DNA of 60,298 nt. It comes from Candidatus Fermentithermobacillaceae bacterium. Lineage in GTDB: Bacteria > Bacillota > Sulfobacillia > Fermentithermobacillales > Fermentithermobacillaceae. The DNA lies in contig DUQH01000102.1 of the NCBI GenBank assembly GCA_012837895.1, positions 1 through 60,298 of the forward strand, given 5' to 3'. A program made the position numbers and the translations under genes. The notes below the pieces were generated by a model. It worked only from the letters and a program-made list of their open reading frames with translations, was not told where the DNA came from and did no database searches. Shown one piece after another: positions 1 to 60,298 of the stretch (its first letter is position 1; each line of letters opens with the position of its first letter).

Positions 1-67
1 CAACGGAAGAACTGTATGATTTCGCTACGCCTTCCACCGGATGGTGTACGAATCTTAGACAGCCGTC

Positions 68-128
68 CAAAAAAACTACAGCTTTTCGAAAACCCGCCTG
101 GTATTCACACAGGTTTCCGAAAAGCTGT
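68..128 (-). terminator. Intrinsic terminator of the aspS/sigma/anti-sigma series
   Basis: Arms at 78-94 and 112-128 match at 16 of 17 positions around a 17-nt loop. Read on the minus strand, the stem is followed by a run of seven T (complement of 70-76). It lies about 100 nt beyond the anti-sigma stop, which fits the end of the long minus-strand series. The remaining sequence in 1-229 holds short repeats of ACTGTAT but no gene I can support. Confidence 0.7.
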
Positions 129-229
129 ATTGATTTCATACAGGTTCGGTCTTATCCAGGTCAGCCCGGAACTGTATACTTGGCGGCCGCTAATAAGCGG
201 CCCAACAAAAAAGCGGCGTATGCCTATCC

Positions 230-1468
230 CTACTTACGAACTACCCTTCTTACCACGAAATACCCTGCTGCCAGCAGAATCACAGCAGGAGCTATCCTTG
301 CTAGGAACAGAGCCAGGTCTTGCCATGCCCTGACGAAAACTTTCCAAATCTCTGTCCAAGGTGACGGGGAAGTCCTCCGCGACCCTTCTTCCACAATGTT
401 CACAGACAAGAACGACATGGCAGAGGATTTCTCCAGCACATTCTGCTTGCCCTGCAAGCTCTCAATCTCCGTCCTTACCCTTGCCAGCTCGCCTTCGACT
501 TGCAGCAGTTCTCCTACTGTATTGGCATTTCCCATAATCTGCAGGAGCCTTTGTTCCTGCTGCATCTTATTCTTTATCCTCGCATCCAAATCCACATACT
601 GCTCAGTCACGTCTTGTTCAGATATATCCGACTGGGTAACCTTGCCCAGGGCTGACATCTCATCAATCGCCGGGTCTAGATGCTCAGAAGGCACCCTGGC
701 TGTCATGTAAAACGCCGTAGACTGTTTGCTGCCGTCAGCCACGGACATGGAAGACGATTCTATATAACCCTGATAAGAACGGACTATATGGATGGCTTGC
801 CTGGATGTGTCATCGACATTGCCAGGCGGAACCTCTACGGTCAACCTCGCCCTTCTTATCAGCTTTCTTTCAACACCGGCAGTATCAGCGCCGGTCACCC
901 CGGCATACTCTGTGCCCCCATCACCCGATGATTCCGGCGGGACAGCCATGGACTCGCTGCCTGGCGCCTGGGCCGTCTTGAAGAACGGTTCGCTCTCTTC
1001 AGAAGGAGTATCCATCATTCTGAACTTCTGTGAAGGTTCGTCCAATGCTTTTTCCGCGGCCAGGGGGCTGAAATAACGCCGTGTCAGGAACAATGTACCT
1101 GCCGACGACAGTATCATAATCACAAGACATGCAGCTAAGGCCATAGCAACTGTCTTGAACCCTGTCCTGCGTGTAGAAGGCGTCTTCCAAGGGAACCAAC
1201 CCCGCTTGGGTGAACTCTCCACCTCCGCCATTCCGGGCTGGGCCGCCGGTGCCTCTGACACAGCCTGCATGATCCTGGCATGCAATCCGGGAGGAGGTTC
1301 AAGTACTGGGAGGGACCGGAGAGCAGACTTAACCTGCCGTAGCTCCTCCAATACTGCCCTGCAATACCCGCATATCTCCAAGTGTGCTTCCACATGGCTA
1401 TTAGACTCGGGATCAAGTTCTTCATCTAAGTATGAAGACAGAAGTCCGGAGACTTCACGGCAAGTCAC
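230..1468 (-). CDS. Membrane anti-sigma factor with zinc finger and DUF4349 domain
   Basis: Predicted anti-sigma factor for the ECF sigma encoded just upstream. The N-terminus carries the zinc-binding anti-sigma signature: H29, C33 and C36 form an HxxxCxxC motif in a roughly 50-residue helical domain. A membrane segment follows at about 105-127. The outer part, about 200-385, resembles DUF4349 and includes a charged probable coiled coil around 290-340. A second membrane segment is at about 388-407 before a basic tail. Its GTG start overlaps the sigma stop as GTGA and has GGAGG five bases upstream, so translation is probably coupled. The layout suggests an envelope sensor releasing the sigma factor. 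The signal sensed is unknown. The family call is firm for the zinc finger and good for DUF4349. Confidence 0.85.
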   Translation of the reverse strand: MTCREVSGLLSSYLDEELDPESNSHVEAHLEICGYCRAVLEELRQVKSALRSLPVLEPPPGLHARIMQAVSEAPAAQPGMAEVESSPKRGWFPWKTPSTRRTGFKTVAMALAACLVIMILSSAGTLFLTRRYFSPLAAEKALDEPSQKFRMMDTPSEESEPFFKTAQAPGSESMAVPPESSGDGGTEYAGVTGADTAGVERKLIRRARLTVEVPPGNVDDTSRQAIHIVRSYQGYIESSSMSVADGSKQSTAFYMTARVPSEHLDPAIDEMSALGKVTQSDISEQDVTEQYVDLDARIKNKMQQEQRLLQIMGNANTVGELLQVEGELARVRTEIESLQGKQNVLEKSSAMSFLSVNIVEEGSRRTSPSPWTEIWKVFVRAWQDLALFLARIAPAVILLAAGYFVVRRVVRK

Positions 1469-2082
1469 TTATCATCCCTCCTTTCGTCATGTTTGACGTA
1501 AGAAGGAAAGATTTGTTCCTCATCCATCAATTTTCTTAGAATATTCCGTGCCCTGTGAATGCGTGACTTGACTGTACCCAGGGATGTATCCAGGATCTCG
1601 GCAATCTCCTGGTATGAATAACCCTGCACATCGCATAGAATCACGACTGCCCGGTAGTGAGGCTCCAGGTCGTTAAGGATGGCAAGGATCTTTTCCCCGA
1701 GAAACCTGGCCTCAACAAGATCTTCAGTGTTGTCTACCGGGTCTTCTACCTGCCTTTGGGCTTCTGAGTCAGAGAACTCTACCGGGGCATCAAGGGAATA
1801 TACCTGGGCTTTCTTACGCCTGCGCAAATGATCCAAAGAAGCATTCATACAGATCCTGTATATCCAGGTAGAAAACTTGCTGTCTCCCCTGAAGTTAGGC
1901 AAGGCTTGGTATGCCTTAAGGAACACTTCTTGCACAATATCCATGGCATCCTCGCTGTCGGATACCATACGGAACGCAACGTTATACAGTTTTGTTTCAT
2001 AGGCCTTTACAAGAACTTCAAAAGCTGATAGGTCACCTTTTGATGCTCTTTTAACTATGGCCTGTTCATTTGGTAAAGCCAC
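1465..2082 (-). CDS. RNA polymerase sigma factor, ECF (SigW-like) subfamily
   Basis: Extracytoplasmic-function sigma factor of about 205 residues. Region 2 contains the DAMDIVQEVFLKAY and FSTWIYRICMN motifs that bind core enzyme and the -10 element. Region 4 contains HYRAVVILCDVQGYSYQEIA and a helix-turn-helix ending in GTVKSRIHRAR for -35 recognition. I chose the GTG at 2082 because a GGAGG (complement of 2091-2095) sits eight bases upstream. A TTG at 2121 would add 13 residues without a clear ribosome-binding site. It overlaps its anti-sigma partner by four bases. It lies only about 130 bases after aspS, so it may be co-transcribed with it or have its own promoter in 2083-2211, where I saw no convincing one. 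Confidence 0.9.
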   Translation of the reverse strand: MALPNEQAIVKRASKGDLSAFEVLVKAYETKLYNVAFRMVSDSEDAMDIVQEVFLKAYQALPNFRGDSKFSTWIYRICMNASLDHLRRRKKAQVYSLDAPVEFSDSEAQRQVEDPVDNTEDLVEARFLGEKILAILNDLEPHYRAVVILCDVQGYSYQEIAEILDTSLGTVKSRIHRARNILRKLMDEEQIFPSYVKHDERRDDK

Positions 2083-2211
2083 CGGTTTCCCCTCCGGTAT
2101 CAATATGCGATAAGCTTCCAATCAGGCATCCGGGAAGCGTCCGGTTATCTCCGGGCCGCTCGGACCGGCCTGGGACCAAACCCAAACCAGTCTGCCTTAC
2201 TTCAATCTGCC

Positions 2212-4077
2212 TTACTTGCAGGTTTTCTGTTGCTTGTCAGCTTTCCGGAGCAAGCCAAGTTCCTCAAGCTGCTCAGGTGACACTTGTGACGGAGCCCCTG
2301 TCAACAGGCATGTTGCTTTAGTAGTCTTAGGAAACGCAATAACCTCTCTTATTGAACCTACTCCTGCCATTAGCATCACAAGCCTGTCGAGCCCGAAGGC
2401 GATCCCGCAATGGGGAGGCGCCCCATACTCAAAAGCTTCCAACAGAAAACCGAACTTCTCCTCGGCTTGTTCAACCGAAAGGTCGAGAAGTCTGAACATC
2501 TTGTCCTGCAATTCCCTTTCATGTATACGTACAGACCCTGACGCCAGTTCCACTCCATTTAGTACCAGGTCGTAAGCACGCGCCCGGATCAGGGCTTTGT
2601 CCGACTCATCTTCAGATTCTAACAAGTGCGCGTGCCTGGCAACAGGGCTGGTAAAGGGATGGTGAGCTGCTTGCCAGCGTGAATCCTCTTCATTTTTCTC
2701 GAGAAGCGGGAACTCTGTGATCCACAAGAACTTGTACTTGCCTTCGGGTATCAATCCCAGCTTGTCTCCGAGGCTTAACCGTATCCTGCCCAAGGCTGTT
2801 ACAGCGACTTCAAACGGGCCTGCTACTATGAGGACCAAGTCTCCTTCCCTGGCACCTGTAACACTTGCAATACCTGCAACTTCTTCATCTGAAAGGTGCT
2901 TTCTCACAGGGGACTTTACTTCCCCTCCAGGGAGATATGCCAGGTGTATAAGCCCTGCAGCCCCGAACTCCTTGGCTTGAGCCACAAGGGAATCTAGCTC
3001 CTGCCTTGACATACCTGCACATCCCGGCGCGCAAAGAGCCCTCACTGTACCTTGGGACTCTACTGTATTCCTGAACACCATGAAGCCGGATTCCTGCACC
3101 AGGCCGGTAATATCGTGTATTTCCATCCCGAAGCGCGTATCAGGTTTGTCAGACCCGTACCGTTCCATAGCCTCATTCCATGTCATCCTGGGGAAGGGCA
3201 AGTCAATCTCAACATCCAAAACCTCTTTCCACAGGTGTTTCATCATTCCTTCAATCACGGCAAACAATTGGTCCTCATCTGAAAACGACACTTCAATGTC
3301 AATCTGGGTGAATTCAGGCTGCCTGTCGGCCCTCAGGTCTTCGTCCCTGTAGCAACGCGCCAGCTGGAAATACTTATCTACCCCTGAGACCATCAGAAGC
3401 TGCTTGAACAACTGGGGCGACTGGGCCAGGGCGAAAAACCTGCCCGGATCCAGCCGTGAAGGAACCAGGTAGTCCCTGGCGCCTTCAGGAGTGCTCTTTG
3501 TCATGGTAGGTGTCTCTACTTCCCAAAAGCCGTTTTGAGACAGGTAGTTCCTTATAGCCAGGGTTGCCTTGTGCCTAAGCTCAAGATTCCTGAGCATAGG
3601 CAACCTCCTGAGGTCGAGATACCTGTATCTCATCCTTAGCCCCTCGTCAGGTTCTGCTTCGTCGCGGATCACAAAAGGAGGTGTCTTGGCCCTGTTGAAA
3701 ACCTTGATGTCATCAGCCATGACTTCAATCATGCCTGTGGGAGAACCCGGGTTTTCAGTGCCTGGCGCCCTTCTCACAACCGTACCCGATACGCACAGCA
3801 CATATTCTGAACGTACTTTCTTGGCAATCCGGAAACTCTCCGGCGATCGGTTGTGATCGGTTACTACCTGGACCATGCCTGTACGGTCCCTCAGATCGAT
3901 GAAAATCAGTTCGCCCAGGTCCCTTTGGCGGTTGACCCAGCCCATCAGGACCACTCTGGAACCGGCATCCTTCTCATTGAGTTCCCCGCAGTAGCAAGTA
4001 CGTTTCTGGCCTTCATATCCGGATATCCCAACAGGCGATATTGCGTTTGTGAGTTTTTCCCCGTCAGTTGCTGCCAC
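2212..4077 (-). CDS. aspS: Aspartate--tRNA ligase
   Basis: Charges tRNA-Asp in the cytoplasm. The N-terminal OB-fold anticodon domain reads GWVNRQRDLGELIFIDLRDR. The class II core includes STPEGARDYLVPSR, motif 2 at YRDEDLRADRQPEFTQID and motif 3 at GIAFGLDRLVML. A bacterial GAD insertion domain lies between them. The 621 residues include about 25 extra N-terminal residues compared with E. coli AspRS. The GTG start has GGAGG nine bases upstream. It overlaps the end of hisS by 14 bases. The OB-fold has RDL rather than RDH, which is the residue type associated with tRNA-Asp-discriminating enzymes. I did not look for gatCAB, so that point is inference. Confidence 0.97.
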   Translation of the reverse strand: MAATDGEKLTNAISPVGISGYEGQKRTCYCGELNEKDAGSRVVLMGWVNRQRDLGELIFIDLRDRTGMVQVVTDHNRSPESFRIAKKVRSEYVLCVSGTVVRRAPGTENPGSPTGMIEVMADDIKVFNRAKTPPFVIRDEAEPDEGLRMRYRYLDLRRLPMLRNLELRHKATLAIRNYLSQNGFWEVETPTMTKSTPEGARDYLVPSRLDPGRFFALAQSPQLFKQLLMVSGVDKYFQLARCYRDEDLRADRQPEFTQIDIEVSFSDEDQLFAVIEGMMKHLWKEVLDVEIDLPFPRMTWNEAMERYGSDKPDTRFGMEIHDITGLVQESGFMVFRNTVESQGTVRALCAPGCAGMSRQELDSLVAQAKEFGAAGLIHLAYLPGGEVKSPVRKHLSDEEVAGIASVTGAREGDLVLIVAGPFEVAVTALGRIRLSLGDKLGLIPEGKYKFLWITEFPLLEKNEEDSRWQAAHHPFTSPVARHAHLLESEDESDKALIRARAYDLVLNGVELASGSVRIHERELQDKMFRLLDLSVEQAEEKFGFLLEAFEYGAPPHCGIAFGLDRLVMLMAGVGSIREVIAFPKTTKATCLLTGAPSQVSPEQLEELGLLRKADKQQKTCK

Positions 4078-5344
4078 CTGAGACTTCCTCCTTCATGAAA
4101 TCTAACACGCGTCCGGCTGGAACCTGCTTCTGCCACCCGTGTTCCATAGACCTTATTGTCACAAAGTCTTGTTCAACTTCTTCTTCCCCGACTATTGCTA
4201 CGTACCAGGCATTCAGCCTGTTGGCATGCTTCATCTGTGCCCTCATGCTTCTGCCAAGCGGGTCGAAATCGCTTGAAAAGCCTGAACTCCGCAAGTCATT
4301 AAGCAGCTTGAACCCCGCCCGCGGAATCCGATCATCTTCGCTGTCCGCGAAAACCACAAAGCAATCGATGGATACCTCAGGCCTCAACGGTTTCTCGCCT
4401 TTCTCCGCAGCCAGGATCAGCCTCTCAACGCCTACGGCAAACCCTACTCCAGGGCACGGCTTCCCTCCTAGTTCTTCAATGAGCCCGTCGTAGCGCCCGC
4501 CGCCAATGACCGCGTCCTGGGCGCCAAGGGGAGGCCACTTAAGCTCAAACACTGTTTTCGTATAATAGTCAAATCCCCTTACCAGGGTAGGATCTACGGT
4601 GTACTCAAGTTTAAGGGATTTCAGGATTGCTTGAAGGGTAGCCCAGTGTGCTTTGCAATCATCGCACAGGTAATCGCTAATCAAAGGAACACCTGCAACG
4701 GCTTCCCGGCAGGCCCGGTTCTTGCAATCCAAGATCCTGAGGGGGTTCTTGTCAAGCCTTTCCAGGCAGTCCCGGCACAACCCGGCCGCCCTGCCGGAAA
4801 CCTGCTTCACAAAATCTTCCCGGTGAGCTTTGCGGCATTCAGGGCATCCAATGGTGTTTATGTAGAGAGTGGTGCCCATGAGCCCCAGTTCCTCTGCGAT
4901 CCTTACCGCAAGCAAGATCACTTCCACATCTGAGTACGCAGACGGCGAACCGAGTATCTCCACCCCGTACTGCACAAACTCCCTGTACCGGCCTGCTTGG
5001 GGTTTTTCATAACGGAACATGGGACCCAGGTAAAACAGTTTTCTCGGCAAAGCGCCGCCCTCAAGCCCCCGCTCCAAGAAAGCCCTGGCGACAGGAGCAG
5101 TACCTTCAGGCCTGAGGGTGAGATCCCTGCCCCCCTTGTCCTTGAATGTGTACATTTCTTTTTGAACAATGTCAGTGGATTCTCCCACTGTCCTTGAAAA
5201 TAGTTCAGTGTATTCAAACATGGGAGTCCTTATTTCGTCAAAGTTGTAGATTTTAGAGAGCCGTCTAAGGAGCGCTTCGATGTAAGCCCACTTGTGCGAC
5301 TCGGGAGGCAAGATATCATTGGTGCCCCGAGGTGCTCTCAGCAT
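4064..5344 (-). CDS. hisS: Histidine--tRNA ligase
   Basis: Class IIa synthetase charging tRNA-His. Motif 2 is FRYEKPQAGRYREFVQYGVE, the histidine-specific HisA motif is LVRGFDYYTKTVFE, and motif 3 is GVGFAVGVERL. The insertion domain carries several Cys pairs (CPEC, CRDC, CKNRAC, CDDC), a zinc-ribbon-like pattern common in Bacillota HisRS. Length 426 is typical. A GGGAGGGG ribosome-binding site precedes the ATG. It is the gene before aspS and overlaps it, forming the conserved hisS-aspS pair. Confidence 0.97.
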   Translation of the reverse strand: MLRAPRGTNDILPPESHKWAYIEALLRRLSKIYNFDEIRTPMFEYTELFSRTVGESTDIVQKEMYTFKDKGGRDLTLRPEGTAPVARAFLERGLEGGALPRKLFYLGPMFRYEKPQAGRYREFVQYGVEILGSPSAYSDVEVILLAVRIAEELGLMGTTLYINTIGCPECRKAHREDFVKQVSGRAAGLCRDCLERLDKNPLRILDCKNRACREAVAGVPLISDYLCDDCKAHWATLQAILKSLKLEYTVDPTLVRGFDYYTKTVFELKWPPLGAQDAVIGGGRYDGLIEELGGKPCPGVGFAVGVERLILAAEKGEKPLRPEVSIDCFVVFADSEDDRIPRAGFKLLNDLRSSGFSSDFDPLGRSMRAQMKHANRLNAWYVAIVGEEEVEQDFVTIRSMEHGWQKQVPAGRVLDFMKEEVSGGSN

Positions 5345-5403
5345 GACTACCCCTCCCAGGGATTTGGTTTGTTCATCTAAGATATCACATAAGATATCAC
5401 ACT

Positions 5404-6066
5404 TCAGCGAAAAAAGGGATTTTCTGTGCGTTCTCTCTCCACAGTGGTAGGTTCATCGTGCCCCGGGTATATCACAGTATCGCCAGGTAGAGTGAAAACT
5501 TTATTGCGGATGCTGTCTAGAAGCTGGTGAGTGTCACCTCCCGGGAGATCCGTCCTGCCCACATCCACGCTGAAAATCAGATCCCCTGAAAAGAGCACAC
5601 CTGGCATGCCTTCCCCGCCCTGGGCATCGCTCCTGCCAGGCCAGTACAAACATATAGAGCCCGGGCTGTGTCCGGGAGTCTCGATTACCTGAAGGTCCGT
5701 ATTACCGAAGCTGATTACGTCGCCTTCCTTCACGAAAGTAATCGCTTTTGGCCGGATCATTCTCTCATAACCGGGGAAGGCCCGCATCCAACCAAGATCC
5801 TCCAGGAAACCGCTGTCAGCCTCAGAAATCAGCACGGGGACCGATGTCTTGGCCTGGACAAACCCTGCATCTAAGAAGTGATCAATATGCCCGTGGGTAA
5901 TAACAACATACTGGAGATCAAGTCCCCGGCTATTTATGAAATCCAGGATTCCCTGGCCGTCCCCGCCTGGATCAATTATCACAGCTTTCCCCGATGCTTC
6001 ATCTTCTACAATGTAGCAGTTTGTCTGCAGTAAGCCCACAGCACGCGTGTGTACCTTCACCCGCAA
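5404..6066 (-). CDS. MBL-fold metallo-hydrolase (glyoxalase II-like)
   Basis: Metallo-beta-lactamase-fold hydrolase of about 220 residues with the dinuclear metal site THGHIDH, then GHSPGSI, SGDLIF and a C-terminal GHDEPTT. It is shorter than true glyoxalase II and lacks that enzyme's C-terminal helical domain. The usual annotation would be YcbL/YqgX-like thioesterase-type hydrolase. Substrate is unknown. The start is a TTG (6066) or GTG (6060) with only a weak AAAGG upstream. It sits between dtd and hisS, a placement that recurs in Bacillota. The 59-bp gap to hisS holds a tandem 12-bp repeat, TAAGATATCACA twice. Confidence 0.85.
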   Translation of the reverse strand: MRVKVHTRAVGLLQTNCYIVEDEASGKAVIIDPGGDGQGILDFINSRGLDLQYVVITHGHIDHFLDAGFVQAKTSVPVLISEADSGFLEDLGWMRAFPGYERMIRPKAITFVKEGDVISFGNTDLQVIETPGHSPGSICLYWPGRSDAQGGEGMPGVLFSGDLIFSVDVGRTDLPGGDTHQLLDSIRNKVFTLPGDTVIYPGHDEPTTVERERTENPFFR

Positions 6067-6125
6067 CCCGCCTTTCCCTGTAGAATCCGTATAGAACCGG
6101 TCTCAAACAGCCCGGCGTAGTCAGC

Positions 6126-6575
6126 TCAGAACTCCTTCTCGCTTGAGAGCAATATGGTAACCGGCCCGTCGTTTACAAGTTCCACTTGCATGTATGCGCC
6201 GAAGACCCCTGTCTTGACAGTCAACCCCAGGCGCTGCAATTCCTCTGCCACTTTTGAGTACAGTTCCTCACCCTTTTGGGGAGGAGCAGCCTTATCAAAA
6301 CCCGGGCGTTTGCCTTTCTTTACATCCCCGTACAAGGTAAACTGGGATACCACAAGGACCTCTCCTGATACATCCAAGAGAGACAGGTTCATCTTGCCTT
6401 CTTCATCCGCAAACACCCTTAAGCCGGCGATTTTACCTGCCATGTACTTTACATCTTTTTCAGTATCGTCTTTCCCTACGCCCAAAAACACAAGGGCCCC
6501 CGGGCCGGTAGATGCGACTTCTACATCATCTACTACTACTTTTGCGCTGGTCACCCGTTGGAATACAGCCCGCAC
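6126..6575 (-). CDS. dtd: D-aminoacyl-tRNA deacylase
   Basis: Hydrolyses D-amino acids from mischarged tRNAs. The DTD signature [17 protein letters not shown] is present, and the C-terminal NDGPVT supplies the cross-subunit Gly-Pro pair of the dimeric active site. Length 149 is standard. The start is GTG with GGGGAG seven bases upstream, three bases after the relA stop, so it is almost certainly in the relA transcript. Confidence 0.95.
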
Positions 6576-6578
6576 ATC

Positions 6579-8744
6579 TTATCTCCCCTTACCGAAAACA
6601 CGCCTTACTCCTATGATACCGTCTATTTGCCTTATACTGGCTACCACTTTCTTGAACTCATCCAGATCATGGGTTTCAAATTGAATGGTTATCCGGGCGG
6701 TTCCCTCAGGATTTCCCCTGGCAGTAGCGTTGGTGATGTTGGAACCCATCTCAGCTATGACCGATGTAATTTCAGCAAACAGCCCTGGCCTGTCCACACC
6801 TTCTATCAGTATTTCTGCAGGATAAGATGCCCTTACCTCAGTTTCCCACGACGCTTCTATGAACCGTTCAGTATCGGTGAGGGACATCAGGGTAGGACAA
6901 TCAAGCCTGTGGACTGTGACACCCCGTCCTCTTGTAATATATCCGATTATCGGGTCTCCAGGTAAAGGTGAACAGCACTGGGCAAGGCGCACCAGGAACC
7001 CTGACATTCCTTTGACAGTAACCGCTTCTTCCGGTCCCCGTGGTTTCCTAGGGACTACCTTTGGAGCTTCTTCCCGCTTGGGCAACAAGTCAGGCGCGGT
7101 CTTGGCAGCTTCGTCGCGCAACCTGGTTGTCACGTGGACTGCGCTAATCCCCCCGTAGGAGATAGCTGCATACAAGCTTTGCAGGTCAGGATAGTTCAAC
7201 TTGCGCAATACGTTCCCGGCTATGCCTGCATCAATAAGATCTGCCAGCTTGACGCCTAGCTTTTGCTGCACCTCAGCTTCAAGCGTAGTCTTGCCCCGGG
7301 CAATGTCTTCTTCCCTCAGCAGTTTCCTGAAGAAGGACCGGATCTTAGAGCGCGCCTGGGAAGTCTTTACTATATCCAGCCAGTCCCGGCTTGGCCCTGA
7401 CGATTGGCGCGAAGTGAGAATCTCAACAATATCCCCTGTATTCAGCTTGTAAGACAGGGGTACCAGCTTACCGTTGACCTTTGCCCCCACACACTGGTGG
7501 CCCACGTCTGTGTGAATCCTGTAAGCGAAGTCAAGAGGCGTGGACCCCACAGGCAAATCGATCACATCGCCCTTGGGAGTGAACACGAACACCTCATCAT
7601 TGAATACGTCCAGCCTGAGGGCCTCCATGAACTCGCCGGCATCAGTCATCTCCCTTTGCCAGTCCAGAAGCTGGCGCAGCCATGACATCTTCTGGTCAAA
7701 CGATTGGTCAGACCTTCTTTCCTTGTATTTCCAGTGAGCTGCGCTGCCGTACTCAGCAGTCCGGTCCATCTCCCTGGTCCTTATCTGGATTTCAAAAGGC
7801 TGGCCTAAAGGCCCTAACACAGTTGTATGAAGTGACTGGTATCCGTTGGGTTTGGGCATGGCAATGTAGTCTTTGAACCTTCCGGGCATAGGTTTCCAGA
7901 GGGTATGAGCCAGACCCAACACTTCATAGCAGTCACTCACAGTGGCAGTGATGACCCTCACTGCCAAGAGGTCGTATATCTGGGACATATCTATACCCAG
8001 GCGCTTGGTCTTCCTGTATATGCTGTAGAGGTTCTTAGCCCTCCCCTGCACGTCCGCCTGTATGCCGTGCTCTTGAAGCAGGTTCTGTAGACGGCTGATT
8101 ACCATGGCCACCTCGGCCTCACGCTCGCTGCGCTTGGCCACCATCTGCTTTGCAAGGGACCGGTATTCCTCAGGGTAAAGGTACCTGAACCCCAAGTCTT
8201 CAAGTTCCCACTTAAACCGCCAAATCCCCAGGCGGTGAGCCAGGGGTGCGTATATGTCCAGGGTTTCTTCAGCAGTCTGCTTCTGTTTGTCAACAGGGAG
8301 CGCGTCCAAGGTCCTGAGGTTATGCAAGCGGTCAGCAAGCCTGATTACCACAACCCGCCAGTCTTCTGCCATGGCCAGGAACATCTTGCGCAGGTTCGAC
8401 ACTTGCTCTTCCATCCGTGAGTGGAACTGTATCCTGCTTAGCTTGGTTACGCCGTCAACCAGTCTGGCTATCTCAACGCCGAACTCTTGCCGTATTTCTT
8501 CAATCGTAACGTCAGTATCCTCCGCCACGTCATGGAGCAGTGCAGCAGCCAGGGTATGAGCGTCCCCTTCCAGTTCAGACAGGATCCGGGCTACGGCCAC
8601 AGGATGCTCAATGTAATCCTCTCCCGATAACCTGAATTGCCCTTCGTGAGCCTTGGCAGCAAAAACATAGGCCCTTTGGACCAGTTCCCTGTCCTGTTCG
8701 GTCAAGTAAGCACCTATGTCGTCTTGCAGTCTTTTCACTGCCAT
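6579..8744 (-). CDS. relA: Bifunctional (p)ppGpp synthetase/hydrolase
   Basis: Long RSH enzyme that makes and degrades the stringent-response alarmone. The N-terminal HD hydrolase domain has the metal motif LLHDVAEDT. The synthetase domain has GRFKDYIAMPKPNGYQSLHT, and its RxKD form is the one seen in bifunctional rather than synthetase-only enzymes. TGS, zinc-finger/helical and ACT domains follow, ending at about residue 720. I chose the ATG at 8744 (a GTG at 8738 is nearly as good, with AGGGG eight bases upstream). A longer in-frame start at 8831 would place a terminator-like hairpin inside the coding region. apt lies upstream and dtd downstream. Confidence 0.93.
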   Translation of the reverse strand: MAVKRLQDDIGAYLTEQDRELVQRAYVFAAKAHEGQFRLSGEDYIEHPVAVARILSELEGDAHTLAAALLHDVAEDTDVTIEEIRQEFGVEIARLVDGVTKLSRIQFHSRMEEQVSNLRKMFLAMAEDWRVVVIRLADRLHNLRTLDALPVDKQKQTAEETLDIYAPLAHRLGIWRFKWELEDLGFRYLYPEEYRSLAKQMVAKRSEREAEVAMVISRLQNLLQEHGIQADVQGRAKNLYSIYRKTKRLGIDMSQIYDLLAVRVITATVSDCYEVLGLAHTLWKPMPGRFKDYIAMPKPNGYQSLHTTVLGPLGQPFEIQIRTREMDRTAEYGSAAHWKYKERRSDQSFDQKMSWLRQLLDWQREMTDAGEFMEALRLDVFNDEVFVFTPKGDVIDLPVGSTPLDFAYRIHTDVGHQCVGAKVNGKLVPLSYKLNTGDIVEILTSRQSSGPSRDWLDIVKTSQARSKIRSFFRKLLREEDIARGKTTLEAEVQQKLGVKLADLIDAGIAGNVLRKLNYPDLQSLYAAISYGGISAVHVTTRLRDEAAKTAPDLLPKREEAPKVVPRKPRGPEEAVTVKGMSGFLVRLAQCCSPLPGDPIIGYITRGRGVTVHRLDCPTLMSLTDTERFIEASWETEVRASYPAEILIEGVDRPGLFAEITSVIAEMGSNITNATARGNPEGTARITIQFETHDLDEFKKVVASIRQIDGIIGVRRVFGKGR

Positions 8745-8768
8745 TGCCCCTGCTGTCTGCCCCCTTTT

Positions 8769-8818
8769 ATTTTCAAAAAGCGACATTCCCGGTGTGCCTT
8801 CTAGCCCGAATGTCGCTT
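8769..8818 (-). terminator. Hairpin with T-run between apt and relA (terminator or attenuator)
   Basis: Perfect 11-bp arms at 8778-8788 (AAGCGACATTC) and 8808-8818 flank a 19-nt loop. On the minus strand the second arm runs into five T and then an A/T-rich stretch. It sits just before the preferred relA start and about 65 nt after the apt stop. It may end apt transcripts or attenuate relA. Confidence 0.5.
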
Positions 8819-8881
8819 CTTCTAAGCGCATATTATTGAATTACACCTTGAGCTGCTGTTGAAAAGCAACCGCGCACATTG

Positions 8882-9424
8882 CTAACTGTCGAGCTTAACC
8901 ACGGAAAATACCTCATAACCCATTTTAGATAGATTAGCCCTACCAGGGATGTAAGTCAACTCGATCAAAAAACCCACAGCAGCGATTTCGCCGCCTAGTT
9001 TCTCGGCCATATCGATGGTAGCGGCAATGGTACCCCCTGTAGCAAGCAGGTCATCCACTACCAGCACCCGCTGACCTGGCTCCACGGCGTCCCTATGTAT
9101 TTCAAGGGTATCAGTTCCATATTCCAGCTGGTACTCCCCTTGGAGAGTTTCCCAGGGTAGCTTCCCCTTTTTCCTGACCGGGGCAAAAGCCTTGCCCATG
9201 GCATAGGCAAGTGCACTTCCTATAAGGAACCCTCTGGCTTCAGGCGCCACAATCACGTCAAACTCTATCTCTTTGCACACATCCTTGAGGGCATCAATGC
9301 ACTTCCTAAACAACTCAGGATCTTTAAGTAGAGGGGTTATATCTTTGAAACTAACCCCTTTCTGGGGAAAATCCGGAATCACCCTAATACTCGACATTAT
9401 TTGTTTTTCGATGCTTTCCCCCAT
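8882..9424 (-). CDS. apt: Adenine phosphoribosyltransferase
   Basis: Purine-salvage enzyme converting adenine and PRPP to AMP. The type I PRTase motif VLVVDDLLATGGT binds PRPP, and the N-terminal PDFPQKGVSFKDITPLL is typical of bacterial Apt. Length is 180 residues. The ATG at 9424 has GGAGG about eight bases upstream, so the gene overlaps the last 41 bases of recJ. An internal ATG at MSSIRVI would remove most of the overlap but has no better ribosome-binding site. Confidence 0.95.
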   Translation of the reverse strand: MGESIEKQIMSSIRVIPDFPQKGVSFKDITPLLKDPELFRKCIDALKDVCKEIEFDVIVAPEARGFLIGSALAYAMGKAFAPVRKKGKLPWETLQGEYQLEYGTDTLEIHRDAVEPGQRVLVVDDLLATGGTIAATIDMAEKLGGEIAAVGFLIELTYIPGRANLSKMGYEVFSVVKLDS

Positions 9425-12062
9425 GCTTTATCCCTCCCTCAAATCGTTCCATAAACTGCCCTGCAGCCTTCCGGATCCTGCGCCCCTTCACATACAGGGG
9501 TGAGCCTGAAAGGCTGACTTGTCCTTTTGGCATGTGTAAGACAAACATGGGTATCCGGTTGATAACGTCCGAAGATATCATATCCAGTTCCATCATAATG
9601 GAAAGACATGACTCCAAGAGCACCAGTTGCTGCTCGTAAGCGGCACCCTCAAGTTCCACAACACCGTGTGTATACAAGGGGCCGGCCTCCCAGACAGTTA
9701 TCTTTCCGTTACCCGGCCTCCCGATGAGAAATTTCCACACTTGCTCTACATATTCCTTTGAAGGATAACGGGCAAGAAGCCACGTAATTGAATCATTCAC
9801 ATAACGGTCAAGAAATGTACTCTTAATCCCGCGAGACATTAACAACTCCATGAGGGAGCTCAGTGATTCCCCGGAAACCGGCGGGTGAACGACAAGCAGC
9901 CTGATCTCACGCCCGGGGTTTCCGCTAACAAGCTCCCAGGGTGCCGTAGATACGACTGTGCCATGGTTTTTTTCAAGTACGAGTCTTGCGTTGTGGGCGA
10001 GCGCCCCTTCCTGCCCGCTCAAGTGCAAACCTGCTTCGGCGCCAAGTCGTCTCAAACCCACCCATATGCTGGCGGCAGCATCACTGCTCCACGTGTAGAC
10101 AATCGCAGGCCCGCTATCTGAGATATACCGGGCCAGGCTCAGGTAATTGCTGCCCAGCATGCCCCAGGGAAGCCGGACGTCTTCTACAAACAGGGAAACC
10201 CTTTCCTGGCCAAGGTATGTATTGCGGTTAGGGGTAAAGGCCAGGTCGCAGACTCCGGGGAAACACACCTGCGACACTTTGTGGCCTGCGCCGAACCATA
10301 TTAGCCTTACCTGGTTGTGGTTTCCAGCTATTGTGAGTTCGAGGTGATCCTGGCCTTTGCCAATCAGCCTTGCCCCGGTGATCTTGCCCCCGGTAATCCC
10401 CAAAGCCGGCCTGGGGTTCCCTGTCCCAAAGGGCTCCAGGGATACAAGCGGCATCAGCTTTTCCTCACTGCAATCTTCAACGCTAAGCAGATCATCCAAG
10501 TGCAACACAGCTTCAATAAGCCTATCACCCAAGAGCCGCTTTACAACACCTTCGAACTTGTCTGCGAACGCCTGGACGTTTTCACTGTGCACGGAAAAAC
10601 CTCCTGCGGCTGCATGGCCGCCGTAATTGAGGAGGAGTTCCCCGCACTCTGACAAAGCTTGATGAACGTTCAGCCCAGGAATTCCCCGTACCGAACCCTT
10701 AAGCACAGGCCCTTCGCCTGCAATCAAAGCGCAGGGCCGCCAGTACCTGTCCCGTACCTTCGACGCCGCTATACCCACAACCCCTTCGTGCCATGAAGTC
10801 CCTAGCTCACATATAGAGTAGCGCGGATACCCCTCATGGGTTACACCTTCCCTGCATTCATCCGGCCTGTACCCGGTTGCAATTCCGGCGATCCTTTCAT
10901 AACATTCCTCAAGCATAGCTAGTTCAATCTTGCGCCTCTCCCGGTTAAGCTTGTCCAGCTCCCTGGCCCTCTCAAACGCTTTATGCAAATCATTTTCACA
11001 CAGCAAATCAAAGGCATCCCAGGCGTGGCTAAGCCTGGCAGCAGCATTGATCCTGGGAACCACCGCGTACATAACATCCCGCTCAAACTCTAAGTCGCGG
11101 GTCTCAACCAGTTTCCCAAGCACCCCTTCATCCCAATCACCAAGGCCGGCAGGCTCATCTAGGCGGCTTGCGGGCAGTTCAAGGTCTTGCCCGAACTTGA
11201 ACACGCCTGAAATGCACAGCAGGGCAAGGATACCCGGACGACAGGTGTGCTCTAGCAGGTTTAGGCCCTGTTTTATCCACGTTCGGTTGAGCCCGGTCAC
11301 AGGATGCCCGTCTCCTGCAATAGATAAGGTAAGCATGTCTGTGCCCCAGTCAGGGGGTATCTTATCCGCCAGGCCCTTTTCGTCCAGAAAAGCCCTGGCT
11401 AACAGGTAGGCACCCCCAGCGCCTGTAAGGTCTTGAAGGCCAAACTCTTCCCATGAAGGCAAATGGGGGTTTATGATCGCAAGCGCCTCAGGCAGGGTAG
11501 GGCCTGTCCTGTGATGATCGGTGATAATCACATCGATACCTAAGCGCTTGGCCTTTTCGCATGCGTCCCATCCGGTGATCCCGCAATCAGCAGTGATTAT
11601 GAGGCTGACTCCTTCATTATAGAATCCGTCGATCAGTTTTGCGTGAAACCCGTAACCGTCCCGGAACCTGCACGGAAAAAATACGTCCACATCATGTATT
11701 CCTACAAGCTCCAAAGCTTCTTTGAGAATCACCGCAGAGCTTATGCCATCAGCATCGAAATCTGAATACACAAGCACCTTTTCCCCGGAACGGGCAGCCT
11801 TCTCCAACCTGCAAACCGCTTCCTCAGTGCCAGGCAGGGCCGAGATTTCGGGAAGGGACGCTTGCCCTGTCCAAAGGTTGACGGCATCTTGGATGCACCC
11901 GCCTGTCCGCCTTAGCAATAACGAAGCAGTCTCAGGTGAAACGGCCAGCATCTCTGACAGGGCGTCCACTTGGGCCGGGTCGGTGGCCACAGGGTGGTCC
12001 CACCGGGCAAAAGATCCTATTATGTTTGTCATAAGAGATTTGGCGAATATATTGTGCTTCAT
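9384..12062 (-). CDS. recJ: Single-stranded-DNA-specific 5'-3' exonuclease RecJ
   Basis: DHH-superfamily nuclease acting in recombination and mismatch repair. Metal motifs are visible in order: DFDADGISSA (D101), ADCGITG, TDHHRTG, and the DHHA1 motif GGHAAAGGFSV. An OB-fold follows. At 892 residues it is much longer than the roughly 575-residue enterobacterial form. The extra C-terminal 300 residues correspond to the extension known in Bacillus-type RecJ, which has little enzymatic signature. It starts five bases after the lapA-like stop with no strong ribosome-binding site and may rely on coupling. Confidence 0.95.
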   Translation of the reverse strand: MKHNIFAKSLMTNIIGSFARWDHPVATDPAQVDALSEMLAVSPETASLLLRRTGGCIQDAVNLWTGQASLPEISALPGTEEAVCRLEKAARSGEKVLVYSDFDADGISSAVILKEALELVGIHDVDVFFPCRFRDGYGFHAKLIDGFYNEGVSLIITADCGITGWDACEKAKRLGIDVIITDHHRTGPTLPEALAIINPHLPSWEEFGLQDLTGAGGAYLLARAFLDEKGLADKIPPDWGTDMLTLSIAGDGHPVTGLNRTWIKQGLNLLEHTCRPGILALLCISGVFKFGQDLELPASRLDEPAGLGDWDEGVLGKLVETRDLEFERDVMYAVVPRINAAARLSHAWDAFDLLCENDLHKAFERARELDKLNRERRKIELAMLEECYERIAGIATGYRPDECREGVTHEGYPRYSICELGTSWHEGVVGIAASKVRDRYWRPCALIAGEGPVLKGSVRGIPGLNVHQALSECGELLLNYGGHAAAGGFSVHSENVQAFADKFEGVVKRLLGDRLIEAVLHLDDLLSVEDCSEEKLMPLVSLEPFGTGNPRPALGITGGKITGARLIGKGQDHLELTIAGNHNQVRLIWFGAGHKVSQVCFPGVCDLAFTPNRNTYLGQERVSLFVEDVRLPWGMLGSNYLSLARYISDSGPAIVYTWSSDAAASIWVGLRRLGAEAGLHLSGQEGALAHNARLVLEKNHGTVVSTAPWELVSGNPGREIRLLVVHPPVSGESLSSLMELLMSRGIKSTFLDRYVNDSITWLLARYPSKEYVEQVWKFLIGRPGNGKITVWEAGPLYTHGVVELEGAAYEQQLVLLESCLSIMMELDMISSDVINRIPMFVLHMPKGQVSLSGSPLYVKGRRIRKAAGQFMERFEGGIKHGGKHRKTNNVEY

Positions 12063-12067
12063 CTTGT

Positions 12068-12433
12068 TTAGAGGTTGTCTCTCTCCACTCTTTGGACTTC
12101 TAGTGCCGATAGCTCAGTTTCTAACGCCTTTATCTGAGTATCCAAGCTGTCAGCTTTGTGTTTTTGTTCCTGCAAAGCTTGCTCAAGCTCTTTGACTTGC
12201 CTTGTGGACGCTTCGAGAGACTTGGTAAGCTGCCTCACCTGTCCCCTGGCCTTGGCACCTTTGAACCAGGTCCAAACTGTTCCCACGATCAAGCCAATTA
12301 GCAGCGAGCCCAGCACCACAATGGCCATGTTGAGCGACAAGCTCCAGTTCAAGAAACTGATGGAAACCATTTGCGCGTTCTGAACAGCAAAGATCACCAC
12401 CGGAATGAGCAGCAGCACCACAATTATGAGCAA
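12068..12433 (-). CDS. LapA-family (DUF1049) small membrane protein
   Basis: A protein of about 121 residues with two membrane helices near the N-terminus, separated by the AVQNAQMVSISFLNWSL segment typical of LapA/DUF1049. A charged coiled coil of about 65 residues follows. I chose the TTG at 12433 because GGAGG lies eight bases upstream. The longest frame starts at another TTG (12481) with no ribosome-binding site. LapA-type proteins help organise envelope assembly in Gram-negatives. In Bacillota the role is not settled. It sits directly before recJ in the same transcript. Confidence 0.75.
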   Translation of the reverse strand: MLIIVVLLLIPVVIFAVQNAQMVSISFLNWSLSLNMAIVVLGSLLIGLIVGTVWTWFKGAKARGQVRQLTKSLEASTRQVKELEQALQEQKHKADSLDTQIKALETELSALEVQRVERDNL

Positions 12434-12484
12434 CGGCCTCACCTCCCGGATATTCTGCCAGCATACCAAACTAACACGCAAGAT

Positions 12485-13168
12485 TCACTTATGTCTACTA
12501 CGCTTACGGGCATATTGCCTCTCTTCCCGTTCGTCTTGTTCATCTTTATCAGGAACTTTGCTCCAGTCGTACTGCTCGAGCAACTTCCCGAAGTCTTCTG
12601 CCTCAGTGCCGAAATAATCACTCATGCTTTCGTCTGTACCTGGATAGCTGCGGGAGCCGCCGGCACACCCTCCCCCCTGGGAGAAGCCCGCCTGGCGTTT
12701 GCGCCTTTGAGCGTTGAGCCCCGCCCTCCTGGCCCGCTCCATAAGTTGTCGCCGTGCTCTTTCAACTTCCTGCTTCAGGTGAAGGTCCTCGAACCCGGTT
12801 TGGGTCAGGCCAGGCGGGCCCTGCTTTGTTAGCTTTACGATTTTGTTTACCCACTGTTTAAGGCCTGCCCTGTGTGAAACCTCCATGGCAGGGATACGTA
12901 TCACAGAAAAGCCCCAGTTTTCCAACGCAGTCTGGCGCTTCCTGTCTTCAACCTGGCGGGAAGACGTGAGGTGGCTCCATCCGTCTACCTCAACAATGAG
13001 CCATCCGTCCACCAGGAAGTCCACGGTGTAACGGTTTATGGGAACCTCCCGTTCAAACGAAATCCCTGCCTTCTTGAGCGCCTTCGCAAGCTTGAGTTCG
13101 CTGGAGGTGTCCTCGTGATATCCCCATATTTCGCTTGACGTGTACTGCCTACCGGACCTCTTCTTCAT
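12485..13168 (-). CDS. DUF559 domain protein (restriction-endonuclease-like fold)
   Basis: The N-terminal 110 residues match the DUF559/Vsr-like pattern: SSELKLAKALKKAGI, then NRYTVDFLVDGWLIVEVDGWSH, then RKRQTALENWGFSVIRI. This gives the E...D...ExxxW arrangement of PD-(D/E)xK-type nucleases. The C-terminal 100 residues are basic, low in recognisable structure and rich in Arg/Gln/Glu. The ATG at 13168 has AGGTGAGG about six bases upstream. It overlaps the peptidase stop by 20 bases. A nuclease role is inferred only. The substrate is unknown. Confidence 0.75.
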   Translation of the reverse strand: MKKRSGRQYTSSEIWGYHEDTSSELKLAKALKKAGISFEREVPINRYTVDFLVDGWLIVEVDGWSHLTSSRQVEDRKRQTALENWGFSVIRIPAMEVSHRAGLKQWVNKIVKLTKQGPPGLTQTGFEDLHLKQEVERARRQLMERARRAGLNAQRRKRQAGFSQGGGCAGGSRSYPGTDESMSDYFGTEAEDFGKLLEQYDWSKVPDKDEQDEREERQYARKRSRHK

Positions 13169-15284
13169 TGCCGGCCTCACCTTCACCTGGCACCGGCTTC
13201 TCAGGCAGCTTGAGTACTACCTTTGCCGGCTTTGCAAGGGACACTGAGTAATCATCGTCTCCGGGGCCCATATACGTGTCAAACCAGGCCACGATGTACT
13301 CTAGCCTTTCTACCCTGTATAGCGGTTTGCCTGTCCGGGAGAGGTTATGGTCTTCACCTGGAAAGCTGACCATAGCCACGGTTTTCTTGAGCTTCTTGAG
13401 CGCCACAAACATTTCATAAGCCTGGCTTATGGGGCATCTCAAGTCCCCTTCACTGTGAATCAGCAAGAGAGGGGTTTCAACATTCCGCACGTACATTATG
13501 GGGGACCTTGATAAGTAAGCTTCAGGGTTGTCCCACGGATCCCCGTCAAACTCGAACTCACCGTTCATGTAGGCTGCGTCACTGGTCCCAAACTGGCTGA
13601 AGCGGTTACATGTACTCCTACAGGAAACTGCAGCTTTGAACCTGTTTGTGTGCCCGGTTATCCAGTTCGTCATGTACCCGCCGTAGCTGCCGCCTGTAAC
13701 CCCCATCCTGTCGCTATCTACCCAGGGGAGCTTGGCTGCGAAATCAGCAATGGCCATTACGTCGCTATAGTCGGTGCCTCCCCAATCATGCCGGGTAGCC
13801 GCTACGAACTCCTGTCCATACCCGGTGCTTCCCCGCGGGTTGCCAAAAACCACCCCGTACCCGCGTGAGGCTAACACCTGTAACTCGTGGAAGAAAGCAA
13901 ACCCGTAAGCTGAATGGGGCCCGCCGTGGATGTGCAGCACAACCGGATATTGCTTTCCGTCTTGCATCCCTACGGGCTTCATGATCCAGGCCTGGAGTCT
14001 CTGCCCGTCGTACGCTTCCACTTCTACTTCTTCGGAGCAGCTAAGATACAGGGACTCAAGTAGTTCCTGATTGACATGGGTAAGCCGCCTGACTTCTCCC
14101 TTGCCACCTGTAATCTCCAAAGCTGCATCTCCTGGCTTTGCCGTATCAACACTTAAGTCCACACACCAAAGGTCACCAATGATGCCGGGCGAAGTGACTG
14201 CAACGGCAAACTTATCGCAAGAAACAGCTTTGCTCCAACCGTAAATTGCGCTCTTTCCACCCGCAACATGGTTTATGGACATAGTGTCAACATCAACGCT
14301 GTAAAGGCCTGTTGCCCCACGATCCAGGGCTGAAAAGTACACGGTCTTCCCGTCGACAGACCAAACCGGCTTGGAAGCTGAAGCAGACACTACATCAGAT
14401 CCAGGCGCCTGTCCTACCCCGAGTTGCGCAGACCTTGTCAGAAACCTGACAGGCCCTCCTTCAGGGTCAACAAGGCATACCCCTGGAACGGTTGCGCCCC
14501 TGTATTCATTGTCATGGCCGTAGCAGGCAATGCTCCGCCCGTCAGGCGACCACGAAGGTGAATGAAGCACAGCGTTGCTTGAAGTGAGTTTCTCCAGCTC
14601 CCCGCCTTCAGCAGGTACCAGCCACAGATCTCTTACTAATGAAAGGTCGCGATCAGGGAACCTTGAAGACACAAACACAATATGCCTTCCGTCATGGGAC
14701 CATTCAGGTTCTAGGCAGTCATAAGGCCCAGTGGTAAGCTGGGTCACCTCTCCGGAATCCACATCCAACACAAAAACCTGGTACTTGTTTTCCGGGAGAA
14801 ATCCCACAGAATCCAGTTTGTGCCTTAGCCGGGTAATCACCCTCACGCCTGACCCGTCCCGGGAATCTTCATCATCGGGCTTGTCTGTTCCAAGGGCACA
14901 AAAGGCGATTTTCTTCCCGTCAGGCGACCAGGCCGGGCTACTCACACCGCCTTCCAGCGACGTAGCTTTGACCGCTTCCCCTCCTTCTAGGGACAGGATA
15001 TACAGCTGGTTCTTGTCCTTACCTCTGTCAGACAGAAAAGCTACCTTTGCCCCGCAAGGCGACCACCTGGGGCAAATATCGTTGCCCGTACCTGACGTAA
15101 ACTCGTGCATTTCTGTCTGGGCTTTATCCAGGTAAGCTATGTAAATCTGGGTCTTATATGATCTCAGTTTGCCCTGGTCAGTTACTGTCTTCACTTCAAA
15201 CAGGACTTTAGTCCCATCAGGTGATATTTGAGGATCCTGCACCCATTTCATAAGGTATAGGTCTTCTGAACTTACAGGCCTCAT
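13149..15284 (-). CDS. S9-family prolyl oligopeptidase-type peptidase
   Basis: Cytoplasmic serine peptidase of the acylaminoacyl-peptidase type; no signal peptide is visible. The N-terminal part is a beta-propeller with repeated PD40 motifs such as WSPDGKKIAF, WSHDGRHIVFVSS and WSPDGRSIACYG. The C-terminal alpha/beta-hydrolase domain has the nucleophile in GGSYGGYMTNW, the acid in HSEGDLRCPISQ and the histidine in FPGEDHNL. Length 711 is typical. The ATG has AAAGGAGG nine bases upstream. It probably degrades N-blocked or short peptides. Confidence 0.92.
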   Translation of the reverse strand: MRPVSSEDLYLMKWVQDPQISPDGTKVLFEVKTVTDQGKLRSYKTQIYIAYLDKAQTEMHEFTSGTGNDICPRWSPCGAKVAFLSDRGKDKNQLYILSLEGGEAVKATSLEGGVSSPAWSPDGKKIAFCALGTDKPDDEDSRDGSGVRVITRLRHKLDSVGFLPENKYQVFVLDVDSGEVTQLTTGPYDCLEPEWSHDGRHIVFVSSRFPDRDLSLVRDLWLVPAEGGELEKLTSSNAVLHSPSWSPDGRSIACYGHDNEYRGATVPGVCLVDPEGGPVRFLTRSAQLGVGQAPGSDVVSASASKPVWSVDGKTVYFSALDRGATGLYSVDVDTMSINHVAGGKSAIYGWSKAVSCDKFAVAVTSPGIIGDLWCVDLSVDTAKPGDAALEITGGKGEVRRLTHVNQELLESLYLSCSEEVEVEAYDGQRLQAWIMKPVGMQDGKQYPVVLHIHGGPHSAYGFAFFHELQVLASRGYGVVFGNPRGSTGYGQEFVAATRHDWGGTDYSDVMAIADFAAKLPWVDSDRMGVTGGSYGGYMTNWITGHTNRFKAAVSCRSTCNRFSQFGTSDAAYMNGEFEFDGDPWDNPEAYLSRSPIMYVRNVETPLLLIHSEGDLRCPISQAYEMFVALKKLKKTVAMVSFPGEDHNLSRTGKPLYRVERLEYIVAWFDTYMGPGDDDYSVSLAKPAKVVLKLPEKPVPGEGEAGNEEEVR

Positions 15285-15356
15285 GACAGAGTCCTCCTTT
15301 CGTGAACCTAGTGAACCTGCTAAACCCGGGTAAACCCCTTGGCCTAAGCTGTTGGA

Positions 15357-16922
15357 TCAAGCCGGCGTGTCTTGTGAACGCCCTAACCTGCGTCTTAGGA
15401 GATTTGTTATGAGTACAATCTCTTCACACTTAAGAATAAGCGCGCCTACAAGGTACACAAATACAGAGATGCCTACGGCCGCAAATGTGAGGAACATGTC
15501 TTTCTTAATGCTGCCTGTACCGCTTATCACGCCTGAATACGTTCCAAGGGTCCAGGCGGTTACGCCCATTACAGCAGATGAAACCAGTATCTTCAAACCC
15601 GCCTGCGCCAGCTGCCTGTAGTCAACTCCGGCGATATGTTTGGTGTATAATACCAGGCCGGCTAGTGCACCCATCCATGACGCCAGCACATTGGCCAGCG
15701 CCAGGCCGTTATGTCCCATAGGGCCGACAAGCATGAAGTCAAACAGGATGTTCACACACGAAACCCCGAAGGCAAGTATTACCGGATACCAGGTGTTCTG
15801 GCTCGAATAGAAACCAACATCAATGATCCTGGCAAGGGCCAGCCCCACAATTCCAATGGAGTAAACTGACAGCGCACCGGCAGTAAGCAAAGTAGCTGAG
15901 CCTGTAAACGCTCCCCTTTCAAAGGCAATCCTCACAACCGGCTTTGAAAGCACTGTAAGTCCCACTGCTGAAGGCACACATACAAACAGTGCAAAGCGGG
16001 CCCCGGTAATGAGGGTCTCGCCCATGGCTTCCTTGTCTTTCCTGGCCCACATTTCAGACAGGGTTGGAAATACCACGGTGATCACAGCGGTAACAAACAG
16101 GTCAATTGGAAGCTGCCGTATCCTGGCCGCAAAGTTCAAGGCTGCAATTGAACCGGGGGCAAGCTTTGAGGCCAGGTTCTTGTCAACAAGGGTATACAGC
16201 TGGGTTGCCAGTCCCCCTACCATAAGGGGAAGGGCCAGTTTGAGCACTTGCCTGGTGCCACTGCCGACCTCAGGCAGGAACCTAAGCCCCAGGCGTAACT
16301 CCCGCAACCACGGCACCTGAATCGCATTATATGCAAAATAACCTGCTACTGTGGCAATTGCCAGCCCACGCAAACCCAATGACGGTGCTAGCAGAGCCAT
16401 GAGAGACACTATACAAAAATTCTGGACGAAAGGAGCTATCCCGGGAATGGTAAACTGCTTGTAGGTATTGAGTATTCCCTTGTACATAGCGCCTAACAGA
16501 GGCAATGCAAAGGCAGGAAAAAACAACCTGGTAAGCCCCACTGCACTGTCAAAAACAGCGCCTGAAAAACCCGGTGCATACAAGCGGACGAGAGCAGGTG
16601 CAAACGGAATAGCTGCTAAACCTGCCAAGACGAACGCTCCCACGGACAGGGTGGTCACTGACGAGGCCAAGTTTGCCGCGCCTTCCCTGTCATCACGGGC
16701 TACATACGAAGCGAAAACCGGGAGAAACCCAGTCGATACAGGGTTGGAAATGAGTCCCGTCAACACTGTAGGGATGGAAAGCGCTACCACATATGCGTCA
16801 GTGAGCCCTGATGCCCCAAAAAACCAGGCTACCAGCTGCTCACGTACAAAACCCATTATTTTGGAAAGTACGCCCAGGACTGCAACGATTACTGTAGCCC
16901 GGGCCATCCCTTTCTTTGACAC
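15357..16922 (-). CDS. murJ: Lipid II flippase MurJ (MviN family)
   Basis: Polytopic MATE-like membrane protein of 521 residues with about 14 hydrophobic segments. The N-terminal ARATVIVAVLGVLSKIMGFV and LTDAYVVALSIPTVLTGL segments are characteristic of MurJ/MviN. It flips lipid-linked peptidoglycan precursor across the membrane. The start is a GTG with AAAGGG eight bases upstream. It is the first gene of the minus-strand series and diverges from the transhydrogenase operon across a 225-bp gap. Some Bacillota carry several MurJ-like paralogues, so the exact substrate is inferred. Confidence 0.88.
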   Translation of the reverse strand: MSKKGMARATVIVAVLGVLSKIMGFVREQLVAWFFGASGLTDAYVVALSIPTVLTGLISNPVSTGFLPVFASYVARDDREGAANLASSVTTLSVGAFVLAGLAAIPFAPALVRLYAPGFSGAVFDSAVGLTRLFFPAFALPLLGAMYKGILNTYKQFTIPGIAPFVQNFCIVSLMALLAPSLGLRGLAIATVAGYFAYNAIQVPWLRELRLGLRFLPEVGSGTRQVLKLALPLMVGGLATQLYTLVDKNLASKLAPGSIAALNFAARIRQLPIDLFVTAVITVVFPTLSEMWARKDKEAMGETLITGARFALFVCVPSAVGLTVLSKPVVRIAFERGAFTGSATLLTAGALSVYSIGIVGLALARIIDVGFYSSQNTWYPVILAFGVSCVNILFDFMLVGPMGHNGLALANVLASWMGALAGLVLYTKHIAGVDYRQLAQAGLKILVSSAVMGVTAWTLGTYSGVISGTGSIKKDMFLTFAAVGISVFVYLVGALILKCEEIVLITNLLRRRLGRSQDTPA

Positions 16923-17147
16923 AAGCTCATCCCTTTTTTCAACAATGTTAATAACCTTGTGACTATGGTACCTTAGGAAATGATATCATCAAACATAGAA
17001 AAAGAGGATTCTATCATTAGTTGTAGAATCAACACCTGATGGGAGGCAAGGCGAAATGCATTTTACATCGCGGTCTGGTTTCCGAAGTAAACTACCAAGT
17101 TTAGACAAAAACTATGCTTCCCTAAAACTATAAGGAGGTTAGTGGCC
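16923..17147. promoter_or_regulatory. Divergent promoter region murJ / pntA
   Basis: 225 bp between divergent genes. On the plus strand a weak promoter pair may be TTGTGA (16957-16962), 18 bp, TGATAT (16981-16986). A perfect 7-bp inverted repeat, GATTCTA at 17007-17013 and TAGAATC at 17024-17030 with a 10-nt loop, lies downstream and could be an operator. The pntA ribosome-binding site AAGGAGG is at 17132-17138. None of these elements can be proven from sequence alone. Confidence 0.35.
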
Positions 17148-18323
17148 GTGCAGTTTCAAGGTCTTGTTTTCGGCGTTCCAAAAGAAATCATGCAAGGTGA
17201 AAGGCGCGTCGCAGCTATTCCGGAAACGGTGAAAAAGATGGTCGCCGGCGGTGCCAAAGTCTTGGTAGAAAAAGACGCGGGCACCGGATCCTTTTTCCCT
17301 GACGAGGAATATGCAAAGGCCGGCGCGGTAATAGTCGATGACGTCGAGCAGCTTTTCGCAGAGGCAGACATTATCCTCAAAGTGAAAGAGCCTCTCTTTA
17401 ACTCCATCAAGAACAAACACGAAGTGGACATGATGCATGAAGGTCAGGTGCTGATCACCTTCTTACACCCTGCTGCTCCGGCAAACCATGAGATGATCAA
17501 GAACCTGGCCGCTAAAGGCGTTATCGGGCTCACCCTTGACGGGATTCCCAGGATTTCAAGGGCCCAGGCCATGGACGCTTTGACCTCCATGAGCACAGTT
17601 GCAGGGTACAAAGCTGTACTCATGGCAGCAAACAGGCTACCCAAGTTCATGCCCATGATCGGCTCGGCAGTAGGCATGATCCCGCCTGCGACCGTCACAG
17701 TGCTGGGCACAGGTGTTGCCGGACTCCAGGCAGTGGCAACTGCTAAGAGGCTGGGTGCCGTTGTCCATGCAGTAGATATCAGGCCTGACGCAGCAGAGCA
17801 TGCCAAGAGCTTAGGTGCAAGGCCTGTTGACACAGGGGTTCCTGCTGAGGTGGCAATAGGTGAAGGCGGATACGCCAAGGCCCTTCCTGAAGAATGGCTT
17901 ATCAAAGAACGGGAAAATATTAGAGACACAATCATTAAGTCAGATATTGTTGTAGCTACTGCTCTTGTGCCTGGAAGGCTGGCACCGGTTCTCATTACTG
18001 AAGAGATGGTAAAGGCAATGAAACCCGGTTCAGCTATCGTTGACGTAGCGATTGACCAGGGTGGAAACTGCGAACTCACCGTAGGCGGCGAAGTGATAGA
18101 GAAATACGGTGTAAGCATAGACGGAACAAAGAACATCCCTGGAATGGTACCCGAAAGCTCAACCACTATGTTCGCAAGGAACGTACTTAACTACGCGTCA
18201 AACGTGGTTAAAGAAGGCAAAATCGTCATTGACCTTACAGACGAAATAACTGCATCCTCACTTGTGTGCAAAGACGGCGAACTGGTTCACGCCGGAGCAC
18301 GGGAAGCTATGGGTCTTGACTAA
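17148..18323 (+). CDS. pntAA: NAD(P) transhydrogenase subunit alpha, soluble part (domain I)
   Basis: NAD(H)-binding subunit of proton-translocating transhydrogenase. It has an alanine-dehydrogenase-like fold with the Rossmann motif GTGVAGLQAVATAKRLGA, followed by VDIRP, whose Asp fits NAD(H). The conserved GGNCE, PESSTTMFARNV and RAQAMDALTSMS stretches are present. At about 391 residues it is the soluble piece only, as in the three-gene Rhodospirillum-type enzyme. GTG at 17148 lies nine bases after AAGGAGG. A GTG at 17142 is also possible but only three bases from it. First gene of a pntAA-pntAB-pntB operon. Confidence 0.95.
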   Translation: MQFQGLVFGVPKEIMQGERRVAAIPETVKKMVAGGAKVLVEKDAGTGSFFPDEEYAKAGAVIVDDVEQLFAEADIILKVKEPLFNSIKNKHEVDMMHEGQVLITFLHPAAPANHEMIKNLAAKGVIGLTLDGIPRISRAQAMDALTSMSTVAGYKAVLMAANRLPKFMPMIGSAVGMIPPATVTVLGTGVAGLQAVATAKRLGAVVHAVDIRPDAAEHAKSLGARPVDTGVPAEVAIGEGGYAKALPEEWLIKERENIRDTIIKSDIVVATALVPGRLAPVLITEEMVKAMKPGSAIVDVAIDQGGNCELTVGGEVIEKYGVSIDGTKNIPGMVPESSTTMFARNVLNYASNVVKEGKIVIDLTDEITASSLVCKDGELVHAGAREAMGLD

Positions 18324-18342
18324 TTAGCAAGGAGTGGCGTTA

Positions 18343-18621
18343 ATGGATGTAGTTCTTCAGATCGTCGTATTCGCAGCTGCAACCTGGCTAGGGTACAAGG
18401 TGATAAGTGAAGTACCTTCACTTCTCCACACACCCCTCATGTCAGGCTCCAACGCCATTTCAGGCGTGACCATCCTTGGTTCCCTGGTTTCAACTGCGCT
18501 TGCGGTGAACTATGGGAGCAAGGCACTTGGGTTTGTAGCCATAGTCATGGCTTGCATCAACCTGGTAGGCGGATTTGTGGTTACAGACCGGATGTTGAGG
18601 ATGTTTAAGAGACAAGAATAG
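18343..18621 (+). CDS. pntAB: NAD(P) transhydrogenase subunit alpha, membrane part
   Basis: Small membrane subunit of about 92 residues with three hydrophobic helices. The signatures VPSLLHTPLMSGSNAISG and FVVTDRMLRMF identify PntAB. It forms part of the proton channel with the PntB membrane domain. ATG at 18343 is eight bases after AAGGAG (18329-18334). An upstream in-frame GTG at 18334 overlaps that ribosome-binding site and is unlikely. Confidence 0.95.
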   Translation: MDVVLQIVVFAAATWLGYKVISEVPSLLHTPLMSGSNAISGVTILGSLVSTALAVNYGSKALGFVAIVMACINLVGGFVVTDRMLRMFKRQE

Positions 18622-18638
18622 ATTAACGGGGTGTCGAG

Positions 18639-21251
18639 ATGGATCAAGTATATGTTGTAGTTTCGATCGCGCTTGCAGGGTTGGTCCTCCTTGGCATTAG
18701 ATGGATGAGTTCCCCCCGGACTGCTGTGCGTGGCAACCGGCTAAGTGCCTTGGCCATGTTCATCGCTGTAGTGCTGACGCTTTGGAACAACCGCATCATG
18801 GACGTGTATCTGCTCTGGGTGGCAATAGCAATCGGTTCGGGCATAGGCTTCATGATCGGTGTAAGAGCCAAGATGATTCAGATGCCACAAATGGTAGCCC
18901 TGCTTAACGGGCTTGGGGGCGGCGCTTCTGCCCTGGTATCCGTGGTTGAAATCATGGATAAGTACCATGAAATGGCTACATTCAACAAACTCAGCGGCCA
19001 ACTGGGCCTGATTGTCGGGGGATTGACCTTCAGCGGTAGCATGGTAGCTGCGGCTAAGCTGGACAGGCGCATGACCCAGAGGCCTGTGCACCTTCCAAAC
19101 CATGACCTCCTGTCCAACCTGAGCATTGCAGCTATGGTACTCTTGGGGGTTTCCACCCTCTTCCTTGATGCCGCAGTTGTCCCAATATCAGTTGTTGTGC
19201 TTGCCATTTCCCTGGGCTACGGTGTGCTTTTTGCCATCAGGGTTGGCGGAGCTGATATGCCCATTACAATTTCGCTCTTGAACTCATTCTCAGGGCTGGC
19301 AGGGTCCATTGTAGGTTTCACAATCTCAGACCCGCTGTTGGTAGCTGTGGGAGCTATCGTAGGGGCATCAGGACTCATCCTCACCCAAATCATGTGCAAG
19401 GCAATGAACAGGTCCCTGGCGCATGTATTGAGCGGCGCCATCGCCAAGCCATCGAAACCGAAGGAAAAGACACCTGAGACTCCGACAGCCGGACCTGAAC
19501 CTGCAGCGCCGCCTGTAGCGGAAGAAGCCGGCGAACCTGAAGCACCTGTAGCTAAACAAGTGCCTGCAGGCCAAATGCTCAGGGACGCCAAACGGGTGAT
19601 CATAGTGCCCGGCTACGGCATGGCGATAGCCCAGGCGCAGCAACACGTAAAGAGGCTCATGGGCGCCCTTGAGGCAAAGGGTGCAGAAGTCAAGTTCGCC
19701 ATACACCCTGTGGCAGGACGGATGCCAGGCCATATGAACGTGCTCCTGGCTGAAGCCGACGTGCCATACGACAAGCTTTGCGAAATGGACGACATCAATC
19801 CTGAATTCCCTGGAACTGATGTTGTCATAGTAGTGGGAGCTTGTGACGTGGTTAACCCTGCGGCTAACACCGCAGAGGGTACTCCCATCTACGGCATGCC
19901 CATACTTGACGTTGATAAGGCAAGACATGTGATCGTATGTAACCTGGATACCAACCCAGGTTATTCTGGAGTAGACAACCCACTCTACGAGATGTCTCAC
20001 GTAGAGCTTCTCCTAGGCGATGCCAAAGACTCCCTCAACAAGCTCCTGCAAGCTGTTGAAGGCAAGGCTGGAGCTGAAGCCGCGCCTGAAAAGCCCGGCA
20101 CGGTACAAACGACTGCTCCTGAGAGGCCTGAACAAGCAACCGGAGAGTCGTTGGGAGAAGCCTTGACCCAGGCGAAGAAGGTCATTATTGTACCTGGTTA
20201 CGGCATGGCAATAGCTCAGGCGCAGCAACACGTAAAGAGGCTCATGGACACCCTTGAGGCAAAGGGAGCAGAAGTCAAGTTCGCCATACACCCTGTGGCA
20301 GGAAGGATGCCAGGCCACATGAATGTGCTCCTTGCCGAAGTTGACGTGCCATACGATAAGCTTTGCGAGATGGACGACATCAATCCTGAATTCTCTGAGA
20401 CTGACGTGGCCATAGTGGTGGGTGCTTGCGACGTGGTCAACCCTGCAGCTAACACTGCAGAGGATACCCCCATTTACGGCATGCCCATACTTGACGTCGA
20501 CAAGGCGAAGAAGGTTATCGTTTGCAACCTGGATACCAACCCGGGTTATTCCGGGGTAGACAACCCGCTCTACGAAATGTCCCATGTATTGCTTCTCTTA
20601 GGCGATGCCAAAGACTCCCTCGACAAGCTCTTGCAAGCTGTTGAAGGTAAGGCCGCACCGGAAGACACGCCTGCAACAGATGCTAGAGCTGACGCAGAAC
20701 CGGCCGCACTTCCAGAAGCCTCTCAACAAGCAAGCGAAGAGTCGCTAGGAGGGATCCTGGGTACAGCAAAGAAGGTCATCATCGTGCCGGGATACGGTAT
20801 GGCAATAGCCCAGGCGCAGCAACACGTAAAAAGGCTGATGGATGTCTTGGAAGCAAGGGGTACAGAAGTCAAGTTCGCCATACACCCTGTGGCCGGAAGG
20901 ATGCCAGGCCACATGAATGTGCTTCTGGCCGAAGTTGACGTGCCATACGATAAGCTTTGCGAGATGGACGACATCAATCCTGAATTCCCTGAAGCCGACG
21001 TGGCCATAGTGGTGGGAGCTTGTGACGTAGTCAATCCTGCCGCAAATACCGCGGAGGATACTCCAATCTACGGCATGCCTATACTTAACGTCGACCAGGC
21101 GAGAAAGGTAATCGTGTGCAACTTGGACTGCAACCCAGGTTACTCTGGGGTAGACAACCCGCTTTACGATATGCCCCACGTAATACTGCTCTGGGGTGAT
21201 GCAAAAGAATCCCTTGAAACTTTGATAGGGGCAGTGGAAAAACAGGGTTAA
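18639..21251 (+). CDS. pntB: NAD(P) transhydrogenase subunit beta with three domain III copies
   Basis: PntB normally has about 460 residues: a membrane domain II followed by one nucleotide-binding domain III. Here the membrane part covers about 1-265. It is followed by three successive domain III copies at about 320-476, 515-671 and 713-870. Each has VPGYGMAIAQAQ, HPVAGRMPGHMNVLLAE, VPYDKLCEMDDINPEF and GACDVVNPAANTAE. Pro/Ala/Glu-rich linkers of about 35-55 residues join them. Copies are nearly identical in protein and close in DNA, with offsets of 585 and 594 bp, so the frame is intact and the expansion looks recent or homogenised. In all three, the loop binding the NADP 2'-phosphate reads CNLD(T/C)NPGYSG instead of the classical FKRSMNTGYAG. 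The basic residues are therefore lost and an Asp appears. Confidence 0.95.
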   Translation: MDQVYVVVSIALAGLVLLGIRWMSSPRTAVRGNRLSALAMFIAVVLTLWNNRIMDVYLLWVAIAIGSGIGFMIGVRAKMIQMPQMVALLNGLGGGASALVSVVEIMDKYHEMATFNKLSGQLGLIVGGLTFSGSMVAAAKLDRRMTQRPVHLPNHDLLSNLSIAAMVLLGVSTLFLDAAVVPISVVVLAISLGYGVLFAIRVGGADMPITISLLNSFSGLAGSIVGFTISDPLLVAVGAIVGASGLILTQIMCKAMNRSLAHVLSGAIAKPSKPKEKTPETPTAGPEPAAPPVAEEAGEPEAPVAKQVPAGQMLRDAKRVIIVPGYGMAIAQAQQHVKRLMGALEAKGAEVKFAIHPVAGRMPGHMNVLLAEADVPYDKLCEMDDINPEFPGTDVVIVVGACDVVNPAANTAEGTPIYGMPILDVDKARHVIVCNLDTNPGYSGVDNPLYEMSHVELLLGDAKDSLNKLLQAVEGKAGAEAAPEKPGTVQTTAPERPEQATGESLGEALTQAKKVIIVPGYGMAIAQAQQHVKRLMDTLEAKGAEVKFAIHPVAGRMPGHMNVLLAEVDVPYDKLCEMDDINPEFSETDVAIVVGACDVVNPAANTAEDTPIYGMPILDVDKAKKVIVCNLDTNPGYSGVDNPLYEMSHVLLLLGDAKDSLDKLLQAVEGKAAPEDTPATDARADAEPAALPEASQQASEESLGGILGTAKKVIIVPGYGMAIAQAQQHVKRLMDVLEARGTEVKFAIHPVAGRMPGHMNVLLAEVDVPYDKLCEMDDINPEFPEADVAIVVGACDVVNPAANTAEDTPIYGMPILNVDQARKVIVCNLDCNPGYSGVDNPLYDMPHVILLWGDAKESLETLIGAVEKQG
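18639..21251 (+). repeat. Three tandem intragenic repeats in pntB
   Basis: Repeat units within the gene at about 19596-20066, 20181-20651 and 20775-21248 encode the three domain III copies. Unit length is about 471 bp and the offsets are 585 and 594 bp. Linkers differ more than the units. Long identical DNA blocks, such as the stretch encoding AQAQQHVKRLM, indicate recent duplication or gene conversion. Confidence 0.95.
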
Positions 21252-21280
21252 GCATACACAGGTGATTGTGTTCTAGAGAA

Positions 21281-21324
21281 CTTCCGGCCGGACGCCCCGT
21301 AGCACCGGTCGGAGGTTTATTTTC
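21281..21324 (+). terminator. Intrinsic terminator of the pnt operon
   Basis: An 11-bp stem, 21281-21291 paired with 21305-21315 including two G-U pairs, has a 13-nt loop. It is followed by TTTATTTTC. It lies 30 nt after the pntB stop. Confidence 0.75.
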
Positions 21325-21631
21325 AGTTCAATCTTCAATGTATTGCGCTGTTTGGTGATTTGTGGTATATGATTATGGGCTCGTGATCAAACCAGGAATA
21401 GGCCAAGACTTTTGTGAGGAGTTGAAGCCGTGCCCATCTCCTAAGCCTCATGGGATTGCTTCGGAAACAACCAGGATTGATGCCGGGCTGCCCCCGGTTA
21501 ATCCTTAATTCCCAGCCAGATGCAGACACATGAACTGATAGACTTTGTTTGTGTTGTGGTTTTTTCTACAGGGCCTAAGTGTGCTAAGGACAGCTCAAAA
21601 GCAAACTGACGAAAACAAAGGGGTAAGACTC
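21325..21631 (+). promoter_or_regulatory. Promoter candidate and long structured leader of the ABC exporter
   Basis: About 300 bp without a gene. A sigma-A-like promoter may be TTGCGC (21343-21348), 17 bp, TATATG (21366-21371), giving a leader of about 250 nt. In the leader, nested complementary arms are visible: TGGGA (21451-21455) with TCCCA (21510-21514), AGGATT (21473-21478) with AATCCT (21500-21505), and CCGGG (21483-21487) with CCCGG (21493-21497). A T-rich stretch lies at about 21543-21570 before the gene. This may be regulatory RNA. I could not match it to a known riboswitch class. A 64-residue minus-strand frame here is not convincing as a gene. Confidence 0.4.
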
Positions 21632-23428
21632 ATGTCAGACCTGAAGAGGCTTCTTGGATACTTGGAGCGACACTGGTTAGGCGTAACAATCGTGATCTTA
21701 GCTATGGCAGCCGCCACGGTGCTGGAGATGTCGCCTGCAGCGCTTCTCAGGAGCATTATTGATATAGCTTTGCCTGAACGCGATTTGTTGCTGCTGGCGA
21801 AACTGTCCCTGGCCTTCGTCGGTGTTGCCGTGCTCAAAGGCATCATACTGTACGTTCAATGGTACACATCAGAACTCATAGGACAAAAAGTAATATATCA
21901 ACTAAGGCAGGATATTCACGACCACCTTCAAACCCTGCCTCCGTCATACTTTTCGACCATGGGAACAGGGCAGGTGATGGCGAGGCTGACCAGTGACATT
22001 GACTCAGTTCAAAATTTCATTGGATGGGGCGGCCTGTTCCTGGTAAGCATGGTTCTCATGCTGCTGGGGGTGAGTGCATACCTTGCGTACCTGAATTGGA
22101 AACTGATGCTGGCCACGGTTGTAACCTTCCCCTTCTTGTTCCGTACCGTGTTCTGGTTCGACAGAAACGTCAGGCCCGCATGGAGAAACGTAAGGGATAA
22201 GATGGGCAAATTGACAGAAACCCTTCAGGAAAACATCACAGGGATCAGGGTGGTAAAGGCGTTTGCCAGGGAACCTGAGGAAATCCGCAGATTCGCAGAG
22301 CGGAACATGGCTCACTACGAAGCTAATATCGAACGGGCAGATATAGAGGCGCGGGCTCAGCCTTTCCTTGAGCTGCTTACAGCCTTATCCGCGGTGAGCA
22401 TGATAGGTTTCGGGGGTTACCTTGCGCTCTCAGGCCAGATGACAGTTGGTACCTTGTTTGCGTTCTACCAGCTTCTGTGGAGCCTTATATGGCCCATCAG
22501 GATGCTGGGATGGCTTGTGAACATGGCAGAACAAGCCCTGGCTGCAGCGCCACGGCTTTTCGAGCTTCTGGATACTGAGCCGGAAATCAGGGATTGCCCT
22601 TCGCCTGTTGAACTAGAAGAGATAAAAGGGCATATAGTCTTCGAAAATGTGGACTTCTCCTTCCCTGGAGATGATCGCAAGACTTTAGAAAACATCAATC
22701 TTGAAATATTGCCAGGTGAAACGGTTGCTATAGTGGGCGGGACAGGTTCAGGAAAATCAACCCTGGTTAACCTGATACCAAGGTTTCTCGATCCCACTGC
22801 AGGCCGTATCACCATTGACGGCCATGACTTAAGGGAAATATCGCTAAAATCCTTGAGGAGCAATATCGGGCTCGTGCTTCAGGAGAATTTCTTGTTCTCC
22901 GCCACGGTAAGGGAAAACATATCCCTGGGAAAGCCTGACGCCCCCCTTGATGAAGTTATGAAAGCGGCAGATCTCGCCCAGGCCCATAGGTTCGCATCTG
23001 AGTTTCCCAAGGGTTATGACACGCCCCTGGGTGAACGGGGAATCGGGCTTTCAGGCGGTCAGAAACAACGGGTTGCCCTTGCCAGGGCTATCTTAACCGA
23101 TCCAAAGATTCTGATCCTTGACGAAGCAACGTCAAGCGTAGACACGGAAACAGAATACCTAATCCAGGAAGGGCTCAGCGATGTGATGGAAAACAGGACG
23201 ACAATCATTATCGCCAAGAGGCTGTCTACCATAAGAGACGCAGACAAGATTGTGATCCTGAAAAACGGAAAGATATCACAGGTGGGAACCCATCTTGAAC
23301 TGTTGTCCCAGCCTGGGTTCTACAAGAGACTGTTTGAAAGCCAGTTTGCGGAACAAGACGTTGAACTGGCGCTAAACCTTGAACTGGAAAACGCCCTTAA
23401 CCAAGACCATGTGAGCAAAGACGCATGA
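21632..23428 (+). CDS. ABC exporter half-transporter (first subunit of a heterodimer)
   Basis: Type IV (B-family) exporter with six membrane helices in the first 310 residues, then an ATPase domain. Walker A is GGTGSGKST, the signature LSGGQKQR and Walker B ILILDEATSSVD. The switch histidine that normally follows Walker B (IAHRLST) is lysine: IIIIAKRLST, K529. This points to a degenerate ATP site as in heterodimeric exporters. I chose ATG at 21632, eight bases after AAAGGGG, giving 597 residues like its partner. A longer frame from 21545 adds an unlikely N-terminus. Substrate unknown; drugs, lipids or peptides are typical. Confidence 0.9.
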   Translation: MSDLKRLLGYLERHWLGVTIVILAMAAATVLEMSPAALLRSIIDIALPERDLLLLAKLSLAFVGVAVLKGIILYVQWYTSELIGQKVIYQLRQDIHDHLQTLPPSYFSTMGTGQVMARLTSDIDSVQNFIGWGGLFLVSMVLMLLGVSAYLAYLNWKLMLATVVTFPFLFRTVFWFDRNVRPAWRNVRDKMGKLTETLQENITGIRVVKAFAREPEEIRRFAERNMAHYEANIERADIEARAQPFLELLTALSAVSMIGFGGYLALSGQMTVGTLFAFYQLLWSLIWPIRMLGWLVNMAEQALAAAPRLFELLDTEPEIRDCPSPVELEEIKGHIVFENVDFSFPGDDRKTLENINLEILPGETVAIVGGTGSGKSTLVNLIPRFLDPTAGRITIDGHDLREISLKSLRSNIGLVLQENFLFSATVRENISLGKPDAPLDEVMKAADLAQAHRFASEFPKGYDTPLGERGIGLSGGQKQRVALARAILTDPKILILDEATSSVDTETEYLIQEGLSDVMENRTTIIIAKRLSTIRDADKIVILKNGKISQVGTHLELLSQPGFYKRLFESQFAEQDVELALNLELENALNQDHVSKDA

Positions 23429-23504
23429 GCAAACGAAGGGAGGAAAAGGCAGCCAGAGGAAAACAGCGGCCTGTAGTGGCGGCTCTCACCCAGCTGCCCC
23501 TGTT

Positions 23505-25292
23505 ATGTCAGAATACGATCTTGATGAACTGATTGAGGAAGCAGAAGAACGGCCGTTCAATATGGAATACTTCCTCAGGATATTGGGGTATACCAGGCCA
23601 TACAGGAAAACGGCTGTCAAAGCTTCGATCCTTACGCTTGCAGGGATAATAATAGGCCTCCTGGAGCCTTTGCTGTTCAAGAGAGCTATAGATGAAGGGG
23701 TTATGCCGGGAAACACAACGGCACTTATTGTTACGTTAGCTGTGCTCCTGGCACTTAGACTTGTCCAATGGGCTGCATCCAGGGTTCAGATTAGGACGAT
23801 AAACGTCCTGGGCCAGCAAGTGCTGTACGATCTCAGGCAAGGCTTGTTCACCCACATAGAATCACTGCCCTTTGCGTTTTTCGATCACAGGCCCGTTGGA
23901 AAAATCGTTTCAAGGATTACCAATGACGTTAACCACATAGGCAACCTGGCAGCGTCGGGAATAGTGAACCTGATAAGCCAGCTGTTATCCCTGATAGGCA
24001 TCGTTGAGATAATGTTGTACCTGAACTGGAAGATGGCGCTATTGTCCTTTGTAACAATACCGCTCTTGGGATTTGTATTGACCAAGGTAAGATGGGCGCT
24101 TGAGGATGCATGGGGAGATACCCGCAAGGCAGTTGCAAGCATAAACGCCCATCTCAACGAAACCATCCAAGGCTTATCTGTAATCCAGGCCTATGGCTAC
24201 GAAAAACACAATAGTGTCAAGTTCAGCGGGTTTAACAAGAAATACTTTGACGCATACATGCGCGCTATCCGCCTGGACCAAGCCTTCTGGCCGCTTACCG
24301 ATATCGTAGGTGCCATCGGGACCGCGATTGTAATCTGGTATGGAACAAGCTCGGTAGTCCGGGGAACCATGACCATAGGTCTGGTGGTGGCATTTGTGAA
24401 CTACCTTGGCAAGTTCTGGGCCCCGATAAGCACTTTCTCCAGGGTTTGGAGCCAGATCCTTTCAGCCATGGCCTCAGCCGAAAGGGTGTTCACCATCCTT
24501 GACCTCCGGCCGGAAACAGGCTCTGTAGCACAGGAAGGGCTCATTGAGGTCCCACGGCTTGAAGGAGAAGTGGTATTTGAGGATGTATGCTTCGCCTACA
24601 AACCTGGCGAACCTGTGCTCACAGACGTATGTTTCAGGGTAAGTGCGGGAGAAACCATTGCGCTGGTGGGCCCGACCGGTGCAGGCAAGACGACCATCAT
24701 CAACCTGTTGGCGAGATTTTACCAGCCTTCGTCAGGCAAGGTCACCGTGGACGGCTACGACCTTGCGCAGGTAAGTTTGCCGTCTTACAGGAGCCAGCTG
24801 GGTATCGTGCTGCAAGATACGCTGATTTTCTCCGGCACCATTAAAGATAACCTGCTGTTCGGGAAACCTGATGCAACTATGGAAGAAGTGGTCCGGGCAG
24901 CTAAAGCAGCGTGTATCCATGATTTCATTGAAAGTATGCCCAAAGGCTATGACTCAGAGGTTACCGAACGGGGCACCAACCTGTCGGCAGGACAGCGGCA
25001 ATTACTCGCTTTTGCCAGGGCAATCCTTGCCGACCCGAGGATCCTTATCCTTGACGAAGCTACTTCCAGTGTGGACCCTGAAACAGAACAGCTTATACAA
25101 CAAGCCCTCAAAACGCTGCTTAGGGGCAGGACATCTTTCATAATCGCCCATAGGCTATCCACTGTAAGGTCTGCTGACAGGATAATGGTAATAGAAGGCG
25201 GGCAGATCACAGAATCAGGGACCCACGATGAACTGGTTGCACTGGGCGGGCGGTATGCCAACTTGTACCAGGCACAATTCAGGCGCGCTTGA
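23505..25292 (+). CDS. ABC exporter half-transporter (second subunit of a heterodimer)
   Basis: Type IV exporter of 595 residues with six membrane helices and an ATPase domain. Walker A is GPTGAGKTT, the signature NLSAGQRQLLAFARA, Walker B ILILDEATSSVD and an intact switch histidine FIIAHRLST. The signature has Ala where the partner has Gly, a pattern seen in the second half of BmrC/BmrD-like pairs. The ATG at 23505 has no clear ribosome-binding site. A 35-residue frame opening at 23425 with an ATGA overlap precedes it in another frame, so coupling or a frameshift upstream is possible. Ends 20 bases from a convergent glycosyltransferase gene. Confidence 0.9.
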   Translation: MSEYDLDELIEEAEERPFNMEYFLRILGYTRPYRKTAVKASILTLAGIIIGLLEPLLFKRAIDEGVMPGNTTALIVTLAVLLALRLVQWAASRVQIRTINVLGQQVLYDLRQGLFTHIESLPFAFFDHRPVGKIVSRITNDVNHIGNLAASGIVNLISQLLSLIGIVEIMLYLNWKMALLSFVTIPLLGFVLTKVRWALEDAWGDTRKAVASINAHLNETIQGLSVIQAYGYEKHNSVKFSGFNKKYFDAYMRAIRLDQAFWPLTDIVGAIGTAIVIWYGTSSVVRGTMTIGLVVAFVNYLGKFWAPISTFSRVWSQILSAMASAERVFTILDLRPETGSVAQEGLIEVPRLEGEVVFEDVCFAYKPGEPVLTDVCFRVSAGETIALVGPTGAGKTTIINLLARFYQPSSGKVTVDGYDLAQVSLPSYRSQLGIVLQDTLIFSGTIKDNLLFGKPDATMEEVVRAAKAACIHDFIESMPKGYDSEVTERGTNLSAGQRQLLAFARAILADPRILILDEATSSVDPETEQLIQQALKTLLRGRTSFIIAHRLSTVRSADRIMVIEGGQITESGTHDELVALGGRYANLYQAQFRRA

Positions 25293-25297
25293 GGAGG

Positions 25298-25342
25298 CAG
25301 GTGCTGAAATAATCAGGCCCGTCCCTTTTGTTTCAGCACCTG
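25298..25342. other. Hairpin at the convergent exporter/glycosyltransferase junction
   Basis: Perfect 12-bp arms CAGGTGCTGAAA (25298-25309) and TTTCAGCACCTG (25331-25342) enclose a 21-nt loop. It spans the 3' end of the minus-strand gene and the gap between convergent genes. No U-run follows on either strand, so it may be an mRNA-end stabiliser or a weak bidirectional terminator. Confidence 0.5.
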
Positions 25343-26428
25343 GCTGTATACTTCTACCGTCTTCCGGGCCATGATTTTTGCGTCGAAAAGTTCTTCCATC
25401 CGCCTGCGGCTTTCTGCCCCCATCTGAGCTGCAAGTTCAGGATCTACCGCCAGCCTCACTATGGCCTGGGCAAGCAAGCGGCTGTTCCTCGGTGGGACGA
25501 GGAAACCGTTTTCACCGTCAATAACCGCTTCTGGCACACCGCCTACTGCAGTTGATGCAATTGGAAGCCCTGCTGCCATGGCTTCAAGCACGGCTAGGGG
25601 CAATCCCTCGTAATCAGAAGACAGGGCATATATATCCAGACCTGAAAGGAAGCCTGGCACATCCTCGACGAAACCAACCATTTTGACGTAGGGTTCCAGC
25701 TTCAATCCGGCGATCCTCGCTTTCAGAAGATCTTCCATAGGGCCTGTTCCGCCTATCACGAACCTCGCCTCAGGCAGCGAAGCTACCACCAGTTTAGCTG
25801 CATCAAGCATCACTTCCAGGGCTTTCTGACGGTGAAGCCGGGCAAGGGTGCCAACAATCACCTTGTCTCCTTCAGCACGCTTCTTTCGCAAATCTACAGG
25901 CTTGTACGGGCTAAGTTCAATCCCGTTTTGCACACAGTAGACCATGGACTCACTGAGCCCAGACTCTACTAGTTCCTTGTACACACCCTGGGACACGGCA
26001 ATCGCCCCGTCTGCCAGCATCTCGGCAGCTATCCCGTTTATCCTCCGCTTGACCGGGCCTGCAGGAGGGGGAACCTGCCCTGAAGCAGACGGGATTCTAA
26101 CCAGGTTGTGCTTTGTGTAGACAACTGGGATCCCCAACGCCCGTGCGGCAATCCTTCCTGACAAGCTGGAGTGGGTATGGACCAATCCGGGCTTGAGCTC
26201 CCTCATGACCCTCATCAGTTCAAAGATAAGGGGAACTGAAAATGATACATCCTTTCCAGATATGTTTATTCTCTCAAGGCCCGCCTTGTCTATCCTTTCA
26301 GCGAGTTCACCGTCGGGACACGCAACTACAACGTCAATATCGTCAAACGCAGGCTGGACCAGCAAGTTCAGCAAATACCTGCCTGCCCCGCCTATGTTGG
26401 TATCAGTGATTATGTGAAGGACTCTCAT
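25313..26428 (-). CDS. Glycosyltransferase, GT4 family
   Basis: GT-B fold glycosyltransferase of about 371 residues. The N-terminus MRVLHIITDTNIGGAGRYL and the C-terminal motif SDYEGLPLAVLEAMAAGLPI (the EX7E motif) are typical of family 4. It likely transfers a sugar to a lipid carrier or polysaccharide on the cytoplasmic side of the membrane. The ATG at 26428 is preceded by GGAGG seven bases upstream and overlaps the O-antigen-ligase stop as ATGA. A longer frame to 26683 lies inside the upstream gene and is not real. Linked to an O-antigen ligase-like protein, which suggests surface polysaccharide synthesis. Confidence 0.9.
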   Translation of the reverse strand: MRVLHIITDTNIGGAGRYLLNLLVQPAFDDIDVVVACPDGELAERIDKAGLERINISGKDVSFSVPLIFELMRVMRELKPGLVHTHSSLSGRIAARALGIPVVYTKHNLVRIPSASGQVPPPAGPVKRRINGIAAEMLADGAIAVSQGVYKELVESGLSESMVYCVQNGIELSPYKPVDLRKKRAEGDKVIVGTLARLHRQKALEVMLDAAKLVVASLPEARFVIGGTGPMEDLLKARIAGLKLEPYVKMVGFVEDVPGFLSGLDIYALSSDYEGLPLAVLEAMAAGLPIASTAVGGVPEAVIDGENGFLVPPRNSRLLAQAIVRLAVDPELAAQMGAESRRRMEELFDAKIMARKTVEVYSQVLKQKGRA

Positions 26429-27969
26429 CTCCTTGCCTCCATCCCGTAAGAAATGCCCACAGCCACCCCTGTCCACGCCCAGAAAACTACAGTTATCTGC
26501 GGGTTGTACCAGGTATGTTCTACAAGGCCTTGCAGCATATGGCCTCCCACAGCAGCTACTACCCCTGACAAAACCCCCACCCTCGCCCATCTTTCGAACC
26601 CTACTCCTTTCTGGGTAAATAGGACGCGCAGCGACTGCCAGCCGCATACAAGCAGCAACCAAATCAAGGCCAGGAATCCGCACAGCCCGAGTTCGATTAG
26701 CATCTGTAGGTAGGTGCTATGGGCGTGGGGTGCCGGAGTCTGTATTATCATGTACTCAGGGTAGACTTGGGCAAAACTGTCCGCGCCAAGCCCGACCCCC
26801 CTAAAGATATGCTCTCTCAGCAAGGCCAGGGAGCCGCGCCATATGAACACACGGTAGCTGTTGGAACTGTCCTCCAGGCTAAACGACGAAAGCAGCCTTT
26901 CAACCAGCACAGGCGGGGCTACAATCACAGCCAGCATAGCTGCGATCAAGCCCACCAGCATTAAGCGTTTGTCGAACAACACTGCTAACAAGGCAAACGA
27001 AGCAATAAACCCGAGCCAGGCTCCCCTTGACCATGTAAGCACCAAAGCGGCACCTTGTATGGCGGCGTAAACCAGCAATATGCCCTTATCTAAGAAGCTC
27101 TTGTTCCTGATGAGCAGCGCAAGCGTCACCGGGAGTGCCAATCCTATCATCTCGGCAAAAAAGGTGGGGTTGTCGAAGGTGCCTATCACCCGGGTAATCT
27201 CATCCTGAAACTTCTCATCAAGCCATGATGACCTGGTAGCCTGCCACCCTGAAAGGTACTGGTAGATACCAATCATGCTTGACAAGGTCACGCCGGTGAG
27301 AAAGGGCCAGATAATGCTGTCTTCTTCGCCTCTGGAGGACATATCAAGAGCGGCTGCAAAAACAAGTCCGTAAGAACACCACAAGACCAGGTTCATCAGA
27401 CTCCGCCTGGGGATCACTGATGAAACGGCAGCTCCGGCAATGAACATGAACAAAACTACAAGGGGAAGCACCACCTTAAACGGAAGGTGAAACCAGATCC
27501 GGCCGTTGCCGGAACCCCCGGCAGATCGTGGAGCCTCTCCCGGCCCTGGGAATTCCCCCAGACGCAAACTCACAACTGAATTCTTGCTGCCCCACCGCCA
27601 CCAAAGGTACAAGAACAGGAACAGTGCAAAGCAGACAAGTTGTATCTCAGTAGGCAAGAAGGCGCCTAAGCCGAGCACTATACCGAGAAACGTACCTGCG
27701 GTTACATGCCTGCCATGAGACGCCACAAGCAGCTTGAGGCACCGGACACCCACGCTTGCAGGGATCCATCTTGCGAAGCGCTCATTGAGATCCAAAACCG
27801 CCCTGCCACAGATGCTGTGCCTAAACGCATTATCAAACCAGGCGAAAAAAACACCCAGGGCATGATCAATACGTTTGGAAACAGCACCAAGAAGGCGGTG
27901 CGTAAAACTCGTGTGCAAGCTACCTGATTGCGTGTAATGCCCTTCTGTGAATGCAGGCAGGGTTCTCAC
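26425..27969 (-). CDS. O-antigen ligase-like (Wzy_C) membrane protein
   Basis: Integral membrane protein of 514 residues with roughly 10-12 helices. The Wzy_C region shows TWSRGAWLGFIASFALLAVL followed by a large outer loop with RGVGLGADSF and TPAPHAHSTYLQMLIELG, whose His-rich HAHS motif is characteristic of WaaL/Wzy ligases and polymerases. It presumably joins or polymerises surface glycans. The GTG start overlaps the DUF4330 stop as GTGA with GGAGG nine bases upstream. The family is clear, but ligase versus polymerase cannot be decided. Confidence 0.87.
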   Translation of the reverse strand: MRTLPAFTEGHYTQSGSLHTSFTHRLLGAVSKRIDHALGVFFAWFDNAFRHSICGRAVLDLNERFARWIPASVGVRCLKLLVASHGRHVTAGTFLGIVLGLGAFLPTEIQLVCFALFLFLYLWWRWGSKNSVVSLRLGEFPGPGEAPRSAGGSGNGRIWFHLPFKVVLPLVVLFMFIAGAAVSSVIPRRSLMNLVLWCSYGLVFAAALDMSSRGEEDSIIWPFLTGVTLSSMIGIYQYLSGWQATRSSWLDEKFQDEITRVIGTFDNPTFFAEMIGLALPVTLALLIRNKSFLDKGILLVYAAIQGAALVLTWSRGAWLGFIASFALLAVLFDKRLMLVGLIAAMLAVIVAPPVLVERLLSSFSLEDSSNSYRVFIWRGSLALLREHIFRGVGLGADSFAQVYPEYMIIQTPAPHAHSTYLQMLIELGLCGFLALIWLLLVCGWQSLRVLFTQKGVGFERWARVGVLSGVVAAVGGHMLQGLVEHTWYNPQITVVFWAWTGVAVGISYGMEARR

Positions 27970-28478
27970 TGGGAAGCTCCTCCCAAGTCGAGGTCCATCA
28001 CCATAACATGACCTTGGAATACTGCAAATTTGGTCTTGAGGCTAAGGCTTCCCCCAACCCTTATTTCAACACCGTTCATGGTGATTACATCTTCGCCTAT
28101 CCTGGCAGTGCCACGTATGGTTACAAGAGCATCTACGCGGTCAGCTGCTTCAACTTGCACCCACTTGCCATCGCCTTCAACAAGCCAGATCTTGCTAGCT
28201 TGAGTGGTCACGCCTACGACTTCGCCAATGTGAACTCCGGTCTTGAACTCAAAGATCTTCCCGCCCTTGGCGATGGCTTCGGCAGTGGTAGGACGTATGC
28301 CACCCACTATCACGACGATTTCTGTCTCCTCCTGCCGCTGGGCCACATCACGGCGCAAATTCTTGCCGAACATGGAATAACCGAACCACACAGCAACCGA
28401 AATCAACACTACTATTATGAGTAAATCGATGATGCTGATTTTTCCGAAGAGCCGTCCTTTGTCATCCAAGACCTGCAA
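27966..28478 (-). CDS. DUF4330 membrane-anchored protein
   Basis: A protein of about 170 residues. An N-terminal charged segment DDKGRLFGKISIIDLL is followed by one membrane helix (LIIVVLISVAVWFGYSMF) and a beta-rich outer domain. This is the DUF4330 pattern, a family of unknown function. TTG at 28478 has AGAGG seven bases upstream. A TTG at 28517 is the alternative. It begins the operon with the ligase and glycosyltransferase, so a role in surface polysaccharide export or assembly is inferred. Confidence 0.7.
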   Translation of the reverse strand: MQVLDDKGRLFGKISIIDLLIIVVLISVAVWFGYSMFGKNLRRDVAQRQEETEIVVIVGGIRPTTAEAIAKGGKIFEFKTGVHIGEVVGVTTQASKIWLVEGDGKWVQVEAADRVDALVTIRGTARIGEDVITMNGVEIRVGGSLSLKTKFAVFQGHVMVMDLDLGGASQ

Positions 28479-28550
28479 GCTCGTTCCTCTCCTCTCAAAC
28501 GGCAAGGGATACTCCAATTAAACCGCTGCTATTCCTAAGGACAAGGATAT

Positions 28551-28556
28551 ATTATA
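28551..28556 (-). promoter_or_regulatory. -10 element candidate for the DUF4330 operon
   Basis: A consensus TATAAT reads on the minus strand at 28551-28556, about 73 bases before the preferred start. No good -35 element is seen 16-18 bases upstream, so this remains weak. Confidence 0.3.
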
Positions 28557-28686
28557 ACCATTGCTGGTGCAATCAGGGATCATTGACGGGTTTGTCAAAT
28601 CTTGCATCAAGCATCACCAGAACTATGCACGGGTTGGTTCACGCACAAAACCACCTGAGGCTGTACACACGGCGGATACTGGTACC

Positions 28687-29361
28687 CTAGAGAAGCCTTA
28701 TGTCATTTATCTTTAGCTCAAATGTAGCACCCAGGAACTCAGCTGCCCTCTTGCATGCAATCATCCTAGTTAGGAATATTTCAAAGTATTCCATGACAGG
28801 TGCGATTCCGGTGTCAATTATAAGCTGCAATGAAATCACTTTTTCATCGTTCTTAGCTTCCAGAAACGACTTTGTGGCGGCGTAGTTGACCCGGTCATGG
28901 ACGTCAAAATTGTGTATGTCAGGATTCCTCACCCGGGAACGGTGAACGTCAGACTTGTCTGCCAGGATGACCGCAGCTGATACGTTGGATACTGCATGGC
29001 ATTCTTCCTCGGGATCATGGCTGCCTATAGCTCCCATGACAATGGCGATCTCGTCCGGGTCCATCCCCATATCTGACAAAATCCGTTCTGCCAGGGCAGC
29101 ACCTACCTGGGCATGATAATACCGGGAAACCACGTTGCCGATATCATGGAGGTACCCGGCTATTGCAGCCAATTCCTGCTCCCGCTCTGAGAACCCGAGT
29201 TTCCAAAGCAAAGTCTTGGCAATCGTCGACACAAGCCCGGCGTGCCTTAATCCGTGATCCGTGAACCCGAGGGCACCTAGGTGGTCATTGCCGGCCTTGA
29301 TGTAAGCTTCAACCACAGGGTTAGCCTTAACGTCATCGATTGTCACCGATTCTCGTTTCAA
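28687..29361 (-). CDS. HD-domain phosphohydrolase
   Basis: A protein of about 224 residues with the HD metal motif: H in DHGLRHAGLV, the pair in AGYLHDIGNV, and a later Asp in AVILADKSDVHRS. It contains a YxHAQVGAALAERIL stretch seen in predicted HD hydrolases of nucleotides. Its TTG start overlaps the upstream phosphoribosyltransferase stop (TTGA), so the two are coupled. A nucleotide or phosphoester substrate is inferred; the identity is unknown. Confidence 0.8.
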   Translation of the reverse strand: MKRESVTIDDVKANPVVEAYIKAGNDHLGALGFTDHGLRHAGLVSTIAKTLLWKLGFSEREQELAAIAGYLHDIGNVVSRYYHAQVGAALAERILSDMGMDPDEIAIVMGAIGSHDPEEECHAVSNVSAAVILADKSDVHRSRVRNPDIHNFDVHDRVNYAATKSFLEAKNDEKVISLQLIIDTGIAPVMEYFEIFLTRMIACKRAAEFLGATFELKINDIRLL

Positions 29362-29894
29362 TCCTCTATCAACTCCAACGAATCAATATATTCCTGGTAA
29401 ACAGGATTCAAAATGAAATTCCCGGCTGAAAGCACCTCAACGTTCCAGGGAAACTGCACATAGCCGTGGCTCTCCATGGAATACAAGGTTGGCTTCCAAC
29501 TCTCAGAGGATACCCAAATAGACGCAGTTTTTACAAGCTTGGCGCCGATCTTCTTGCATTCCCTCGTCACAACCCGCATTGTTTCGCCTGTCACCACCAT
29601 CTCATCTACAACCAGTACTCTACGGCCTTTCACTTGTTCGCTTACAGATACGATCACTTCAGGCCGCTGGTGGACGACCCGGCCGCGCCGCTTACGGGTT
29701 ACCAGACAGGGATACAGGTCAACTTGCAGGATGGAAGCAATAATCGTGGCAGGAATCAGCCCGCCAACGGCAATTCCCACCACAGCCTGTGGCCCGAAGG
29801 TGGCATCTGCTTCCCGGCAAATAGCTTTACATGATTCCATGATATCTTCCCATGTGAGCCGGTACAGGGGCTCTACAAGATACTCTACCTCCAC
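29358..29894 (-). CDS. Phosphoribosyltransferase-domain protein
   Basis: Type I PRTase fold of 178 residues. The PRPP loop reads VLVVDEMVVTGETM, with the family's acidic pair as Asp-Glu. The N-terminal part has VVGIAVGGLIPATIIASIL, and KRRGRVVHQRPEVIVSV lies in the flexible loop. It resembles the hypoxanthine/xanthine PRTase-like proteins whose substrates are often undefined. GTG start with GGGGGAG six bases upstream. Coupled to an HD hydrolase, which suggests nucleotide salvage or turnover. Confidence 0.8.
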   Translation of the reverse strand: MEVEYLVEPLYRLTWEDIMESCKAICREADATFGPQAVVGIAVGGLIPATIIASILQVDLYPCLVTRKRRGRVVHQRPEVIVSVSEQVKGRRVLVVDEMVVTGETMRVVTRECKKIGAKLVKTASIWVSSESWKPTLYSMESHGYVQFPWNVEVLSAGNFILNPVYQEYIDSLELIED

Positions 29895-29934
29895 GGGCCA
29901 CTCCCCCTCTCCACAGCGAAACCAAGCTTCACCT

Positions 29935-29944
29935 ATTTATACCA
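29935..29944 (-). promoter_or_regulatory. Extended -10 promoter candidate for the PRTase/HD pair
   Basis: Minus-strand TGGTATAAAT forms an extended -10 element about 40 bases before the GTG start. No good -35 is needed or seen. Confidence 0.35.
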
Positions 29945-30015
29945 TATATTGATCAAGACAGGGATGTTTGCCTGGCATCAATAATGGCTGCAATGGCTTC
30001 TCATGCAAATCAAGC

Positions 30016-32886
30016 CTAGGGGGTGACTACCACAAGGTAGATTGAATCTGCGCTTGAGCCTGAAACGTGGATCTTATCCCCTTCCTCGATGTCCCCATAG
30101 TGAATCCTTCTGCCATCCTCATATATACCGGCTCCTGATCGCAATTCAACTCTCACGGTGCCGTAGTCCCCTGATATTGTAAAGGCCCTGCCCGAAACCC
30201 CCGTCACTGTGCCTTCCACTCTGAACCTGGGTGAATAAGTGCGTTCAATGAACACTGCCTTCTTGCGGTCAGGATCCAGATATATTTCCACTTCGTCACC
30301 GGTGTCAAGTTCATCCGCGTATCCGTCAACTCCAGCCTCCCAATCAACGTACCAGGTGTTATTAGATAACTCGTAATGCTCCAACCAACTGCTGCTAGTC
30401 ATAATAGTCAGTGCATTCTTGTCCACAGATATTACAGTGCCTTCAACCAACGGCTTATACTTTGCAAATTCGACGAGTTCCTGGACTTCAATGTAGTTCA
30501 CATACTTACCGTCTCCGCCTACATGCACCCGTGAGCCCGGCCGGAGTTCTTCATCCTTGAATAGACCGGTAATAATGAGGTCTTCTGAAGCCTCAAACTT
30601 CTCCAAGCCTGAGAAGTAATAATACCCATCCTTCTCCCTGAGGAAGTGGCCGCTCAAGTTGATTGCGTTCGGCGCAACCATTTCTCCCCATACAGGTTTC
30701 CCTCCGGCCCCCAGCCAAAGCCTCACCTTATCGCCGTTGTTCAGTTGGCTGGCAAGCATATGTTTGTTATGCTTTGTATCTACAACTGTAAAGCCAGTAT
30801 CCACAACCCATTGGGTTACATATCCTTTGCGGTCTACCTCAGTGAATACACGCCGGTTCCTGCCCTCTCCCCCGCCCATGAACCCTTCAACGGTGCGGTC
30901 GTAGGATATCCGCTCCTTAATCCAGATGAACCGTGTATCTACCTGGGAGGGTCCGGCAACCAGCACAGTGTCCCCAGTCTTTACATCGTAAAAGGGCCTT
31001 CTGGTTTCGCCAAGAAACACGGTGGTATTCACTGACAAAGTTGCCTCATCCCATGATGGCAATATTGTAAGCACAGGACCTGACATTATCCCGATTTGCC
31101 CCTCAAGTGACACTTCCGCTTTCCAAATGTACTCGGCCCACACTATCTTGCCTTCTGAATCTTGATGGAACTTAAGTCTTGATCCTGAAGGAACTGCCGA
31201 CGCCTTATCGGTAACCTTGTTATCCAAATCAACTACGTCAATGGCCCCTGGGATGCTGACTGGCAGTAGCGCGCTTTCAGAAAAAACCTTTTGGCCGCCA
31301 TCAGTGTTTACAAGATAACCCTCAAAAGCTGACTTTAGCCCCAGCGACTCTTGGACTACTACGTACCTGATGTCATCCGCGGATGTGCCGTAGGCCGTCA
31401 CCGTGTCCCCTACGTCCACATTCCTGACAAGCGTATTGTCAGGCCGGCGTTGAATCAACACGTTAGGACTCATAAGGCATCTTGTCCAGCCGTCTCCTAT
31501 GTTAAGCACCTGGCCGTCCCTGGCGAACACTTTCCCGCTTGCCGTAAAGGTGTGAGAATAAGTCTTGGTAGCCTTTTCCACGTACCCTGAGGCGCTTGCC
31601 ACAACAGCGATTTCTTCTCCCGGCAATACCTTGTCCCATGAGGCCCTGCCAGACGGAAAGTTGTCCAGGGGAACATCTCCCGGCACTATCAGTTTGGACT
31701 TAACGCGGTTGGAATCCATGACTTCAAGCACACGGGAATCAGGATCGTAACCCAGCACAGTCATCCTGGTACCTGGCACCTGGGCCTCTTGGGAAGGCAA
31801 GCCTGGCGTGGCGCCTCCTATGGGGGATATGCCCGTTGACTCTGCCACCAGGTTGAAGTGAAGAGGCGTTGAGGTATCCTGAGCCACCCGTAGGTTGGTT
31901 TTCTTGGAATAATACCCGGACTTCTCTACCGACACTTGGTAATCGCCCGGAGGGAGATGAATGCTTACAGGGGTGGTCCCCTTTAGTTCATGGTTGACAA
32001 ACACATCTGCGCCCGGAGGGTTGGAAGTGACTTCTACCGTGCCTGTCACAAGGGGCAACTCAACCGGCACTTCTGATAATTGTCCCGCTCCCACCATGGC
32101 CTGTGTGGTGGTTGTCTTGTAACCCGGGGCTTTTGCCATTATCTCCTTATACCCAGGGGCGGTGTATATGGTTACAGGCGCCTCCCCTTTGTAAGCGCCG
32201 TCCACAAACACCTTGGCGCCTTCAACGTTGGCAACAATCTGCAAAATCCCAGCCTTGTCCAGGAGTTCGGCATATATTATCTCATCACCGGCACCATACA
32301 CTTCTACAAGATCCCCTTGCTCCCACTGAAAATCCAATTCCTCACCGGTGATGTATTGGATACCCGAAATATGAACTGTGCCGTCGTCGCTACTCTCTAC
32401 TTCGCCTCTGATCACGAAGCTTTCCGGTATTTGAGATATCCTGGCAATCTTTTCGTCAGGCCCGATAACCAGCTCCACAACCACTTTTTCCTGAGGATAA
32501 GTGTAGATGTCTTCTAAGGCAACCCGGTCACCTGAAACGCCGGTAACGTGCACTCTTGACCCGAAGCTTACAAAACCCCAATGAGGATAGGCCTCGGGAA
32601 TCTCGTTGTCCTCTCCACCCGCGCTGCTACCACCGTCGCTGCCGTCGTTACTGCCGTTGCCGCCGTTTTCACTTGGGTCCGGTGCGTCCCCAGCAGCCTG
32701 GTATTGATAAATATACAGCCCGTCTTCTGACATCATCGTCAAGCAGACCATAGTCTCACTGTTTCTCATGGTGTAGAAGTGCCAACCTAAATAGAAAGCA
32801 CCTGCTGTGAGACAGATCAGAAGAAGGGCTTTACCGGTTGTTTTCAGTATTCCGCCTTTGTGATTGTCCTTCTGTTCCCTCGCCAC
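30016..32886 (-). CDS. Large secreted/membrane-anchored protein with two PEGA domains
   Basis: A 956-residue protein with one N-terminal membrane anchor (about 20-38), a Gly/Ser/Asp/Asn-rich linker (about 70-96) and an outer, beta-rich body. Two PEGA domains lie at about 214-278 (GAKVFVDGAYKGEAPVTI) and 282-346 (GADVFVNHELKGTTPVSI). The rest consists of repeated modules of roughly 75 residues with a recurring pattern EGxVxxVSGRxFTISG...GDxVHVSG, perhaps SH3/OB-like small barrels. Likely surface-exposed and structural or adhesive in the cell envelope. No catalytic motif was recognised. It stands alone, bounded by a terminator on its 5' side. Confidence 0.75.
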   Translation of the reverse strand: MAREQKDNHKGGILKTTGKALLLICLTAGAFYLGWHFYTMRNSETMVCLTMMSEDGLYIYQYQAAGDAPDPSENGGNGSNDGSDGGSSAGGEDNEIPEAYPHWGFVSFGSRVHVTGVSGDRVALEDIYTYPQEKVVVELVIGPDEKIARISQIPESFVIRGEVESSDDGTVHISGIQYITGEELDFQWEQGDLVEVYGAGDEIIYAELLDKAGILQIVANVEGAKVFVDGAYKGEAPVTIYTAPGYKEIMAKAPGYKTTTTQAMVGAGQLSEVPVELPLVTGTVEVTSNPPGADVFVNHELKGTTPVSIHLPPGDYQVSVEKSGYYSKKTNLRVAQDTSTPLHFNLVAESTGISPIGGATPGLPSQEAQVPGTRMTVLGYDPDSRVLEVMDSNRVKSKLIVPGDVPLDNFPSGRASWDKVLPGEEIAVVASASGYVEKATKTYSHTFTASGKVFARDGQVLNIGDGWTRCLMSPNVLIQRRPDNTLVRNVDVGDTVTAYGTSADDIRYVVVQESLGLKSAFEGYLVNTDGGQKVFSESALLPVSIPGAIDVVDLDNKVTDKASAVPSGSRLKFHQDSEGKIVWAEYIWKAEVSLEGQIGIMSGPVLTILPSWDEATLSVNTTVFLGETRRPFYDVKTGDTVLVAGPSQVDTRFIWIKERISYDRTVEGFMGGGEGRNRRVFTEVDRKGYVTQWVVDTGFTVVDTKHNKHMLASQLNNGDKVRLWLGAGGKPVWGEMVAPNAINLSGHFLREKDGYYYFSGLEKFEASEDLIITGLFKDEELRPGSRVHVGGDGKYVNYIEVQELVEFAKYKPLVEGTVISVDKNALTIMTSSSWLEHYELSNNTWYVDWEAGVDGYADELDTGDEVEIYLDPDRKKAVFIERTYSPRFRVEGTVTGVSGRAFTISGDYGTVRVELRSGAGIYEDGRRIHYGDIEEGDKIHVSGSSADSIYLVVVTP

Positions 32887-32888
32887 TC

Positions 32889-32950
32889 AAAACGCCCCGT
32901 TACTTGTATCGTATCAAGCAGTGCAATCGTTAAAACACGGGGCGTTTTTT
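32889..32950. terminator. Intrinsic terminator between enoyl-CoA hydratase and the PEGA gene
   Basis: Perfect 12-bp arms AAAACGCCCCGT (32889-32900) and ACGGGGCGTTTT (32937-32948), with a 36-nt loop and T-runs on both strands. It probably ends the enoyl-CoA hydratase transcript on the minus strand. Part of the PEGA gene's 5' leader, and perhaps its promoter, must lie very close to it. Confidence 0.75.
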
Positions 32951-32968
32951 CTTCCGTGAACTGACAGG

Positions 32969-33760
32969 TCATCCCTGCTTTTGAAAACCGGCCTGACGCT
33001 TTTCCAGAAACGCCTTCATACCTTCTTTCTGGTCTGGATGGTCAAAACACTTTGAAAACAGGTCCACCTCAAGAGCCATGCCGCTATACCGGCGCGGATC
33101 ACCGTAAATCGCTTTCTTGGCCTGGGCTACTGCAAAGGGAGAATTCTTCATTACGGTCTTGGCGTAGTTCAACGATTCTTCCAAGGCCTTGCCCTGGTCA
33201 ACCACTTTGTGTACGAGCCCTATTCGCCAAGCTTCCTGTGCATCGATCATCCGCCCGGTCAAAACAAGGTCTAGGGCATTGGCCATGCCCACAATCCGGG
33301 CTAACCTTTGGGTGCCACCGAAGCCGGGAATTATCCCCAGGCCTACTTCAGGCTGGCCAAACCTGGCATTGCTGGCGGCGATGCGGATGTCGCAAGCCAT
33401 GGCAAGCTCGTTGCCTCCGCCCAGGGCGTACCCGTTAACCGCAGCTATCGTGACTCCGGGAAACGCTTCCAATTTGGAGAAAATCCCCTGGCCGTAGCGG
33501 GCAAACTCCTCCGCTTCATCAGGGGTCATATTGGCCATCTCGCCTATATCAGCCCCTGCCACGAAAGCCCTGGGACCTTCTCCTGTGATGATTAACGGCT
33601 TGCCGGGCCCGCCAGCGATGAGAGCGTCTAACACCGTCTCAAGTTCGGCCAGGACCTTCCTGTTGAGCGCATTGAGGGACTCCTGACGCGCAACTGTGAT
33701 AACAGTAGCATAGTCTTCATGTGCTACAGTCAGGGTTTGCAGCCGGCCAAACCTCTCCAT
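32969..33760 (-). CDS. Enoyl-CoA hydratase (crotonase family)
   Basis: Crotonase-fold protein of about 263 residues. Both catalytic glutamates are present, in GGGNELAMACDIR and in QPEVGLGIIPGFGGTQRL, so hydration of short enoyl-CoA (e.g. crotonyl-CoA to 3-hydroxybutyryl-CoA) is expected. The oxyanion-hole segment is FVAGADIGEM. ATG at 33760 has GGAGG nine bases upstream; a start at 33778 is less likely. No neighbouring beta-oxidation genes are present, so pathway (butyrate or acyl degradation) cannot be told. Confidence 0.88.
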   Translation of the reverse strand: MERFGRLQTLTVAHEDYATVITVARQESLNALNRKVLAELETVLDALIAGGPGKPLIITGEGPRAFVAGADIGEMANMTPDEAEEFARYGQGIFSKLEAFPGVTIAAVNGYALGGGNELAMACDIRIAASNARFGQPEVGLGIIPGFGGTQRLARIVGMANALDLVLTGRMIDAQEAWRIGLVHKVVDQGKALEESLNYAKTVMKNSPFAVAQAKKAIYGDPRRYSGMALEVDLFSKCFDHPDQKEGMKAFLEKRQAGFQKQG

Positions 33761-33831
33761 ACGTTTCTCCCTCCCCACAGTATCTCAACAGTATCTCACA
33801 AGTAATCGTCTATGATATCCCCACGGATTTG

Positions 33832-34383
33832 CTATCTCTTACCCACCGGGTCTCCCAGGGTGAAATATTGGCCTTTGAAATATGCAAGTGGGTTCATTTT
33901 TTCAGGGTCTATGTCCCCACGGGTCAAAATCTCAGGGGCAATATGCACACACATTACCTCTCCAAGAAACAGGTCGTGGCTTCCCAAGCCAATCCTGTTC
34001 CTGATCTTGCACTCTATGTTGACCGGAAACTCGGCGACAAGAGGCGCCCTCACATTGTCTGCCCTGGCAGGAGTGATCCCTGCCCCGTTGAACTTATCCT
34101 CTGTCCTGCCTGATACTGTTCCGCAATAATTCAAGATGTCCACATGATCCGCTGTTGGAAGGTTCACAACGAAATCCCCGTACCGTTGCAATAACCCGAA
34201 GGAATACCTTGTCGGCCTCACGCCAATTGCAATCATAGGTGGCTCTGAAGACACTGTTCCAACCCATGCGAGGGTTATTGCGTTAGCCTCGCCCATGTAG
34301 TCACCGCACGTGACCAGCACCACAGGCGTGGGGTTCAATGCAGTCGATGCAGGATAAAGCCGTTTTTCAATCTGATTTGCCAA
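33832..34383 (-). CDS. Flavin reductase-like, FMN-binding split-barrel protein
   Basis: 183 residues with the flavin-reductase domain pattern: PTPVVLVTCGDYMGEANAIT, then PPMIAIGVRPTRYS and GDFVVNLPTA. Members bind FMN and act as flavin reductases, flavoredoxins or diflavin partners. In anaerobes, flavoredoxin-like electron carriers are common. TTG start with GGGGGC ten bases upstream. Partner unknown. Confidence 0.85.
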   Translation of the reverse strand: MANQIEKRLYPASTALNPTPVVLVTCGDYMGEANAITLAWVGTVSSEPPMIAIGVRPTRYSFGLLQRYGDFVVNLPTADHVDILNYCGTVSGRTEDKFNGAGITPARADNVRAPLVAEFPVNIECKIRNRIGLGSHDLFLGEVMCVHIAPEILTRGDIDPEKMNPLAYFKGQYFTLGDPVGKR

Positions 34384-34485
34384 GGTAACTTACGCCCCCT
34401 TCATGAACAATTTGCCCTGCAAACGCCTGGATACACTCAGCCAGTCTCCTGATTACTATTTCCTGAGAAAGGATTGTTAATCAAC

Positions 34486-35706
34486 TTAAGCCAACCCTGC
34501 CCCAAATCCGCCATAAGTGCCTCCTTCTTTCATTTTCTCAACAGCTGCCTGGCACACTGCTTCGGCGGCAGCAAGGTAAATATCGCTTCCGCAGGCGGAT
34601 TTTTGCCCTTGCTCGATCAGCTCCTTGTTTTTCATGAAATGCCCCAGTAGGTTCTGAGCCATGGTCACTAGGAAATGGGTATTGACGTTGTTCTTTGCAA
34701 CAAGCCCTTTAGCCAGTTGTTTTGCGCCTGTCCCGCCGTGCTGGGCAAAAGGCGCGTAATATCCTGCTTCCTTGATAATCTCCCGCTGGACCGTTTCCAA
34801 ACGCCGGGTGTCAGGCTCATGTTTCCGGCCAAGGGGCGCAGCGTGTTCCATACCGATGGGATATGATATTCCCCTTGCTCCGGTATACTTTATGAATCCT
34901 GCGATTTGCCTTGCAAACTTCCCGAGTTCCTCCCCTTCCAGGCTCACATACCCTTCGCTGCTCCCTGCCTGCCCTGTGGCGCCATATTCAGCTTCCAGGA
35001 TAGCGTCAAACCCACACTCTTTGACCAGGTCACAAATGTGACGGGTCACGGCATAATTGAGCACAGGCGGCATTTCTTCAGTGTCTATCATGGCCCACGC
35101 AGGATTAAGTTCCTCCAGGCACGTCATAAAGCCGGCTACCGCGTTTGCATACGAGGCAGAGCTCAGGTATCCTGTCCAGGCCTCAAGTTCGCCTTTGCCA
35201 GGAGCGGGCACGCCATAGGCAGATGAGAACTCTAAAGCTTTTTCTAGCATGGAAACAGCTGACTCCCTGCTGAGGACATAGGGCTCTGCCTCTTCGTAGC
35301 AAGCCTCTCCTGCACTTGATCCGTCTACATCAGGAACTGCAAAATGGTCCAGCGCTATAGCTACAAACGGCGCGTTGTATGCATCTATGTACGTTTCAAC
35401 GATAGCCAGGCCCATTCTCGCTCCCAGCCGGAGTGCCTTGAGGTACGGCAGCTCGCTGCTAGCAGCTATACCCCTTCCTGCCCCGGCCAGGGCGCTACCG
35501 CTGAGCTGGATCATAATAGGCGAGCCGCCGTCTTGGGCAGCAGCCTTGAGGAAGCCCGCAATCTCGAGCCCAAACGGGAAATTGGCGTTAGCTGCAAGGA
35601 CGGTCTTTCTTTGTCCCGGCGGCTTTAGCTCCAGGTCAGGCCCGAAAGGATTATATGCCTGGAACAAGCTGTACAATTGTGCTCCGCTAACCGGTGTCTT
35701 CTTCAT
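34486..35706 (-). CDS. Class II fructose-bisphosphate-aldolase-like protein
   Basis: About 406 residues resembling class II (zinc) aldolases: an LDHF stretch corresponds to the catalytic Asp/metal His region, AEYGATGQ to the acidic loop and AQHGGTGAKQL to the phosphate-binding HGGSG motif. The protein is longer than true FbaA (about 285-360) and diverges elsewhere, so the sugar substrate is uncertain. The ATG at 35706 is chosen because an N-terminal extension to 35802 would overlap the lipid kinase gene. The ribosome-binding site is weak. Annotate as aldolase family, not as fba. Confidence 0.65.
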   Translation of the reverse strand: MKKTPVSGAQLYSLFQAYNPFGPDLELKPPGQRKTVLAANANFPFGLEIAGFLKAAAQDGGSPIMIQLSGSALAGAGRGIAASSELPYLKALRLGARMGLAIVETYIDAYNAPFVAIALDHFAVPDVDGSSAGEACYEEAEPYVLSRESAVSMLEKALEFSSAYGVPAPGKGELEAWTGYLSSASYANAVAGFMTCLEELNPAWAMIDTEEMPPVLNYAVTRHICDLVKECGFDAILEAEYGATGQAGSSEGYVSLEGEELGKFARQIAGFIKYTGARGISYPIGMEHAAPLGRKHEPDTRRLETVQREIIKEAGYYAPFAQHGGTGAKQLAKGLVAKNNVNTHFLVTMAQNLLGHFMKNKELIEQGQKSACGSDIYLAAAEAVCQAAVEKMKEGGTYGGFGAGLA

Positions 35707-35791
35707 GGCAATATTACACCTGCCCTTTCGCGAGTATGCGGGAATTGCTGTGAATAATATTCTCCCAAGATCGCATGCCCGGTACTCAGTA

Positions 35792-36712
35792 TCAGCCACC
35801 AACCAGGAAAGGCACTGCTCCTGGCGCCAGCTCCACGCTTAACGGGTATGTTGCCTCTACCAAATCGCCATCAATATGGCAAGGGTAATAAGCTGGTGCA
35901 TCAATCTTTGCCTTTAGGCCTTTGCCGATGTATACTCCTTGCCTGCCCACATGGGTTCCCCTGAAAACACTCAAGAGAAGCCCCAACAGCCCCAATCTTG
36001 GGGTGTCAAAAAGATACCCCAGGTGAAGATTGCCGTCATCTGAGATGGCGCCTGGGATGATTTTCATTCCCCCGCCCAGATTTTCTGAATTCAAGACTGC
36101 GCATAGCCATGCTTTTTCCACGTGCCTTTCATTCTCATCAATGGTTATTGTCATGCTGTTAGGGTTGAACGCAAGTAGTCCCCTGACAACTTCCAAAGCA
36201 TAGCTAATGCTGCCAAACTTTTTTGACTTGAGTTCAGACACCCGCTTGACCACATATGCATCGAAGCCGACGCCTACAGAATTTACGGCGTAGCGTGAAC
36301 GGCCCGCTGCATCCTTGACCAACATCACATCGAACTGCCTGAGGTTCGGCCGTGCAAGAGCCCGGATAGCTTCTGACCAATGAGAAAACAACCGGTTTCC
36401 GGTGATGAAGTCGTTTCCGGTTCCTGCCGGGATGGCACCAATGGGAATAGCCCGCCTGTTTCCGGCTGTGAGCACTCCGTTTACCACCTCGCCAAGGGTG
36501 CCGTCACCTCCCATAGCTACTATGGCCCTGTAATCACTGGCAGCCAGTTCGCGAGCCAGGCTTACTCCATGCCCTGGTCCTTGGGTGACAATGAGGTCAA
36601 ATGCAACGTCACATTCCTTAAGCAAAGCTTCAACTTGGGGTAGGATTGCCTGAGCTTTGCCATGCCCTGCGGTAGGGTTAGCTATGATACATATCTTGTG
36701 CGCCGGATCCAA
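35792..36712 (-). CDS. Diacylglycerol/sphingosine-kinase-family lipid kinase
   Basis: About 306 residues of the DAGK catalytic family: NPTAGHGKA near the start and the nucleotide-binding GGDGTLGEVVNG, followed by IPAGTGNDF. The family phosphorylates diacylglycerol or related lipids in the membrane, recycling lipid generated by envelope synthesis. TTG at 36712 lies nine bases after AAGGAGG; a longer frame to 36751 lacks such a site. Confidence 0.88.
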   Translation of the reverse strand: MDPAHKICIIANPTAGHGKAQAILPQVEALLKECDVAFDLIVTQGPGHGVSLARELAASDYRAIVAMGGDGTLGEVVNGVLTAGNRRAIPIGAIPAGTGNDFITGNRLFSHWSEAIRALARPNLRQFDVMLVKDAAGRSRYAVNSVGVGFDAYVVKRVSELKSKKFGSISYALEVVRGLLAFNPNSMTITIDENERHVEKAWLCAVLNSENLGGGMKIIPGAISDDGNLHLGYLFDTPRLGLLGLLLSVFRGTHVGRQGVYIGKGLKAKIDAPAYYPCHIDGDLVEATYPLSVELAPGAVPFLVGG

Positions 36713-36867
36713 TACTGCTCCCCTCCTTCCATGAAAGTCCCCACCTGACAAGTTGTGCCTCTCTGCCGGCAGCAGGCCATGGTTTGGCCTGAGACAACAT
36801 CTCCCGCCTATATTCTAACTTGGTGTAAAGCATTCCTTCAGCCTGAGCAAGCCGCGCCACGGCACTA

Positions 36868-37875
36868 CTAGAACCGGCCTTTCAAGACGTTCCTGGAGTA
36901 ATGGAACAAGACCTGCTGGGCATAGCCTGCATAAGGACCAAAACGCCTGCATCCCTCTTGCCTTGCTTCCCTGGGCGTGATATCCGCCCTGTCCAGGTAA
37001 AACGCAGACATGCACCTGGCAATCCATACATCTACAGGAAACACCTCCAGGCGGTGATAAGCGAAAAGCAATACACAGTCGGCAACTTTGGGCCCGACAC
37101 CCTTGATTTTGAGAAGTTGCTGCCTGGCTTCGCCGGTGGGCAAGTGCCACAAGGCATCAAGGTCAACTTCCCTGCTTGCGACTTTCCTGGCCGCATCGAT
37201 AATATACGGTGCCCGGTACCCGCACTTGGATTGTTTTACACACTCAGCGCTGGCTTCCAGCAGCGCTTCAGGCGCCGGGAAAGCGTATTGGCCCAGGCCT
37301 GCAGGCGAACCCAATGTCTCAGACAGGTATTCAACCGTCTTGCAGATAGAGGGTATGTTCTTGTTGGTAGAGATGATGTACGAAACCAGGCATTCCCAGG
37401 GCTCCTGGCGCAGGATCCTGAGGCCATGGGCATGACCGGCAGCTTGCTCCATTACCTGCCCTTGTTCAGGCCCAGCAGCTTGCTCCCTTACATGTTCTTG
37501 TTCAGCTTGTGTTGGGGAACATGCCTCATCTAAGAGGAAGCGATGAATCGCCTCTAGATCGTCATCAAGGGAAAAATAGTTGAAGACGCGTCTTGTCAGA
37601 CTCTCGCGGTCCACACTGTTTGCCTCGTACATAACCAACAGATCCGAAGCACCACCGGTTTTTGCACTGGTTGTCACCATGACCGCTACCGGGCCGATAA
37701 CGCCTTTGTACCATGTGCTGGCGTCAGGCCCCTGAACCCGGCACCACCTGAAGGCTTGGCCGCATTCCAATGTAGACTGTAGATCCAGTGGCCCTGGAAG
37801 CTCTACCTCCAACAGCTCAACATCATGGTGCCGTTCAAAGCGTTCTACATGCCTGCCGGCTTCCGGGACTGACAT
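36868..37875 (-). CDS. 8-oxoguanine-DNA glycosylase-type (OGG1-like) HhH-GPD protein
   Basis: Base-excision-repair glycosylase/lyase. The N-terminal domain resembles OGG_N (LECGQAFRWCRVQG). The helix-hairpin-helix reads LLKIKGVGPKVADCVLLFA, with the catalytic lysine in GPKVADC and the catalytic Asp in PVDVWI. An insertion at about 145-180 is Gln/Ala/Glu-rich and arises from a 36-bp tandem repeat. ATG at 37875 has a GGTGA nine bases upstream; a longer frame enters the HAD gene. DNA glycosylase function is well supported; substrate (8-oxoG versus others) is inferred. Confidence 0.85.
   Translation of the reverse strand: MSVPEAGRHVERFERHHDVELLEVELPGPLDLQSTLECGQAFRWCRVQGPDASTWYKGVIGPVAVMVTTSAKTGGASDLLVMYEANSVDRESLTRRVFNYFSLDDDLEAIHRFLLDEACSPTQAEQEHVREQAAGPEQGQVMEQAAGHAHGLRILRQEPWECLVSYIISTNKNIPSICKTVEYLSETLGSPAGLGQYAFPAPEALLEASAECVKQSKCGYRAPYIIDAARKVASREVDLDALWHLPTGEARQQLLKIKGVGPKVADCVLLFAYHRLEVFPVDVWIARCMSAFYLDRADITPREARQEGCRRFGPYAGYAQQVLFHYSRNVLKGRF
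37439..37510. repeat. Two-copy 36-bp tandem repeat within the glycosylase gene
   Basis: Copies begin at 37439 and 37475, each opening with GCAGCTTGCTCC and carrying CTTGTTCAG, with a few differences. They add 12 residues per copy (EQAAG-containing) to a surface-loop position, so the reading frame is preserved. Confidence 0.8.
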
Positions 37876-37885
37876 TGTGCCGGTG

Positions 37886-38662
37886 TCACCTGTACAATTC
37901 TGCGTTAGTCTCATATATCTTAAGGACGAGCTCAGGCACTTGCTCAAGCGTGCCCCTCATATCAGGCCTTAGCGCGCCTGAGCTACCCCCTTCACTCCTG
38001 TCTATGCGAAAATCCTCAACCAGTATGGTTTTCATCCCGAGCCGGGATGCCACAATGTCTTCCTGCATGTCATTTCCGATCATTATACAACGCTTTGGGT
38101 CAAGCCCGGCAACATCCACAATTTCCTGGTAGTACTGGATATGGGGTTTGCAAAAGTGCATAGCCTCCAAGGTGGAAATGAACTTCCAAGGCAAGTCTTC
38201 GACCCCGCACCATCTCATCCTCTCCCTGACTGCCGCTTCAGGAAACAGGGCATTTGTCGCAAGCACAATCTCCCACCCCTGGTCCAGGCACTCTTGGACA
38301 ACCTTGCGGGCTATCGTGGATTCAGGCACCAGGCTCCGGAGCTTCGGGAAACCCTCACTGTAAAACTGCTCGAAAACGGGCCAGAGCCGGTCCCAGCCGG
38401 CACCCACCTGCCTTTCAAACGATATCCGGAAGGCATCTATGTTGAGCAAATCAGGGTCGAGGTTGTTCACCATATCCCAAGTCGATTTGAAAAGAGCTTG
38501 TTTGAATGTGCGTGGCTCAATGAATTCTGCAAAATAAGGCGCAGCCGCCTCAGGGTAATCGCCGGTGAAAAACCCTGGCTCAACAGGAAGCAAGGTTCCG
38601 TCCAAGTCAAACAGGAGGACCTTGGGGGGCACAGTTACTCCACTCTTACTCAATAACTTCAC
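37886..38662 (-). CDS. HAD-superfamily hydrolase
   Basis: 258 residues with HAD motif I LLFDLDGTLLP (nucleophile Asp), motif II ATNALF region and the C-terminal GNDMQEDI motif IV. A helical cap is inserted between I and II. Phosphatase activity on a small phosphorylated compound is expected; substrate unknown. The GTG start at 38662 has little ribosome-binding site; an internal GTG further in, with GGAG upstream, is possible. It precedes the glycosylase by ten bases. Confidence 0.82.
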   Translation of the reverse strand: MKLLSKSGVTVPPKVLLFDLDGTLLPVEPGFFTGDYPEAAAPYFAEFIEPRTFKQALFKSTWDMVNNLDPDLLNIDAFRISFERQVGAGWDRLWPVFEQFYSEGFPKLRSLVPESTIARKVVQECLDQGWEIVLATNALFPEAAVRERMRWCGVEDLPWKFISTLEAMHFCKPHIQYYQEIVDVAGLDPKRCIMIGNDMQEDIVASRLGMKTILVEDFRIDRSEGGSSGALRPDMRGTLEQVPELVLKIYETNAELYR

Positions 38663-38742
38663 CTCTGCATCTTGCTATGAGCCCGGCCGGAAAAGGCGCA
38701 AGCTGCCTCAGCAGTCAATTCGTTATCCAAACCGAAAACTCC

Positions 38743-38771
38743 TCCACACGCATACAGGGTGAATGTATAAT
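38743..38771 (+). promoter_or_regulatory. Promoter candidate for the M20 peptidase
   Basis: Consensus TATAAT at 38766-38771 preceded by TCCACA 17 bases upstream (38743-38748). The -35 match is weak. A tandem AATCACCGGAA repeat lies downstream. Confidence 0.3.
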
Positions 38772-38869
38772 GAGACATGGCAGTACCTATCTCAATCACC
38801 GGAAACCGAATCACCGGAATCCGCTAGATCCTTACCCTAGGCATCAGCATGAACAGGAGGCGAAATCAG

Positions 38870-40006
38870 ATGTCAGACCAAGACCGCATACTGGCTCACC
38901 TGAAATCTTATCAAGATGACATGGTTAAGCTGCTTGAAGTCTTTACAAACACAGATTCCCCGAGCACTGACAAATCACTCATGGACGCCTTTGCTAAACT
39001 TGTGGCCCGCGAGTGGGAAGGCCTTGACGCAAAGGTAACCATCCTGGAACAAGATACATACGGCAACCATGTGAAAGTTGAAGTGGGCTCAGGGGATGAA
39101 ACCATCTTGCTCCTATGCCACATGGATACCGTGTGGGATGCAGGAGAAACACAAAAGAGGCCGTTCCGGGTGGAAGACGGTAAAGCCTACGGCCCAGGCG
39201 TCTATGACATGAAAGCCGGAATCGTGCAAGCCTTCTTTGCAGTAAAGACCCTCAAAGACTTGGGGCTTCTGCCTGAAAAGAAAATAGTGGTGTTGCATAA
39301 CTCAGAAGAAGAAATAGGCTCGCCTTCCTCCCGTCCGATTATAGAGGAGGAAGCCAAGAAGGCTTCAGCCGTGCTCGTGCTCGAGCCGACCGCTCTAGGC
39401 GGTTCTCTCAAGACCTGGCGCAAAGGAGTAGGCGGTTTCACAGTTTCAATCAAGGGGCGCGCTTCTCACGCAGGCGCCGACTACGAAAAGGGAGTATCTG
39501 CAATAACTGAAGCAGCCCACCAGATGCTGCGGCTGCATGGTCTAACCGACCTGGAAGCAGGCACAACTGTAAACGTAGGTGTTGTATCAGCAGGCACCAG
39601 AACTAACGTAGTGGCAGAGAATGCGACCCTCGGAGTAGACCTACGGATCAAGACCATGGACGCGGCAAATACGATAATTCCGGAAATCCTCGGCCTCAAA
39701 CCTGTCCATCCTGAAATAACCCTTGAAGTCAAGGGAGAACTAAACAGGCCTCCCATGGAGAGAACCGAAGGCAACGTGAGACTGTTTGAGTTAGCGCAAA
39801 AAATCGGCAGGGAAATGGGAATAGAAGTGACAGAGTCAGGTTCCGGAGGAGGCAGCGACGGCAACTTCACATCGGCCCTAGGCATCCCGACACTTGACGG
39901 GCTTGGCGCAGTAGGCGATGGCGCTCACGCACTTACGGAGCACATCATAGTATCAAGCCTGCCCGAGAGGGCGGCAATCGTAGCAGGCCTGTTACTAAAG
40001 ATCTAA
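38870..40006 (+). CDS. M20-family metallopeptidase (carboxypeptidase G2-like)
   Basis: About 378 residues, co-catalytic zinc peptidase of the glutamate-carboxypeptidase type. Metal ligands and catalytic residues lie in LLCHMDTVWDAG, GPGVYDMKAG, HNSEEEIGSPSS and SGGGSDGNF, and a dimerisation domain is inserted. The C-terminal DGAHALTEHI supplies the last ligand. ATG at 38870 is nine bases after AGGAGG. The upstream ATG at 38849 would add seven residues. Cleaves C-terminal amino acids or amide-linked amino acids from small molecules. Confidence 0.9.
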   Translation: MSDQDRILAHLKSYQDDMVKLLEVFTNTDSPSTDKSLMDAFAKLVAREWEGLDAKVTILEQDTYGNHVKVEVGSGDETILLLCHMDTVWDAGETQKRPFRVEDGKAYGPGVYDMKAGIVQAFFAVKTLKDLGLLPEKKIVVLHNSEEEIGSPSSRPIIEEEAKKASAVLVLEPTALGGSLKTWRKGVGGFTVSIKGRASHAGADYEKGVSAITEAAHQMLRLHGLTDLEAGTTVNVGVVSAGTRTNVVAENATLGVDLRIKTMDAANTIIPEILGLKPVHPEITLEVKGELNRPPMERTEGNVRLFELAQKIGREMGIEVTESGSGGGSDGNFTSALGIPTLDGLGAVGDGAHALTEHIIVSSLPERAAIVAGLLLKI

Positions 40007-40052
40007 GATTCCTGGCTGAACAGTTCCCTTCACCTCAGGCAGTGATGCCTGC

Positions 40053-40081
40053 TTGACATAAGTGAGTTGATTAACTATATC
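40053..40081 (+). promoter_or_regulatory. Sigma-A promoter for the FmdB-like gene
   Basis: TTGACA (40053-40058), 17 bp, TATATC (40076-40081). A 7-bp inverted repeat, AAGTGAG at 40060-40066 and CTCACTT at 40094-40100, brackets the -10 and may be an operator. Confidence 0.6.
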
Positions 40082-40118
40082 TAGTAATATGGGCTCACTT
40101 AGAAGGGGGTTTTGAAGA

Positions 40119-40343
40119 GTGCCAGTATACGAGTACAAATGTGAGAACTGTGGGAGATTCGAGCAAGTCCAGAAGATAACCGATGCGCCTCTCACGACCT
40201 GTCCTAAATGTAATGGGCCTGTAAAGAAATTGATAAGCCGTAATATTGGGATCATTTTTAGGGGTCCGGGCTTCTATTGCACAGACAACAGAGCCAGCGA
40301 ATACTCAGATAGGGCAAAAGAAGATAAGGCAGCTCACAGTTAA
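40119..40343 (+). CDS. FmdB-family zinc-ribbon protein
   Basis: 74-residue regulator-like protein. The four-cysteine zinc ribbon is visible as CENCG and CPKCNG, in the order typical of FmdB ([19 protein letters not shown]). GTG start at 40119 with AGAAGGGGG about eight bases upstream. Function of this family is unclear; some members accompany formate/formamide metabolism genes. Has its own promoter and terminator. Confidence 0.85.
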
Positions 40344-40406
40344 AGAAGCCTTTGGGATCGTTTAACCGGCACGGTAAACGGCACGGATTCTAAGGGATTC
40401 TAACAG

Positions 40407-40438
40407 AAGGCCAGAAGGAATGGTTCTGGCCTTTTTTC
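40407..40438 (+). terminator. Intrinsic terminator after the FmdB-like gene
   Basis: Perfect 10-bp arms AAGGCCAGAA (40407-40416) and TTCTGGCCTT (40424-40433), 7-nt loop, followed by TTTTT. Confidence 0.9.
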
Positions 40439-40452
40439 ATTTATCCGGGTTC

Positions 40453-41004
40453 TTAGTCCGCAGAAGTAGTGACCTTCTTGCTCTTTACCCCGTTTTGAAA
40501 GAACCGGATGACCCTCCATGAAAACAGTGCGATTAGCGCATCCATGGCGTGGTGAAGCAGCGTGCCTCCGGCTACAAGGTAAAACAGCGCCAAGGGTTCT
40601 GACTTGCCGTAAAGCATTGAACTTCCGGCCATAAGAAGCGGCTGCACAATAAGGCCTTCAAGCACTGCGTGGATTGGGCCGGTAATCGCTAGAACCAAGG
40701 GATAAGACATTTGCTTTTTCAAGAGCAGCGCACCGGCTACCCCTACAGGTATATGCATAGCTGCTCTTAGCCCGATAAGCGGGCCTAGTCTCACAAAGAA
40801 GCCGATGGCAGAACCCAAAGCCACAATGCCTGCCACCCCTGGGCCGAACAACATGGAGACCATAAGGGGTGCGTGGGAAGCCAGGGTAGCTGAAAAGGGC
40901 CCGATGACCACTCCCAGTACTCCGCCTAGGGCCATGGGGATTATGAGCGAAAGCGCCAGCAGCAGGGCACCGATTGTCATACTTCTTACATCGAGCGCTC
41001 TCAC
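40453..41004 (-). CDS. ECF-transporter-type substrate-binding membrane protein (probable niacin S-component)
   Basis: About 183 residues, five to six membrane helices and the small, Ala/Gly-rich shape of ECF S-components (LSLIIPMALGG at the start, RAAMHIPVGVAGALLLKK in the middle). Resembles the niacin transporter NiaX-like proteins. GTG at 41004 has AGGAG nine bases upstream; a TTG at 41013 is adjacent to that site and less likely. The promoter carries a large palindrome, and niaR lies about 1 kb upstream, so niacin uptake under NiaR is a reasonable inference. Substrate is not proven. Confidence 0.65.
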   Translation of the reverse strand: MRALDVRSMTIGALLLALSLIIPMALGGVLGVVIGPFSATLASHAPLMVSMLFGPGVAGIVALGSAIGFFVRLGPLIGLRAAMHIPVGVAGALLLKKQMSYPLVLAITGPIHAVLEGLIVQPLLMAGSSMLYGKSEPLALFYLVAGGTLLHHAMDALIALFSWRVIRFFQNGVKSKKVTTSAD

Positions 41005-41042
41005 CTGTCTCAACTCCTGTCAAGTGTTTGCTGTATGTACCG

Positions 41043-41086
41043 GACACCTGACAATACAGTATATCAGGTGTCTTGTCAGCTGTAAA
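41043..41086 (-). promoter_or_regulatory. Promoter with overlapping palindromic operator (NiaR candidate)
   Basis: On the minus strand, TTTACA (complement of 41081-41086), 17 bp, TATACT (complement of 41058-41063). The 9-bp palindrome GACACCTGA at 41043-41051 with TCAGGTGTC at 41064-41072 (12-nt gap) overlaps the -10. A second, imperfect pair (CACCTG at 41002-41007, CAAGTG at 41021-41026) lies next to the start codon. niaR is about 1 kb away, and a matching half-site CACCTGACA occurs upstream of niaR at 42562-42570. Confidence 0.55.
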
Positions 41087-41115
41087 TACTGGAGCCGAAC
41101 CTCATCCACAACAAC

Positions 41116-41152
41116 AACACCGGCTAGGGAAAAGATTTCCCAAGCCGGTGTT
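41116..41152 (-). terminator. Terminator downstream of the SleB-type hydrolase
   Basis: A long hairpin: 41116-41125 pairs with 41143-41152, and inner GGGAAA (41127-41132) with TTTCCC (41136-41141), a single mismatch between. On the minus strand it is followed by GTTGTTGTTG, a weak T-rich tail. It lies about 120 nt beyond the hydrolase stop. The 41153-41273 stretch holds no gene. Confidence 0.65.
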
Positions 41153-41273
41153 ATCATTCATATCCCTAGGCCTGATAGCCTTAGCTATCTACCGGGCTGT
41201 CGTCGCTGGTGATCTACACCCGTTGCTCGACCCGGTGGTGTCTTCACCGGCGTGCGGCTGTATAGGTTGCAGC

Positions 41274-41735
41274 CTAGTAGGTAAACCAGTGGTTACCTAT
41301 TACCCCAGCCGGCGGCTTGGACCACAGCCACTGATTGGTTACGATATGGTAGTTGAAGTAGTAAAGCGCCCCTCCTGTTGGGTCCCATCCAGCCAAAGCG
41401 TCTTTGGCAGCCCTGATCGACTCCTCGTTGGGGTAAGAGTTGAACATCCAGTTACCCACGCAGGAAAACTGCCACGGCTCATATATGACACCTGCAACGG
41501 TGTCCGGGAACAACGGGCTCCGGACCCTGTTCAGTACCACTGCGCCTATTGCCACTTTGCCGGTATACGGCTCCCCGGCTGCTTCTGCGTAAATAACCCT
41601 TGCCAGAAGCATCAGCTCATCATTAGTGTAACTTGTGTCCCACGGACTGTATGCAAGTGCTGTTGCCGGAACGGCTGCTATAAAACTTACTGCGATAACC
41701 AATGCCAGTGTTGCGTGTACACATCTGTTACGCAT
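41274..41735 (-). CDS. Cell-wall hydrolase, SleB family (Hydrolase_2)
   Basis: 153-residue exported protein: signal peptide about 1-28 (cleavage near ALAYS) and a SleB-type domain with LLARVIYAEAAGEPYTGKVA and GAVVLNRVRSPLFP. The family acts as a lytic transglycosylase on peptidoglycan, often on spore cortex, but the short form here lacks a cell-wall-binding domain. Expression is probably controlled by the upstream c-di-AMP riboswitch. Role in spore germination versus growth is not decidable. Confidence 0.88.
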   Translation of the reverse strand: MRNRCVHATLALVIAVSFIAAVPATALAYSPWDTSYTNDELMLLARVIYAEAAGEPYTGKVAIGAVVLNRVRSPLFPDTVAGVIYEPWQFSCVGNWMFNSYPNEESIRAAKDALAGWDPTGGALYYFNYHIVTNQWLWSKPPAGVIGNHWFTY

Positions 41736-41751
41736 TCCGTTTTCCCCCTCT

Positions 41752-41885
41752 CAGGCCTCCGGGGTTAGCTTGCGGGTTTGGTGAAAGGGTCAGCCCTACC
41801 GCTTTCTAAGCGGATTCACCCAGTTACAATAATGGTTCCCCCGTACCCGCCGTTAGACGACGGGATTCGGCCTTGTTGTACTCAG
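41752..41885 (-). ncRNA. c-di-AMP riboswitch (ydaO-yuaA class)
   Basis: On the minus strand, just upstream of the hydrolase, the ydaO-yuaA hallmarks appear in order: GGCCGAATCC, GGTACGGGGGAACCA, GGGTGAATCCGC, a hairpin CCGCTTAGAAAGCGG, TAGGGCTGACC and TTTCACCAAACCCGCAAGC with TAACCCCGGAGGCC. The class binds c-di-AMP and usually turns expression off. Its neighbours are cell-wall hydrolases and osmolyte transporters in other Bacillota, as here. Recognised by eye; no covariance search run. Confidence 0.85.
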
Positions 41886-41999
41886 GGATTGTAACACCTT
41901 TATGCATGTGTTTCATTAGTAGATCCCTGGAAAGCGCGGAAAATAACAGGAGTCATCGTTGGTTCCGGGGGACGCCCAAAAGTTCAATCCTGAAAGGGT

Positions 42000-42518
42000 T
42001 CAGTCTGAAAGCAGAAATCCTTTATCCTGCAGTATTTTCTCTAAACGGTCAAGTTGGCGTCTATTAGATGCCCTGACTGTATGAAGATGGATCCCGTCTG
42101 TAAGAGAAGACAAGAGCCCCGATTGTGTGGTTTCTATGGTTTCCATGAACCTCTCTACATCATCAGGGCTAGAGATAGAGAGCTGGCCTGTGAGTTGGCC
42201 GTAAACCGGGTGCTCCACTATGACATCAATAACTTCAACCCCTGCATTCACCATGGTTAGCAGTTCTTCGCGGGTTTGGTCAAAACCGTGTTTGACTGCA
42301 ATGAGTTTGGTTATGCCTGCGCTCCTGGGCAAGTCCCATATTGTATAGCCTTTGGGCGTGGCCAGCACCGGCTCTCCCCGAGCCCTGAGAAGCGCAATAT
42401 CCTGAACTATCACCTGCCTGGTGACTCCCAGCCGTGAAGCTAGCGACGCTCCTTTGACAGGCTCGGCAGAGGCAGATAGGATTTCCAGTATTCGCTTTCG
42501 CCTTTCATTAGCTCCCAT
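42000..42518 (-). CDS. niaR: Transcriptional repressor NiaR (YrxA), HTH-3H family
   Basis: 172-residue repressor of NAD biosynthesis and niacin uptake, sensing niacin. N-terminal winged-helix HTH (RKRILEILSA, LASRLGVTRQVIVQDIALLRA) and C-terminal 3H domain with its conserved histidines in AVKHGFDQ, VEHPVYGQL and GIHLHTV. ATG start at 42518. Lies near a probable niacin S-component whose promoter has a palindromic operator; a half-site CACCTGACA at 42562-42570 precedes niaR itself and suggests autoregulation. Confidence 0.9.
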   Translation of the reverse strand: MGANERRKRILEILSASAEPVKGASLASRLGVTRQVIVQDIALLRARGEPVLATPKGYTIWDLPRSAGITKLIAVKHGFDQTREELLTMVNAGVEVIDVIVEHPVYGQLTGQLSISSPDDVERFMETIETTQSGLLSSLTDGIHLHTVRASNRRQLDRLEKILQDKGFLLSD

Positions 42519-42626
42519 GGGTTCACCGGAATAACCAAATATTTGGGCCGGAGTCAGCTTCCACCTGACATCATCTTATCTTGCTTCCCGCAGCCCGGCA
42601 AGCCGCCGCCTGCTCCGGCTGCATAC

Positions 42627-43421
42627 CTAACCCTGCACCTCAGGCTTGGTCACAATATCGTACATCAGGATGCCTGCGGCCACTGCGAGATTGAAAGAAG
42701 TAGATGCCCCGTACATAGGAATTCTCACCTGTAATTCGCCTGATTCCAGCACGTCATGTGACAGCCCGGTACCCTCAGAACCCAGGAGTACCGCTACTGG
42801 CCTGGGATAAGCGCTTACTTGGGTTATGTCGTCTTTGGCTTTACTTGATGTGGTTACAATGGATACTCCGTGCTTACCGCACCATTGCCTCAAAGCACCT
42901 GCAGCATTAAACCTGGCGATAGGGACGGTATACAGCGCCCCCATGCTGGCTCTCATGCATTCAGGATGGTATTGGTCTGTAGACTCGCCGCAAATCAACA
43001 CTCCAAAACCCAGGCAATCGGCGGTGCGGATAACAGTGCCGAGATTACCAGGGCTTCTCACACTGTCAAGGGCTACAAATGTCCTGCAAGCAAGCAGTCC
43101 GGGCGATTCAGGTGATATATCGTGATAGCTCACTACTGCGCCAATTCCCACAGGGTTATCGCGCCCTGAAACCGACTGAAACGACTGGGCGCCTGCCTCG
43201 TAGCAAGGAATGCGGTCTTGAACTTCTGAGAGAGCCCTGTAAGCCGCTTCGCTCTTTAGCAATTCAGGACTGTAAATCACATAGCGCACAGGAGCTTTGT
43301 TTTCAAGGGCACTGATCACTATGGCAATCCCCTCGGCGAAATAAGCTTGCTTTTCGTCGCGGAACTTCTTCTGTCTCAGGCTACGCACTTCTTTGAGTAT
43401 CTTCTTCGAAACTGCTGGCAT
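42627..43421 (-). CDS. TrmH/SpoU-family RNA 2'-O-methyltransferase
   Basis: About 264 residues: an N-terminal substrate-binding domain (KFRDEKQAYFAEGIAIV) and a knotted SPOUT domain with LDSVRSPGNLGTVIRTADC, LLGSEGTGLS and RIPMYGASTSFNLAVAAGILMYD. These are SpoU motifs 1-3. It modifies rRNA or tRNA 2'-OH. ATG at 43421 has AGGAGG 11 bases upstream; a frame to 43517 adds residues with no ribosome-binding site. Target nucleotide unknown. Confidence 0.9.
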   Translation of the reverse strand: MPAVSKKILKEVRSLRQKKFRDEKQAYFAEGIAIVISALENKAPVRYVIYSPELLKSEAAYRALSEVQDRIPCYEAGAQSFQSVSGRDNPVGIGAVVSYHDISPESPGLLACRTFVALDSVRSPGNLGTVIRTADCLGFGVLICGESTDQYHPECMRASMGALYTVPIARFNAAGALRQWCGKHGVSIVTTSSKAKDDITQVSAYPRPVAVLLGSEGTGLSHDVLESGELQVRIPMYGASTSFNLAVAAGILMYDIVTKPEVQG

Positions 43422-43550
43422 GACACTCTTTTCCTCCTGGGATTCCAGTATCAGGCCCATTATACATTCTGTAGACGCTCCCTTGAAATATACGTCTGTA
43501 AGTCCCAAATCCAGCATACATGACGAGGCAGGGAAAACGAAGAGCGAAGT

Positions 43551-43581
43551 TAAAAAGGGCCTGGGAACTCACCCAGGCCCT
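43551..43581 (-). terminator. Intrinsic terminator of the hydrogenase operon
   Basis: Perfect 10-bp arms AGGGCCTGGG (43556-43565) and CCCAGGCCCT (43572-43581). On the minus strand TTTTTAA follows. Lies 22 nt after hydA. Confidence 0.9.
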
Positions 43582-43603
43582 GGTTTCCTAACCCTATCCG
43601 GGG

Positions 43604-45415
43604 TCAGGAGTCGTCTCCGTCAGCCACAGTGGACGTAGCAGCCGCCTCTTCAAGCTCGCAAACCTCTGGCTCGACTTTGCATACCATGGTCCCATGGCGC
43701 GGACGTTTGGTATATGTGGTATGCAAGAGCTGGTGAGATCTCTCGCTAAGAGGCTTGCCAAGGAACGTATCGTACAGTTCCTTGACTGCCGGGTTCTCAT
43801 GGGACTTGCGCAAGGGCATGTTCCTATCTGCTTCATATATGGCAGCTATCCGCTCAAGCCTTATCTCTGTGTCAGTGGGGATAGGCTGGCCGCCACCGCC
43901 AATACATCCACCCGGGCAAGTCATAATCTCGATGAAGTGGTACTCAGATTCTCCTGATGTGATCGAATCCAGCAGCTTCCTGGCATTTGAAAGACCGTGC
44001 GCTACAGCAATCTTCAACGTGGTGCCGTTGAGGTCAACTGAAGCCGCCTTGACTCCGTCAAGCCCCCTGACAACTTCGAAGTCTATCTTGTCGAGGGTCT
44101 TGCCTGTGTAGATCTCACATGCCGTCCTCACTGCCGCTTCCATTACCCCGCCTGTGGCACCGAAGATAACCCCGGCACCTGTCGAGATTCCCAGAGGATC
44201 GTCGTAGTCCTCTTCAGGGAGGTTTGCAAAGTCGATACCGGCCTGCTTGATCATCCTTGCAAGTTCCCTGACTGTAAGCACATAATCCACATCCTGGTAT
44301 CCTGAGTCGTTCATCTCAGGCCTCTGGCATTCGAATTTCTTGGCAGTGCAAGGCATGATGGAAACTACTACCATATTTGCAGGATCTACGCCAATCTTCT
44401 TGGCATAGTAAGTTTTGGCAACAGCCCCGAACATCTGCTGCGGCGACTTGCAGGAAGACACGTTGTCTGCAACTTCAGGGTAGAACGTTTCCATGAACTT
44501 TATCCACCCAGGGCTGCATGAAGTGATTAGGGGCAGCGGGCCTCCTTTGGCCAACCTCTCAAGCAGTTCAGAACCTTCTTCCATGATGGTCAGGTCAGCA
44601 GCAAAGTCAGTGTCGAATACCCTGTCAAATCCAAGCTGTCTCAAGGCACTGACCATCTTGCCGGTGCTGATACTGCCCGCGGGCAAGCCAAAAGGTTCGC
44701 CGATAGCTACCCTGGTAGCAGGTGCGGTCTGGACTATCACGAACTTGTCAGGGTCACCCAAGGCCTCCCATACCTCTTCGGTGTAGTCACGCTCGTAAAG
44801 CGCTCCTACAGGGCATACCAGTACGCACTGGCCGCACATAATGCAGGTGCTGGCGCCCAGACCTTCACCCCAGGCCGGCGCGATGGTGGTATCAAGACCC
44901 CGCCCCACAGGACCTATGGCGTTCACAGTCTGCACTTTTTCGCATACAGCTACGCATCGCCTGCACAATATGCACTTGTTGGAGTCACGGACTACGGCTG
45001 GGGTTGACATATCGACCGGTTCCTCTTCTTTTACCCCGGGGAACCTGACACGCCTTATCCCAAGCCGGTCCGCCAAGTTCTGCAGTTCGCAGTTGAGGTT
45101 CCTTGGGCAAGTGGGACACTCATACGGGTGATCTGACAGTATCATCTCTACAGTAAGTTTGCGTGAAGCACGCACAGCCGGGGTATTGGTGCGGACCACC
45201 ATGCCTGGAGCTACAGGCGTCACACAGGCGGCCTGCAGCGTCTTAGCTCTCTCTACCTCGACTACGCAAACCCTACAGCTTCCTATAACGTTGATGTCTT
45301 TCAAGTAGCACAAAGAAGGGATGTCGATCCCTGCTGCCCTGGCAGCTTCTATAATCATGGTACCTTCTTCAACGGTTACTTGCTTCCCATCTATGGTCAA
45401 GGTTACCAATGCCAT
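43604..45415 (-). CDS. hydA: [FeFe]-hydrogenase catalytic subunit HydA (NADH-dependent, group A type)
   Basis: 603 residues. N-terminal 2Fe-2S ferredoxin domain (about 1-80), His/Cys 4Fe-4S domain (CPTCPRNLNC near 100-109), two 4Fe-4S clusters (CILCRRCVAVC, CIMCGQCVLVC), then the H-cluster domain: L1 TSCSPGW (298-304), L2 MPCTAKK (354-360), L3 MTCPGGCIGGGGQ (498-510). L1 has Ser where classical enzymes have a second Cys (TSCCPxW); a nearby Cys in VSSCKSPQQ may matter. I recall this variant from other NADH-linked enzymes, so activity is expected. Catalyses H2 formation/uptake with HydB and HydC, coupling NAD(H) and ferredoxin. Confidence 0.95.
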   Translation of the reverse strand: MALVTLTIDGKQVTVEEGTMIIEAARAAGIDIPSLCYLKDINVIGSCRVCVVEVERAKTLQAACVTPVAPGMVVRTNTPAVRASRKLTVEMILSDHPYECPTCPRNLNCELQNLADRLGIRRVRFPGVKEEEPVDMSTPAVVRDSNKCILCRRCVAVCEKVQTVNAIGPVGRGLDTTIAPAWGEGLGASTCIMCGQCVLVCPVGALYERDYTEEVWEALGDPDKFVIVQTAPATRVAIGEPFGLPAGSISTGKMVSALRQLGFDRVFDTDFAADLTIMEEGSELLERLAKGGPLPLITSCSPGWIKFMETFYPEVADNVSSCKSPQQMFGAVAKTYYAKKIGVDPANMVVVSIMPCTAKKFECQRPEMNDSGYQDVDYVLTVRELARMIKQAGIDFANLPEEDYDDPLGISTGAGVIFGATGGVMEAAVRTACEIYTGKTLDKIDFEVVRGLDGVKAASVDLNGTTLKIAVAHGLSNARKLLDSITSGESEYHFIEIMTCPGGCIGGGGQPIPTDTEIRLERIAAIYEADRNMPLRKSHENPAVKELYDTFLGKPLSERSHQLLHTTYTKRPRHGTMVCKVEPEVCELEEAAATSTVADGDDS

Positions 45416-45427
45416 CCCTCTCCCCCC

Positions 45428-48400
45428 TTACTCTTTCACGTCACACCGCAGGCATCGTCCGGCTTCGCGCTGGGCCTCGCGGGCTTCATAGCCTAGTTCA
45501 ACTTCAACAAAAGAGGTAACCCTGTCTTCCACAGGCAAGCACCTTACATCCGCTCTCGGCATCTTCTCTTCAATAACAGGAGCAGTGAGCTTCCGTGCGT
45601 GCTTGGACCTGGGCACTACATCAGCGGTTCCTCCAAGATATTGGTTAATCGCGGCAGCAGCTTTCTTGCCGCCTTCGATAGCTTCGACCACAGTTGCCGG
45701 ACCTGTCACACAGTCACCCGCGGCAAACACACCGGGGATGTCCGTTGCCATAGTTCTCGGGTCGACTGCAAAGGTGCCGTCCCTGTTGATATCAAGCCCG
45801 GTGCGGGCAAACCCGTCTGATTCAGGGTTCTGTCCTATGGCTGCAATGAACACGTCACAGTCAAGGTCGAACTCACTGCCTTCTACAGGATAAGTCCTGC
45901 GGCGGCCGGATGAGTCGAATTCACCTGCAACCATCCTGACACACCTGACCTTTTCGACCTTACCATCACCCAGCAGCTCCACTGGGTTAACCATAGCTTC
46001 AATGGCGATGCCTTCTTCAGAAGCTGCCTCAATCTCCTCGGGCTCAGCAGGCATATCTTCACGGCGGCGCCTGTAGACAACTGTTACCTTTTCCGCACCC
46101 AGCCTTCTTGCAGAGCGGGCAGCGTCCATGGCAACGTTTCCGCCGCCTACCACTACCACTTTCTTGCCGGTAAAGTCTATCTTCTTCCCGAGGTTGAGAT
46201 CCCGCAAGAAAACTACCCCAGGAATTACCCCATCAAGAGCTTCGCCTGGAATGCCCATTGCCCTGTCTTTGTGAGCGCCGATTGCTACGAACACAGCGTC
46301 GCAATCGTTAGTAAGCTGCTCCCAGCTCACATCTGTGCCCACTTTGACTCCTGTGCGGATGGCCACTCCAAGGCTCTTTATGACCTCGATATCCTGATTC
46401 AAAGCGTCCTTAGGCAGCCTGTACTGGGGAATACCCACTGCCAGCATACCTCCGGCCACCGGAAGCGCTTCGAACACTGTTACCGAATGTCCCTGCAAGG
46501 CAAGGTAATAAGCTGCGGTCAAGCCTGCAGGACCGGCACCCACTACAGCTACCTTTTTACCTGTAGGCGCTTTGGCAGCCGGCCTGGGCTTGGTGCCACG
46601 GTTGCCCAAGGCCCAATCCGAGGCAAACCGCTTGAGTTCCCTGATGGCAACCGGCTCATCAAGCTGGGCTCTCCTGCACCTTGATTCACATGGGTGATGG
46701 CAGACCCTGCCGCACACTACCGGGAACGGGTTTTCTCTCAGGATTTCTTCATAAGCTTCATCGAAGCGGCCTTGCCTGATAAGGTCAACGTAGATAGGAA
46801 CGTCGACATGAGCGGGACACGTGTTCTGGCACGGTGCATCAAACAATGCCGCACACACTGAAGCGGGACATTTCTTGTCCTTAATATGAATCTCGTACTC
46901 TTCCCTGAAGTACTTGATTGTGGACAGCACAGGGTTGGGAGCGCTTTGTCCTAAGCCGCACAACGCGCTTTCTTTGATAGACTCGCCTAATTCCACCAGG
47001 AGCTCAATATCCCCTTCCCTGCCTTCGCCGCGGGTGATGCGCTGGAGGATTTCCAGCATCCTCTTAGTTCCTATCCTGCACGGGGCACACTTACCGCATG
47101 ACTCAGACTGGACAAACTCCAAGAAGAACTTGGCCAGGTCTACCATACAGGTGTCCTCGTCCATGACCACGAATCCGCCGGAACCCATAATGGTACCCAA
47201 CTCAGCCAGTGACTCATAATCCACAGGCGTGTTGAGGTACTCAACAGGTATGCACCCTCCTGAAGGGCCTCCGGTCTGAACCGCTTTGAACCTCTTGCCG
47301 TCAGGAAGCCCGCCGCCGATGTCGAACACGATTTCGCCAATGGTGGTACCCATGGGTACTTCTGCAAGCCCGTTGTTATTGATGTTGCCGGCAAGGGCAA
47401 ACACCTTGGTGCCCTTTGACTTCTCAGTACCAATAGAGGAAAGCCACTCGGCGCCTTTCCTCAATACGACAGGCACATTCGCGAAGGTTTCGACGTTGTT
47501 GATGACAGTGGGCTTACCCCACAACCCCTCGTTGGCAGGGAAAGGAGGCCTTGGCCTGGGTTCACCCCTTTGACCCATTACTGAATTCAACAGGGCAGTT
47601 TCTTCGCCGCACACAAAAGCGCCCGCACCCAACCTTACGTCAATGTCAAAATCGAACCCGGAGTTGAGGATGTTCTTGCCAAGCAGCCCCAATGCACGCG
47701 CATCTTCTATCGCCTTGTAGAGCCTTTCAACTGCAAGGGGGTACTCGGCGCGGACGTAAACATAGCCTTGGGAAGCGCCCACGGCATAACCGGCTATGGT
47801 CATTCCTTCCAATAGTTTGTGCGGGTCACCTTCGATTGTCGACCTGTCCATGAAAGCTCCCGGGTCCCCTTCGTCAGCATTACACACGACGTACTTGGGG
47901 GAACCCTTAGCTTTGGCTGCAAATTCCCACTTAAGGCCGGTGGGAAACCCTGCGCCGCCACGGCCTCTGAGCCCGGATTTCTTAACAACATCGAGCACTT
48001 CTTCCGGTTTCATCTGCAAGGCTTTGGCAAGGCCGAAATATCCGTTCCGCGCAATGTACTCATTGATTGATTCAGGGTTGATTATTCCACAGTTTTCCAG
48101 CACTACCCTGGTTTGCTTGCTGAAAAACGGTATCTCTTCAAAGTCAACTATTGCTGCCTCAGTTTCAGGTTCCCTGTAAAGCAGCCTCTCAAGGACCCGC
48201 CCTTTAACCAGGTGCTCCTCGACAAGCTCGGGGACATCCTCTTCGTGCACCTGGCAGTAGAAAACACCTTCAGGATACACCATCATGTTTGGGCCAAAAC
48301 GGCAGAAACCAAAACACCCTGTTTCGACCACTTTTACCTCTTTATCAAGGCCGACCCGGGCAATCTCGGCTTCCAAAGCTTCTTTGAGGACAATGCTGCC

Positions 48401-48457
48401 CGATGCATGGCACCCGGTACCTGAACATACTAGGATGTGACTTCTGTAAAACTCCAT
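45428..48457 (-). CDS. hydB: HydB/NuoF-like NADH-binding subunit fused to a GltD-like oxidoreductase
   Basis: 1009 residues. N-terminal thioredoxin-like 2Fe-2S domain (about 1-100), NuoF flavoprotein domain with GLRGRGGAGFPTGLKW (about 163-177) and EDGDP-type FMN/NADH loop, SLBB domain, and the 4Fe-4S motif SESCGKCAPCRIG. From about 540 there is a second module: an Fe-S region CQNTCPAHVDVPIYVDLI, then FAD Rossmann motif VAVVGAGPAGLTAAY (about 636-650) and a second GGGNVAMDAARSARR with VVYRRRREDMPA, the NADPH-type motif. This is the GltD (glutamate synthase small subunit)/NfnB pattern. HydB in most HydABC complexes ends before this module. It suggests an added NADP(H) site. Follows the small ferredoxin gene. 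Confidence 0.93.
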   Translation of the reverse strand: MEFYRSHILVCSGTGCHASGSIVLKEALEAEIARVGLDKEVKVVETGCFGFCRFGPNMMVYPEGVFYCQVHEEDVPELVEEHLVKGRVLERLLYREPETEAAIVDFEEIPFFSKQTRVVLENCGIINPESINEYIARNGYFGLAKALQMKPEEVLDVVKKSGLRGRGGAGFPTGLKWEFAAKAKGSPKYVVCNADEGDPGAFMDRSTIEGDPHKLLEGMTIAGYAVGASQGYVYVRAEYPLAVERLYKAIEDARALGLLGKNILNSGFDFDIDVRLGAGAFVCGEETALLNSVMGQRGEPRPRPPFPANEGLWGKPTVINNVETFANVPVVLRKGAEWLSSIGTEKSKGTKVFALAGNINNNGLAEVPMGTTIGEIVFDIGGGLPDGKRFKAVQTGGPSGGCIPVEYLNTPVDYESLAELGTIMGSGGFVVMDEDTCMVDLAKFFLEFVQSESCGKCAPCRIGTKRMLEILQRITRGEGREGDIELLVELGESIKESALCGLGQSAPNPVLSTIKYFREEYEIHIKDKKCPASVCAALFDAPCQNTCPAHVDVPIYVDLIRQGRFDEAYEEILRENPFPVVCGRVCHHPCESRCRRAQLDEPVAIRELKRFASDWALGNRGTKPRPAAKAPTGKKVAVVGAGPAGLTAAYYLALQGHSVTVFEALPVAGGMLAVGIPQYRLPKDALNQDIEVIKSLGVAIRTGVKVGTDVSWEQLTNDCDAVFVAIGAHKDRAMGIPGEALDGVIPGVVFLRDLNLGKKIDFTGKKVVVVGGGNVAMDAARSARRLGAEKVTVVYRRRREDMPAEPEEIEAASEEGIAIEAMVNPVELLGDGKVEKVRCVRMVAGEFDSSGRRRTYPVEGSEFDLDCDVFIAAIGQNPESDGFARTGLDINRDGTFAVDPRTMATDIPGVFAAGDCVTGPATVVEAIEGGKKAAAAINQYLGGTADVVPRSKHARKLTAPVIEEKMPRADVRCLPVEDRVTSFVEVELGYEAREAQREAGRCLRCDVKE

Positions 48458-48476
48458 CAGGCCTCTCCTCTCTCAC

Positions 48477-48848
48477 TCAGGAATTGTCTTCTACGTTCAG
48501 AATCCATTGGTCAATCGGCTTGTGGTTCACGATGTGAGACACCACAATCTGCCTTCCCCGGGAAGGATCGACGTTACCGTAAACTACTTTTGGCTGCCCC
48601 GGAATTTGAACTTCTACGATTGGCTCCTTGGCACAAAGCCCTACGCAACCGGTCTCAGTAATGGCGACGTCGAACTTCCTCCTTACCTTGAGCTCATCAA
48701 TGATGGCAAGCATGGTTTCCCTTGCACCTGCCGCTATGCCACAAGTCCCCATCCCTACAACAATCCGGGGACTGCCCGAAGAAGTACGGAGCTGTATATC
48801 TTGCAGTGTTTCTTCCTTCAGGCGCTCAAGATCTTCCATTGATTTCAT
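48477..48848 (-). CDS. (2Fe-2S) ferredoxin, thioredoxin-like fold
   Basis: 123-residue thioredoxin-like ferredoxin. GMGTCGIAAGARE near the start and ETGCVGLCAKEP supply cysteines of a 2Fe-2S site, similar to the N-terminal domain of HydB and to NuoE. ATG at 48848 with GGGGAGG eight bases upstream, overlapping the ATPase gene by 23 bases. Probably shuttles electrons for the complex; exact partner is inferred. Confidence 0.85.
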   Translation of the reverse strand: MKSMEDLERLKEETLQDIQLRTSSGSPRIVVGMGTCGIAAGARETMLAIIDELKVRRKFDVAITETGCVGLCAKEPIVEVQIPGQPKVVYGNVDPSRGRQIVVSHIVNHKPIDQWILNVEDNS

Positions 48849-49410
48849 GGAACAAACCTCCCCTGTCGGGACGATAGCCTGCCAAGCTTAAACCGCCCCT
48901 CAGTTTCTCCTCGAACTTGAAAATAAAGGCCAACTGGCCTTCCCCTTCTGTACGGATTTGCCTTGTGTCCAAGTGGAAAACGCCTTCCGGTCCTTTGTAC
49001 TCAAGAACCACATCTATCAACGGATTGCCTGCCACGAAAGAAACTAAGGTAGCTGATATGTCACCTAAAGGCTGCCTGTCAGGATGGCTCAGCTTGTAGC
49101 TGACGCTGACCTGAGTTCCGCCTGACTCGTTAGAGTCTATAGATACTGAACCGCCGGCCATGGCAGCTGCCTGTGCTACCAAGGGCAGTCCTAACCCTAC
49201 TTTCTTGCTGTTTGATGAGGTGTAGAAAGGATCTAGGACACGAGCTTGCTCGCTGGAATTCATACCCTTGCCGTCATCTGAAACTGCTATTTGGAGAAGA
49301 TCTGCTTCTTGATCCTCAATCACGCTCACCGTGATATTCCGGGCGCCGGCATGGGCACTGTTCTGCAAAAGATCAAGCAGGTGCAATGATAAGTCTATGA
49401 TCCTGTCCAC
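48826..49410 (-). CDS. Stand-alone histidine-kinase-like (HATPase) ATP-binding protein
   Basis: 194 residues. The GHKL ATPase motifs are visible: N-box LLQNSAHAGARN, G1 VSDDGKGM and G2 KVGLGLPLVAQAA. No dimerisation/phospho-acceptor domain and no membrane segment, so it is not a classical sensor kinase. A C-terminal part from about 125 has no recognised motif. Resides in the hydrogenase operon as the second ATPase besides the sensor protein; an anti-sigma/partner-switching or kinase role is inferred. Confidence 0.8.
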   Translation of the reverse strand: MDRIIDLSLHLLDLLQNSAHAGARNITVSVIEDQEADLLQIAVSDDGKGMNSSEQARVLDPFYTSSNSKKVGLGLPLVAQAAAMAGGSVSIDSNESGGTQVSVSYKLSHPDRQPLGDISATLVSFVAGNPLIDVVLEYKGPEGVFHLDTRQIRTEGEGQLAFIFKFEEKLRGGLSLAGYRPDRGGLFHEINGRS

Positions 49411-49457
49411 CTCCCAAACTCAAGCGAAACTCACGCCCAAACACCTGACCTGGGGAA

Positions 49458-49985
49458 CTAGTCTCCGGCAACCTGGCTGGATTCAGCCTCTGCCTGTGCC
49501 CTGTAGAAACTGATGATTGACGGTATCTTGTCTTCTGTAACCCGTCCGTGAGTGTCTTTGTTGACCGTCATAACAGGCGCCAACCCGCAGGCACCCAGGC
49601 ACCTGACCACTTCAATGGTAAACAGGCCATCCTCAGTGGTGTCTCCGGCCTTTATCCCCAGTTCCTTCTCGAGCCTTGCCAGCACTTCAGGAGCTCCCCT
49701 TACATAACAGGCAGTACCCTGGCAGATTGAAATCACGTACTTGCCCCTGGGTCTCTCCCTGAAAAGCGAGTAGAAGGTAATAACTCCATAAACCTCAGAA
49801 AGAGAGACGCCCAAGATCTCAGCGACCTTGACCTGAACGTCTTTGGGTACATAACCTAAACGCTCCTGTACATAGTGAAGTACCTGCACTAAAGCCCCGC
49901 TGTCGCCTTTGTGCTTCTGGATATATTGCTCTATATCCAAGTGAATTCCGGCACAATCACACTTGTGCTCTGTGTTTTCCGACAT
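49458..49985 (-). CDS. hydC: HydC/NuoE-like 2Fe-2S subunit
   Basis: 175 residues of the thioredoxin-like NuoE family: N-terminal helical region with VLHYVQERLGYVPKDV, then cluster ligands in CQGTACYVRGAPEVL and CLGACGLAPVM. Forms the NADH-side electron-transfer subunit with HydB. ATG with GAAGGAGGGG upstream. A perfect palindrome 30 nt before the start may be regulatory. Confidence 0.93.
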   Translation of the reverse strand: MSENTEHKCDCAGIHLDIEQYIQKHKGDSGALVQVLHYVQERLGYVPKDVQVKVAEILGVSLSEVYGVITFYSLFRERPRGKYVISICQGTACYVRGAPEVLARLEKELGIKAGDTTEDGLFTIEVVRCLGACGLAPVMTVNKDTHGRVTEDKIPSIISFYRAQAEAESSQVAGD

Positions 49986-50014
49986 TGCTTCCCCTCCTTC
50001 CAGTGATATGCAAA

Positions 50015-50031
50015 CAGTTCATGTTGAACTG
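50015..50031. promoter_or_regulatory. Palindromic operator candidate upstream of hydC
   Basis: CAGTTCA, TGT, TGAACTG: perfect 7-bp arms about a 3-nt centre at 50015-50031, 30 nt before hydC, in the 122-bp gap after the DRTGG-like gene. It suits a dimeric repressor. No promoter elements were identified beside it. Confidence 0.45.
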
Positions 50032-50107
50032 AACTGCACAACCTTAGCTGATGGGACATCCGGACGACCCGCTCGCTGCAAAACCTGCTCAGCCAGCTTT
50101 ACGGTAA

Positions 50108-50449
50108 TCACTGCTTGTCATGAAGACTTTGATACAGCAGTCCGGACATCTCAAAGTTGCTCCGGGGAGTCCAAAGGACGGTCACCCCTTCTCTCCTCGC
50201 CCTTTCGCACGTTTCTTCCGGAACTTCACGTTGGCACACTAAGATGCATGCTAACTCTAAGAGGCTGGCAACAGCTACGATGTTCTCGTGTGTCTGCACA
50301 GTCAGCCAAACATAACCGGGCTTAGCATTGGCCATAACATGGGACAACACGTCACCTGAATAACCGCCCTTCGCAGGCCTCAGCCGCCCCTCTGTTGAAA
50401 TGGCCCTTTCTACCAGGTCAAATTTGGAGATTAAGTCTTGTACCTGCAT
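50108..50449 (-). CDS. DRTGG-domain-like small protein
   Basis: 113 residues. Sequence GYSGDVLSHVMANAKPGYVWLTVQTH and LLELACILVC resembles the DRTGG domain family, here without a neighbouring kinase domain. This type of gene recurs in [FeFe]-hydrogenase operons of Bacillota. Function unknown. ATG start with AGGAAG five bases upstream; 13 bases after the sensor gene. Confidence 0.6.
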   Translation of the reverse strand: MQVQDLISKFDLVERAISTEGRLRPAKGGYSGDVLSHVMANAKPGYVWLTVQTHENIVAVASLLELACILVCQREVPEETCERARREGVTVLWTPRSNFEMSGLLYQSLHDKQ

Positions 50450-50462
50450 TGATTCTTCCTTT

Positions 50463-52238
50463 CTATGCCTCTTGGCTATTGTGTTCTCGCTCTCCCATGG
50501 CGGGAGGACGTATTCCTGCCAGGTCTTTCACTTCTTGCGCAAGGGATTCAAGACGCTGGCGTAACTTGAATATGCAATCTGATAAAGCGCCCCGCCCAAG
50601 AACTACATCTTCTGCAAACGCCCTGCATGTAGGGGCACCGCAGGATCCGCAATCCAGGCCAGGAAGCTCGCCTAACACCTTTTCGAGCTTGGTGAGCTTG
50701 TTCTTAGCTTCCTGGGCATCATCATCAAGTCTGAAGATAGGCCTGGGAAGGATATCCACACTCATCCAGAGTGCAGGATCGTCTGGCGAAATATCTGCGA
50801 TAAGGGGGTTTGGCGGTGCTTCCAGGCTGGCTTGAGCCAGGGTGCTGAGCCTGGCCCTTGCCACAAACGGGTTAGATACTGCAAGGCAGCCGCCTACACA
50901 CCCGCCGGAGCACGCCTGGGCTTCAACGAAATCAATGTCGTTCAAGACACCTTTTTCAAGCTCTTCGAACACTGAGGAAACATGCATAATCCCGTCTACT
51001 GCCAAACCTCTCAGGTTCAATGCCATCAATTCGCCGCCTGACCGGCCCCATCCGATTCCATATCCTGACGACACAGGAAACTCAGCTCCTGTTGTTACCT
51101 CAGATGCATGGCGTTTCACCCAGGCATAGGCCAGGTCCATGGAAATAACCGCATCCACCACCGACCTGCCCCTGCCCACAGGCTGTCTTGCTGCCGTGAT
51201 CTTGGCAGGACACGGGGAGATAAACATTGCGGCAGGTGACTTCTCAGGATGCAGTTTCTTAGCCTTGTCTTTTGCCAGCCACGCAGCAATCTCCATGGGA
51301 GCCTCGCAAGGTATGAGATGTTTCAACAAGGATGGGTACCTCACTTGGATAAGCCTGAGCACTGCCGGGCAGGAACTGGAGATCAGGGGACGTGTTGACT
51401 TGTTTGCCTTGATATACTCCCTCATGGTGACCGTTACAAGATCTGCCGCAATAGAAACATCAAACACCTCATCAAATCCCCCGTCCACGCACAAGGCAGC
51501 TTTCACCACACCTGGGGTGATATTGGAAAACTGGCCATAGAAAGAAGGCGCTACCAGGGCTATCTTGAAGTCAAAGGTGTCCAGGATATCCCAATTGTCT
51601 GCAATTGCCACCTTAGCGTTGTTGGGACACCGCCTGATGCACTCGCCACAATCTATGCACCTGTCCTCCAGGATAAAAGCTTTGCCGTCCCTTACCCTGA
51701 TCGCCTCAGTGGGGCAGCTTTTTATGCAGTTGGTGCATCCCTGGCACCTCTCAGTCTCGAGCCTTACAGAATGGAAATGCGGCAACGCGCTGGTTTCCTG
51801 TTTTCCAGGTAATACCCGGCATACCACATTAGTGCCTTTTCCCAGCTTTGAAATGATCTCCATAGAGTCGGAACAAGCTTTGGCGTTTGGCAGCCCCATT
51901 CCGGCTCCGTACCCCATTTCCTTCACATGGGTCGGAGCTGTTGAGTAGCCTTCGGTCATAGCCATTTCGATATCCGCAATTCCAGGACCAGTGTCGGTTA
52001 CCACTATTTCCAGAGCACCGTCTTTCCAAAAGGTACTTACAGTGCCTTGGGAGGCATGGATCACGATATTCATAGCTAGCTCGTAAGCTACAATCAATGC
52101 ACGTCGCGAGGCCTCAGGCGGGAAGCCTATGCTAAGCAAAGCACGCTTGAGTTTGGACGTCTCAGTTCCTACTGTGCTAAACTCACCATTGCTCACTGAG
52201 TACTCATATATAAGCCTTTCAGGAGCAGCTACGGCCAT
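50463..52238 (-). CDS. Sensor-type [FeFe]-hydrogenase-like protein with N-terminal GHKL ATPase
   Basis: 591 residues in four parts: an RsbW-like ATPase domain (about 10-145; AYELAMNIVIH, TDTGPGI, GAGMGLPNAK); a 2x[4Fe-4S] ferredoxin (Cys 165-175 and 194-204); an H-cluster-like domain with Cys in SSSCPA (C290), SPCPAK (C343) and ACSGGCVGG (C443, C447); and a C-terminal cluster domain CGSCGAPTC (530-538). The four Cys needed for the H-cluster 4Fe site remain, while the proton-transfer Cys is Ser, a trait of sensory hydrogenases (HydS). Likely H2 or redox sensing controlling a regulator through the ATPase. ATG at 52238 has GGAGG eight bases upstream. Confidence 0.85.
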   Translation of the reverse strand: MAVAAPERLIYEYSVSNGEFSTVGTETSKLKRALLSIGFPPEASRRALIVAYELAMNIVIHASQGTVSTFWKDGALEIVVTDTGPGIADIEMAMTEGYSTAPTHVKEMGYGAGMGLPNAKACSDSMEIISKLGKGTNVVCRVLPGKQETSALPHFHSVRLETERCQGCTNCIKSCPTEAIRVRDGKAFILEDRCIDCGECIRRCPNNAKVAIADNWDILDTFDFKIALVAPSFYGQFSNITPGVVKAALCVDGGFDEVFDVSIAADLVTVTMREYIKANKSTRPLISSSCPAVLRLIQVRYPSLLKHLIPCEAPMEIAAWLAKDKAKKLHPEKSPAAMFISPCPAKITAARQPVGRGRSVVDAVISMDLAYAWVKRHASEVTTGAEFPVSSGYGIGWGRSGGELMALNLRGLAVDGIMHVSSVFEELEKGVLNDIDFVEAQACSGGCVGGCLAVSNPFVARARLSTLAQASLEAPPNPLIADISPDDPALWMSVDILPRPIFRLDDDAQEAKNKLTKLEKVLGELPGLDCGSCGAPTCRAFAEDVVLGRGALSDCIFKLRQRLESLAQEVKDLAGIRPPAMGEREHNSQEA

Positions 52239-52725
52239 GCCCATTGCCTCCAAACCGTTCCAATCCACCTAAGACAACAGAAGCTACAACAGCTCCTGCA
52301 AGAGCGGTTATTAGTTGGGTCACAGTCAATGATGTGTAGGCAGGCGCAGGAACCTGGGTTCCCTGTGCTATCAGATACTTTATTCCAAGGGTCATCACTG
52401 CGAATTTCCCAAGAGCAGCGAGCCCCATTGCGAGATACCTGTTGAACCTGTGGAGAAATCCCGAAACAAGCGCCAGGGTTGCGTTACCGGCCATTATAAC
52501 CGGTACTGCAGGGGCGAACCCCATTATCCCTGTGATAAGCGCAATCCACGGGGTCAAGAGTCCTACCAAAACACCACTGACAGGGCCAATATATATCGAC
52601 GCCACATACAAGATCGCGTTTATACCTGGGCCTGTGATGGGTTGGCGCAAATTGAGGGCTTGGAAGGCAATAGCTACGCCGGCGATAACTGCAGTTCTAA
52701 CAATAGTCCGTAAATCCATGTTCAA
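52219..52725 (-). CDS. ECF-transporter S-component-like membrane protein
   Basis: About 168 residues with five or so membrane helices and Ala/Gly-rich sequence of ECF S-components (TITRTAVIAG-like N-terminus, TGPGINAILYVASIYIG, IMAGNATLALVSGFLH). TTG at 52725 has GGGAG eight bases upstream; an ATG at 52719 is the alternative. It overlaps the sensor gene by 20 bases and is first in the hydrogenase operon. No energising subunits nearby; substrate unknown, possibly a cofactor or metal-related vitamin for hydrogenase. Confidence 0.65.
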   Translation of the reverse strand: MNMDLRTIVRTAVIAGVAIAFQALNLRQPITGPGINAILYVASIYIGPVSGVLVGLLTPWIALITGIMGFAPAVPVIMAGNATLALVSGFLHRFNRYLAMGLAALGKFAVMTLGIKYLIAQGTQVPAPAYTSLTVTQLITALAGAVVASVVLGGLERFGGNGHGRSCS

Positions 52726-52921
52726 TATGGTGACTCCCTCTCCCCCACGCTCATACTGCAGCATGGCAATGAAGTTTTGGTCCTTAGGACTAACTTCTTA
52801 TGTTTTACGGTACAAAAAATTGCAGGAAGAGGTGTTAGCTGCGATGTGGAGTGTGTAACACTATTCTTACTTGTTACTACAACGTTGCTGCGATGGTTAT
52901 GTGAATGCCAACTTCCCGTTT

Positions 52922-52975
52922 GTGATGATTCTCACTATCACGGCTAATTCTACCACAAAGCATGGTGTAACTCAA
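52922..52975 (-). promoter_or_regulatory. Promoter of the hydrogenase operon with a Fur-box-like site
   Basis: On the minus strand TTGAGT (complement of 52970-52975), 17 bp, TAGAAT (complement of 52947-52952). Immediately downstream, GATAGTGAGAATCATCAC (complement of 52922-52939) matches the Fur consensus at about 14 of 17 positions. The leader to the first gene is about 200 nt and contains a short palindrome GTCC-TAA-GGAC within a longer GAAGTT/AACTTC stem. Confidence 0.5.
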
Positions 52976-53004
52976 TCAAGAAACACCGGGTAACCCGAAC
53001 CGCT

Positions 53005-53460
53005 TCACACTGTTGGAGAGGTCCGCCTGGCGTGCAAGAATCCCGCATGATGCACTGCCAGAACAAGCACGAAAGCAATGATATACAATGACCATAGGGT
53101 CCGGACCGGAGTAAAGAACATCAGGATATTCTGTACCCGGGCCGCCATCACTATGGCAGGTAAGAAAAACATCTGAGGCCCAACACCTAGTACGCCCGAT
53201 GAGAACTGTCCCTGGGCTAACTGAAACATAACAAGGGCAAAGCTGACTATCGCAAAACTGTTGCCCGCCAGTATAGATTCGGTCTTGGATTTAGTCCACT
53301 TGGCTGATAGGCGTCCGGCGAAGAACCAGTAAAGGTAAAACAAGGCGCTGAAAAGGGTAATGATCGCACCGTGCCAACCAAGCTTCATCATCGCGCGGTC
53401 GAGTAAATAGCCAAGCACAAACGGAGACATTGCCAACAGGTGGATCTGGGGTTTTCTCAT
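53005..53460 (-). CDS. Small membrane protein of unknown function
   Basis: 151 residues with four hydrophobic segments (about 10-28, 30-50, 67-84, 95-135 as two). No family recognised. It follows the P-II/DUF1538 genes by about 50 bases and may belong with them. ATG with GGGGAG upstream. About 200 bp of non-coding sequence separate it from the hydrogenase promoter. Confidence 0.7.
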   Translation of the reverse strand: MRKPQIHLLAMSPFVLGYLLDRAMMKLGWHGAIITLFSALFYLYWFFAGRLSAKWTKSKTESILAGNSFAIVSFALVMFQLAQGQFSSGVLGVGPQMFFLPAIVMAARVQNILMFFTPVRTLWSLYIIAFVLVLAVHHAGFLHARRTSPTV

Positions 53461-53511
53461 AAGACTCCCCTCTCTCCCGGATATTTGGGCAAGTCAAAAC
53501 AAGGCCTGCTT

Positions 53512-54183
53512 TTACCCCCTGTACAGCCCCTCAGCCCTGGTGATATCCATTACAAAAATAATCCCTGCACCTGGCTTATCTATATCCAACTTATTCTTTA
53601 CTGAGTTCACGATAGCATCAGTCTTATCTGTTCTCGAGATGATTAGGATAATGTCTTTCTCAGGTTCAATCTGGAGATTGAACAGCCTTTGTTTTTCCTG
53701 ACTGGCCGCACCCCTGCCATGTATGATGGTGCCTCCTGTAGCACCTGCAGATTTTGCAGCTTCCAGTACCTCATCTCTTGAGCCTTTGGGTACAACAACG
53801 AAAATGGCTTCACAATCCAAATCGTTCACACCTTCCTTTTTCTCTTTGGGAGAAATAGCTTGTGAACCATCAATCTTCGAGGCCAAATACTTTACCGGCA
53901 TGGAAAACGCGATACCGCGGTGGGGTTTATTCAGGCCCAATTTCCTGATTACTTCATCATATAACGCATCTTCCATAGATTCATCTATGGCCGCCAGGAA
54001 AATTTCCTTGCGTGTATCCAGGATGCCCAGCAGATTCAACATATCACTGGATACGGTACCCCGTCCTAAGAAAACAGTGCCGCCCTCGCCTCCTAAGTTC
54101 CTGTATATCTCGAACATCTTGCTTCCCTTGCCGAAGTCCAGAATGGACCAAAACAGGAGCTTTCCATCTCTTGGAGAGTCCAT
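53512..54183 (-). CDS. Tandem P-II-like protein
   Basis: 223 residues with two P-II-like ferredoxin-fold repeats, about 5-105 and 115-220. Each starts with a beta strand and a Gly-rich loop (GGEGGTVFLGRGT; GATGGTIIHGRGA), followed by LDIDKPGAGIIFVMDI-like C-terminal strands. P-II proteins bind ATP/ADP and sense energy or nitrogen state, acting on a partner transporter. Start at 54183, three bases after DUF1538, with GGAGG in the end of that gene. This pair, P-II with DUF1538, is seen in other bacteria, so DUF1538 is the likely partner. Confidence 0.85.
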   Translation of the reverse strand: MDSPRDGKLLFWSILDFGKGSKMFEIYRNLGGEGGTVFLGRGTVSSDMLNLLGILDTRKEIFLAAIDESMEDALYDEVIRKLGLNKPHRGIAFSMPVKYLASKIDGSQAISPKEKKEGVNDLDCEAIFVVVPKGSRDEVLEAAKSAGATGGTIIHGRGAASQEKQRLFNLQIEPEKDIILIISRTDKTDAIVNSVKNKLDIDKPGAGIIFVMDITRAEGLYRG

Positions 54184-54185
54184 GG

Positions 54186-55679
54186 CTAATTGCCCTCCTC
54201 TCTGAGTTGAGTGCTTGAGGCCCTTCTTTCCGCTGATTGAACCAGGGCCCCTAGAACCTGTATAGTCACCAGTGGCATCATAGCTACCATAGCGATGACT
54301 CCAAATCCGTCAACCATCACACTTGCCGTGGGAATGGCGCTTGCAGCCCCCTGTGCAAAGGCCAAGACAAACGTTGCTGTCATAGGCCCTGAAGCTACGC
54401 CTCCTGAATCAAAAGCTATACCCACAAAAATAGGAGGCACTCTGTAAGATAAGATTACCCCTAAAGCAAAACCAGGCAACAGCAAATGCCACAACTTGAG
54501 TTGCGGTATCATGATCCTAAGCATTGACAAACAAACCGCAAGGGCAATACCTGCTGACAACGCTACCAAGATCACTTTTCTCCTAATCCTGCCTGCGGTA
54601 ACCTCTTCTATCTGTTCGGTCAACACATGCACTGCGGGCTCAGCCAAAACAACCACCATACCCAAGATGAAACCAATTACAGGTAGGAACCATCTATGAT
54701 TAGCCGCTATATACTCGCCCATGTACCTCCCGACTTCCATGAACCCGGCATTCACCCCGGTTAAGAACAAGACAAGCCCTATATATGTGTACAACAGACC
54801 TTTCAGGATTGAACCCCTGGTCCTCTTGTTCAACTTGAACGATTTCCAATCAAAAATCAGAAACAGAATAGTGAGGGGCGCCAAAGTGAAAACGGAATCT
54901 CTTATCATCTGCGGGAACAAGCGCACATAAGGCGCAAGTATCCCTACGTTTGGCACGAAAGGATCCGCCGCCTCTTGAATATTTCTGAGGCCCATTACAA
55001 TACTCATTATCATGATGGCGAAAATCGGCCCAGCGGAAGCTTGGCCTACCATGCCGAAACTGTCTTCTTCGAAGGTGTCTCCGCCCTTCAATTGAGACAC
55101 GCCATAACCCAAGGCCAGGATAAAAGGTGTTGTCATTGCCCCTGTAGTAGCTCCTGACGCATCTACCGAAATTGCCAGGAACTCCTCTGAAGTCTTGAGT
55201 CCAAGCAAGAAGATAAATGAATAAGCTATTGTGAACACAACGTTTAACGGCTTTGAATACAGTATCCTCAACAATCCTACCGCAACCATTATTCCCACAC
55301 CGGCCGAAACTACTATCAAGACAAGGGAACTGGGTATGACGCCTCCAGAGGCCAGCCCCACTTGATCCGCTAGGATCTGCAGGTCAGGCTCGGCAACGGT
55401 AATGAGAAACCCCAGCGAAGCGCCGAGGATACCTACCAACCACGGATTATTTGATTTGGCGAGAGCATGTCCCATGAGGTTCCCAATAGGCTGGACACCT
55501 AAGCCTGCACCAAACAGGAATATCCCAAGTCCTATTGTCACGACCACGGCGCCTATTATGAACCGGATGAGGAGAGTGCTTTCTATGGGTACCACCGTCA
55601 GACTTAGTATGATAACGATAATCGCTATGGGAAACACCGATAACGATACCTCTTTCAATCGTTCCAGCAGTATGTTCAA
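54186..55679 (-). CDS. DUF1538 membrane protein
   Basis: About 497 residues with 12 or so membrane helices arranged as two repeats; both halves contain similar motifs (FLITVAEPDLQIL; VVVLAEPAVHVLTEQI, and twice DSGGVASGPMTATF-like / DASGATTGAMTTPF). The repeat symmetry suggests a transporter. Function is not established. TTG at 55679 has AAGGAG seven bases upstream; a GTG at 55703 adds eight residues. Paired with the tandem P-II protein, which suggests ligand-gated transport regulated by nucleotide state. Confidence 0.8.
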   Translation of the reverse strand: MNILLERLKEVSLSVFPIAIIVIILSLTVVPIESTLLIRFIIGAVVVTIGLGIFLFGAGLGVQPIGNLMGHALAKSNNPWLVGILGASLGFLITVAEPDLQILADQVGLASGGVIPSSLVLIVVSAGVGIMVAVGLLRILYSKPLNVVFTIAYSFIFLLGLKTSEEFLAISVDASGATTGAMTTPFILALGYGVSQLKGGDTFEEDSFGMVGQASAGPIFAIMIMSIVMGLRNIQEAADPFVPNVGILAPYVRLFPQMIRDSVFTLAPLTILFLIFDWKSFKLNKRTRGSILKGLLYTYIGLVLFLTGVNAGFMEVGRYMGEYIAANHRWFLPVIGFILGMVVVLAEPAVHVLTEQIEEVTAGRIRRKVILVALSAGIALAVCLSMLRIMIPQLKLWHLLLPGFALGVILSYRVPPIFVGIAFDSGGVASGPMTATFVLAFAQGAASAIPTASVMVDGFGVIAMVAMMPLVTIQVLGALVQSAERRASSTQLREEGN

Positions 55680-55854
55680 GTAATCTCTCCTTTCCGCATC
55701 CACATATTACGCACACCGGCGTCACGAACCTCACATACTCCAGTTGTTTGGTATGTAAGCGCACACACTATCACCATTTCATCATACTATTGAAACCTGG
55801 ACAAGGCAATCTATCAGCCTTGAACCTGGGGTAACGCTGGCAATACATAAGCAA

Positions 55855-55889
55855 AAGCCCCGCCGCCACCGCGGCGGGACTTGCTTTTT
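55855..55889. terminator. Terminator-like hairpin next to the hcp remnant
   Basis: CCCGCCGC (55858-55865 region) pairs with GCGGCGGG (55871-55878), flanked by AAGC/GCTT. T-runs follow on both strands. It probably ended the hcp transcript on the minus strand. Confidence 0.65.
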
Positions 55890-55901
55890 CCATTGGTTCT
55901 C

Positions 55902-56227
55902 CTATTGGGCCATGAACATCTCTATGTCGTCATCAACTGTACCGGTGCCTGAGATACCGAAGTTCTCCACAAGCACCTTGGCAACATTGGGTGACAGGAA
56001 TGCGCGTTGGTAATGGTGATGAACAAGCTGTTGAGTGCCTGATAATTAAGATCCTCGAGCTTGCTGACATCGATCTTCCCTTTGACGACGATATCCGAAA
56101 TTCCCTTAAGTGTGTAAATCAGGAGGTCTTGAAGTTTTGCCACTTCCTCGTTCTTGCCACAAACACCTCTTACAGTACAACCTGTGTTTCTAGTGGTCTC
56201 TTGGCACTGATAACAGAACATACCCAT
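55902..56227 (-). pseudogene. hcp: Hybrid-cluster protein (hcp) remnant with large internal deletion
   Basis: N-terminal part reads [20 protein letters not shown] and [18 protein letters not shown], the conserved Hcp start including the CxxC of the cubane cluster. It runs to about residue 75 (ITITNA). At about position 56007 the sequence jumps, one frame away, into the Hcp C-terminus: [34 protein letters not shown] and stop (TAG, 55902-55904). About 430 residues, including the hybrid-cluster ligands, are missing. The join is at ACGCGCATTCC. The gene is non-functional. Promoter-side region 56228-56470 still has a good GGAGG ribosome-binding site. Confidence 0.85.
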
Positions 56228-56399
56228 GCTCTTTCCTCCTTTGTTCTCCTATGAGTCATCTCTCTCTGCTTTGTATAGCCTAGAGATGGATGAATGATAT
56301 TAGAACCAATTGTCTGGATGCTTTTCTTGTTTGGTAACTGGGGATATATAGATTAGGAGTGAACTGAACAATCAAGTCAAATGGCGTCTTATGTAATTT

Positions 56400-56470
56400 G
56401 GTGGCCCGGTGATCCCACAGCTAACCGGAGCTTTGCAGGGCTCCATGGAGGCTGTAAGGCAGTCACGCTT
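56400..56470 (-). other. Structured sequence downstream of the GDSL gene
   Basis: Two hairpins on the minus strand: GGAGC-CCTGCAAA-GCTCC and CCGGT-13 nt-ACCGG, after a palindromic CTCCATGGAG. They could form the 3' end structure of the GDSL transcript, but no T-run follows. I considered and rejected a known riboswitch. The rest of 56228-56399 is A/T-rich and holds no gene I can support. Confidence 0.4.
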
Positions 56471-57592
56471 CTACTCTAAGACAAATCCCTTAAAGTCGAC
56501 TTTGTCACAATCGCCCGTGTAAACCTCCAGATGAATCAGGCCCAGGTCATGCAAACCCAGGTTAGTTTCAAGAGAGCTAAGCGTTCGGGCTTCGCCGTTG
56601 ATTTTGACGTAAGTGAGGGAATTCACTTCGCTTTTGTATGCGGTCAGGCTAAGTGGCCTCTTGGCGTTGTTAAACACCCAGAAATCCATGATCTTAATAT
56701 CCTGCTTGTCATGTTTGGTGTAATTAGCGAACACTTTGAAACCGCGGGTCGGCGGGTAAGCTAAAGTCAGTTTGTCACTGGGAACACTTGTCACTGCTTT
56801 TTGACTGGAGAAATCCAATTGGCATTTGCCCCCGGCCCAAACGGTTCTGGGACAAAAGTGGGCAAACAGTAAGCCAGCTTCGTAGATGTGTCCGAGATTT
56901 CCGAGGTGCAATCCGTCTGGAATTAACTGGAGGAGGCTATACGAACTGTGCTGCAGGAACAGCTCGGTATATTTGTTCACGTCAATCAATTCCAAACTGT
57001 ACGATCCTGCGATTTCCCTCTTGACCTCGTTTGCGATTGAGTTAACTGATTCGCCGGTCCGCAGCGGGTAGAACCTCGTAAAATCGCTATGCACGCCTGG
57101 TTCTACGACTGCCTGGGTGGTTAGCAAGAACGGCTGGATGCCCTTTTCATAGAAGCGCTCCACCATCTCAATGACATCTTGCTTGAAACCTGCGCGATAA
57201 GCTTTGGCTGATGAATAGATCAGGCGATCATTGATGCCATAGCCGATACCAACCATCTTCACGTCGGCATAAACTGATGTATGTCCCCATTCCCTCTCGA
57301 AATTGTCCAGGGCCCACTTGATGTACATCCCGGTATGGCCAGCGTTGTATATCCTCAAGATGCTGTTGCCTGTTGCTTTCCGCAGATGTGCTTCCAGCAG
57401 TCTCGGAAAAGCATTAGGGTCTTGGTTGTCCCTTCGCTCTGCCGTCAAGTGCTGGATGCTGTTGTCTGTCCCAAAACCATCCACAGTGCTGTCTCCTGCA
57501 ATGGCCACAGGGAATTTCTCACCGCTTAACCACGCGGCCCATGCATCGTTTAGTGTGTACAGTCGCGGCATGTGAAACGTCACCTCTAGCAT
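56471..57592 (-). CDS. SGNH/GDSL-family hydrolase
   Basis: 373 residues. Block I is GDSTVDGFG (catalytic Ser), block II NAGHTGMY, block III GYGINDR (Asn) and block V DGLHLGNLGH (Asp/His pair). A C-terminal part from about 255 has beta-rich sequence with no recognised motif. No signal peptide is visible. Family enzymes act as esterases or acyl/acetyl hydrolases on lipids or glycans. ATG at 57592, or ATG at 57571 with GAGG further upstream. Lies between decayed genes. Confidence 0.85.
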   Translation of the reverse strand: MLEVTFHMPRLYTLNDAWAAWLSGEKFPVAIAGDSTVDGFGTDNSIQHLTAERRDNQDPNAFPRLLEAHLRKATGNSILRIYNAGHTGMYIKWALDNFEREWGHTSVYADVKMVGIGYGINDRLIYSSAKAYRAGFKQDVIEMVERFYEKGIQPFLLTTQAVVEPGVHSDFTRFYPLRTGESVNSIANEVKREIAGSYSLELIDVNKYTELFLQHSSYSLLQLIPDGLHLGNLGHIYEAGLLFAHFCPRTVWAGGKCQLDFSSQKAVTSVPSDKLTLAYPPTRGFKVFANYTKHDKQDIKIMDFWVFNNAKRPLSLTAYKSEVNSLTYVKINGEARTLSSLETNLGLHDLGLIHLEVYTGDCDKVDFKGFVLE

Positions 57593-57605
57593 CTGGGCTT
57601 ATGAC

Positions 57606-57703
57606 CTAGGTAATATCTGCAAAGATCTCATGTATGTTGCCATCAGGGTCTGCAAACAGTGCCGTTCTCTGATTTCCCCCTGTCAAACAAATCAATCGAG
57701 TTC
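57606..57703 (-). pseudogene. C-terminal remnant of a VOC (glyoxalase/bleomycin-resistance) protein
   Basis: A minus-strand frame reads ICLTGGNQRTALFADPDG then NIHEIFADIT and stop (TAG, 57606-57608). The FADPDGNIHEI motif is the typical VOC C-terminus. No start or N-terminal domain exists: upstream it runs into a 12-bp inverted repeat and then the ABC permease gene. Only about 30 residues survive, so it is a fragment, too short to function. Confidence 0.6.
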
Positions 57704-57704
57704 T

Positions 57705-57737
57705 GGGCGTGCCAGATCTGGCCGGTCTGGCACGCCC
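57705..57737. repeat. Perfect inverted repeat next to the VOC fragment
   Basis: GGGCGTGCCAGA (57705-57716) and TCTGGCACGCCC (57726-57737) with a 9-nt loop. It is 23 nt past the ABC permease stop and may act as the operon terminator, but no T-run follows. It marks the break of the VOC fragment. Confidence 0.6.
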
Positions 57738-57759
57738 TCCAATTCTTCATCAGATAGAC

Positions 57760-58518
57760 CTAGACCTCTTGTCTCTCAAAGGCAAATATCCCAACACTCA
57801 AGAACAACACCGTTGAAACCAATGCGGACAGAAGCGCCGGAAATGCCTCTGACAAAGACATAGAGCCGGACAACAGGGAATGTGGATACCCAGTGAGGCT
57901 GCCCGGGCAGAAGCGGCTCAGTTTCTGCGAAAACGCGGGTAAGAGCGAACTGAGAATGAGCAGGCCCACGCTAACCCCTCCTGCGGCCACCTGCGTCTTC
58001 ATAACCGCGCTGGCACCTACAGTAAACCCTATAACGTAGATAACATATACAGCAAATACCGAAGTGGCCTGCAGTGAAAGGGCCACGGAAGCCGTCCCGA
58101 AAAGTATCTTTGTATATATGCAGCAGGCCAGATACGCCGGAATCATGGACAATAGCACCAGCAAGACGGCAGCGCCGAACTTGGCGATAACCCAAGCTGT
58201 TCTGGACACCGGCTTAGACAGAATCATAGTAGCTGTACCCCTGTGCTTCTCCTCGGCCACTCTGCCCATGAACATCAGGATAACAGCGATAATCCCTATC
58301 TGATTCAAATTCTTGAAAAACTGGTCAAAAGCATCTATCCAACTCATCTCGGGCACAACGATTTCCATGTTGCTTAAGCCTGCCAAAATATCTGGCAGCA
58401 GCTTCGTTATTACCGGGCTGGCGAAACCGAAAACCAGAAAAAGCAGGGGGATAACGTAGATCTTGTAGGTCTTAAGTATCTCTGTCACCTCTTTGCGAAA
58501 CAGTACCCTAGCTCCCAT
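57760..58518 (-). CDS. ABC-2 type transporter permease
   Basis: 252 residues with six membrane helices. N-terminal VLFRKEVTEILKTYKIYVIP and the conserved GTATMILSKPVSRTAWVIAKF loop are typical of ABC-2 permeases such as YxlG/NatB-like. Exports drug, peptide or ion. Overlaps the ATPase gene by 11 bases. Partner is the ATPase just upstream. Confidence 0.88.
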   Translation of the reverse strand: MGARVLFRKEVTEILKTYKIYVIPLLFLVFGFASPVITKLLPDILAGLSNMEIVVPEMSWIDAFDQFFKNLNQIGIIAVILMFMGRVAEEKHRGTATMILSKPVSRTAWVIAKFGAAVLLVLLSMIPAYLACCIYTKILFGTASVALSLQATSVFAVYVIYVIGFTVGASAVMKTQVAAGGVSVGLLILSSLLPAFSQKLSRFCPGSLTGYPHSLLSGSMSLSEAFPALLSALVSTVLFLSVGIFAFERQEV

Positions 58519-59428
58519 CAGGTTTCACCAACTTCACGAAAATCTCTTCCAAATCAGGTTCCCGGCTTTCCATGCGGATGATACCCACCCTGGTTTCAGC
58601 TAAGAGTTCCGGAAGACCTCTTGCGGCTTTTTCAACTTCTGATGCTCCAAGTTCAAGCACATTCCCCCTGACCTCAATGCGCTCACACCAGTGAACCTCT
58701 CCCAGTTTCCTAACCAGATCGTCCGGCACTTCTGTAACTTCAATTTCAACTGTGCGTCCTCCGTATTTGCGTCGCAACTCAGCAATGTCACCTTCTGTGA
58801 TGAGTTCACCACGGTCGATGATAGCCACCCGGCTACAAACACGTTGTACATCGGCCAGGATGTGACTGGAGAAGAAAACAGTAACCCGGTCCTTGAAGGC
58901 GTTGATGCTGTCCAGCACTTCCTTACGCCCGATTGGGTCCAATGCGGAAGTAGGTTCATCCAAGAACACCACTTCCGGATCGTTGATCAGGGCCTGGGCC
59001 AAACCGAGCCGTTGTTTCATACCCCGTGAAAATCCGCCTATCCTATTCTTCTCCTTGTGCAGACCTACCAGCTCAAGCAGCTCTTCAATCCTTCTGTTCA
59101 GTTTCGCAGAACCCAGGCCGAATAACTCTCCAGCAAAACGCAGGTACTCCCGGGCAGTCATCCAGTTGTAAAACACAGGCACATCCGGCAAGAATCCTAC
59201 TCTCTGTAGGTAGCTCCGGTCTTCCCTTATGCTCCTTCCCAGCACCCGGACATCCCCCGCTGTGGGTTTGGCCAGTCCCAGCAGCACCCGGAGGGTGGTG
59301 GTTTTCCCGGCGCCATTCCGGCCAAGAAAACCAAAAACCGTTCCTTTGGGAACATGAAGAGTCAGCTCGTTTACCGCCGTCACCGGGCCGAACTTCTTGG
59401 TAAGTCTGTCGATCTCGACAGCTGCCAT
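58508..59428 (-). CDS. ABC transporter ATP-binding protein
   Basis: 306 residues. Walker A GRNGAGKTT, Q-loop FLPDVPVFYNWM, signature FSRGMKQRLGLAQAL, Walker B VVFLDEPTSALDP and switch His in FFSSHILAD are all intact. A C-terminal DUF4162-like extension (about 215-306) is common in this subfamily. Gene order ATPase-permease with a PLDc_N-like protein matches the Bacillus sigY-linked yxlE-yxlF-yxlG set. ATG with GGAGGG upstream. Confidence 0.92.
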   Translation of the reverse strand: MAAVEIDRLTKKFGPVTAVNELTLHVPKGTVFGFLGRNGAGKTTTLRVLLGLAKPTAGDVRVLGRSIREDRSYLQRVGFLPDVPVFYNWMTAREYLRFAGELFGLGSAKLNRRIEELLELVGLHKEKNRIGGFSRGMKQRLGLAQALINDPEVVFLDEPTSALDPIGRKEVLDSINAFKDRVTVFFSSHILADVQRVCSRVAIIDRGELITEGDIAELRRKYGGRTVEIEVTEVPDDLVRKLGEVHWCERIEVRGNVLELGASEVEKAARGLPELLAETRVGIIRMESREPDLEEIFVKLVKPDGS

Positions 59429-59438
59429 GCTCTCCCTC

Positions 59439-59639
59439 CTACTCTTCCTTCCTACCGAGTACTAGGTAAACGATTGGGCCCAGATACTGTAGAACAACAA
59501 TCGCAGCTCCCCACAACCATTTCTTGCTTCCCGGCATGTCTTTTCTCTTCGTCAGATCTATAAGCGCTATCACTATCAGTGCCAGGTTGACCAGAAACAG
59601 GGGAAGCAAGAGCGGCCAGGTTTCCCACAACATTTCCAT
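59439..59639 (-). CDS. PLDc_N-domain (YxlE-like) small membrane protein
   Basis: 66 residues in the preferred form with two membrane helices (LLLPLFLVNLALIVIALI and LWGAAIVVLQYLGPIVYLVL) and the linker DLTKRKDMPGSKKW. The pattern matches the phospholipase D N-terminal-like family (YxlE). ATG at 59639 has GGGGGT nine bases upstream; the longer frame to 59687 is less likely. Ten bases before the ATPase gene. YxlE-like proteins can be negative regulators of a sigma factor in Bacillus; no sigma gene is seen here. Confidence 0.8.
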   Translation of the reverse strand: MEMLWETWPLLLPLFLVNLALIVIALIDLTKRKDMPGSKKWLWGAAIVVLQYLGPIVYLVLGRKEE

Positions 59640-59709
59640 GGGTTCGCACCCCCTAAGATTTAGTAGATAATGAAGAGTCCAGAACACGGCCTCTCAAGCC
59701 AGGAATTTC

Positions 59710-60242
59710 CTAGCATTCCCGGCATCTCATGATTCTCAGCATCACGCCGCCAAGGTAAAGGGTAGAGGCAACTGTAAGGGTAAGACCGAGCGCAGCCTGG
59801 ATGAACTCACTATTTGTGAGGGTTTTTGTGAATAGGGCGATGCCTAGAACTAAGGCCGTCAGAAAAAACATACAGAATGAGATAGAAACCGCTACCGCGG
59901 TTCTACAGTTGCGTTCGATGACGCTTTCTCGGTCGCTGAACGCCTCAGGGCGAACGTCGTCATATGCCTTGCGCCAGATATAGACGCTGGCCATCCTGCC
60001 AAGATACTCCCAGCCAAATTCCTCGTAAATGGCGCGGTAATCCTTTCTGGGCGCAGCTTGTAGGTGTAGACATAGCGATACTTCCGCGGGGTACCCCGCT
60101 TGAAAACCATAAGAAACGAACTCCATTGAGTGATGCGATCAACATGCCATCCTTCAGAGGCCATCTGCTCCAACCATCTTTCGAAACCGGCCGGAACAAC
60201 ATTGCGGAATCCTGGCAACCAGACTGTTCTCTTGTCTTTCAT
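59710..60242 (-). pseudogene. Frameshifted DUF2812 protein
   Basis: The N-terminal frame (from ATG at 60242) reads MKDKRTVWLPGFRN, then FKRGTPRKYRYVYTYK. The homologous continuation KDYRAIYEEFGWEYLGRMAS and SVYIWRKAY is in another frame, so a base is lost near 60051-60057. The second frame runs to 59710 with two membrane helices. Either a true frameshift or a sequencing error. DUF2812 genes usually follow PadR regulators, as here. Confidence 0.75.
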
Positions 60243-60298
60243 AGCAGCACCTCCGCGTGTTGATACAGTTCAGCAATACGTGCCGCTTCCTCGCGCAA
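60239..60298 (-). CDS. C-terminal end of an upstream gene, probably a PadR-type regulator
   Basis: The last 19 codons of a gene enter the window and stop with TGA overlapping the DUF2812 start as ATGA. The tail ends LREEAARIAELYQHAEVLL. Identity as PadR is inferred only from the usual PadR-DUF2812 pairing. Confidence 0.5.
   Translation of the reverse strand: MREEAARIAELYQHAEVLL

Follow-up and report, generated by a model that had tools for sequence, protein, structure and literature searches.

The stretch of DNA analysed here, hereafter the window, comprises positions 1 to 60,298 of contig DUQH01000102.1 from a bacterium of Candidatus Fermentithermobacillaceae, a family of thermophilic anaerobes (assembly GCA_012837895.1), and carries on its minus strand a gene (50463..52238, coordinates with stop) whose product of 591 aa, HydS-K, joins in one chain an ATPase, a ferredoxin, an H-cluster domain and a C-terminal FeS domain. 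A GGAGG sequence 8 nt upstream of the ATG at 52238 favors this start, the alternative being a GTG at 52268 that gives a protein of 601 aa. In the 601-aa numbering, a Pfam scan matched HATPase_c at residues 57-152 (2.6e-9), 4Fe-4S (Fer4_10) at 168-218 (1.8e-9), Fe_hyd_lg_C at 236-460 (6e-34) and the FeS family PF04060 at 535-567 (2e-13), in agreement with the domain order given in the preliminary description of this DNA, and detected no PAS domain. On the 591-aa protein, the N-terminal SpoIIAB/RsbW-like, kinase-type HATPase domain covers aa 1-150 (51789..52238) and is followed by the two [4Fe-4S] ferredoxin motifs in aa 158-212 (51603..51767; cysteines 165, 168, 171, 175 and 194, 197, 200, 204), the H-cluster domain in aa 226-460 (50859..51563) and, in aa 525-557 (50568..50666), the further Fe-S domain that had been proposed, a CX2CX4CX16C motif formed by C530, C533, C538 and C555, all encoded on the minus strand. 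With 84 relatives as input, AlphaFold2 produced a model with a mean pLDDT of 92.3 and a pTM of 0.84, and a structure search with residues ~150-500 of this model retrieved the [FeFe]-hydrogenases CbA5H (Z 38) and CpI (Z 36); the fold of the ATPase rests on sequence profiles.

HydS-K belongs to a HydABC operon, whose genes all lie on the minus strand. Directly downstream is found a DRTGG-domain protein of 113 aa (50108..50449), a candidate partner or substrate, and then HydC, a NuoE-like 2Fe-2S protein (49458..49985; PF01257, 2.5e-53), a second and separate HATPase, HATP2 (48826..49410; HATPase_c, 1.4e-16), a 2Fe-2S ferredoxin-like protein (48477..48848; PF01257, 3.8e-4), a NuoF-like HydB of 1009 aa fused, according to its domain matches, to a GltD-like NAD(P)H oxidoreductase (45428..48457), and HydA (43604..45415), a catalytic group A [FeFe]-hydrogenase that matches NF040763 (group A6) with 929.8 bits, above the cut-off. 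The place of HATP2 between HydC and the 2Fe-2S protein is conserved, and HydB is merely ~596 aa long in two relatives (loci L025 and L026). Motif L1 of HydA reads TSCSPGW, with a serine where CpI has its C300 ligand, which is not unique since the solved HydA1 (7q4v) carries the same motif. A PHP gene, usually located between those encoding the DRTGG protein and HydC, is missing in the window, and L113 (361-1635) and L116 (5740-7050) encode a fusion of a PHP phosphoesterase domain with the operon's second HATPase. On the other side, a gene encoding an ECF-transporter-S-component-like membrane protein (52219..52764, minus strand; PF12822, 3.6e-7) overlaps the start of HydS-K by 20 nt, a position kept in most relatives, and in L043, where the ATPase is unfused, a gene of this kind likewise comes right before that of the ATPase. 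The hyd operon of the window is immediately preceded by genes for a P-II-like regulator and a large multi-pass membrane protein (53512-55703, minus strand), which are kept together in near relatives, and a short ORF at 55922-56227 (minus strand), whose product by eye resembles no more than the beginning of a hybrid-cluster (hydroxylamine reductase-like) protein, is possibly a truncated gene.

Group C and group D [FeFe]-hydrogenases have long been named "putative sensory". The hydrogenase part of HydS-K was aligned with 87 group D sequences, the HydA of the window and the group C paralogue of the same genome. The four H-cluster cysteines claimed at the outset are indeed present (C290, C343, C443 and C447) and the ligand cysteines are kept in 87/87 group D sequences; the absence of the proton-transfer cysteine is likewise borne out, the position of C299 being occupied by Ser289 in HydS-K and by Ala, Ser or Asn in 65, 21 and 1 of the 87, respectively. 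The position of M353 holds Ser341 in HydS-K (Ser in 50 and Thr in 37 group D sequences), and both changes are those reported for group D/M2e enzymes, in which C299 is replaced and M353 becomes Ser or Thr (PMC8163306). Lys346 of HydS-K corresponds to K358, a lysine in 87/87, and the same full conservation applies to the eight ferredoxin cysteines, HydS-K included, and to the cysteines of the C-terminal CX2CX4CX16C motif. A set of charged residues drawn from 70 group D enzymes (PMC13104023) has been listed for TamHydS of Thermoanaerobacter mathranii, itself a putative sensory [FeFe]-hydrogenase of group D (M2e) (PMC8163306, PMC13104023), and was mapped onto HydS-K by offset and motif. All 9 of the residues tested (R30, R32, K35, R42, K58, D378, E392, D393 and D403 in TamHydS) are found in HydS-K; D378, E392 and D393 occur in 87/87 group D sequences and D403 in 77/87, and most of the group D charged residues are missing from both the HydA of the window and the group C paralogue. 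Judged by these sequence features, the ferredoxin, H-domain and C-terminal FeS domain of HydS-K together make up a putative sensory [FeFe]-hydrogenase of group D (M2e).

The H-cluster pocket of HydS-K is altered at three positions (C299S, M353S and M497Q), its three other [4Fe-4S] sites are conserved, and elsewhere the ATPase serves different sensors, CBS pairs among them, all of which would suit a redox sensor whose H-domain is structural, or holds only [4Fe-4S] clusters, and which reports to the ATPase the redox state of the ferredoxin instead of H2. Nevertheless, such a use would not need the four ligands and Lys358, kept throughout group D, and TamHydS, despite the same pocket changes, takes up an H-cluster and catalyses reversible H2 turnover, with low activity (PMC8163306). 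The maturase HydG is moreover encoded in the genome (604 bits), making an H-cluster in HydS-K plausible, and we consider sensing by redox state without an H-cluster unlikely.

Regarding the N-terminal domain, a profile of 36 ATPase homologues compared with solved structures identified SpoIIAB (1e-18) and RsbW (2e-7) ahead of histidine kinases. E53, N57, D82, G84, G86, G113, G115 and T136 are invariant in the 36 sequences, the SpoIIAB of the same genome included, and the GHKL N-box Glu/Asn, the G1 box DXGXG and the G2 box GXG are all present in HydS-K. In the ATP-lid motif EGYSTAPTHVKEMGYGAGMGLPN (aa 96-118; 51885..51953, minus strand), the residues E96, G97, S99, T100, A101 and G109-L116 are 90-100% conserved across the homologues. 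For binding ATP, the domain is equipped as partner-switching Ser kinases are, and phosphotransfer would be expected of it.

Homologues with the same domain order, the search for which had been suggested beforehand, were found in 16/16 relatives sampled within its family and order, all with a single-chain ATPase-HydS and an intact frame (17/17 genomes when that of the window is counted), and because of this conservation chance is excluded as the origin of the fusion, as is a frameshift or assembly artefact. In a sample of 398 Bacillota genomes an uninterrupted ATPase-HydS frame was detected only in the family of the window; outside of it the matches span stops or come in pieces, and the idea that the fusion is a general trait of group D was rejected. 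The sensor class and the neighboring ATPase were each known beforehand, and what is new here is the natural fusion of a group D HydS to an ATPase that elsewhere is a separate neighbor. Neither the fused form nor the near-universal linkage, nor the DRTGG and CBS connections described below, was found in the literature, in a search that covered few subscription journals.

In unfused loci the ATPase gene lies immediately upstream of the group D HydS gene in 73/75 cases, on the same strand and with a median gap of 12 nt, the ATPase is encoded in 155/157 genomes of the sample where a group D HydS occurs versus 14/241 where it does not (398 genomes; Fisher p 8e-91, a value not to be read literally because species are not independent), and the distances of ATPase and HydS correlate (r = 0.76), three measures that are all inflated by shared ancestry. 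Even among 40 loci chosen for the absence of a reported joint ATPase-HydS match, the ATPase is still upstream in 38. Four kinds of fusion were observed, namely the ATPase-HydS of the window's family, DRTGG-ATPase (9 loci), HydS-DRTGG (2 loci) and CBS-CBS-ATPase. The latter, with two CBS domains recognized by eye N-terminal of the ATPase in L133, L135-L140 and L142, is found mostly in loci without a group D HydS, where the sensor has apparently been swapped. In a Bacteroidales contig (L041) the genes are arranged as DRTGG-ATPase-DRTGG-PHP-HATP2-2Fe2S-HydB plus HydA, and no group D HydS is seen; since the ATPase is present without HydS in this locus and in the 14 genomes mentioned above, H2 is not its sole input. 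Genes close to that of the ATPase in L132 (3022-5787), again a locus without HydS, encode a Rex-like redox repressor and a multihaem cytochrome-like protein. In L134, L143 and L150 the group D HydS is divided between two reading frames, probably frameshifts or pseudogenes. Taken together, because of the linkage and of the fusions to DRTGG and CBS domains, the ATPase appears to be a shared output module whose input is usually HydS and whose constant companion is the DRTGG protein.

The ATPase might instead be a non-kinase module for nucleotide-dependent binding or assembly, holding back a partner as an anti-regulator, for instance, or helping to assemble or insert the clusters of HydABC. GHKL ATPases do include non-kinases, the operon encodes a second HATPase, a classical STAS substrate is missing from the genome, and two group D HydS loci without the ATPase (L089 and L094) are also without the second HATPase, a joint absence hinting that the two ATPases of the operon work together. 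However, the closest solved relatives, SpoIIAB and RsbW, are Ser kinases, the N-box Glu/Asn of SpoIIAB is invariant, and fusion to sensors such as a CBS pair or an H-domain suits signalling more than assembly, which leaves this explanation improbable.

In 69/75 loci HydS is followed by the DRTGG gene, and in 63/75 another DRTGG gene is found ahead of the ATPase. PF07085 is matched by 25/26 members of the neighbor family, the copy of the window alone falling under the curated cut-off (14.4 vs 25.2 bits), and this copy is the sole match of its family in the genome. The AlphaFold2 model of the protein (pLDDT 96.2) has 2ioj as best structure match (Z 15.4, 110 aligned residues, 2.3 A). The possibility that it is a STAS domain in disguise was rejected, given the similarity of the model to DRTGG, HPr-kinase N-domain and Mur-ligase folds; no STAS is listed among its structure matches, an absence that is weak evidence compared with the strong positive match to DRTGG. 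D33, L35, S36, W48, T50 and N56 are invariant within the family, and Ser36, being near a helix start in the model and part of an invariant Asp33/Ser36 pair, may be regarded as a candidate phosphosite and no more. On account of the co-occurrence, of the flanking DRTGG genes and of the fusions, ATPase, HydS and DRTGG protein look like one signalling module inside the HydABC operon. Our literature search, with the coverage given above, returned nothing relevant on a link of DRTGG or anti-sigma proteins with hydrogenase operons.

The preliminary description had reported no STAS-type partner nearby, which holds and can be extended to the whole genome: SpoIIAA, inside the spoIIA operon, is the single STAS protein of this genome, which is 96% complete, and therefore a classical, dedicated partner of the RsbV type is absent and the idea of a dedicated STAS partner, nearby or elsewhere, was rejected. 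For this reason the DRTGG protein is the leading candidate for the partner of HydS-K. SpoIIAA, SpoIIAB and SigF are present, and the ATPase is of the SpoIIAB family, so that the kinase could conceivably act on SpoIIAA and link H2 to the sporulation sigma factor SigF; yet no genomic link to spoIIA is seen, and the ATPase accompanies DRTGG in hydrogenase operons even outside spore formers, as in the Bacteroidales contig, making such a connection very doubtful. A DNA-binding or sigma-factor target of HydS-K was not identified.

Elsewhere in the genome (contig 95, locus L042, 4028-7890) an XRE regulator, a group C HydS with ferredoxin, H-domain, FeS and PAS domains (4965-6755) and, immediately after it, a SpoIIE-type phosphatase (6715-7890) are encoded consecutively, and the pair of group C HydS and phosphatase was found in 13/13 relatives checked. 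HydDB type C3 is phosphatase-linked (PMC5037454), and the PAS domain and adjacent SpoIIE phosphatase that characterize it are both found for this group C HydS and neither for HydS-K. That one genome holds both a sensor kinase and, built along similar lines, a sensor phosphatase invites the view that the two form an opposed pair, without proving it.

One of the closest known systems is TamHydS. Both it and HydS-K have two [4Fe-4S] clusters, an H-domain and a CX2CX4CX16C motif, lack the proton-transfer cysteine and carry Ser for M353; the charged residues R30/R32/K35/R42/K58 and D378/E392/D393/D403 are common to them, and both genes are located upstream of HydABC in association with a histidine-kinase-like ATPase. 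This ATPase gene adjoins that of TamHydS (PMC8163306) and appears to be the same gene as the one studied here, but it is separate, whereas in HydS-K the ATPase is fused N-terminally; in addition, the AraC regulator of the TamHydS locus is not seen in the ORFs adjoining HydS-K, and the position of S384 is Ala in HydS-K. Relative to SpoIIAB and RsbW, its best relatives of solved structure, the ATPase shares the GHKL fold family, the N-box E/N and the G1 and G2 boxes, but differs in its fusion to Fe-S and H-domains, in a long GFGAGMGLPN lid and in being partnered by DRTGG; next to it, neither a dedicated STAS substrate nor a sigma factor is encoded. Systems of group C3 (HydDB, PMC5037454; HfsB/HfsC, PMC11837493) likewise couple an H-cluster sensor to an enzyme of Ser/Thr phosphorylation; there, however, the sensor has a PAS domain and the phosphatase, of SpoIIE type, is a protein of its own, in contrast to the fused kinase-type ATPase of HydS-K, which has no PAS. 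TmHydS, of group C, from Thermotoga maritima (PMC10055695), is similar in its low-activity, sensory-type H-domain and C-terminal FeS domain, but has a C-terminal PAS domain and no fused ATPase.

Based on these observations, we hypothesize, with a probability of about 0.6, that HydS-K is a one-chain sensor kinase for H2 or redox state, its kinase activity, H-cluster loading and target being what we infer. This sensor-kinase reading had already been put forward and gains good support from the context of adjacency, genomic co-occurrence and fusions that differ between lineages; the group D class, the ATPase neighbor of TamHydS and the DRTGG partner had been overlooked. The H-cluster would be loaded by HydEFG, of which HydG is present, and H2 would bind this slow, proton-transfer-impaired cluster, as reported for TamHydS, altering its redox state, that of the adjacent ferredoxin clusters and the local fold. 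The secondary structure of TamHydS changes under H2 (PMC13104023), while the redox state of its C-terminal cluster is unchanged with H2 (PMC13104023), which makes the proposed signal route less certain. The ferredoxin domain, which begins about 10-15 residues after the ATPase, may relay the change to the latter, which in response would start or stop either ATP-dependent phosphorylation or the binding of a partner. The most likely receiver is the adjacent DRTGG protein, through which the activity or expression of HydABC might be affected, this being the weakest step, and the phosphatase-linked group C HydS could reverse the phosphorylation mark. A role as a plain metabolic hydrogenase, its N-terminal domain being mere decoration, is scarcely credible for HydS-K, for although TamHydS catalyses reversible H2 turnover (PMC8163306), HydS-K is without the proton-transfer cysteine, the same operon encodes a HydABC that is truly catalytic and of group A, and the ATPase linkage is conserved.

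In a broader and more tentative proposal, which we would sooner doubt than assert, ATPase, group D HydS and DRTGG protein would constitute a phosphorylation switch that responds to H2, is new to the literature and is widespread among anaerobic Bacillota, with DRTGG replacing STAS and with HydS-K as its one-chain sensor kinase, opposed in the family of the window by the phosphatase-linked group C HydS, so that H2 would set both kinase and phosphatase. Since a PAS domain is absent, the authors of the TamHydS work raised the question of what the signal output of group D might be (PMC8163306). The fusion of HydS to a kinase-like ATPase, along with the near-absolute linkage and the DRTGG and CBS fusions, names the output module of group D, and HydS-K offers a single polypeptide for H2-gated ATPase or kinase activity. 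If true, fermentative anaerobes would possess a kinase-type, [FeFe]-based form of H2 signalling, which would matter for how much H2 biogas and biohydrogen communities yield.
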